The position numbers and the translations under genes are program-made. From Clostridia bacterium (lineage in GTDB: Bacteria; Bacillota; Clostridia; UMGS1883), in assembly GCA_017440585.1 (NCBI GenBank), contig JAFSGW010000073.1, positions 1 through 33,076 on the forward strand: 33,076 nucleotides of DNA. Reading direction: 5' to 3'. The notes under the pieces are model-generated. The model saw nothing but the letters and a program-made list of their open reading frames with translations. It made no database searches and was not told where the DNA came from. Numbering within the stretch: position 1 is the stretch's first letter; every line of letters begins with the position of its first letter. This document shows positions 1-33,076 of this stretch, piece by piece.

Positions 1-1286
1 TCAAGAGGCACAAAGCGTATTTCCTTTTTGTTTGCCGCCGTTACAAGTGCAAGGCTTGTTCCGCTTAAGCCAACGTAATTACCGCTGTCCATATGCTTAA
101 GGTAATAGGTTTTGTTGTCCTCTGAGTAATTTTCGCTTTCCTCCATTACCCAGTGCTGTGTATTATCTGTCATTACATAACCGGAGCTTGTAAGTGTTTC
201 ACCGTTTGTGCCCGCAGTAGTTATGCGGTTATTGGAACTCTTGCACACAAAGGCATGGCTTCCGTCACCCATATCACGGGGAATAAATTTTGCACTGTCG
301 CTTGTTATGGCACTGTAATCGGCAGTGAGCCTTCCGTTATTACCTCTTACGTATTTACCCGTGGAAACAACCTCCATGCCGTAATAGAGGCCCTCAAAGC
401 CCTCGTAGATGTAATGGGGAATTTCAACGGTCTTCTTGTTCTCAACCTTAAGATTTGTTCCGAAGAAATTATAATTACTGTAGTAGCCGTTATTATTAAC
501 TGTGTTTTTACCGTTATTTACAAATGCTATTGTGTCAATACCTGCCGCAGTAGCATTTGTGCGGGCGTTCATGGTATCACTTATGTACTCGTTTTCGCCG
601 TCATTTATTATAACGTTAAAGGTGTTCGTTGTTGTATTACCCTGGATTGTAACATGGTACAGCTTATCCGTTTCAAAGGTGCATATATCAGCTGCCGCCT
701 CGGCATAGGTGCCGTCACCGTTGCCTCTTCTTGTTGTAAAGCTGTCTCCCGTAAACTGCAGTATTGCACTGGCTTCACCATAACCCGTTTCACCGTTTGT
801 GCTGTCACCAAGCATAATGGCGTTATCGCCCTTTACTCTCACGGTTAAATCAAAGCTCACGCTGTAATCACCCTGAAGAGGTGTTATTTTTCTGTATCCC
901 ACAGCAGCAGCGTTATTGATTTTCTGATTATCGCTGAAGATGGTGTTGTCATCCATTATACCATCCGCTGTAATGTAGGAATCGGAAATTTTAGGCATCA
1001 TGCCCGTCTGCTCCCACACAAAGGCACGGGCTGTATCGTCACCTTTTTTCACCTCAACTGGAACCGATGCGCTCTCACCCTCTGACCATACCATGTTAAA
1101 GCTTGAGAACACACCGCCGGTATAGGTTGCAACAGCAACTCTGTCACCTTCTTCTATTCCCGTAACCGTTGCCGTAAGGCTACCCTCACTAAGAGTATCC
1201 TTCGACCAGGTTATTCCCACTGCACCTGCTTCTACTGCCGTAAAAAGCATTATCGCAGTAATAATCAAGCATATAGTTTTCTTCAT
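1..1286 (-). CDS. Secreted protein, paralogue of the next gene (C-terminus off the window)
   Basis: This open frame starts at ATG 1286 behind GGGGGAAG and runs off the left edge without a stop, giving 428 codons. It begins with a signal peptide (MKKTICLIITAIMLFTAVEA). It then follows the gene upstream of it domain for domain: an N-terminal beta domain with the motif GIEEGDRVAVA, a LamG-like or concanavalin-like region (KGDNAIMLGD, YGEASAILQF), and a trefoil-like segment with EGFEGLYYGM, YVRGNNG, FIPRDMGDGSHAFVC and SSNNR. The window ends at FVPL, exactly where the paralogue enters its metallopeptidase domain, so it is unknown whether this copy has an HExxH site. Only 16 bases separate it from the stop of the 1303-3513 gene, so the two are probably co-transcribed. 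It is very likely exported. The product name beyond 'secreted paralogue' is inference. Confidence 0.85.
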   Translation of the reverse strand, partial: MKKTICLIITAIMLFTAVEAGAVGITWSKDTLSEGSLTATVTGIEEGDRVAVATYTGGVFSSFNMVWSEGESASVPVEVKKGDDTARAFVWEQTGMMPKISDSYITADGIMDDNTIFSDNQKINNAAAVGYRKITPLQGDYSVSFDLTVRVKGDNAIMLGDSTNGETGYGEASAILQFTGDSFTTRRGNGDGTYAEAAADICTFETDKLYHVTIQGNTTTNTFNVIINDGENEYISDTMNARTNATAAGIDTIAFVNNGKNTVNNNGYYSNYNFFGTNLKVENKKTVEIPHYIYEGFEGLYYGMEVVSTGKYVRGNNGRLTADYSAITSDSAKFIPRDMGDGSHAFVCKSSNNRITTAGTNGETLTSSGYVMTDNTQHWVMEESENYSEDNKTYYLKHMDSGNYVGLSGTSLALVTAANKKEIRFVPL

Positions 1287-1302
1287 TTTCTTCCCCCAAA
1301 AT

Positions 1303-3513
1303 TTATTCTGTATATTCGTCCTCCCAAAGACCCCAGCCACCAAGATTGTTCTTTCTGAGTCTGCCAAAGGAGGCATATCTTTCAGGCATAATAATCTTCA
1401 AGCCACGCTGCATATCATGGTTTCCGTAGCAGGAGAAGTACATTCTGCAGAACTCGGCAAAGTCCTCCGTGCTGTTTGTTCCGCCATAGGTAGAAGGAGT
1501 GTACATATCCTGTGCAATTGCATTCTTCCAGCCACCGCCTTCTGCCCAGCCACCGTTATTGGAGCTCATAATATGACCAAGCTCATGTACAACAGTGCTT
1601 CTCATACCGTTTGCATCAGGTGACCAGTTAAGACGTATATACAAATCACCGCCACCGCCGTTATAGCTGTTTGCGCTGTCGCTTCTGACCTTCACGTTTT
1701 TAAGGTTTCTGCGGAAAATGTGAGGTATCTGCACAATTATGTTTTTAAAGGTATTTGCATTTGTCTGTGCAGTGCCGTCATCCTGAACATAAAGATTTAC
1801 CGTCTGCTGCACTTCGCCGTTGGCTGTATGAATTGTAAGCTTATAAAGCACGCCGGAAAGCATTGTACCACGCCAGAAATCGTAAGTACCTGCCACGCCA
1901 TCATCGATTGTCCAGTAAAGCCCTTCCGTACCGGGAAGTGCTGTGCTCACTTTTTCATAGCTTGCCTGACCTGAATATATGAAGTTGTTTGCCGTGCTTA
2001 AGAAATCAGAAAGCAATGCCCTCTGCTCTGCAGCATCAAGCTGACCGGAGAGAATTTCACGGAACATATTGTCCATTCTTATTCTTGGAGTCCATTCAAG
2101 GTGTCCGCCGTAACGGCCGAAAATGTCACCTGCAACAGACTCGTAAACGCTTTCAAGTCTTGACCTCTGTCTGTCGGAAAGACTGTTATAGCTCTGGGTC
2201 TTACTTACAATATACAAGGGGCTTTCTTCGTAAAGGGGCACAAATGTAACCTCAACCTTGTCCTTTTCCTGTCTGAGGGTAAGGTTCTGTCCCCAAAGTG
2301 CTTTGCCCATATAATTTCCGCTGTCAATGTGCTTTATGTAGTAGGAAAGATTATTCTTTGAATAGTTTTCACTTTCTTCAAGTATCCAGTGCTGACTGTT
2401 ATCGTTCACCGCATAAGCCTTACTTGCAATATTCTGTAAAACCGTCTCAGGTGCCGTCATACGGTTATTTGAGCTTCTGCACACAAATGCGTGGCTTCCG
2501 TCACCCATATCACGGGGTATGAACATCGCACTTGCATCGGCTACGGTGTTATAGTCATAAGTAAGCTTACCGTTGTTACCTCTTACGTATTTTCCGTCAA
2601 CCTTCATACCGTAATAAAGCCCTTCAAAGCCCTCGTAAACATACACAGGCTCCAGCACCATATCGTCACTGTCTGTGATTATTTCAAGGTTTTTACCCAA
2701 AAATGCAAAATCCGAGTAGCTTTCGTTTATAACGGTTGTATTTTTACCGTTTGAAATAAGTGCTATTGTATCAAGCTTTTCAGCATTGGTTCTCGAATGT
2801 ATAACCTGGCTTGTATAACGCTTTGTGCCATCTGTGATTACAATCTTGTATGTATCCGTTTCAGTATTGCCCCAGAAAACAATCTCATAGGTTTTATTAA
2901 GCTCAGCAGGGCACAAATCCACTGCACCTGCCGCATAGCTTCCGTTTCCCGCACCGTCACGGAAGGAAAAATTATCACCGTTAAAAAGCAGTATCGCACT
3001 GCTTGTTCCGTAGCTTAAAACGCCGTTATCGCTATCACCCAGGGCAATGGCATTATCGCCCTTTTTCCACAAGGTCACATCCATTTTTATCATATAATCG
3101 CCGCTGACTGCATCAAATGTTCTGTAGCCTACAACCTCATCTATTCTGTTTGCCTGCTGGTTGTCCGAGAAAATAGCATCGTCCTTTATGCCCTCTGCAG
3201 TCAGGGTCGATGTTACAGTGTTTACGGGTGCAAGGCTGTCCTTGTCCCATATAAATGTTTTTGTATAGCTTGTGTTCACGAAATTAATCGGAACGTCAAC
3301 GCTTTCGCCCTCGCTCACCGCACTTGCCGCACGTACAAGCTCATCATTTGCATTGAAGGCTGCCACAAAAACCCTGTCGCCTGCCTCAATACCATTAACG
3401 TGAGCACTCATACGACCTGTTGCTTTGTAGCCTGTCCATACAACCTCTGCAGCCTCAATATTTACCGCAAAAAGCATAGATAAAATCAAAATTATACTTA
3501 AAACTTTTTTCAT
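1303..3513 (-). CDS. Secreted multidomain HExxH metallopeptidase
   Basis: The 736-residue protein has a signal peptide (about residues 1-21), so it should be exported. Roughly 22-100 is a beta-rich domain of the kind found on clostridial secreted proteins, and 105-285 looks like a LamG or concanavalin-type binding fold. Residues 290-430 resemble a carbohydrate-binding trefoil (EGFEGLYYGM, SSNNRMT, HWILEESENYS). The C-terminal 300 residues contain HELGH at 643-647 followed about 36 residues later by EDFAEF (683-688). This fits a zinc peptidase with two His ligands, a catalytic Glu and a downstream Glu, as in gluzincin-like enzymes. I cannot assign a MEROPS family, and the substrate (host glycoprotein, plant cell-wall protein or other) is unknown. 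The start has AGGTGATG just upstream. It heads a two-gene unit with its tandem paralogue. Confidence 0.85.
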   Translation of the reverse strand: MKKVLSIILILSMLFAVNIEAAEVVWTGYKATGRMSAHVNGIEAGDRVFVAAFNANDELVRAASAVSEGESVDVPINFVNTSYTKTFIWDKDSLAPVNTVTSTLTAEGIKDDAIFSDNQQANRIDEVVGYRTFDAVSGDYMIKMDVTLWKKGDNAIALGDSDNGVLSYGTSSAILLFNGDNFSFRDGAGNGSYAAGAVDLCPAELNKTYEIVFWGNTETDTYKIVITDGTKRYTSQVIHSRTNAEKLDTIALISNGKNTTVINESYSDFAFLGKNLEIITDSDDMVLEPVYVYEGFEGLYYGMKVDGKYVRGNNGKLTYDYNTVADASAMFIPRDMGDGSHAFVCRSSNNRMTAPETVLQNIASKAYAVNDNSQHWILEESENYSKNNLSYYIKHIDSGNYMGKALWGQNLTLRQEKDKVEVTFVPLYEESPLYIVSKTQSYNSLSDRQRSRLESVYESVAGDIFGRYGGHLEWTPRIRMDNMFREILSGQLDAAEQRALLSDFLSTANNFIYSGQASYEKVSTALPGTEGLYWTIDDGVAGTYDFWRGTMLSGVLYKLTIHTANGEVQQTVNLYVQDDGTAQTNANTFKNIIVQIPHIFRRNLKNVKVRSDSANSYNGGGGDLYIRLNWSPDANGMRSTVVHELGHIMSSNNGGWAEGGGWKNAIAQDMYTPSTYGGTNSTEDFAEFCRMYFSCYGNHDMQRGLKIIMPERYASFGRLRKNNLGGWGLWEDEYTE

Positions 3514-3531
3514 TTTTCATCACCTGAAAAC

Positions 3532-3560
3532 AGTTTATCATTTTTCCCTTATTTATGCAA
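3532..3560 (-). promoter_or_regulatory. Possible promoter of the secreted-protein pair
   Basis: On the minus strand TTGCAT (3560-3555) is followed after 17 bases by TAAACT (3537-3532), just downstream of the trpBA terminator and about 20 bases before the ATG at 3513. Both boxes are imperfect, so this is only a plausible sigma-A promoter. Confidence 0.35.
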
Positions 3561-3561
3561 C

Positions 3562-3592
3562 AAAAAAATGTCATCAAAGATGACATTTTTTT
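3562..3592 (-). terminator. Terminator of trpBA
   Basis: A perfect 14-bp stem (3562-3575 with 3579-3592) encloses an AAA loop. The stem ends in A7 and T7 runs, so it can act as an intrinsic terminator on either strand. It lies 5 bases after the trpA stop and separates the trp operon from the secreted-protein pair. Confidence 0.9.
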
Positions 3593-3596
3593 GTTA

Positions 3597-4301
3597 TTAC
3601 TTATAGCTTTTTACAAAGTGGCTTATAGCCTTTGTCTCCATACCTCTGTCAATGAGCTTTACAATTTCGTTTGAAAGAATAAGTCCGTCGCACTTAAAGC
3701 TTTCGTCCTTTGTCACAACGGGAATATCCTTCTTTGCCTTTACTGTTGAAATAAGCTTCTCCATGTCCTCAACGGTGTTTTCCGCTAAAGCCGTTGCATA
3801 TAAAAAGCCCTTTGCATCCTTTACGATTTTTTCAATTCTGTCTTCGTCTGTGGGAGCAACTGCCATAATTATATACACGCCGTTTTTGTCTGCCTCACCC
3901 TTGAATTCTTCAACCTCTTCATAAGGCACATCGGGCATAATAATTGCATCAACTCCCGACAGTCTGCAGTTTTCAAAGAAGCGGTCAATACCATAGGAAA
4001 ATACGGGGTTTGCATTTGTTATAATAACAACGGGAACCTCAGTATCCTTGCGAAGTCTCTTCACACAGTCAAAAATTGTGTCGGTGTTAACCTTGTTTTC
4101 AAGAGCCTTAATGTAAAACTCCTGAATTGTAGAATCCTCTGCAATTGGGTCAGAGAAGGGAATGCCTATTTCAATAAAATCCGCACCGCCCTCAATCATG
4201 GAAAGAATATATTCCTCTGTTTTTTCAATATCAATATCACCGGGTGTAATGAAAGCACCTAAAATGCCTTCCTTTTTAAGATTGTCAAGTCTGTTACTCA
4301 T
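3597..4301 (-). CDS. trpA: Tryptophan synthase alpha-subunit homologue, divergent
   Basis: TrpA normally splits indole-3-glycerol phosphate (IGP) into indole and glyceraldehyde-3-phosphate and passes indole to TrpB. The N-terminal half is recognisable: catalytic Glu44 in [12 protein letters not shown], then [23 protein letters not shown] and APT. The later phosphate-binding loops are not conserved. The usual SxxGVTG after GF(I/L)Y reads [11 protein letters not shown], the usual GFGIS reads VTKDESF, and GSAIV reads LSNEIV. In addition, DGP after the SDP(L/I)A motif reads EDS, and the Tyr of the (M/T)Y.NP motif reads Asn. At 234 residues it is also shorter than the usual 250-270. ATG 4301 was chosen over upstream codons because AGGGGGG sits 9 bases upstream; it overlaps the trpB stop by 8 bases. 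IGP lyase activity is doubtful; it may serve mainly as an allosteric partner of TrpB. Confidence 0.88.
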
Positions 4302-5478
4302 AAAGATTAACCCCCCTGTATCTTGCAATTGCCGCAACGTCCTTATCGCCTCTGCCGGAAAGACAGATAATTATAATATCATCCTTGCTCATTGTGGGTG
4401 CAAGCTTAATTGCATGTGCCACAGCATGGCTGCTTTCAATTGCGGGAATAATACCCTCTGTTCTTGAAAGGTATTCAAAAGCGTCAACCGCCTCCGTGTC
4501 TGTCACGGGAACGTATTCTGCTCTCTTTGAATCGTAAAGGTTTGCATGCTCGGGGCCTATACCGGGGTAGTCAAGCCCTGCGGAGATGGAGTAAACCTCA
4601 TCAATCTGACCGTATTCGTTCTGACAGAAGTAGCTCTTCATGCCGTGGAAAATGCCCAGTTTACCCTTGGAAATAGTTGCCGCATGCTCCTTTGTGTCAA
4701 TACCGCGTCCTGCCGCTTCACAGCCTATAAGACGAACAGATTCATCACCTATAAAGTTGTAGAACATACCCATGGCGTTACTGCCGCCACCCACACAGGC
4801 TAAAACAGCAGAGGGAAGTCTGCCTTCTTTCTCAAGTATCTGGCTTCTTGCCTCACGGCTTATAACGCTCTGGAAATCACGTACAATTGTGGGGAAAGGA
4901 TGAGGACCCATAACAGAGCCTAAAACGTAATGTGTGTCGGAAATACGGTTGGTCCACTCTCTCATTGTTTCGTTAACCGCATCCTTTAATACCTGTGTAC
5001 CGCTTTCAACAGCGTGCACCTTGGCACCTAAGAGCTGCATACGGTAAACATTGAGTGCCTGCCTTTCGCAGTCAATCTTACCCATGAAAATTTCACATTC
5101 CATATCCATAAGAGCTGCCGCAGTAGCAGTAGCAACGCCGTGCTGACCTGCACCTGTTTCGGCGATAACTCTCGTCTTGCCCATTTTCTTTGCAAGTAAA
5201 ACCTGACCGAGCACATTATTGAGCTTGTGACTGCCTGTGTGGTTCAGGTCTTCTCTCTTTAAGTAAATCTTTGCACCGCCCAGGTCTTTTGTCATTTTTT
5301 CAGCATAGTATAACAAAGACGGTCTTCCTGCATAATTGTCAAGAAGCTCCTTTAACTCACGGTTGAACTGGGGATCGTCCTTATACTTATTGTACGCCTC
5401 CTCAAGCTCGTTAACCGCCTTCATCAGTATTTCGGGAACATACTGTCCGCCGTGAATACCAAACCTACCTTTTTTCAC
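4294..5478 (-). CDS. trpB: Tryptophan synthase beta subunit
   Basis: TrpB condenses indole with L-serine in a PLP-dependent reaction to give tryptophan. All key motifs are present: [11 protein letters not shown] at the N-terminus, HTGSHKLNN carrying the PLP lysine (Lys85 with this start), ETGAGQHG with the catalytic Glu, GGGSNAMG for the PLP phosphate, and [12 protein letters not shown]. The frame is open upstream to a TTG at 5487, but that codon directly abuts the Shine-Dalgarno AGAAAGGA. GTG at 5478 lies about 10 bases from it and gives a 394-residue protein starting [11 protein letters not shown], so I prefer the GTG. It is the first gene after the T-box leader and overlaps trpA. No trpE, G, D, C or F gene is visible in this window. 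Confidence 0.96.
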
Positions 5479-5513
5479 AAATACCAAATCCTTTCTTTAC
5501 GGGGGTTAAAACT

Positions 5514-5550
5514 AAAAAAGCCCCCGATTGTTAAATACAATCAAGGACGA
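5514..5550 (-). terminator. T-box regulated terminator
   Basis: On the minus strand CCTTGATTGT pairs with ACAATCGGGG across a short loop and is followed by CTTTTTT. The stem lies 14-20 bases after the T-box core and about 35 bases upstream of trpB. This is the attenuator that uncharged tRNA-Trp would prevent from forming. Confidence 0.88.
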
Positions 5551-5778
5551 GATAAACCCGCGGTACCACCTTGTTTTACTCCATAGAGTACACCTTATGA
5601 GCACTAACATGCCCCTGCGATTAACGCTCGCACACGTCGCAGAATACTCAGGTTTCCCCTTTAATCCGCGCCCTCATCGGTCCATTTGACAAGCTGTTAC
5701 TGCAAGGCTCTCAGCTACCCTCGCTCTCTGTGAGCACATATCCTGCCGTTATCTCCGAATCAACGGTTTATTTTCTTA
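5514..5778 (-). promoter_or_regulatory. Tryptophan T-box riboswitch leader
   Basis: This 265-base leader carries the hallmark T-box core AGGTGGTACCGCGG (about 5572-5558, minus strand), which pairs with the CCA end of uncharged tRNA. A terminator follows it. In the upstream Stem I region the specifier context reads CAAATGGACC, placing a UGG tryptophan codon at 5684-5682 after AA and before a purine, as in known T-boxes. Stem I also contains an AGAGAGCGAGGG segment resembling the AG-rich bulge. The expected behaviour is antitermination of trpBA when tRNA-Trp is uncharged. The leader begins about 7 bases after a consensus promoter. Specifier assignment is by motif reading, not by a full fold. 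Confidence 0.93.
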
Positions 5779-5784
5779 CTACAT

Positions 5785-5813
5785 ATAATACACAATTGTG
5801 CCTTTTTTGTCAA
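5785..5813 (-). promoter_or_regulatory. Promoter of the T-box/trpBA operon
   Basis: TTGACA (5813-5808) and TATTAT (5790-5785) are separated by 17 bases on the minus strand, a near-consensus sigma-A promoter. Initiation would fall near 5778, the start of the T-box leader. Confidence 0.85.
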
Positions 5814-5847
5814 CACTTTTTTTGTACACTATTTCAGCCCTAAAGAG

Positions 5848-5876
5848 TTGACAAAAACCTCTTTTCATTATAAAAT
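5848..5876 (+). promoter_or_regulatory. Promoter of the COG2426-metK unit
   Basis: TTGACA (5848-5853), a 17-base spacer and TAAAAT (5871-5876) form a near-consensus sigma-A promoter about 40 bases upstream of the ATG at 5918. It is back to back with the trp promoter. Confidence 0.85.
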
Positions 5877-5917
5877 AATGTAGATATTGAATGTCAATTT
5901 TTCAGGAGGTATCCAAG

Positions 5918-6451
5918 ATGGTCAAAGCCATTCAGCATGCGATGCAATCCTTTGCAATTTCGGTAGTTACAGCCCTTGGCTTTTCAGCTGCAAGTGCCAA
6001 CTATCTGTATGTTTTTTTAATCTCCATGCTCCCTATAATAGAGCTGAGAGGTGCAATCCCCGTAGCAACAGCTTTAGGGCTCGATCCCACTGTGAGCTAC
6101 ATAATTGCAATTATAGGCAACATCCTTCCCGTACCCTTTATACTGCTTTTCATTACCCCCTTCTGCAACGCGCTCAAGAAAACACGCCTTTTTCGCTGGT
6201 TTCCCGAGTGGCTTGAAAAAAAGGTTGAAAAGAACGAGGCAAAGGTTACAAGGTATAAGAATTTAGGCTTATTCATTTTCGTGGCAATACCCCTTCCCGG
6301 AACCGGTGCATGGACAGGTGCATTGGTAGCCTCCTTCATAGGCTACCGCTTCCGAGATGCCTTCCTTACAATTTCAGGCGGTGTTCTCACGGCAGGCGTT
6401 ATCATGTCAGTTGGTTCACTTTTGGTTAAGTTTTTATTTGGTTTGTTCTGA
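5918..6451 (+). CDS. Small integral membrane protein, COG2426 / 'small multidrug export' family
   Basis: The protein has 177 residues with several hydrophobic segments. It carries the conserved features of this family: an early ELRGAIPVA motif, [11 protein letters not shown], a basic KKTRLFRWF loop and the GTGAWTGAL motif before the last membrane segments. Annotation as a multidrug exporter is traditional and weakly supported; the true substrate is unknown. An ATG also exists at 5891, but AGGAGG at 5904-5909 sits 8 bases before ATG 5918, which fixes the start there. metK follows after 23 bases with its own ribosome site, so the two are probably co-transcribed from the promoter at 5848. Confidence 0.9.
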
Positions 6452-6474
6452 TTAGTTTACAGGAGGAAAATATT

Positions 6475-7659
6475 ATGGAATTACAGAAGAAGTTATTTAC
6501 ATCTGAGTCTGTTACAGAAGGTCATCCCGACAAGGTTTGTGACATGCTCTCCGACAGCATTCTTGACGATATTTTAGCACACGACCCCTCTGCCCGTGTT
6601 GCCTGCGAAACATGTGCGGCAACAGGTCTTGTTATGGTTTTTGGTGAAATCACATCAACCCATCAGCCCGACGTAAGGCAGATAGTTCGTGACACAATTA
6701 AGGAAATTGGCTATACAGAGGGCGACATGGGCTTCTCCTTCGACTCTGTTGCAGTTTTAAACACATTAAACAAGCAGTCTGCCGACATCGCTATGGGCGT
6801 TGATAAGTCCCTTGAAGCAAAGGAAGGCGACACGAGCGAATTTGACACAGGTGCAGGCGACCAGGGTATGATGTTTGGCTATGCAACAAACGAAACAGAG
6901 GTTTATATGCCCATGCCCATCTACTATGCACAGAAGATGGCAAAACGCCTCACAGAGGTAAGAAAGAACGGCACTCTTCCCTACCTTCGTCCCGACGGCA
7001 AAACTCAGGTAACTGTTGAATACGACGGTGACACACCCAAGAGAATAGATGCAGTTGTTGTTTCCACACAGCACACAGCCGACACAACTCTTGAAACAAT
7101 CAAGAAGGATATTACAGAGCACGTTATAAAGGCAACTATTCCCTCAAGCCTTATGGATGAAAACACAAAGCTTTTCATCAACCCCACAGGCAGGTTCGTA
7201 ATAGGCGGTCCCCACGGTGACAGCGGTCTTACAGGCAGAAAAATTATTGTTGACACCTATGGTGGCTATGCTCCCCACGGTGGCGGTGCCTTTTCTGGCA
7301 AGGACCCCACGAAGGTTGACAGAAGTGCCGCTTACATGGCACGTTACATTGCCAAGAACCTTGTTGCAGCATCTCTTTGCGACAAGTGCCAGATACAGCT
7401 TGCATACGCTATCGGCGTTGCAAACCCCGTTTCAGTTCGTGTTGACACCTTCGGCACAGGCAAGTTAACCGATGATGCAATAAACGAAATTGTTCTTCGT
7501 GAGTTCGACCTTCGTCCTGCAGCAATTATCAAGCGTCTTGACCTTCGCCGTCCCATCTATAAGCAGACAGCAGCCTACGGTCACTTCGGCAGAAACGATG
7601 TTTCCCTCCCCTGGGAAATGCTTGATGCAGTAGATGCTCTTAAGAAATATCTTGATTAA
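6475..7659 (+). CDS. metK: S-adenosylmethionine synthetase
   Basis: MetK makes S-adenosylmethionine from methionine and ATP in the cytosol. The full-length 394-residue protein shows the family signatures: [10 protein letters not shown] near the N-terminus, [26 protein letters not shown] and the glycine-rich [19 protein letters not shown] loop. AGGAGG lies 8 bases before the ATG. It follows the COG2426 membrane protein closely. SAM supply is relevant to the radical-SAM activase NrdG encoded downstream in the window, but no direct link is implied. Confidence 0.98.
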
Positions 7660-7666
7660 CCTCATT

Positions 7667-7695
7667 ACCCCGATACTCATATAATGTATCGGGGT
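7667..7695 (+). terminator. Hairpin after metK (weak terminator or attenuator)
   Basis: A perfect 10-bp stem (7667-7676 with 7686-7695) begins 8 bases after the metK stop. It is followed by GAATTTAATT rather than a clean T-run, so termination may be partial. The right arm also supplies the only ribosome-site-like bases (GGGGTG) before the small ORF at 7706. Confidence 0.5.
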
Positions 7696-7705
7696 GAATT
7701 TAATT

Positions 7706-7894
7706 ATGACCGATATAATTTTATCTGTCGCTTTAGTACTTATTGTAGCTTTTGTTATAGTTTTTTTGGCTTTTAAAAGTGACAATGCCACAGTTGTGTG
7801 CAAGGATTTATCCACCCTTATAAATAACGACTGTGTTGTAAAAATAAAAATCTGTAAAAGGAGGAAGGGCAAAAATGGAACTGGAAATAATTGA
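7706..7894 (+). CDS. Possible small single-pass membrane protein
   Basis: This 62-residue frame starts MTDIILSVALVLIVAFV. It has one strong hydrophobic stretch (about residues 4-25), then a soluble tail ending in a basic RRKGKNGTGNN. Its end overlaps the start of recD2 by 20 bases. The ribosome site is weak (GGGGTG, about 10 bases upstream, within a hairpin), and I do not recognise the family. In favour is the clean membrane-anchor plus polar-tail layout filling the gap between metK and recD2. Against is the overlap and poor initiation signal. A GTG at 7694 would extend it by four residues. Confidence 0.4.
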   Translation: MTDIILSVALVLIVAFVIVFLAFKSDNATVVCKDLSTLINNDCVVKIKICKRRKGKNGTGNN

Positions 7895-10064
7895 AGGCGA
7901 AGTCCGTGAAATCGTCTATTATAATGACGACAACTGCTACTGTGTGTTCGATCTGGACTTTTCTAAAAACCTCATAACCTGCGTAGGCAACATCCCCTTC
8001 CTCACAGCAGGGGAAAGGGTTCGCCTGGAGGGCAGATGGACAAGCCATCCCGACTACGGTGAGCAGTTCAAGTTTGAAAACTTTATCCGCACAATCCCCC
8101 AGAAGGTAAACGCCATAAGAACCTACCTTGCCTCAGGTGTCATCCCCGGCATACGTGAAGCCACGGCAATCAAAATAACCGACCGCTTCGGTGAAGACAC
8201 ATTGGAGGTTATAAAAAACGAGCCCGAAAGGCTCACCGCCATAAAAGGCATTTCCCTTGCCAAGGCACTTAAAATGAACGAGGCATTTTTAATCCGTCAG
8301 GATGCGGCAAACACCGTAATGTATCTTCAGCAGTTTGGTGTTACTGCAAAAATGGCTGTTAAAATACACAAAAAATTCGGCTCACTTGCAGTTGACCTTA
8401 TAAAGGGCAACCCCTACACACTCTGCGACGAAATTTCGGGCATTGGCTTTAAAACAGCCGACCGTATCGCCTTTCAGATGGGTGTTGCAACCTCTCACCC
8501 CGGGAGGATTAAAAGCGGTATCCGTCATGCGTTAGGTGAAGCCGCACAGAACGGCCACACCTGCTACCCAAAAGCATCACTCATCCCCTACTGTGTTTCT
8601 CTTTTAGGCTGTGATGTGATAGACGTGGAAAACGGCTTTGCCTCACTTATTGACTCAGGCAGGATAGTTTACGAAAAAGCGACGGATTATTGCTACCTCA
8701 CCCCCTTATACAACGAAGAGCTTTCCGTTGCCTCAAACCTTCTTACCCTCATCGGCAGAAGGCGTAAAAACCCGCCCTTCGATGTGGACATTGCCATAAA
8801 AGAGGCAAGCGAGGGCATAACCCTTTCCGAAAAGCAGTACGAGGCTGTAAAATGTGCCTGCAGGGAAAACATAACTATAATAACAGGCGGCCCCGGTACA
8901 GGTAAAACAACAATCATCAACACCATTTTACGTATAGCCTGCGATTTTGGCATGAGCGTAAGCCTTGCAGCACCTACGGGCAAAGCGGCAAAAAGGCTCA
9001 GTGAAGCCTGCAATGCGGAGGCAAAAACACTCCACCGCCTTTTAGGTCTTGACATTATTTCCGACAGTGACGAATTTACCTACACCAAGGACTCCAACGA
9101 CCCTCTTTTATCCGACATTGTAATTGTGGACGAGGTCAGCATGGTTGACTTAAGCTTAATGAGTGCCCTTTTAAAGTCACTTAAAAAGGATGCAAAACTC
9201 ATTCTTGCAGGAGATGCCGACCAGCTTCCCTCTGTTGGTGCAGGCAACGTTTTAAAGGACATTATCGACTCAGGCAAGTTCCCCGTAATAACCTTAACGG
9301 AGGTTTTCCGTCAGGCTCAGGAGAGCATGATAGTAACAAATGCCCACCGCATCAATTCAGGGCAATTACCAATCTGCAACATGAAGGAGAAGGACTTTTT
9401 CTTTATCCCCCGTTCAGCCTCAGATGCTGACACCACCATTGCGGATTTATGTGCAAAAAGGCTCCCGGGCACCTATTCCTATAACCCCCTTCGTGACATT
9501 CAGGTGCTTTGCCCCTCAAGAAAGGGCTCCACGGGCACGGTGGCACTTAATAACACCTTGCAGAAGTACCTTAACCCGCCACATCGTGAAAAGAAGGAAA
9601 AAAAGTACGGTGAAACACTTTTCCGCACGGGTGACAAGGTTATGCAAATCAAAAACAACTACAACATCCCCTTCCTTAACCTTAAAACAAATGATGAAGG
9701 TATGGGAATATATAACGGCGACATAGGTATAATAGCTGATATAAATACGCAAAAGGCATCTATGCTCATTGAGTTTGACGACGAAAGGCTTGTTGAGTAT
9801 GAATTTGCATGGTTGGATGAGTTAGAGCTTGCGTATGCTCTTACGGTGCACAAGAGCCAGGGCTGTGAGTTCAAGGCTGTAATTTTATCTGTTTCCCCCA
9901 CGGCACCAATGCTCTGTGTACGAAACCTTCTCTACACAGCAGTAACCCGTGCAAAGGAAATTGTTGTTTTAGTTGGCAGTGACGAAACCGTAGCAAAAAT
10001 GGTTTCCAACAACCGCGAAACAAAGCGTTACAGCGGTCTGCCCATAAAGCTCAGAAAGGACTAA
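7875..10064 (+). CDS. recD2: ATP-dependent RecD2-type DNA helicase
   Basis: RecD2 is a 5'-3' superfamily 1B helicase found in bacteria without RecBC partners and is linked to replication-fork and repair processes. This 729-residue protein has the expected N-terminal OB-like region and helix-hairpin-helix segments (ITAIKGIS, DEISGIGFKTADRIA). It then carries Walker A GGPGTGKTT at 338-346, Walker B IVDEVSMVD near 417-425, GDADQLPSVGAG for motif III, and the motif VI-type stretch LTVHKSQG followed by YTAVTRAK. AAGGAGG lies 10 bases before the ATG. comF follows after only 2 bases, indicating one transcription unit. Confidence 0.97.
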   Translation: MELEIIEGEVREIVYYNDDNCYCVFDLDFSKNLITCVGNIPFLTAGERVRLEGRWTSHPDYGEQFKFENFIRTIPQKVNAIRTYLASGVIPGIREATAIKITDRFGEDTLEVIKNEPERLTAIKGISLAKALKMNEAFLIRQDAANTVMYLQQFGVTAKMAVKIHKKFGSLAVDLIKGNPYTLCDEISGIGFKTADRIAFQMGVATSHPGRIKSGIRHALGEAAQNGHTCYPKASLIPYCVSLLGCDVIDVENGFASLIDSGRIVYEKATDYCYLTPLYNEELSVASNLLTLIGRRRKNPPFDVDIAIKEASEGITLSEKQYEAVKCACRENITIITGGPGTGKTTIINTILRIACDFGMSVSLAAPTGKAAKRLSEACNAEAKTLHRLLGLDIISDSDEFTYTKDSNDPLLSDIVIVDEVSMVDLSLMSALLKSLKKDAKLILAGDADQLPSVGAGNVLKDIIDSGKFPVITLTEVFRQAQESMIVTNAHRINSGQLPICNMKEKDFFFIPRSASDADTTIADLCAKRLPGTYSYNPLRDIQVLCPSRKGSTGTVALNNTLQKYLNPPHREKKEKKYGETLFRTGDKVMQIKNNYNIPFLNLKTNDEGMGIYNGDIGIIADINTQKASMLIEFDDERLVEYEFAWLDELELAYALTVHKSQGCEFKAVILSVSPTAPMLCVRNLLYTAVTRAKEIVVLVGSDETVAKMVSNNRETKRYSGLPIKLRKD

Positions 10065-10066
10065 GC

Positions 10067-10774
10067 ATGGCATTTTACGAAAAAATATTATCAATCCTTC
10101 TTCCTAAAAAATGTACCTTCTGCAGAAAAGTAATCAGCTATACAGACAAAACCTGTATCTGCCCTGACTGCAGGGAAAGCCTTCCCTATATCAAGGGTGC
10201 TGTCTGTGCAAAATGCTCTTCTCCACGTCACGAGGGCTCAATGCCCATCTGCAGCACCTGCCGTACCTACCGCCACCCCTTCTCGGGCTCCTTTACCCCT
10301 CTTTTATATGAGGGCTCTGCCCGTAAGGCAGTTTTAAACCTTAAGTTTCATAACAAGGAGCAATTCTGCCGAAGCTTCGCCTTTCTCATAGCGGATAAAG
10401 TCCTTAAAAAGGGCTTCCCTCATATCGATTTTATAACCTACATTCCCCTTTCCCCAAAGGGCTTAAGGGCACGAGGCTATAACCAGAGCGAATTAATCGC
10501 ATCTGAATGTGGGAAAATACTTAACCTTCCCGTTATATCCACCTTAAAACGAATTAACGGCACCCCAAAGCAATCCTCTCTTTCCTTCAGTGAAAGACGT
10601 AAAAATCCAAAAAAGTCATTTTTCGGCAAGGATATAAAGCTTTCGGGCACCGTTCTTTTAATTGATGATATCTATACCACGGGCTCCACCTTAAGCCATA
10701 CTGCCTCTCTTCTTTTAAAGATGGGCTGTGACAAGGTTTACATTGCCACTGTGGCACTAAAAAGCAAAAAATAA
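10067..10774 (+). CDS. comF: ComF-family phosphoribosyltransferase-like protein
   Basis: The 235-residue protein has the ComFC layout. The N-terminal zinc-ribbon-like part is rich in Cys pairs (CTFCRK, CICPDC, CAKC, CSTC). The C-terminal PRTase fold has the PRPP-binding motif VLLIDDIYTTGSTL near residues 205-218 and the RGYNQSE motif. In competent bacteria ComFC is needed for single-stranded DNA uptake or processing, and it occurs widely in non-competent species. The start codon is 2 bases after the recD2 stop with AGAAAGGA within the end of recD2, so the two are translationally close. A joint role in DNA processing is inference from this arrangement. Confidence 0.92.
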   Translation: MAFYEKILSILLPKKCTFCRKVISYTDKTCICPDCRESLPYIKGAVCAKCSSPRHEGSMPICSTCRTYRHPFSGSFTPLLYEGSARKAVLNLKFHNKEQFCRSFAFLIADKVLKKGFPHIDFITYIPLSPKGLRARGYNQSELIASECGKILNLPVISTLKRINGTPKQSSLSFSERRKNPKKSFFGKDIKLSGTVLLIDDIYTTGSTLSHTASLLLKMGCDKVYIATVALKSKK

Positions 10775-10848
10775 ATTTTTCCATGTTTACTTTGCCTTAA
10801 AGCACATAAACTACTTATGTACCGTTTGGTACGAAAGGTGGATATGCG

Positions 10849-11283
10849 ATGAAGGTAAAGGATATATGCTCATGCGAAACCTTAACCGTGTCTGCACAGG
10901 ACACAGTTAAAGAAGCGGCAGTTAAAATGTCAAAGCACAACATCGGTGCACTTCCCGTTGTGGACTATTCAAACCGTGTTATAGGCATGGTTACCGACCG
11001 TGATATAACAATAAGGATAACTGCCGAAGGCAAGGATGCCTCCCGATACACCGTAGGCGATATAATGACGCACGACATCTCCTGCGTATGTATGGATGCT
11101 GACGTTGAAAGTGCAACAAAAATAATGAGCAAAGCAAAGGTAAGGCGTCTTCCCGTTGTGGACGACGGCAGAATTGTGGGCTTTGTTTCATTGGGCGACA
11201 TTACCCGTACAGGTAAATTTGACATGGAAGCAGGCCATGCCCTTTGTGAAATTTCAAAGAACTCCTGCTGTAAAAGAAAATAA
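10849..11283 (+). CDS. CBS-domain pair protein
   Basis: This 144-residue cytosolic protein consists of two CBS repeats (about 8-58 and 72-125). Each has the typical ALPVVD or RLPVVDD strand and a GxVTxxDI or GFVSLGDI turn. CBS pairs bind adenosine nucleotides and regulate enzymes or channels; no effector domain is attached here. It ends with a short Cys-containing tail (SCCKRK). AAAGGTGG gives a ribosome site 6-7 bases before ATG. A small dyad, GTACC-GTTT-GGTAC, lies at 10819-10832 just upstream. The 74-base gap from comF leaves room for its own promoter, but none is clear. A strong terminator follows. Confidence 0.9.
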   Translation: MKVKDICSCETLTVSAQDTVKEAAVKMSKHNIGALPVVDYSNRVIGMVTDRDITIRITAEGKDASRYTVGDIMTHDISCVCMDADVESATKIMSKAKVRRLPVVDDGRIVGFVSLGDITRTGKFDMEAGHALCEISKNSCCKRK

Positions 11284-11301
11284 GTTTATTGACAGTCAAA
11301 A

Positions 11302-11325
11302 AAAAGCGGCTTTTGCCGCTTTTTT
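11302..11325 (+). terminator. Bidirectional terminator between convergent genes
   Basis: AAAAGCGGC-TTTT-GCCGCTTTT with flanking A and T runs forms a GC-rich hairpin. It can end transcription of the CBS gene on the plus strand and of the SLH gene on the minus strand. Confidence 0.9.
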
Positions 11326-11334
11326 TGCATATAA

Positions 11335-11955
11335 TCAGAACTGTACGTTCTGTGCTCTCTTTGCAATAATAAGTGCTTCCTGCACTGTGCAGTTACCCAA
11401 GGGGTTAATCTTTCCTTCGTCTGTACCCTTGATAAGACCTGCCATAACCATCATCTTAACAGAATTAAGTGCCCACGCGCTTATTTCCTTACCGTCTGCA
11501 AATGTGTCAACAGAGGGAAGATAATCCTTTACAGTCTCAAGGCTGAAGTTGGGAACAAGCTTTTCTGCAATACGGGAGAGCATAACACAAATCTGCTCAC
11601 GTGTAACGCTCGCTTCGGGGCTGAACTCATTATCGCTCACGCCCTTTACAAGACCTAAGCCGTATGCTGTAACAACCAGGGGGTTGTTGCAGTCTGTGAA
11701 GGGATTTTCCACGCTCATTTCGGGCAATTCCATATCGGAAACTGCTGCGTAAATGTAGAGTGCAACAACTGCAAACTCTTCACGTGTGATGCTCTTTGCA
11801 TAGTCAAGAGAGCCCATTGCGGACTTTAAAAATTCAGCCGCTCGATAGTCAACCTCACCTACTGCCCATTCGCTGGGTTCGTCCTGTGCAAAGCAGGTTG
11901 CACAAAGAGCAAATACCATTACCGTTGCCAGTAAAACCGCCATTACCTTTTTCAT
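11335..11955 (-). CDS. Secreted SLH-domain protein
   Basis: The 206-residue protein has a signal peptide (about residues 1-23, ending near CFA) and little else besides three SLH-type repeats. These are marked by ITREEFAVVALYIY, a second with FSPEASVTREQICVMLSRI, and a degenerate third with KINPLGNCTVQEALIIAKR. SLH repeats bind cell-wall polymers and anchor proteins to the envelope. With no effector domain it may be a minimal wall-binding protein or a spacer. AGGAGAGG lies upstream of the ATG. It follows prfB by 24 bases and could be read from the secA promoter, although a functional link to translation termination is unlikely. Confidence 0.88.
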   Translation of the reverse strand: MKKVMAVLLATVMVFALCATCFAQDEPSEWAVGEVDYRAAEFLKSAMGSLDYAKSITREEFAVVALYIYAAVSDMELPEMSVENPFTDCNNPLVVTAYGLGLVKGVSDNEFSPEASVTREQICVMLSRIAEKLVPNFSLETVKDYLPSVDTFADGKEISAWALNSVKMMVMAGLIKGTDEGKINPLGNCTVQEALIIAKRAQNVQF

Positions 11956-11979
11956 AAAAACCTCTCCTTTTGTATAAAA

Positions 11980-13092
11980 TTAGTCTTCTTTATTGGCGTT
12001 GAACCTTAAATATTCGTTGATAAAGCCGTCAAGGTCGCCATCCATAACAGCACCTATGTTACCAACTTCAAAGTTTGTTCTGTGGTCCTTAACCATTGTG
12101 TAAGGATGGAACACATAAGAGCGTATCTGGCTGCCCCATGCAATTTCCTTCTGAACACCCTTGATGTCTTCAATCTTTTCCTTATGTTCAGCCTCGGCAA
12201 TTTCAGCAAGCTTCGCCTTCAGCATCTTCATACACATATCCTTGTTCTGGAACTGGCTTCTTTCGTTCTGGCAGGCAACTGTAACGCCTGTGGGAATATG
12301 TGTAAGTCTTACTGCAGAACTTGTCTTGTTAACGTGCTGACCGCCTGCACCGGATGCACGGAAAACGTCCATCTTAATGTCCTCAGGGCGGATATTTACC
12401 TCAATTGTATCGTCAATGTCGGGCATAACCTCAACAGATGCAAAGGAGGTGTGTCGTCTGCCTGCAGAGTCGAAGGGTGAAATTCGAACTAAGCGGTGAA
12501 TACCCTTTTCGCACTTTGCATAGCCGTATGCATTGTCGCCCTCAATAAGTATTGTTGCACCCTTGATACCTGCTTCATCACCGTCAATGTAGTCAATTGT
12601 AGAAACTGCAAAGCCTCTCTTTTCTGCCCACATCTGATACATACGAAGAAGCATGGAAGCCCAGTCCTGAGCCTCTGTACCGCCTGCACCTGCATGAAGT
12701 GTAATGATGGCATCGTTCTTGTCGTAGGGACCTGAGAGAAGTGTTTCAAGCTTTGTTGTTTCAATGTCGTTGCTTAATTTTTCAAAACCGCTCTTAACCT
12801 CGTCAAGGAAGCTTAAATCGTCCTCTTCCTCGGCAAGCTCAATAATTGTGAGCAAATCCTCTCTCTCACTGCCTATTTTTTCAAAGTGCTCAATTTTGCC
12901 CTTAAGCTGCTTGAGCTGCTTTAAAACCTTCTGGCTTTTTTCCATGTCGGAATAAAAGTCAGGGTTCATTGTTTCCTTTTCCATCTCTTCTGCCTGTTTT
13001 CTTACATTTTCGATACCCAGCGATTTGCCGAGCTCTTCAATTTCATCCTCCAGCGCATTAAGAGATAATTTATACTGATCGTATTCTACCAT
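11980..13092 (-). CDS. prfB: Peptide chain release factor 2
   Basis: RF2 recognises UGA and UAA and triggers peptide release. The 370-residue protein has the GGQ motif (SGAGGQHVN) that is N5-methylated in the family, the stop-recognition SPF (RISPFDSAGRRHTS) and the QAGSGG-like segment HAGAGGTEAQDWA. Most bacterial prfB genes carry a programmed +1 frameshift with an in-frame UGA near codon 25. Here the corresponding region (EELGKSLGIENV) is read straight through in one frame, so that autoregulation is absent. It lies 24 bases downstream of secA, the conserved Firmicute gene order. Confidence 0.97.
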   Translation of the reverse strand: MVEYDQYKLSLNALEDEIEELGKSLGIENVRKQAEEMEKETMNPDFYSDMEKSQKVLKQLKQLKGKIEHFEKIGSEREDLLTIIELAEEEDDLSFLDEVKSGFEKLSNDIETTKLETLLSGPYDKNDAIITLHAGAGGTEAQDWASMLLRMYQMWAEKRGFAVSTIDYIDGDEAGIKGATILIEGDNAYGYAKCEKGIHRLVRISPFDSAGRRHTSFASVEVMPDIDDTIEVNIRPEDIKMDVFRASGAGGQHVNKTSSAVRLTHIPTGVTVACQNERSQFQNKDMCMKMLKAKLAEIAEAEHKEKIEDIKGVQKEIAWGSQIRSYVFHPYTMVKDHRTNFEVGNIGAVMDGDLDGFINEYLRFNANKED

Positions 13093-13116
13093 TTGTATCT
13101 CATCCCTTCCGATGTC

Positions 13117-15903
13117 TTACTCGTTCAAGCCACAGCACTGCTTATACTTCTTACCGCTTCCGCAGGGGCAGGGGTCATTTCTGCCAACCTTGGGAGCAGT
13201 GCGTCTTACGGGCTGTGCCTTCTGGGGTGTATCACTGCCTCCGTTTGTGGTAGCCTTTCTAAGGTCAGGCCCCTTCATCTCGGGCATTTTTTCCTCGCCT
13301 GCTTTTGCATTCTTAACAGCCTCAGCCACCCTCACGTTCATTGCAGGAACAACGCTCATAACATATTTTACAGTATCCTCCTGCATTAATGCAACCATTT
13401 CTTCAAACATGTCAAAGCCAATCATCTTGAACTCATCAACAACGTTGTGGTTGCCGTAGGCACGGAGCCTTATTTCGTGCTTTAATTCGTCCATTGCGGA
13501 AACGTGCTCAATCCAGTGGCTGTCAACAGCCTTAAGCATAATTTTTCTTTCAATTTCACGCATCCTGTCGTAGCCGAATAATTCCTCCTGCTCCTTGTAT
13601 CTTTCCTCTGCCTTACGGAGCATTTCACGCCTTATATCCTCACGGTCAAGCTTATTTATATCTCTTGACTGCAAATCAATAATGCCCTTTTTATGGAAAA
13701 TCTGCTCGCAGTATTCCTCAAACTCAGCCATCAGCCAGTAATCGGCATGCTCATCGTTAAGATACTTTACAATAGCAGAATCTATGAGCTTTTCAATCAT
13801 CTTTTCGATTGAACCTTTGATGTTTCCGCCATTCAATACTTCTCTTCTCTGGTTGTAAATAATAGTTCTCTGTGTATTTACAACGTCGTCATACTGAAGC
13901 ACATTCTTACGCATGTCGTAGTTTCTGCCTTCAATATTCTTCTGAGCATTTTCAATAACGCCGGAGAGAATTTTTTCGTCAATAACATCGTCCTCGTCAA
14001 TCTTCATGGTGGTGAGCATTCTCTTCACTCTGTCACCGCCGAAAAGACGAAGCAAATCGTCGTCAAAGCAAACGAAGAACTTTGCCTTACCCGGGTCACC
14101 CTGTCTGCCGCTTCGACCCTGAAGCTGATTGTCAATACGTCTCGACTCATGGCGTTCAGTACCTAAAACGTACAGACCGCCTGCAGCGATAACCTCAGCC
14201 TTTTCAGGCTCAATTTCCTTCTTGTATTCCTCGTAATACTTTGTATAGGCTTCTCTTGCACGAAGGATTTCCTCGTCGTTTGTTTCGGCATAGCCTGTTG
14301 CCTCAACAATCAGTTCACCCGAAAAGCCTTCCTTTTCCATTCTGTTCTTTGCCATATATTCAGCATTACCGCCCAGTATAATGTCGGTACCTCTACCTGC
14401 CATGTTTGTGGCAATTGTAACCGCACCCTTTTTACCTGCCTGAGCAATAATCTGTGCTTCAGCCTCATGATACTTGGCGTTGAGCACTCTATGGGCAATG
14501 CCCTCTTTCTTTAATTCTCTCGATAATTCTTCACTGCTTTCAATTGTTGCCGTACCAACAAGCACGGGTCTTCCGCTTTGTGAAGCTTCCTTGATTTCTC
14601 TCACAATGGCACGGATTTTGCCATTATGTGTCATATACACAGCATCGTTACAGTCCTCACGGATAACGGGTGCATTTGTGGGTATTGCCACAACGTCCAA
14701 AGAATAAATACCTCTGAATTCCTCTTCCTCTGTAAGGGCAGTACCTGTCATACCCGAAAGCTTATCGTACATTCTGAAGTAATTCTGTACCGTAATTGTG
14801 GCAACGGTTCTGCTTTCGTTACGTACATTCAGCCCTTCCTTCATTTCAATAGCCTGATGCAAGCCGTTGGAATATCTTCTTCCGTAGGAAAGTCGGCCCG
14901 TAAAGCTGTCAACAATGATAACCTCATCGTCCTTCACAACATAGTCTGTGTCAAGCTTCATAACACCGTGAGCCTTTATCGCCACGTTGATGTGGTGTAC
15001 AATGCTCATGTTGTTGGGGTCAGCAAGGTTTTCAATGTTAAAGAACTGCTCTGCCTTCTTTGTACCTCGCTCTGTAAGGGTTGCACTCTTTGCCTTTTCG
15101 TCAACAATATAGTCACAGTCAAGGTTAACGCTTTCCGTTTTCGAGTCGAAGGACTCAAACTTCATAACCTTAAGCCCTCTTACGAACCTGTCAGCCGCCA
15201 TGTAAAGAGCGTCTGCCTCAGCCTCGGGTGTGCTTATAATGTGAGGTGTTCTGGCTTCGTCAATAAGGATAGAGTCAACCTCGTCCACAATAGCGTAGTT
15301 ATACTCTCTCTGTACAACGTCCTCCTTTGAGGTTCTTAAGTTGTCCCAGAGGTAGTCAAATGCAAGCTCACTGTTTGTACCGTAGGTAATGTCGGCTTTA
15401 TATGCTTCTTTCTTTTCCTCCTGGGTTCCCTGAGGGATAATGAGCCCTACAGTAAGCCCAAGGTAGCGGTAAACCTTACCCATCCACTCGCTGTCACGCT
15501 TTGCAAGGTATTCGTTTGCAGTTACAATGTGAACACCCTTGCCCGTAAGTGCATTAAGGTATGCAGGAAGGGTTGCAACCAAAGTTTTACCTTCACCTGT
15601 TTTCATTTCGGCAATTCTTCCCTGATGAAGAATAATACCGCCAATAATCTGTACGGGGAAATGCTTCATTCCCAATACTCGCCAGCTTGCTTCTCTTACA
15701 GTTGCAAATGCCTCAACAAGCAAATCGTCAAGGGTCTCGCCACCTGCAAGCCTTTCTTTGAATTCTTTTGTTTTGCCCTTAAGCTCATCTTCACTTAATC
15801 GGGAATACTCCGCCTCAAGTGCAAGCACCTTTTCCTTTAAGGGCTCTATTTTTTTAACCTCTCTTGATGAATAATCACCAAAGAGCTTTGAGAAAAATCC
15901 CAT
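13117..15903 (-). CDS. secA: Preprotein translocase ATPase SecA
   Basis: SecA drives secretory proteins through SecYEG. The 928-residue protein carries Walker A MKTGEGKT at 100-107, the [11 protein letters not shown] Walker B region, the preprotein cross-linking domain, [10 protein letters not shown] and [13 protein letters not shown] motifs of nucleotide-binding domain 2, and a C-terminal zinc finger of the [13 protein letters not shown] type, which also binds SecB or ribosomes. It would export the many signal-peptide proteins seen in this window. The start has only a modest GGTGAT ribosome site. A strong promoter lies about 50 bases upstream. Confidence 0.98.
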
Positions 15904-15952
15904 TCATATCACCATTCAAACTTATTTAACGGATAAAAACCCATTATTTTTT

Positions 15953-15981
15953 ATTTTAACATAAGTATAACACCATGTCAA
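15953..15981 (-). promoter_or_regulatory. Promoter of secA-prfB
   Basis: TTGACA (15981-15976) and TAAAAT (15958-15953) are spaced by 17 bases on the minus strand, upstream of the secA ATG at 15903. Confidence 0.82.
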
Positions 15982-15997
15982 ATTAATAAACAATTAA

Positions 15998-17767
15998 TTA
16001 TATAGCCTTTGTTTCCTCACCAAGCCATACCTTTTCTTCTTCTGTAAGATAGGGCGAAAGCTTTTCATATACATTCTTATGGAAAGCATTAAGCCAATTT
16101 ATTTCCTTATCTGTCATAAGGCTCTTGTCAATTGCACGTGTGTCGATGGGGCAATAGGAAAGCATATCAAAGCCGTAAAATTCGCCGTCGGAGGTTTCCA
16201 TCTTCTTTACCACAACAACGTCGTTTTCTATTCTTATGCCGTACTTTCCTTCCACATACACACCGGGCTCAATTGTTGCATTCATACCAATTTCAAAGGG
16301 GTATGTATATCTCATGCGGGGGCCAAAGCCCTGAGGGCCTTCGTGCACATTCAAAAGGAAGCCCACCCCGTGACCTGTACCGCACTTGTAGTCAATGCCT
16401 TCATTCCACAAATACTGACGGGCAAGAATGTCAAGACAGCTGCCTGATGTGCCCTTCATGAAAATGGCAGAGCAAAGGGCAATGTTACCCTTCAATGTAA
16501 GAGTATATGCCTTCTTTTCTTCCTCCGATATTTCGCCTAATACAAGGGTACGTGTAATATCTGTTGTGCCGTCATAGTACTGACCGCCCGAGTCAATAAG
16601 AAGCATTCCTTCCTTGTGAAGCACGGCACTGTTTATTTCATCGGGTGAATAGTGCATCATTGCCGCATTACCTTTATATGCCGCAATAGTGTCAAAGCTT
16701 GCACCCAAATTACCCTCCATTTTGCCTCTTTCCTCTAAAAGAAGGTGGCAAACGTCTCTTTCTGTCATGCTGCCGTCAGGTGCATTATAAATCTTGTAAA
16801 AGCTCTTTACAAGTGCCACACAGTCCTTAATGTAGGCATTTTTAAGGTTTTTGTTTTCAACCTCGTTCTTTACAGCCTTCATGTTTTCAATAAAGTCGGC
16901 TGTTTCCTTAACTGTGCATTTTGCAGCAGTGTAGAGCATGTAGTTTGTCGCTGCCGCCTTAAGTGCCACGGTTTCCTTTTCGTCAATAGTGGCAACATCT
17001 GTATAAATATCATCATAGGGCTTTATTGTAACACCGTTTTTCTCAAGGTATGCCTTAACAGTATCTGTCACCTGCTTTTCTGCCACATAGAAGCACGCCT
17101 CACTCTTTGTTACAAGAGCGTAGGAAAGTGCAAAGGGACAGCAGTGCACATCGTTTGCACGCACATTGTAAAGCCACATGATATCGTCAAGGGTGTTTGT
17201 AACAAAGGCTGTTGCACCACACTCTTCAAACTTTTCACGAAGCCTCTCTACCTTGCTCTGTGCACTCTCACCCGTATATTCCTCACCAAGCACAAAAAGC
17301 TCTGTATAGGGAAGACTGGGTCTTCCTTCCCAAATGTATGACAAATCGCAGTCTGTAACAAGCTCAATGCCCTTCTTTGTAAATTCTCTCTGTATGTTTG
17401 TAACAGCACCCTTACTGAAGAGCTTTGCATCAATACCAACCTTATCACCCTCAGTGAGCTCTTCACAGAAAAACTGTATATAGCTTATAACACCGGGTTC
17501 ATATGCCCTGTACAGTACGCATTCACTGCCGCTAAGCTCATTTTCTGCCTGAATATAGTATCTGCCGTCTGTCCACAAACCGCTTTTTTCCATTGTAAGT
17601 GCAAAGGTGCCTGCACTGCCCGTAAAGCCACTTATCCAGTGACGGAAACGGTAATAATCTGCCACATATTCCGAAATATGAGGGTCACCCGTGGGCACAA
17701 TGTAGCCCTTAAGGTCACTCTTTTCCATCTCTGCTCTCAAAAGAGCTATCTTTTCATCAGTTGTCAT
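15998..17767 (-). CDS. Xaa-Pro aminopeptidase, long three-domain M24 form
   Basis: This peptidase removes N-terminal residues that precede proline. The 589-residue protein is the long form with two N-terminal creatinase-like domains and a C-terminal pita-bread catalytic domain, like eukaryotic cytosolic aminopeptidase P. The five metal ligands are visible: Asp392 and Asp403 (DSGGQYYDGTTDITR), His466 (TGHGVG), Glu500 (ATIEPG) and Glu514 (RIEND). The frame extends upstream to a TTG at 17860, but that part is a repeat element. ATG 17767 with AGAAAGGAC 8 bases upstream gives the family-like start MTTDEKIALLR. It is the last gene of the tsaC-to-aminopeptidase run. Confidence 0.93.
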   Translation of the reverse strand: MTTDEKIALLRAEMEKSDLKGYIVPTGDPHISEYVADYYRFRHWISGFTGSAGTFALTMEKSGLWTDGRYYIQAENELSGSECVLYRAYEPGVISYIQFFCEELTEGDKVGIDAKLFSKGAVTNIQREFTKKGIELVTDCDLSYIWEGRPSLPYTELFVLGEEYTGESAQSKVERLREKFEECGATAFVTNTLDDIMWLYNVRANDVHCCPFALSYALVTKSEACFYVAEKQVTDTVKAYLEKNGVTIKPYDDIYTDVATIDEKETVALKAAATNYMLYTAAKCTVKETADFIENMKAVKNEVENKNLKNAYIKDCVALVKSFYKIYNAPDGSMTERDVCHLLLEERGKMEGNLGASFDTIAAYKGNAAMMHYSPDEINSAVLHKEGMLLIDSGGQYYDGTTDITRTLVLGEISEEEKKAYTLTLKGNIALCSAIFMKGTSGSCLDILARQYLWNEGIDYKCGTGHGVGFLLNVHEGPQGFGPRMRYTYPFEIGMNATIEPGVYVEGKYGIRIENDVVVVKKMETSDGEFYGFDMLSYCPIDTRAIDKSLMTDKEINWLNAFHKNVYEKLSPYLTEEEKVWLGEETKAI

Positions 17768-17790
17768 AACAATCGTCCTTTCTGTCGCCT

Positions 17791-17845
17791 TCCTCTCAGG
17801 CTCCCTCTTTGAGGGAGCTGTCGGCAAAGCCGACTGAGGGAGTGT
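17791..17845. repeat. REP-like double-hairpin repeat
   Basis: Two adjacent perfect hairpins, CTCCCTC-TTT-GAGGGAG (17801-17817) and GTCGGC-AAA-GCCGAC (17820-17834), are followed by TGAGGGAG, which could also pair with the first arm. This layout resembles short palindromic repeats seen in many Clostridia. It sits in the 100-base gap between tsaD and the aminopeptidase gene. Copy number elsewhere in the genome is unknown. Confidence 0.7.
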
Positions 17846-17867
17846 TGCAATATAAAACAAATCCTGC

Positions 17868-18866
17868 TTAGTCCAGTCTCAATTGAGGCACCGCATTCAG
17901 ATCAAGGTCGCCTCTTATGCCCTTAATGTAGTTAAGGTAGCCTGCGCAGGAAATCATAGCACCGTTGTCTGTACACAAATCAATGGGCGGGCAATAAAAC
18001 TCCATATTATTTGCCTTTGCCGCATCCTCCATCATCTTGCGAAGGAAGGTATTTGCCGCAACACCGCCTGCAAGTGCAATTTTGTCGCAGTTAACACTCT
18101 TTGCCGCCTCAACGGTGTTTTCAACCAAACAATCGCACACAGCCTTCTGGAAGCTTGCCGCAACGTCTGCCTTATTAATTTCGTTACCGTTCTGCTCTTC
18201 CTTGTGCACATAGTTTATAACAGCTGTTTTAACACCGGAAAAGCTGAAGTCAAAGCCATGCTTTGGTCTTGGGAACTTTATTGCCTGAGGGTCCCCCTCT
18301 TCGGCAAGCTTATTAACCTTAGGTCCACCGGGGTAGCCTAAGCCCAAAACCCTTGCCACCTTGTCAAAGGCTTCCCCTGCCGCATCGTCATGGGTCTGCC
18401 CCAGTATTTCAAACTCGTGATAATCCTTCATGTGAAGAATGTGGCTGTGACCACCCGATGCCACAAGGCACACAAAGGGAGGCTTTAAGTCCTTATGTGC
18501 AATATAATTTGCCGCAATATGTCCCTGAATGTGGTTAACGGGCACAATGGGCTTAGAAAGGCCGTATGCAAGTGCCTTTGCCGCACTTACGCCCACCAAA
18601 AGTGCACCCACCAATCCCGGTGAATATGTAACCGCAACAGCATCAAGCTCCTCTTTTGTAATCCCTGCCTTTTTCAATGCCTCGTCAATAACCCATATTA
18701 TTTTATCAATATGCTTTCTCGAAGCAATCTCGGGCACCACACCGCCGTAAAGGGTGTGTATATCTATCTGCGAATATACAACGTTACTTAAAACCTCTCG
18801 TCCGTCAAGGGTAACAGATGCCGCAGTTTCATCGCAGGATGTTTCTATTCCCAATATATATGCCAT
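17868..18866 (-). CDS. tsaD: tRNA N6-adenosine threonylcarbamoyltransferase TsaD
   Basis: TsaD transfers the threonylcarbamoyl group to A37 of ANN-decoding tRNAs, the last step of t6A synthesis. The 332-residue protein begins [10 protein letters not shown], has the metal-binding pair His112 and His116 in [21 protein letters not shown], the ASKHA-type GGVAAN segment and the C-terminal DNGAMI motif. GGGAGTGAT precedes the ATG. It lies 12 bases downstream of rimI and in the same run as tsaC. The partners tsaB and tsaE, which usually neighbour this gene, are not in this window. Confidence 0.97.
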
Positions 18867-18878
18867 AATATCACTCCC

Positions 18879-19310
18879 TTATAAGTGTAAATCCATCAGT
18901 ATTGCATCACAAAGGGGGTTTTTATAATAGTTTTTCCTTACCCCCACCTCGGTAAAGCCAAGGCTTTTATAAAGCCCTGTTGCCGCAATGTTGTCGCTTC
19001 TCACCTCTAATGTAAAAAGCTCAACTCCGTCCTTTTTTGCCGCGTCTGTAATTTCACAAAAAAGCTTTTTTGCAAAGCCCTTACCTCTGTGCTCCTTTTT
19101 TGTTGCAACAGAAATAATCTGTCCTTCCTCAAAAACCTTTTCAAAGCTCACAAATGCCATAAGCTTATCCTCAAAAAGCCCGTAGCAGTAATAGCTTTCC
19201 CGCAAAATATCCTTTTCCATGGTTTCTTTTTTCATAGGGTCCGTGAAAGACTCTTCCTCTATTTTATAAATTTCATCAATATCCTCAATACTGCATCTTC
19301 TTACAATCAT
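18879..19310 (-). CDS. rimI: GNAT N-acetyltransferase, RimI-like
   Basis: The 143-residue protein is a single GNAT domain with the acetyl-CoA motif HRGKGFAKKLF near residues 74-84. It also has the C-terminal GLYKSLGF and RKNYY features of RimI, which acetylates the N-terminus of ribosomal protein S18. Position immediately upstream of tsaD supports the assignment, as rimI is commonly fused or adjacent to t6A genes. It overlaps the phosphatase gene by 4 bases. Other N-terminal acetyltransferase targets cannot be excluded. Confidence 0.87.
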   Translation of the reverse strand: MIVRRCSIEDIDEIYKIEEESFTDPMKKETMEKDILRESYYCYGLFEDKLMAFVSFEKVFEEGQIISVATKKEHRGKGFAKKLFCEITDAAKKDGVELFTLEVRSDNIAATGLYKSLGFTEVGVRKNYYKNPLCDAILMDLHL

Positions 19311-19726
19311 TTCAGTTTCTCAACAATTCTTTCAATATAATTATAAAGCTCTTCTGCCACAGCCGTATACACCTCTTCATCCCTGCCGTAAGGGTCGGCA
19401 ACATCGCCTCCGCCTGCCGCTTCGCCTATTGTGAAAACCTTGCCCTCAGCCTCGGGCACAACGGAACAAACGGTAAACTTGTGCCCACGGGTCATGCAAA
19501 GCACCAGATCCGCCTCTTTAACATCCTCCACAGTAAGCTGTGTGGATACATGCTCTGTAATATCAATGCCCATTTTTGCCATAGCCTTAATGGCATTTTC
19601 GCTTGCCTTACCGCCTTCGGCACTTATCCCGCGGGAAATTGCCCCCTCTGAAAGGCTGTTATATATACCCTCCGCCATGGGGCTTCTGCAGGTATTGCCC
19701 GTGCAGACAAATAAAACCTTTTTCAT
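19307..19726 (-). CDS. ywlE: Low-molecular-weight phosphatase, probable protein-arginine phosphatase (YwlE type)
   Basis: The 139-residue protein has the LMW-PTP P-loop CTGNTCRS at residues 8-15 and the general-acid segment ADPYGRDEEVY. Classical LMW tyrosine phosphatases carry Ile in CxGNICRS, whereas Bacillus YwlE has Thr, which confers phosphoarginine specificity. This protein has Thr12, so it probably reverses McsB-type arginine phosphorylation. The neighbouring Sua5/YwlC gene matches the Bacillus ywlC-ywlE neighbourhood. It overlaps both neighbours by 4 bases, a tightly coupled operon. Confidence 0.9.
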   Translation of the reverse strand: MKKVLFVCTGNTCRSPMAEGIYNSLSEGAISRGISAEGGKASENAIKAMAKMGIDITEHVSTQLTVEDVKEADLVLCMTRGHKFTVCSVVPEAEGKVFTIGEAAGGGDVADPYGRDEEVYTAVAEELYNYIERIVEKLK

Positions 19727-20715
19727 ATTACCCTTCCTCCGGCAGCCTTTAAAAGTCTGTTACGTATAGCCGTGCCCATACCCTTGTTTTCGGGGAGTGA
19801 GGCAAAAACCGTCTTTATGCCTTCCTCATCAGCCCGTCTTAAAAGGTAAAAGAGTCTTGCCGCATAGTCGTTATCGTTTTCACCTGCAGACAAAAATCTG
19901 CAGCCTTCCGCCTTATCACGGTATTTTTCATAGGTAATAACACCAACATTATCACCCTTCATTTCCGCCTTAAAGTTTTCCGTGTCGGCAATTGCAAAAA
20001 CCTCTGCATCGGGGCTGTAGTGCACATATTTCATACCGGGGCACTTTGGTGCGTCGGCGTATTCACCGCCGTATATACCTTTTCCGCAAACCGAAACAAT
20101 ATCCTCTAAGGTTACTGCACCGGGGCGTAATATAACGGGCACCTCCCCCGTCATATCCACAACGGTGGACTCAACCCCTATTGAGCATTCTCCCCCGTCA
20201 ATAATCATATCAACCCTGCCGTCCATATCCTTTTTGCAGTGCTCAAAGGTTGTGGGGCTCGGACTGCCCGACAAATTTGCCGAGGGTGCCGCAATGGGCG
20301 TACCTGCAAGGCGGATAAGCATATTTGCAATGCTGTGGGAGGGCATACGTATGCTTACGGTGTCAAGCCCTGCGGAAATAATATCGGGCACACCGCTTTT
20401 TCTTTTAAGTATAATTGTCAATGGACCTCCCCAGTAAGCCTCCATAAGCTTTTTCGCGTCGGGTGTAACATAATCCGTAAGCTTCATTGCCTCATCCATG
20501 TGGGCAATATGGCTTATAAGAGGGTTATCCGAAGGTCTGCCCTTTGCAAGGTATATTTTTTTCACGGCATCCGGATTAAAGCTGTCGGCACCCAAGCCGT
20601 ACACAGTTTCCGTGGGGAAAGCCACAAGTCCCCCATGCTTTATACACTCTGCCGCTTCCCTTATTGCCCCTTCATCGGGGGCAAATGGGTCTGTTTTTAT
20701 ATAAGTAGTTTTCAT
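19723..20715 (-). CDS. tsaC: L-threonylcarbamoyladenylate synthase (Sua5 type)
   Basis: This enzyme makes threonylcarbamoyl-AMP from threonine, bicarbonate and ATP, the first step of t6A. The 330-residue protein is the long Sua5/YwlC form. The YrdC domain contains GGLVAFPTETVYGLG, KGRPSDNPL and PSANLSGSPSPT. The separate C-terminal Sua5 domain includes PGMKYVHYSP and ends RNRLLKAAGG. The frame extends upstream to 20760, but that part crosses a terminator; ATG 20715 has GAGGG 8 bases upstream. It heads the run tsaC-ywlE-rimI-tsaD, pairing the first and last steps of t6A. Confidence 0.95.
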   Translation of the reverse strand: MKTTYIKTDPFAPDEGAIREAAECIKHGGLVAFPTETVYGLGADSFNPDAVKKIYLAKGRPSDNPLISHIAHMDEAMKLTDYVTPDAKKLMEAYWGGPLTIILKRKSGVPDIISAGLDTVSIRMPSHSIANMLIRLAGTPIAAPSANLSGSPSPTTFEHCKKDMDGRVDMIIDGGECSIGVESTVVDMTGEVPVILRPGAVTLEDIVSVCGKGIYGGEYADAPKCPGMKYVHYSPDAEVFAIADTENFKAEMKGDNVGVITYEKYRDKAEGCRFLSAGENDNDYAARLFYLLRRADEEGIKTVFASLPENKGMGTAIRNRLLKAAGGRVI

Positions 20716-20736
20716 AACCATTACCCTCAAACATTC

Positions 20737-20777
20737 AAAAAGAAGTATCAATTGAATCAACTGATACTTCTTTTTTT
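20737..20777 (-). terminator. Terminator after the BY-kinase gene
   Basis: A perfect 14-bp stem (20737-20750 with 20762-20775) has an 11-base loop and A/T runs at both ends. On the minus strand it follows the kinase stop and precedes tsaC by about 20 bases, so tsaC would need readthrough or a promoter that I cannot see. Confidence 0.85.
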
Positions 20778-20801
20778 ATTTGCTTAAATCCAAATTCTCT
20801 G

Positions 20802-22244
20802 TTATGACTCGCTTCTTCCGTAGCCGTAATAGGAATAGTTGTACTTCTTGCTGTAGCCACCGGGAAGGATAGATGTATCGGAAACATTGTTGAATACGAA
20901 ACCGATAATTTCCGCCTTTGACTGGCTTATGTCATTCACAACGCTGATTACGTCATCAACATTTGCACAGTTCTGTCTTACAACAAGAATACCCGCGTCT
21001 GTATATTCGGAAATAATAGCCGCATCTGTGAAAAGCTGTGAGGGCGGTGTATCGATGATGATATAGTCGTAAGCATCGCGCAATACATCAAGAACCTTCT
21101 TTAAGCCCTGAGTGGAAAGCACCTCGGAGGAATTGCCCACAGCCTTAAGACCGCCGATAATATCAATGTTATACTTCTTAACGTTTACGATAGCACTTTC
21201 AACAGAAGCCTTGCCTGTGATAACGTCAATTGCAGGAACCTTTATCTGATCCTTGGAGTCAACAACAATGGCAACAGCAGGCTTACGAAGGTCGCAGTCG
21301 AGCATGATAACCTTGTTTCCGTTCTGTGCAAGGGAAATTGCAATGTTTGCCGCAACAGTTGTCTTACCTTCGTTTTCCATGGCACTTGTTATAAGAATTG
21401 CCTTACACTTGTTCTTCTTGGAGAAACGCTCAATCTTTGTACGCATAGACTTATATGTTTCGCTGAACACAAAGCCTGTCTTCTTATTTGTAACGAGCAT
21501 GGGCTCATGCTCAATCTTTTTGCCGTTCTTACCCTTCTTGCCCTTCTTCTTGTTAAGCTCAACATGAGGCACGGAGCCTATAAGGCTTATATCAAGCTTT
21601 TCTGTAAGAGCCTGAGGAGTCATAACAACCTTTCTCAAAAGTTGCATTACAACAACCACAGCCGCCGCAAGGAATAAGCCTGCCATAAGTCCCAAAGCAC
21701 CCATTTTGAAAAGGTTACTGTTTGCATCGGGCATAACGGGAGGAAGGGGTGATTCAAGTGCGTCAAGGCTTCCCGAGCGAACAGTTTCCTTTGCCTTTTC
21801 GGGAAGGTAAAGGCTTATCGCCTTGGCAATGCTGTAGCTCTTCTGGGGGTCTTCACTTCTTACCACAACCCGCATGATGTTGGAGTCTTCGTAAAGGCTT
21901 GAAGAAATGTATTTCTTTATGTCCTCTTCAATTCCCGTTTCAGCCTTCACTCTCTGAATAAAGTCATGGCTCTTTATAACGTAGGAATAAGTATTTGCAA
22001 GATATCCCGCAACAATGAATTCCCTGTCGGTAATTTCAATTGCTGCATTTGTTGAGTTCACAACATAGCTGATGCTTGAGGAATACTGGGGCACATATGT
22101 AGCCGCGGCAAAAATAACGCCTATAAGGGCACATATCAGGCCACATGCCACAATTGCCTTCCACTTTTCCAAAAGGCATCTTATCAGTATCATTATCTCT
22201 ATACTGGATTCGTTTTCATCATACATGGTTTTTTCGTATGTCAC
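20802..22244 (-). CDS. Wzz-like chain-length domain fused to a bacterial tyrosine kinase (BY-kinase)
   Basis: The 480-residue protein fuses an N-terminal Wzz/polysaccharide co-polymerase part (two membrane segments, near residues 30-52 and about 180-200, flanking an extracellular loop) to a cytosolic BY-kinase domain. The kinase part has Walker A ENEGKTTVAANIA, Walker A' VIMLDCDLRKP and Walker B YDYIIIDTPPS. A C-terminal Tyr cluster (KKYNYSYYGYG) would be the autophosphorylation tail. Such kinases control export and polymer length of capsule or exopolysaccharide. GTG 22244 is chosen because AGGAGGA lies 6 bases upstream; the frame extends to 22319, but that part covers the promoter. No other polysaccharide genes are adjacent. 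Confidence 0.92.
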   Translation of the reverse strand: MTYEKTMYDENESSIEIMILIRCLLEKWKAIVACGLICALIGVIFAAATYVPQYSSSISYVVNSTNAAIEITDREFIVAGYLANTYSYVIKSHDFIQRVKAETGIEEDIKKYISSSLYEDSNIMRVVVRSEDPQKSYSIAKAISLYLPEKAKETVRSGSLDALESPLPPVMPDANSNLFKMGALGLMAGLFLAAAVVVVMQLLRKVVMTPQALTEKLDISLIGSVPHVELNKKKGKKGKNGKKIEHEPMLVTNKKTGFVFSETYKSMRTKIERFSKKNKCKAILITSAMENEGKTTVAANIAISLAQNGNKVIMLDCDLRKPAVAIVVDSKDQIKVPAIDVITGKASVESAIVNVKKYNIDIIGGLKAVGNSSEVLSTQGLKKVLDVLRDAYDYIIIDTPPSQLFTDAAIISEYTDAGILVVRQNCANVDDVISVVNDISQSKAEIIGFVFNNVSDTSILPGGYSKKYNYSYYGYGRSES

Positions 22245-22286
22245 ATTATCTCCTCCTGCCCATACTCTTCGTGTTGTATCATAATA

Positions 22287-22315
22287 ATTATAGCCTTTTT
22301 TGCACCTAAAGTCAA
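22287..22315 (-). promoter_or_regulatory. Promoter of the BY-kinase gene
   Basis: TTGACT (22315-22310), a 17-base spacer and a perfect TATAAT (22292-22287) lie on the minus strand about 40 bases upstream of the GTG start. Confidence 0.85.
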
Positions 22316-22360
22316 GCACAAGCCCTTCATTGGGGGAGTTTTTTTGTTTGCAACAAAAAA

Positions 22361-22376
22361 GTACAATATATTGTGT
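22361..22376 (+). promoter_or_regulatory. NrdR box 1
   Basis: The core CAATATATTG (22364-22373) matches the NrdR consensus CWATATATWG at all ten positions and is followed by TGT. It ends 8 bases before the -35 box of nrdD. NrdR represses ribonucleotide reductase operons when dATP is high. Confidence 0.8.
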
Positions 22377-22383
22377 TTTGCTA

Positions 22384-22412
22384 TTGACAAATGCACAACA
22401 TTTATATATAAT
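22384..22412 (+). promoter_or_regulatory. Promoter of nrdDG-dut
   Basis: TTGACA (22384-22389) and TATAAT (22407-22412) are both perfect and 17 bases apart, giving a full-consensus sigma-A promoter about 48 bases before the nrdD ATG. Such strength is consistent with control by a repressor. Confidence 0.92.
22393..22408 (+). promoter_or_regulatory. Candidate NrdR box 2
   Basis: The core CAACATTTAT (22396-22405) matches 7 of 10 consensus positions. Its centre is exactly 32 bp (about three helical turns) from that of box 1, the usual NrdR pair spacing, and it overlaps the promoter spacer and -10 box. Confidence 0.6.
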
Positions 22413-22460
22413 TCAACATGGACAACTAATAAGCTATATATACATATGGAGGAAAATAAA

Positions 22461-24587
22461 ATGAAAGTTATTAAGAGAGACGGCTCCACCGTTGACTTTG
22501 ACCGTTCCAAAATAGCCATCGCTATAAGGAAGGCAAACAATGCGGTTGACGAACCCTACCGCATTACTGAAGATAAAATCGAAGAAATCGTATCGGATAT
22601 CGAATCAATGCACCGCCAGAGAGTGCTTGTTGAAGACATACAGGATATGGTGGAATCACGCCTTATGGAGGCAGGCAAGTACGAGCTTGCCAAAACCTAC
22701 ATTATCTACCGTTATAACCGTGCCCTTGTGCGTAAGGCAAACACAACGGATGAATCTATCCTCAGCCTTATCAAAAACTCCAACAAGGACCTTATGGAGG
22801 AAAACTCCAACAAAAATGCAGTTATGGCGGCAACACAGCGTGACCTTATTGCAGGCGAGGTAAGTAAGGACTTGACAAAGCGTATACTTCTTCCCGAGCA
22901 CATTTCCAGGGCACACGATGAAGGTGCAATCCATTTCCACGATGCGGACTATTTCCTTCAGCCCATTTTCAACTGCTGTCTTATAAATATAGGCGACATG
23001 CTTGACAACGGCACCGTTATGAACGGTAAGCTTATCGAAAGCCCCAAGAGCTTCCAGGTAGCCTGCACAATCATGACACAGATTATTGCTTCTGTTGCCT
23101 GTGGTCAATACGGCGGACAGAGTGTTGACGTTTCCCATTTAGGTAAATACCTCAGAAGAAGCCGTGAAAAGTTTGTCCGTCAGCTCACAGAACAGTTCGG
23201 TGAAACACTGGATATGGACACAATCAACAAGATTGTTGACCAGAGGCTTAACGATGAATTAAAGAGCGGTGTACAGACCATTCAGTATCAGATCAACACT
23301 CTCATGACAACCAACGGTCAGTCCCCCTTCGTAACACTCTTCTTAAACCTTAAGGCAAACGATGAGTATATTGAAGAAAATGCAATGATCATCGAAGAAA
23401 TTCTTCGTCAGAGGTATGAGGGCATCAAGAACGAATGCGGTGTTTATGTAACACCTGCCTTCCCCAAGCTTATCTACGTTTTAGACGAGCACAACTGTCT
23501 CAAGGGCGGTAAGTATGACTATATCACACGTCTTGCGGTAAAGTGCTCCGCAAAGCGTCTTTATCCTGACTATATCTCCGCAAAGAAAATGCGTGAAAAC
23601 TATGAAAACAACGTGTTCTCCCCCATGGGCTGCCGCAGCTTTCTTTCTCCCTGGAAGGACGAAAACGGAAACTACAAGTTCGAAGGCAGATTCAATCAGG
23701 GCGTAGTATCCTTAAACCTTCCCCAGATCGGTATTCTTGCCAAGGGCAACGAGGAAAAGTTCTGGGAAATCCTTTCTGAAAGGCTTCTTCTTTGTAAGGA
23801 AGCACTTCTCTGCCGTCATCAGGCATTGGAGGGCACAATTTCCGACACAAGCCCCGTTCACTGGCAGTACGGTGCAATTGCCCGCTTGGAGAAGGGTGAG
23901 GTTATCGACAAGTACCTCCACGACGGCTACTCCACAATTTCTTTAGGCTACATCGGTCTTTATGAGGTTACAAAGCTTATGTGCGGCACAAGCCACACAG
24001 AGGGCGAAGGTGCAGAATTTGCAATCAGCCTCATGAAGCGTCTCCGTTCAGCCTGCGAAGAATGGAAGGCAGAAACAGGCTTGGGCTTCGGTCTTTACGG
24101 CACACCTGCAGAAAGCCTCTGCTACCGCTTCGCACGTATCGACAAGGAACGCTTCGGCACAATTGAGGACGTTACCGACAAGGGCTATTATACAAACTCT
24201 TATCATATCGATGTTCGTGAGGATATTGATGCCTTTTCTAAGTTCGAATTTGAAAGCCAGTTCCAGAAAATATCCTCAGGCGGTGCAATCAGCTATATCG
24301 AAATTCCCAACATGCGCCACAACCTTCCCGCACTTGAAACCATCGTAAGGTTTATCTACGACAACATTCAGTATGCTGAATTCAACACAAAGAGTGACTA
24401 CTGCCACGTATGCGGCTACGACGGTGAAATCATGATAAACGACAATTTAGAGTGGGAATGTCCCTCCTGCCACAATAAGGACCAGAAGAAAATGAACGTT
24501 ACACGCCGTACCTGCGGTTATTTGGGCGAAAACTTCTGGAACGTGGGCAAAACAAAGGAAATCAAGTCCCGCGTACTCCATCTGTAA
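22461..24587 (+). CDS. nrdD: Anaerobic (class III) ribonucleoside-triphosphate reductase
   Basis: NrdD reduces ribonucleotides to deoxyribonucleotides using an oxygen-sensitive glycyl radical. The 708-residue protein starts with an ATP-cone (KVIKRDGSTVDFDRSKI) that senses ATP/dATP. It has the NCCLINIGDML and PMGCRSFLSPW catalytic regions, a C-terminal zinc site (CHVCG and CPSCH) and the radical motif RRTCGYLGENFW with the glycyl residue at about Gly686. ATG 22461 has GGAGG 8 bases upstream; the 39 codons further upstream that are open in frame cover the promoter region. It is followed by its activase nrdG after 13 bases. Confidence 0.98.
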   Translation: MKVIKRDGSTVDFDRSKIAIAIRKANNAVDEPYRITEDKIEEIVSDIESMHRQRVLVEDIQDMVESRLMEAGKYELAKTYIIYRYNRALVRKANTTDESILSLIKNSNKDLMEENSNKNAVMAATQRDLIAGEVSKDLTKRILLPEHISRAHDEGAIHFHDADYFLQPIFNCCLINIGDMLDNGTVMNGKLIESPKSFQVACTIMTQIIASVACGQYGGQSVDVSHLGKYLRRSREKFVRQLTEQFGETLDMDTINKIVDQRLNDELKSGVQTIQYQINTLMTTNGQSPFVTLFLNLKANDEYIEENAMIIEEILRQRYEGIKNECGVYVTPAFPKLIYVLDEHNCLKGGKYDYITRLAVKCSAKRLYPDYISAKKMRENYENNVFSPMGCRSFLSPWKDENGNYKFEGRFNQGVVSLNLPQIGILAKGNEEKFWEILSERLLLCKEALLCRHQALEGTISDTSPVHWQYGAIARLEKGEVIDKYLHDGYSTISLGYIGLYEVTKLMCGTSHTEGEGAEFAISLMKRLRSACEEWKAETGLGFGLYGTPAESLCYRFARIDKERFGTIEDVTDKGYYTNSYHIDVREDIDAFSKFEFESQFQKISSGGAISYIEIPNMRHNLPALETIVRFIYDNIQYAEFNTKSDYCHVCGYDGEIMINDNLEWECPSCHNKDQKKMNVTRRTCGYLGENFWNVGKTKEIKSRVLHL

Positions 24588-24600
24588 TTGAGGTGCTGTT

Positions 24601-25185
24601 ATGAATTATGCCACAATAAAAAAGCACGACGTAGCAAACGGCCTCGGCGTAAGGGTTTCACTTTTCGTCTCCGGCTGTACACACCACTGTAAGGGCTGTT
24701 TCAACCCCGAAACCTGGGACTTTAACTATGGTAATGAGTTCACGCCTGAGGTTCAGGAGGAAGTAATAAAAGCGCTTTCTCCCGACTATATTTCAGGGCT
24801 TTCCCTTTTAGGCGGTGAACCCTTTGAGCCCTCCAACCAGGTAGCTCTTGCCCCCTTCCTCACCCGTGTGAAGACGCTTTACCCCGATAAGGACATATGG
24901 TGCTATTCAGGCTATAACTTTGAAAGCGATATGTTAACAGGTAAATTGGGCGACTCCTCCGTTACCGACGAAATGCTCAGAAATATTGACATTTTGGTGG
25001 ATGGTGAATTTGTGGAAGCACTTAAGGATATTTCTCTCCGTTTCAAGGGTTCTTCTAATCAGAGAATTATCGACGTACAGAAATCACTTGAAACAGATAA
25101 CCTTGTTTTATGGAGCGAGGAGAGCAATATTGACCGCAAGGATATAGCAGGCGGAAGCGTTGACTGCTGCGGCTGCGGTGAATAA
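24601..25185 (+). CDS. nrdG: Anaerobic ribonucleotide reductase activating protein
   Basis: NrdG is the radical-SAM activase that installs the glycyl radical on NrdD. The 194-residue protein has the CxxxCxxC cluster motif as Cys26, Cys30 and Cys33 (SGCTHHCKGCFNP), the following ETW motif and the SAM-binding GGEPF. It ends in a short Cys-containing tail (DCCGCGE). It is slightly longer than the usual 150-175 residues. It sits between nrdD and dut in one operon. Confidence 0.97.
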   Translation: MNYATIKKHDVANGLGVRVSLFVSGCTHHCKGCFNPETWDFNYGNEFTPEVQEEVIKALSPDYISGLSLLGGEPFEPSNQVALAPFLTRVKTLYPDKDIWCYSGYNFESDMLTGKLGDSSVTDEMLRNIDILVDGEFVEALKDISLRFKGSSNQRIIDVQKSLETDNLVLWSEESNIDRKDIAGGSVDCCGCGE

Positions 25186-25200
25186 GAAAGGACTACCGTT

Positions 25201-25641
25201 ATGACAAACGTAAACATAAAAAAGCTTAACCCCAACGCAACAATCCCCACCTACGGAAGTGAATATGCAGCAGGCTGTGACCTTTATGCCTGCCTTGACG
25301 AAGCCGTTACAATCAATCCTCACGAAACTGTTTTAATAAAAACAGGTCTTGCACTTGAGGTTCCCGTTGGCTATGCAGGCTTAATATATGCCAGAAGCGG
25401 TCTTGCTTCAAAAAGAAACCTTGCTCCTGCCAACAAGGTAGGCGTGGTGGATGCTGACTATCGTGGTGAGGTTATGGTTGCACTTCATAACCACGGCACT
25501 ACTCCCCAGGTAGTTGAACATGGCGAAAGGATTGCCCAGATGGTTATTGCACCCTTCCTTCAGGTAAGCTTCATTGAAACCGAAACCCTTTCCGACACAG
25601 TCCGTGGCGAAGGTGGCTTCGGCAGTACCGGGACGAAATAA
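25201..25641 (+). CDS. dut: dUTP diphosphatase
   Basis: Dut hydrolyses dUTP to dUMP, keeping uracil out of DNA and feeding dTMP synthesis. The 146-residue trimeric-type enzyme shows all five motifs: AAGCDLYA, RSGLASK, GVVDADYRGEV, ERIAQMVI and the flexible C-terminal GEGGFGSTG. AGAAAGGA lies 8 bases before the ATG and only 15 bases separate it from nrdG. Its presence in the nrdDG operon couples dNTP production to dUTP clearance. Confidence 0.97.
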   Translation: MTNVNIKKLNPNATIPTYGSEYAAGCDLYACLDEAVTINPHETVLIKTGLALEVPVGYAGLIYARSGLASKRNLAPANKVGVVDADYRGEVMVALHNHGTTPQVVEHGERIAQMVIAPFLQVSFIETETLSDTVRGEGGFGSTGTK

Positions 25642-25643
25642 TC

Positions 25644-25678
25644 AGCAATGAGCAATTAGTAATGAGTAATTAGTAATT
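25644..25678 (+). repeat. Five heptamer tandem repeats
   Basis: Directly after dut are five head-to-tail 7-base units matching AGYAATK (AGCAATG, AGCAATT, AGTAATG, AGTAATT, AGTAATT). They occupy the space between the dut stop and its terminator. Similar short AT-rich runs occur in intergenic DNA of Clostridia; a function is not evident. Confidence 0.75.
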
Positions 25679-25685
25679 AACGTAA

Positions 25686-25721
25686 ATAACCCTGTTGCAT
25701 TTTTGCAACAGGGTTATTTTT
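25686..25721 (+). terminator. Terminator of nrdDG-dut
   Basis: A perfect 14-bp stem (25686-25699 with 25704-25717) has a TTTT loop and a T-rich tail. On the minus strand the same hairpin contains the end of the broken Cys-rich gene. Confidence 0.9.
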
Positions 25722-26198
25722 GATTTACTCGTGGGCATTGAGCATCCTTGCAAGTATCACAATTCGGATACCCTCCAAATTTAACACAACACATCAGATA
25801 ATCACATTCATCACATAGGGTGAGGGGAGTTGAACCCCATATGCCCTTTCCTTGTTAAAATTGCGTCTTTTCGGTTTGTCGCTTTTGAAAGGCGCCAGCC
25901 TATCGGCAAGCTCCGCACCAAAAATCCATCAATTTTTCCTAAGGAAAGGGTCGCAGAGTTTTAATCGAGCAAATTTTTTGTCAGAGGATACTAAAAGCGG
26001 AGACTATACTGACGTATAGTCGAGCATTTTTGTGCCCTATGGCGGAAAATTTGCCGATTAAAACCATATTGGGTTCGACTCCCCTCACCTTAGACATTCA
26101 ATTGCATTTCCGTTTGCATCAGCATGCAAACCATTGTACAAACAGTCTTTTCCGCTATTCCCCGGCATAAAGGCTATCCTCGCACCATTATTTATCAT
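25714..26198 (-). pseudogene. Small Cys-rich protein gene interrupted by an inverted-repeat element
   Basis: From ATG 26198 (preceded by AAGGGGTGGGG) the minus strand reads MINNGARIAFMPGNSGKDC and on to NAIEC, then enters the element and stops at TGA 26087-26085 after 37 residues. On the other side of the element the minus strand continues CDECDYLMCC, then YPNCDTCKDAQCP and VNQK, and stops at TAA 25716-25714. Joining the flanks at the 3-bp ACA repeat (25813-25815 and 26094-26096) restores one 67-residue frame. It would have eight cysteines (C19, C35, C38, C43, C44, C53, C56, C61), suggesting metal binding. A near-perfect promoter precedes it, so the gene was probably functional before insertion. 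I do not recognise the family. Alternatively the 37-residue product is still made, or the insert is spliced from RNA. Confidence 0.72.
25816..26093. mobile_element. 278-bp inverted-repeat element with T-arm-like ends (MITE-like, no ORF)
   Basis: Arms at 25816-25843 and 26065-26092 are inverted repeats matching at 25 of 28 positions. Each contains a tRNA T-arm-like core (GGGTTCGACTCCC at the right, its complement with TTCAA at the left). Between them lie two hairpin domains of 107 bases each. Domain A is 25844-25950, closed by a perfect 10-bp stem CCCTTTCCTT/AAGGAAAGGG. Domain B is 25958-26064, closed by a 19-bp stem with one bulged A, and contains the 8-bp hairpin GACTATAC-TGAC-GTATAGTC. No coding frame exists. 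The insert is flanked by ACA on both sides and interrupts the Cys-rich gene. A non-autonomous transposable element is most likely; a structured RNA is possible. Confidence 0.75.
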
Positions 26199-26224
26199 AT
26201 CCCCACCCCTTTATATACGTTTTC

Positions 26225-26253
26225 ATTATATAATGTATTAGTCTATATGTAAA
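26225..26253 (-). promoter_or_regulatory. Promoter of the interrupted Cys-rich gene
   Basis: TTTACA (26253-26248), a 17-base spacer and perfect TATAAT (26230-26225) lie about 27 bases upstream of ATG 26198 on the minus strand. Confidence 0.82.
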
Positions 26254-26263
26254 GAGGAATATT

Positions 26264-26306
26264 AAGATATTATCTCATTAAAATATAAGTTATGGAGAGA
26301 TATCTT
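26264..26306 (+). promoter_or_regulatory. Inverted repeat covering the XRE gene ribosome site
   Basis: AAGATAT (26264-26270) and ATATCTT (26300-26306) are inverted repeats. Adjacent TCTC and GAGA blocks add pairing. The right arm abuts the ATG and includes the GGAGAG ribosome site. It could be an operator for the small regulator or an RNA hairpin that hides the ribosome site. Confidence 0.45.
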
Positions 26307-26510
26307 ATGATTAAATTAAGAGCATTGGAATTATTGGAGAAAAACGGCAAAACAAAATATTGGTTGTACAAGCAGTTGGGCATGAGTTATCAGAATTTCA
26401 GCAAAATGGTTAACAACGAAACAAAATCCATCCGTTATGAAAACATTGAAACCCTTTGTCTTTTATTCAATTGTACTCCCAATGAGCTTTTTGAAATAAC
26501 CGAGGATTAA
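26307..26510 (+). CDS. Small XRE-family DNA-binding protein
   Basis: The 67-residue protein is essentially one Cro/CI-type helix-turn-helix domain. KTKYWLYKQLGMSYQNFSKM forms the HTH (about residues 14-33), followed by the conserved helix ENIETLCLLFNCTPNELFEI. ATG 26307 is preferred to ATG 26292 because GGAGAG (26294-26299) is correctly spaced for it. It is transcribed away from the Cys-rich gene, so it may regulate that gene or itself. Close relatives are usually phage-type or stand-alone chromosomal regulators; the target is unknown. Confidence 0.88.
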   Translation: MIKLRALELLEKNGKTKYWLYKQLGMSYQNFSKMVNNETKSIRYENIETLCLLFNCTPNELFEITED

Positions 26511-26520
26511 TAAAATAAAT

Positions 26521-26550
26521 GAGCGTGTGATTATCACACGCTCGTTTTTT
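26521..26550 (+). terminator. Terminator between the XRE gene and the corrinoid cluster
   Basis: GAGCGTGTGA-TTA-TCACACGCTC followed by GTTTTTTT is a strong intrinsic terminator for the XRE gene. It may also stop the convergent minus-strand operon, whose last gene ends at its edge. Confidence 0.92.
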
Positions 26551-27941
26551 TAAAATCCCATATTTTCTATAAACAAATCCTGAAAGTATACATCGGTAGC
26601 TAAATCAACATATTCTGCCATTTTTGTAAAACGTGACAAATCGTTCTTTTCAGTGGCATACTTTGCAATGCCAAGAAGACAGCTGTTATTCACTCCCACC
26701 GTCTTTCCTTCGCATTCCTTCGGCAAAAGCCCCACGTTTAAAGCATTGTTAAAGTTAATTTTTGCAGAAATGCCTCCTGCAACATAAACCTTATCAATAC
26801 TTTCAAAGCCAATTCCTGCTTTTTTTGTAAGTGCCTCCATTGCGGAGCATATTGCACTCTTTGCCAGCTGAAACTGCCTTACGTCCCCTTGTGTGATGCT
26901 TACTCCGTCTTTAAGAGGGTACTCGCCTTCTTCCATAAAGCCCGTTTCGTCAATAACTTCATGCCTTTTCATTATTGCCATAGCATCAATAAGCCCGGTG
27001 GCACAAATGCCTTTAGCCTCACCATTACCTACAACCATACAGCCGTATTCCGTGCAGGAGTATATTGCACCCTCTGTTGCGCTCATACCGCAGGATATAT
27101 TTACCCCTTCAAAACAGGGACCTGCAGCTGCCGCAGTGCAGTAAAGCTTATCCTTTGAATAAAGCACAACCTCAGCGTTTGTACCCAAATCCACAAGGAA
27201 ATTGTACTTTCCGTCCTCAGGCTCTTTTACATAGCCAAGCCCTGCTACAACATCCGCACCTACAAAGGCAGAAATGCCCTCCGTAAGGATAACCTCTCCT
27301 GCCTTTTCAATGCCCACAGCCTTCCCGTGAATTGTTTTTTCTTCAATAAAAACGGGTGTATAAGGTGCTTTGCCCATGGAAGAGGGGTCTGTACCCGACA
27401 AAAGGTGTAGCATAGTTGTGTTGCCTGCCACATAAAGCTTATCCGTAAAGGCAATGCCAAGAGATTCAATCATAGAGTTGATTTCATCCGTAACAGCCCT
27501 TTTAAGCTCCTCTGTTCCGTTTTTTGAGGCGTACTCAATCCTCGACATAACGTCTGCAGCAAATGCTCTCTGAGGGTTGTTTCTTGTAACGGTTTTTATA
27601 ATCTTCCCATCGTCGGAAACAAGTGCAAGGACCATTGTTGTAGTGCCAAGGTCAAGGCAAAGACATGTGTTTCCAGATGTTTCTTCCGTACCTTCCTCCG
27701 TAGTGGTGGCAATTGCTCCCTCACGGGGTATTTCAACCAAAATATCGCCCTCCACCACATAACGGCAGGACAAAACCGCCTCTCCGTTAACCAAAACTGT
27801 GCACTTACCGCACACACCACGTCCTCCGCAGGGGTGCTCAAGCCTTTCCCCCTTTGCCATAAGCACACGGGACAAAACCTCGCCCTTGGTAGCTTCAAGT
27901 ATTCTTATGTTTTCGCCATCCGAAACGGTAATTTTACACAT
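26550..27941 (-). CDS. Reductive activator of corrinoid protein (RACo / DUF4445 type)
   Basis: RACo-type proteins use an iron-sulfur cluster and ATP to reduce the inactive Co(II) form of corrinoid methyltransferase proteins back to Co(I). The 463-residue protein has an N-terminal [2Fe-2S] ferredoxin domain with Cys38, Cys44, Cys47 and Cys59 (HPCGGRGVCGKC). An ASKHA-fold ATP-binding part follows, starting near CLCLDLGTTTMVLALV, with LVDLGTNAEVVLY and a C-terminal KVYVAGG segment. ATG 27941 is preferred; it overlaps the preceding gene by 8 bases and gives the family-like start MCKITVSDG. It closes the methyltransferase operon, consistent with maintaining the corrinoid protein encoded two genes upstream. 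Confidence 0.92.
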   Translation of the reverse strand: MCKITVSDGENIRILEATKGEVLSRVLMAKGERLEHPCGGRGVCGKCTVLVNGEAVLSCRYVVEGDILVEIPREGAIATTTEEGTEETSGNTCLCLDLGTTTMVLALVSDDGKIIKTVTRNNPQRAFAADVMSRIEYASKNGTEELKRAVTDEINSMIESLGIAFTDKLYVAGNTTMLHLLSGTDPSSMGKAPYTPVFIEEKTIHGKAVGIEKAGEVILTEGISAFVGADVVAGLGYVKEPEDGKYNFLVDLGTNAEVVLYSKDKLYCTAAAAGPCFEGVNISCGMSATEGAIYSCTEYGCMVVGNGEAKGICATGLIDAMAIMKRHEVIDETGFMEEGEYPLKDGVSITQGDVRQFQLAKSAICSAMEALTKKAGIGFESIDKVYVAGGISAKINFNNALNVGLLPKECEGKTVGVNNSCLLGIAKYATEKNDLSRFTKMAEYVDLATDVYFQDLFIENMGF

Positions 27942-28923
27942 AAAGCATCTTAACCTTTTCAAAATATGTATCTATGTTTTCCCAGGATGCATCGTAAGGA
28001 ATGTCACAGCCCGAGGAAATCATAAAGTTATCAAACTTTCCGCACTTGTCAAAAAGTGCCTGCACGGCATTTTCAATTTCCTCTTTTGTTCCCGAGCGGA
28101 AAAGCACAGGGTTAACATTACCCATAACAATGCAATCCTTGGGCATAAGCGGAATAATGTCCGCCATATCGATTGCGTTACCGAAATGGTAAATATCCGC
28201 ACCAAGCCCTCCTATGGACTCTGCCATTTTAACAACATTATCACCGCAGTTGTGATAGCAGAAAACAAAGCTTTCGTCTTCTACCTCGTCAATAATCCTT
28301 TTCACAAAGGGTATGGAAAATTCGTCATTTAAATCAGGTGACAAAAGTCCTGCCGCAGGCTCTGCCATAACAACACCGTCTGCACCTGCTTCCTTAAATG
28401 CCTTTATATACTTAATGATAAATTCCGTAGCCTTGTCTAAAAGCACCTTTACCTCATCGGGGCTTTCAAAGCATTCCATCATTAATTCTGTCATGTCAAA
28501 AAGCCTGCCTGCCAATGAATAAGGGCCAATAACACCGCAAAACACGGGTGTGGATTCAATTTCTGCCTTTGCAAGGCGTACCGCCTCTGTATAAACGGGG
28601 CATCTGCCTGCATCAATAGAGGGCACCTCTATACCTTCCGCATCGCAAATATCGGAAATAACCCCCTCTGTTACAGTAGGTATTTCCCCCTTTGAAAAAG
28701 CAATCTTTGCACCGAATGCCTCTGCCTCAACAGACAAATCCATCATGCTGAGAGATACCGCCACGGGGCATCTTTCAACAATTTTCTTCATGCCCTCCTT
28801 CTGTGAAGCTGACGATGTAACAATCTCGTTAACGCTCACCCCTGTCAGCTGTGCCGAGGGGAAGGATAAAATGGGCATGGTTTTTGCCTTATTTTCCAAA
28901 AAACCTTTTACTGCTTTTTTCAT
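27934..28923 (-). CDS. UroD-family methyltransferase, MtaA/CmuA-like
   Basis: The 329-residue protein is a uroporphyrinogen-decarboxylase fold TIM barrel of the group that moves methyl groups between corrinoid proteins and thiols or other acceptors. The zinc ligand pattern His-x-Cys...Cys is visible as His224, Cys226 (CYHNCGDN) and Cys306 (SSGCDIP), the arrangement of MtaA-type methylcobamide methyltransferases. ATG 28923 is chosen for AAGGTG 6 bases upstream; a GTG at 28932 is also possible. In this operon it is the likely second methyltransferase, taking methyl from the corrinoid protein. The acceptor, whether tetrahydrofolate, coenzyme M-like or another thiol, cannot be told. Confidence 0.88.
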   Translation of the reverse strand: MKKAVKGFLENKAKTMPILSFPSAQLTGVSVNEIVTSSASQKEGMKKIVERCPVAVSLSMMDLSVEAEAFGAKIAFSKGEIPTVTEGVISDICDAEGIEVPSIDAGRCPVYTEAVRLAKAEIESTPVFCGVIGPYSLAGRLFDMTELMMECFESPDEVKVLLDKATEFIIKYIKAFKEAGADGVVMAEPAAGLLSPDLNDEFSIPFVKRIIDEVEDESFVFCYHNCGDNVVKMAESIGGLGADIYHFGNAIDMADIIPLMPKDCIVMGNVNPVLFRSGTKEEIENAVQALFDKCGKFDNFMISSGCDIPYDASWENIDTYFEKVKMLYV

Positions 28924-28933
28924 AACCTTCACC

Positions 28934-29566
28934 TTACTTCAAAAAGCTGAGTGCAACCTCTGCCGCCTCTGCAGCATCCTTTGTGTATGCATCTGCACCA
29001 ATACCTTCTGCAAACTTTGCATCAAGAGGCGCACCGCCTACCATTACCTTTACCTTGTCACGTAAGCCTGCATCTTTAAGTGCATCAATAATGTCCTTCT
29101 GATAGTCCATTGTAGTTGTAAGAAGAGAGGAAAGGCAAACAATCTGAGCACCGCTTTCCTTAACAGCTTCAACAACCTTTTCCTCAGAAGCATCAACACC
29201 AAGGTCAATACATTCAATGCCAACGCCTTCAAGCATCATCTTTACAAGGTTCTTGCCAATGTCGTGCAAATCTCCCTTAACTGTACAGATAACAGCCTTA
29301 CCAACGCTCTCTACGCCTTCCTTTGTAAGATAAGGCTTAAGAATATTAACCCCCTGGTTCATTGCTCTTGCACTGATTAATACCTCAGGCACATAAACCT
29401 CGCCCGCTTTGAACTTTTCACCAACAATCATCATTCCTGCAATAAGTGCATCGTTAAGTATTTCCTTTGCACTAATGCCTTCTTCAAGAGCATTGGCAAC
29501 CAAAACCTTTACGTCCTTTGCCTTACCCTTCTGAACCAATTCCGAAATTTCAATTAATACAGACAT
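28934..29566 (-). CDS. Corrinoid (cobalamin-binding) methyl carrier protein
   Basis: The 210-residue protein is a cognate corrinoid protein of the MtaC/MtbC/MttC kind. It has an N-terminal four-helix cap domain (about 1-88, with AGMMIVGEKFKAGEVYVPEV) and a Rossmann-like B12 domain with GDLHDIGKN, in which His101 is the lower cobalt ligand. The later SSLLTTTM and VMVGGAP motifs bind the nucleotide tail. AAGGAG about 10 bases upstream supports ATG 29566 over the upstream in-frame codons. It sits between the two UroD-like methyltransferase genes, the expected shuttle position. Confidence 0.96.
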   Translation of the reverse strand: MSVLIEISELVQKGKAKDVKVLVANALEEGISAKEILNDALIAGMMIVGEKFKAGEVYVPEVLISARAMNQGVNILKPYLTKEGVESVGKAVICTVKGDLHDIGKNLVKMMLEGVGIECIDLGVDASEEKVVEAVKESGAQIVCLSSLLTTTMDYQKDIIDALKDAGLRDKVKVMVGGAPLDAKFAEGIGADAYTKDAAEAAEVALSFLK

Positions 29567-29582
29567 AATCACTATCTCCTTA

Positions 29583-30815
29583 TTACCAGCAGTTTTCAAT
29601 GCTTTCTCTTATAATTTCAACGTATCTCTTAACTTTATTTATATCGTTATTAACGGTGTAAACGTCACGCTGTGTAATTTCCACATTGCAGCCCTTTGCC
29701 GTCTTAAGTGTTTTTTCAATATGTGCTCTGAAAGCTTCCTCGTCAAGCTTTTCACCAACACCCAGAAAGTTGGGGCTTGGCTTTCTGTGGTAAATAATAC
29801 CCGAGCCCTTAAGCTCGCTTGCCATAAACTCCTCATTGCACCAGGGTGAAATGGAAACCTTCTTAAGGTTAGGCAATGTCTTTATATCCTCCCAGAAGGT
29901 GTCAACGGGCTCACAGCAGCCATAGCTTAATCTTCCGTAGGTTTCGGCAATTCTCTTATAGTAAGGGAATATAAATTCACGGAACATATCAGGTGAAATG
30001 CCTACAGTTTCCTGGCTGTCCATAAAGCCCCATATATCCGTTGTCTTTACCGCACCTTCCTTTATGGGTTCATCGTAAAACGCCCATGTGCCCTGCCCTA
30101 CCGACTCAAAGCCGTGATTCTGCATAAGCACCCCTTCTTTTTCCAAAAGCTTAAAGTATGCAATGTAGTCATTTGCAATTCTGTCCATCATTTCCTTGAA
30201 TTCATCGGGATAGTCATACATGGCATAAAGCATATTCTCCATGCCCATCATATGTACAACCTTCTGTGTAGGCACAGCGTACAGGCAGTCTGTAGCAAGC
30301 TTTACGGGCAATATGTCACCAAAAATATCGCTTACAGCATCCACATACTTTGCCGTACCCTCTTTATCAACTCCAAACTGAGAAGGAGTAAGTATTTTAT
30401 CAAAATCATCACCAAGGTCGTCAATTATGTGGTCAAAGGTGTGACCCATTTCCGTACCGTCAGCCTTTTTAACAATGCTTCTCTTTATATTGTGACCAAA
30501 AAGAGTAAAATGGGAATGATACCCCGTTTTGAAAAACGGTGCAACAACTCGGTCATCGTCAAAGGTTTCAAGGTTAATCATGTTGTGCAGCAGTCTGTAT
30601 TCAAGCCCTCTTGCAAAGCCGTCCTCACACTGAAGGAGCGGATTTATTGCCTCATGAGCAAAGGTATCCACCTCAATGTGAATAACGGGTCTTTCGCCCT
30701 TGCACATATTGTGTCTCTTCCAGAGCTCTACTCTTTCAAGGTTCTTTTCTGAGTTTGCTGTCTCCAGCTGCTTTGCCGCTAAGTATCTGAGCCTTTCTCT
30801 GTCCTTTAATTCCAT
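29583..30815 (-). CDS. UroD-like corrinoid-linked methyltransferase of unknown substrate
   Basis: The 410-residue protein belongs to the long UroD-like group found beside corrinoid proteins in acetogens and gut Clostridia, which includes enzymes acting on methoxylated or other methylated compounds. Visible features are IHIEVDTFAHEAINP near the N-terminus, GFMDSQETVGISPDMF, and a probable zinc site in YGCCEPVDTFW plus SISPWCNEEFM. As the first gene of the operon it is the likely substrate-specific methyltransferase that charges the corrinoid protein. AAAGGA 10 bases upstream supports ATG 30815. It is not of the MttB (pyrrolysine) or MtrH type. The substrate is unknown. Confidence 0.85.
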   Translation of the reverse strand: MELKDRERLRYLAAKQLETANSEKNLERVELWKRHNMCKGERPVIHIEVDTFAHEAINPLLQCEDGFARGLEYRLLHNMINLETFDDDRVVAPFFKTGYHSHFTLFGHNIKRSIVKKADGTEMGHTFDHIIDDLGDDFDKILTPSQFGVDKEGTAKYVDAVSDIFGDILPVKLATDCLYAVPTQKVVHMMGMENMLYAMYDYPDEFKEMMDRIANDYIAYFKLLEKEGVLMQNHGFESVGQGTWAFYDEPIKEGAVKTTDIWGFMDSQETVGISPDMFREFIFPYYKRIAETYGRLSYGCCEPVDTFWEDIKTLPNLKKVSISPWCNEEFMASELKGSGIIYHRKPSPNFLGVGEKLDEEAFRAHIEKTLKTAKGCNVEITQRDVYTVNNDINKVKRYVEIIRESIENCW

Positions 30816-30834
30816 AATTGCACATCCTTTCCGC

Positions 30835-30840
30835 ATTATA
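30835..30840 (-). promoter_or_regulatory. -10 box of the methyltransferase operon
   Basis: A perfect TATAAT lies on the minus strand 20 bases upstream of ATG 30815, but no recognisable -35 box is found at 16-18 bases (AATTAA). This is typical of an activator-dependent promoter. Confidence 0.6.
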
Positions 30841-30877
30841 CTCTCATCATAACACTCTTAATTTGTAAGGTATTTCA

Positions 30878-30906
30878 AAATCCTATTGAAAACTTTAGAA
30901 ATCCTA
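30878..30906. promoter_or_regulatory. Candidate AraC-type operator, two direct repeats
   Basis: AAATCCTA occurs at 30878-30885 and again at 30899-30906, offset by exactly 21 bp (two helical turns). The pair lies between the AraC regulator stop and the operon promoter, roughly 45-75 bases upstream of the expected start point. This matches how AraC-family activators bind. Confidence 0.6.
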
Positions 30907-30915
30907 CTATTTATA

Positions 30916-31740
30916 TTAAAATGCCATTCTTCGGAATTTCCCCGGTGATATCCCCTCGTTTTTAGTAAAGCAATATACAAAATTTGCCTCACTGTTAAAG
31001 CCCGTTTCGTAAGCAATGTCCGTAACGGTTTTATCTGTTTTCAAAAGAAGCTCCTTCGCCCGATTAAGCCTCACATTGAGCACATACTCATAAGGCGAAA
31101 AACCGCTTCTTTGCTTAAAAACTCTGGAAAAATGTGTCACGCTCATGTGTGCCGTATCTGAAAGCGCTTTCACGGTTATATCCTCGCTCATGTGGCTTTC
31201 AATGTATTCTCTCACATTCCTCACCACGCCCTCATCCTCGCTCTTTTCACCAAGAGCAAGAAGAAGCGAATACAATTCCCCCGAAACCTCCGCCTCAGAA
31301 GCCCTGCCGTCCTTTACGGCATAAAAAAGGGTCATCAGGCTGTTTTTTACCCCGGCAGGATCCTTGAATTTTACAATGCTTCCGTTATCGTTTATTATGC
31401 TTTCGCACAAATCACGGCTGTTACAGCCTGCCACATGAATCCATATGGATTCTAAGCTATCATGTGTGCAGTAGGTATGAGGCTTGTAGCAGTCAATTAT
31501 AACAGTTTCGTTTTCTTTTGCAGTAACCTCCAGCCCGTCTTTATTTATAAAGCTACAGCTACCCTTTATAACGTGCAGTATAAGAAAGCTGTCATAAAAA
31601 TCCCTCTGCACACGGTATTCCTTGTCGCAAAAGAAATGCCCTGCACATATGGGGTAATAAAAAAGCTTTTTTGCCTTTGCTGACGGCAACGAAAAATAAA
31701 TTTCCGATTCGTCCAGTGTGCCCTGACCGTATTTTCTCAT
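30916..31740 (-). CDS. AraC-family transcriptional regulator
   Basis: The 274-residue protein has an N-terminal cupin-like sensing domain (about 15-160) and a C-terminal pair of helix-turn-helix motifs of the AraC family (about 172-270). Signatures include ITVKALSDTAHMSVTHFSRV, FKQRSGFSPYEYV and VTDIAYETGFNSEANFVYCF. GAGGGAGG precedes the ATG. It is co-oriented with and immediately upstream of the corrinoid methyltransferase operon, so it is very probably its activator, sensing the methylated substrate or a product. Confidence 0.93.
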   Translation of the reverse strand: MRKYGQGTLDESEIYFSLPSAKAKKLFYYPICAGHFFCDKEYRVQRDFYDSFLILHVIKGSCSFINKDGLEVTAKENETVIIDCYKPHTYCTHDSLESIWIHVAGCNSRDLCESIINDNGSIVKFKDPAGVKNSLMTLFYAVKDGRASEAEVSGELYSLLLALGEKSEDEGVVRNVREYIESHMSEDITVKALSDTAHMSVTHFSRVFKQRSGFSPYEYVLNVRLNRAKELLLKTDKTVTDIAYETGFNSEANFVYCFTKNEGISPGKFRRMAF

Positions 31741-31768
31741 ACTTCTGCCTCCCTCTGCTTTTTCATAA

Positions 31769-31797
31769 ATTATACCATATATTATATAAAAAGAAAA
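31769..31797 (-). promoter_or_regulatory. Possible promoter of the AraC regulator
   Basis: Perfect TATAAT (31774-31769) is preceded after 17 bases by a poor TTTTCT (31797-31792) on the minus strand, about 30 bases before the ATG. Confidence 0.4.
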
Positions 31798-31812
31798 GCC
31801 TCTTTATTTTTC

Positions 31813-31845
31813 AAAAAACAAGCCCCGTCCTTCGGACGAAGCTTG
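31813..31845 (-). terminator. Terminator of the zinc-ribbon gene unit
   Basis: On the minus strand CAAGC...GCTTG and an inner CGTCC/GGACG stem form a hairpin followed by TTTTTT (complement of 31813-31818). It lies about 120 bases after the stop of the 31964-32494 gene. Confidence 0.75.
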
Positions 31846-31877
31846 CTTTTTGGAAAAGCAACAGCAAAGAGATATTT

Positions 31878-31959
31878 CATTTTGAACAGCACTTCAAATG
31901 AATTTTAAATTCAAAATGCATAAATGGAGACACGCCGTTTTTTGGCGTATCTCCATTTA
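31878..31959. repeat. Cluster of inverted repeats in the spacer
   Basis: Two hairpin-forming units lie side by side: CATTTTGAA/TTCAAAATG (31878-31886 with 31910-31918), and a 16-bp stem with one mismatch (31921-31936 with 31944-31959) around a T-rich loop. The second hairpin begins 5 bases after the zinc-ribbon gene stop but lacks a T-run, so it is more likely a 3' mRNA stabiliser or repeat element than a terminator. Confidence 0.65.
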
Positions 31960-31963
31960 CGTA

Positions 31964-32494
31964 TTACTTCAAAATCTTAAACTTACCAATCAGCGGAAGC
32001 TCTTTTGCTTTGCCTGTTGCCGCATTGATAATGCCGATAATTGCAAGAATTGTAATCACAATGCTTACAAGACCGATAATGCTTACTATGAAATACAATC
32101 TCCATGAAATTGCAAGGATGATTGCACTTAAAATGTTATATGCAATTCCGTACGCAATTGCCGCAATGAGCAGCACCAAGCCCTGATTTGAGTGGTAGCG
32201 TGCAAACTTGGAACCCTTCGCAGCAAAAATCGGAATAAGCACCAATGGTCCGAAGTACGCAAGTATTGCCATTGCTTTGTTGGAGGTAATGTCCTGTGCA
32301 TCAAAGTCCGCTGTTGTGTCCGCTGTGTTATTCAGGTTCTGAATCTTTTGTGAAAAATCGTTTTGTGGAGGCTGCTGCTGAGGCTGTGCCTGCTGCACGT
32401 TATTCTCCACGGGAATTTCTACTTCTGCACCGCATCCCTGACAGAACTTTACGCCGTCCTGAACCTGTGCTCCGCATTTACCGCAATATGTCAT
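31964..32494 (-). CDS. Zinc-ribbon protein with DUF4870-like membrane domain
   Basis: The 176-residue protein begins with a double CxxC zinc ribbon (YCGKCG and FCQGCG). It continues with a Gln/Pro-rich linker (about 40-60) and then three or four hydrophobic segments, starting AILAYFGPLVLIPIF, with the KFARYHSNQGLVLL motif typical of DUF4870 proteins. AAGGAGG lies 9 bases before ATG 32494. The function of this widespread family is unknown. It follows another zinc-ribbon membrane protein by 13 bases. Confidence 0.88.
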   Translation of the reverse strand: MTYCGKCGAQVQDGVKFCQGCGAEVEIPVENNVQQAQPQQQPPQNDFSQKIQNLNNTADTTADFDAQDITSNKAMAILAYFGPLVLIPIFAAKGSKFARYHSNQGLVLLIAAIAYGIAYNILSAIILAISWRLYFIVSIIGLVSIVITILAIIGIINAATGKAKELPLIGKFKILK

Positions 32495-32507
32495 AATTGA
32501 TTCCTCC

Positions 32508-32939
32508 TTAATATTGAATTTCTGATAAAACTTCTGCAATTCCTCCGCCGAGAAGCGAAAGTATAATTAAACCTATAATCGAAATTACAATTCCGACAAT
32601 ACCCCAAATGAGTATCGCTCTCGCAAAATGCTTTTTGCTCTCATTCTTTGGGGCAAACGCCATGATGATACATATAAACCATCCGATCAGCGGAAGAGCG
32701 TATACAAGCATCATCCAGAAAAAGTGTGCTGTGCTTGCTGAATGATTTTCCGCTTGTTGCAAGGCTTGCATCGGCGGTATGTACTGCTGTTGCTGCTCCG
32801 GCTGTGCCTGAACCGTTACAGGCTCTTTCACAACCTTTTCTTCGGTAGGTACGCCTTCCGGCACTTTTGTTCCGCAGCCTGTGCAGAACATCAAGCCGTC
32901 AGTAAGCTCCATGCCGCATCCGGTACAAAACTTTGCCAT
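32508..32939 (-). CDS. Zinc-ribbon membrane protein
   Basis: The 143-residue protein has an N-terminal zinc ribbon (FCTGCG at about 4-9 and FCTGCG at about 18-23) and a Gln-rich linker (near 45-65). It then has two hydrophobic segments (about 71-95 and 107-132) separated by the short basic loop KNESKKHFARA. AAGGAGG precedes the ATG. The layout matches its downstream neighbour, so the two look like diverged relatives. The zinc ribbon would be cytosolic. The specific role is unknown. Confidence 0.85.
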   Translation of the reverse strand: MAKFCTGCGMELTDGLMFCTGCGTKVPEGVPTEEKVVKEPVTVQAQPEQQQQYIPPMQALQQAENHSASTAHFFWMMLVYALPLIGWFICIIMAFAPKNESKKHFARAILIWGIVGIVISIIGLIILSLLGGGIAEVLSEIQY

Positions 32940-32955
32940 ATTTTCGACCTCCTTT

Positions 32956-33076
32956 TTATTTCAAATTTTCAACCATTCTCACTGCAATAATGAGTGCCTG
33001 TTCTCTTGTTGCGTTTGCGTAGCCTGTTGCTTCTTCTTCAGATGTAATATTTTTAGGTGCGAACTTGTTGTCACCA
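32956..33076 (-). CDS. C-terminal end of an SLH-domain protein (start off the window)
   Basis: The last 40 codons of a frame entering from the right edge read GDNKFAPKNITSEEEATGYA, followed by NATREQALIIAVRMVENLK and TAA at 32958-32956. The pattern (FxPxxxxT....TREQALIIxxR) is the end of an SLH repeat, very like the third repeat of the SLH protein at 11335-11955. It lies 16 bases upstream of the first zinc-ribbon gene, suggesting one operon. Confidence 0.75.
   Translation of the reverse strand, partial: GDNKFAPKNITSEEEATGYANATREQALIIAVRMVENLK

Follow-up and report, generated by a model that had tools for sequence, protein, structure and literature searches.

An inverted-repeat element splits a small Cys-rich gene

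We asked what the inverted-repeat element is that splits a small Cys-rich gene in a contig of a Clostridia bacterium (JAFSGW010000073.1, positions 1–33,076; this whole analysed stretch is called the window), and how it came to lie there. The gene is read on the minus strand, with its 5' fragment (MINNGARIAFMPGNSGKDCLYNGLHADANGNAIEC...) at 26093–26198 and its 3' fragment (...CDECDYLMCCVKFGGYPNCDTCKDAQCPRVNQK) at 25714–25815, closed by a stop codon at 25714–25716. The explanation we favour, with a probability of roughly 0.8, is that the gene was broken by a non-autonomous, MITE-like DNA element, one copy of which inserted into a TA within it and duplicated that TA. The element would have been copied or moved into this TA from elsewhere in the genome, and the Cys-rich gene would now be dead.

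The element runs from TA to TA over 277 bp (25816–26092, with no strand assigned to it, its core, TAs or internal parts), as delimited by its repeat symmetry, by other copies that share this TA...TA boundary and by an empty site. The original prediction had described a 278-bp element: the insertion is real, and its edges are those given here, the G at 26093 being host DNA. The two copies of the target TA (25816–25817 and 26091–26092) enclose a 273-bp core (25818–26090). The predicted 28-bp terminal inverted repeats (TIRs), matching at 25 of 28 positions, were found at 25816–25843 (plus strand) and 26065–26092 (minus strand); in the left TIR the outer part is species-specific, and the inner box GGGAGTYGAACCC is widely shared among copies. 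Between the TIRs lie a first internal hairpin arm with a conserved GGCGYCAGCC tip (25844–25950; inverted repeat I6, covariation helices 6–11), the linker TCGCAGA (25951–25957), which is unpaired in the folds and within the most conserved stretch, and a second internal hairpin arm (25958–26064; inverted repeats I1 and I5, covariation helices 3–5). As predicted, the element has no ORF of at least 80 aa.

The inner TIR sequence GGGTTCGACTCCC (window 25820–25836 and 26072–26088) resembles a tRNA/tmRNA T-arm, and many copies, including ones whose outer ends differ, contain a GTTCRANT-like core. The tmRNA T-arm, at 12.5 bits, was the best of the sub-threshold scraps obtained from Rfam, where no match for the element was found among 4227 families. 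A tRNA-like RNA was rejected, as ARAGORN found no tRNA in four element-bearing loci despite the T-arm-like inner TIR.

The element is dispersed across Clostridia

The search for further copies that had been proposed as a check revealed a multicopy family. The source genome holds at least four complete copies and five at contig ends, 84–97% identical, plus one solo end. By BLASTN, the element was present in 21 of 60 relatives, with a dozen or more copies in some genomes, and a pattern scan suggested ~30 copies in one of them (G053). A covariance model built from 19 diverse copies extended this range to 51 of 245 genomes sampled across the class, covering 36 of 158 genera, with matches that were mostly end to end and that fell below 1e-20 in 12 families. 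The model matched the window copy, itself among the model's inputs, over positions 1–277 with 265 bits. Named carrier records include ruminant-gut Clostridia MAGs, uncultured Ruminococcus, Oscillospiraceae and the isolate Acetivibrio sp. MSJd-27. No description of the element was found in the literature searched, and it is a candidate entry for Rfam or a repeat library. The family also breaks metagenome assemblies, with many contigs ending in the element.

A phage or plasmid origin was rejected, since at blastn sensitivity the element was absent from 50,697 phage and 72,556 plasmid records. A single pattern match in a viral contig, and matches in Croceitalea, Flavobacterium, Chitinophagaceae, Pyrinomonadaceae and Chloroflexi records, were attributed to chance, as the covariance model gave them at most 10 bits.

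Most copies are intergenic, often in the gap that separates a stop codon from the following ribosome site. Solo half-ends such as TAAGCATTAGGGAG were observed just upstream of start codons, at the position of the ribosome site (L117, L121, L123 and L132 in G053; L010 in G000), as if remnants of the element had become ribosome-binding sites. Very short palindromes consisting only of ends, 21–53 bp long and sometimes in tandem, also occurred (L276, L277 and L274 in G112; L126 and L134 in G031; L131 in G053; L281 in G025); they may have moved as such or be remnants of internal hairpin deletion. A sister genome (G002; L293, G002:C18, ~47126–47297) has a different insert of ~170 bp at a near-identical position between stop codon and ribosome site, and this insert carries the hairpin GGAGGCTTAGT...ACTAAGCCTCC.

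A Y-shaped fold covaries between families

The length of the element is 276–278 bp in most copies, and the whole element folds into a Y made of a terminal stem and two long arms. In the fold of the window copy both ends are paired, and the energy lies ~12 (plus strand) and ~11 (minus strand) sd below shuffles. As this fold is accompanied by further copies in the genome at 84–97% identity, the inverted-repeat element is far beyond chance. Among 20 diverse copies that are 46–80% identical, the minus-strand fold lay below shuffles by 5.6 to 19 sd, and that of the interior by itself by 3 to 13 sd.

In the consensus of 29 aligned copies, 93.8% of cells were paired, and 60 of the 82 pairs had changed on both sides. 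The covariation score was 0.473, compared with 0.163 for shuffled controls, which ignore relatedness, and 0.07–0.115 for slid partners, which preserve it. Conservation over 10 bp peaked at element positions 131–140 (0.88 majority), a stretch that includes the unpaired linker between the arms (GGTCGNAGAG). Left and right outer TIRs matched at 87% within a copy and at 42% between species, so that the ends are particular to each species and the interior is shared.

The folded interior thus looks to be under selection, at odds with the passive filler implied by an ordinary MITE, the type of element originally suggested, as it is conserved and covaries across families. The same covariation could have a mutational origin, with template switching in imperfect palindromes rewriting one arm from the other and no selection on structure. 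Long quasi-palindromes are prone to such template-switch correction, and the pairing is symmetric on both strands. We nevertheless consider this origin unlikely: the arms stay imperfect and do not converge to perfect palindromes, the best conserved stretch contains an unpaired linker, and total length stays within 1–2 bp between families.

Within genomes, single changes broke pairs in 21 of 40 cases (G053) and 18 of 31 cases (G031), against a random expectation of ~74%. About half of these changes break pairs, the outcome expected if copies are not maintained one by one. Individual copies are thus under mild constraint at most, whereas lineages retain the fold from species to species. The fold would then matter for spreading rather than at each site.

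Strand evidence is divided between the arms

Counts of G.U versus A.C favoured the minus strand for the ends and the first arm and the plus strand for the second arm, and by folding energy neither strand folds better overall. A strand of action could not be read from the G.U counts, as the arms contradict each other and the energies are neutral. Of 48 copies lying between co-directional genes, the minus strand is co-transcribed in 32 and the plus strand in 16 (p = 0.03), a weak bias given that the copies are related and the p value is uncorrected for relatedness.

This bias bears on whether the element is a regulatory RNA or mRNA-processing element maintained by the host, like ERIC in operons, which spread incidentally and whose structure is selected at each site. 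The strong covariation, the conserved unpaired linker, the frequent placement between stop codon and ribosome site and the co-directional orientation all fit such a role. It appears quite improbable, however, since single copies within genomes lose pairs, the G.U versus A.C test assigns the two arms to opposite strands, the energies show no strand preference, and the only location compared across species was not conserved.

The insertion duplicated a TA

For the gene itself, removing the element and one TA restores a coding frame: joined at one TA, the frame (MINNGARIAFMPGNSGKDCLYNGLHADANGNAIECLCDECDYLMCCVKFGGYPNCDTCKDAQCPRVNQK) has 69 codons and 9 cysteines. The restored minus-strand frame of the original prediction is real, as intact homologues attest, with its size corrected from 67 codons and eight cysteines. 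The predicted stop soon after the insertion junction is present as well, the interrupted frame reading CTA AGG TGA.

Three agreeing tests established that the duplicated target is TA. First, the single-TA join reads ECLCDECDY and aligns without gaps to homologues reading ECCCDECDY; the proposed search recovered intact homologues, from this genome as well as from relatives, that have ECCCDECDY or ECQCDECDF here and show no gap at the junction with the TA join. Second, for the copy at G000:C58:15282-15558 (TA-273-TA), the orthologous locus in the sister genome G001 is empty, and the alignment runs straight through at a single TA. Third, a copy on JAAWTG010000090.1 (L155) interrupts a metallophosphoesterase gene precisely at YYV|TGNHEYW; once joined at the TA, this protein has a normal domain that scores as Pfam Metallophos. 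Pooled flanks of 71 copies showed a target preference of CT-TA-AG around the duplicated TA. Full copies also stand back to back with a solo end, with the TA in common (L125, L246, L253, L265; G025:C23:149-174), which suggests preferred insertion beside the element's own ends; the target CTTAAG resembles the end TAAG.

Exact restoration of the frame would also follow if the insert were intron-like, a mobile RNA that removes itself and leaves a working Cys-rich gene, and the insert is highly structured. We regard this as very improbable. No group I or II core was detected with Rfam at the gathering or a relaxed threshold, in agreement with the original prediction, in which none was recognised. 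The interrupted gene follows the element's minus strand in the window and its plus strand in L155, and a splicer tied to one orientation could not work in both; this applies equally to an IStron. Furthermore, most copies are intergenic, and folding energy favours neither strand. The originally proposed 278-bp element with a 3-bp ACA target duplication is almost certainly wrong, for although ACA is literally present on either side of 25816–26093, this reading calls for one additional G that breaks the symmetry, removes two conserved residues of the protein, one of them a Cys, and fails at other copies and at the empty site.

The element resembles TA-ended MITEs with a conserved interior

The best placement of the element is with the TA-ended bacterial MITEs, such as ERIC, RUP and Correia (PMC2229807, PMC10969869), because it has TIRs and a target duplication, is dispersed and has no coding capacity. 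In keeping with bacterial MITEs, it is shorter than 500 bp (277), non-coding and flanked by TIRs (25/28), with dispersed copies, a duplicated TA and both filled and empty sites.

RUP of Streptococcus pneumoniae is 107 bp long, targets TA and is proposed to be mobilised by IS630-Spn1 (PMC2229807). The element is RUP-like in being non-coding and TIR-bounded, with TA termini, a TA-containing target and proposed mobilisation in trans. It differs from RUP in its 277-bp length, its occurrence in many families, the absence of an IS630 transposase from six carriers and internal arms that covary between families. Of the two marks of an IS630-derived MITE of the RUP type, the TA target duplication was found and an IS630 transposase in the genome was not. 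ERIC/IRU and Correia/NEMIS are ~100–200 bp long and limited to enterobacteria or Neisseria (PMC2229807). The element shares with them small size, TA ends, target duplication, predicted long stem-loop transcripts and a mostly intergenic location; unlike them, it is a two-armed Y whose linker is conserved and whose ends are species-specific around a shared interior. The CIR repeats of Caulobacter and Brucella have no terminal inverted repeats and contain GANTC (PMC2229807). Like CIR, the element has two arms, a linker and a phylogenetically conserved structure, but its termini pair and its TA is duplicated. REPIN/RAYT systems form populations of palindromic repeats that are species-specific in sequence and apparently persist for long in host lineages. 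The element's populations are likewise palindromic and species-specific and also appear long-lived in their host lineages; REPINs are not known to have a TA duplication, in contrast to the element.

TA-ended MITEs usually have a narrow host range, and their interior is regarded as leftover filler. The element differs from them in its breadth, its fixed 277-bp length, its two covarying arms, the conserved linker that joins them, and its ends, which diversify on a conserved interior. An architecture of fixed length that compensatory change preserves in at least 12 Clostridia families, while the outer ends diversify, is unusual for 'junk' elements.

What moves the element

The original prediction of a non-autonomous element moved in trans holds as far as the element is multicopy, non-coding, without a transposase of its own and inserted into an existing gene; mobilisation in trans is what we infer, by an enzyme that would be encoded elsewhere and recognise the element's ends. 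By analogy with the proposal for RUP, the TA duplication suggests that this may be an IS630/Tc1-like enzyme.

The matching transposase that the prediction had led us to expect was not found with models for IS630, IS30 and DDE_Tnp_1. An IS630-type DDE_3 transposase was detected in 0 of 6 carriers at E<=0.001, with matches obtained in control genomes. IS30 was absent from 11 of 12 carriers, as was DDE_Tnp_1 (IS4/IS5), and the two exceptional transposases had no matching ends nearby, the best match having 4 mismatches. No autonomous relative with the same ends was seen in the carriers examined with these three models; their genomes are draft assemblies that could hide a helper. TIR scans of G053, G031, G112 and G025 likewise gave no transposase-bearing pair of IS size: all that they returned were complete copies, pieces at contig ends, solo ends and short palindromes. 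The missing autonomous relative lowers the case for derivation from a known IS, not for an element that works like a MITE.

Since ordinary MITEs do not keep their interior, transposition that involves just the ends does not account for the conserved interior. A lineage may need the folded shape to keep moving, be it formed by single-stranded or cruciform DNA or by a transcript; such a need would explain why pairing persists from one species to another even as individual copies lose pairs. A bolder version, which we hold to be doubtful, is that this is a class-wide mobile family in which movement requires the complete folded 277-base Y, rather than the ends alone, and is carried out by a recombinase recognising DNA or RNA in folded form, with an end specificity that varies by species. 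The conserved architecture raises the testable questions of whether a non-coding element needs its fold to move and which mover acts where no TA-type transposase is visible.

The split gene and its neighbours

The element disrupts genes, of which the Cys-rich gene in the window is an example. The family of this gene (motif ECCCDECDY) had no match in Pfam or NCBIfam, and one genome (G043) carries six paralogues. The original prediction gave the gene its own promoter. One promoter-like site, TTTACA-17-TATAAT at 26253–26225 on the minus strand, does lie upstream; shuffles give 3.4 such sites in the region, and it is thus no evidence. Adjoining the split gene is a divergent small Cro/C1-type HTH gene (26307–26510, plus strand; Pfam HTH_26, 2.9e-13). 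Several Cys-rich homologues likewise have a Cro/C1-type HTH-like gene nearby (L099, L100, L106, L107), which suggests a conserved cassette of a small regulator and a Cys-rich protein. A link between the Cys-rich family and the element was not supported, as a full copy lies near only 1 of 14 homologue loci.

Two further features of the window were observed. A perfect 16-bp terminator hairpin (25684–25719) lies downstream of a dUTPase-like gene (25201–25641), between it and the split gene. Elsewhere, a T-box leader (5540–5772, minus strand) lies upstream of trpB/trpA-like genes (3597–5487).
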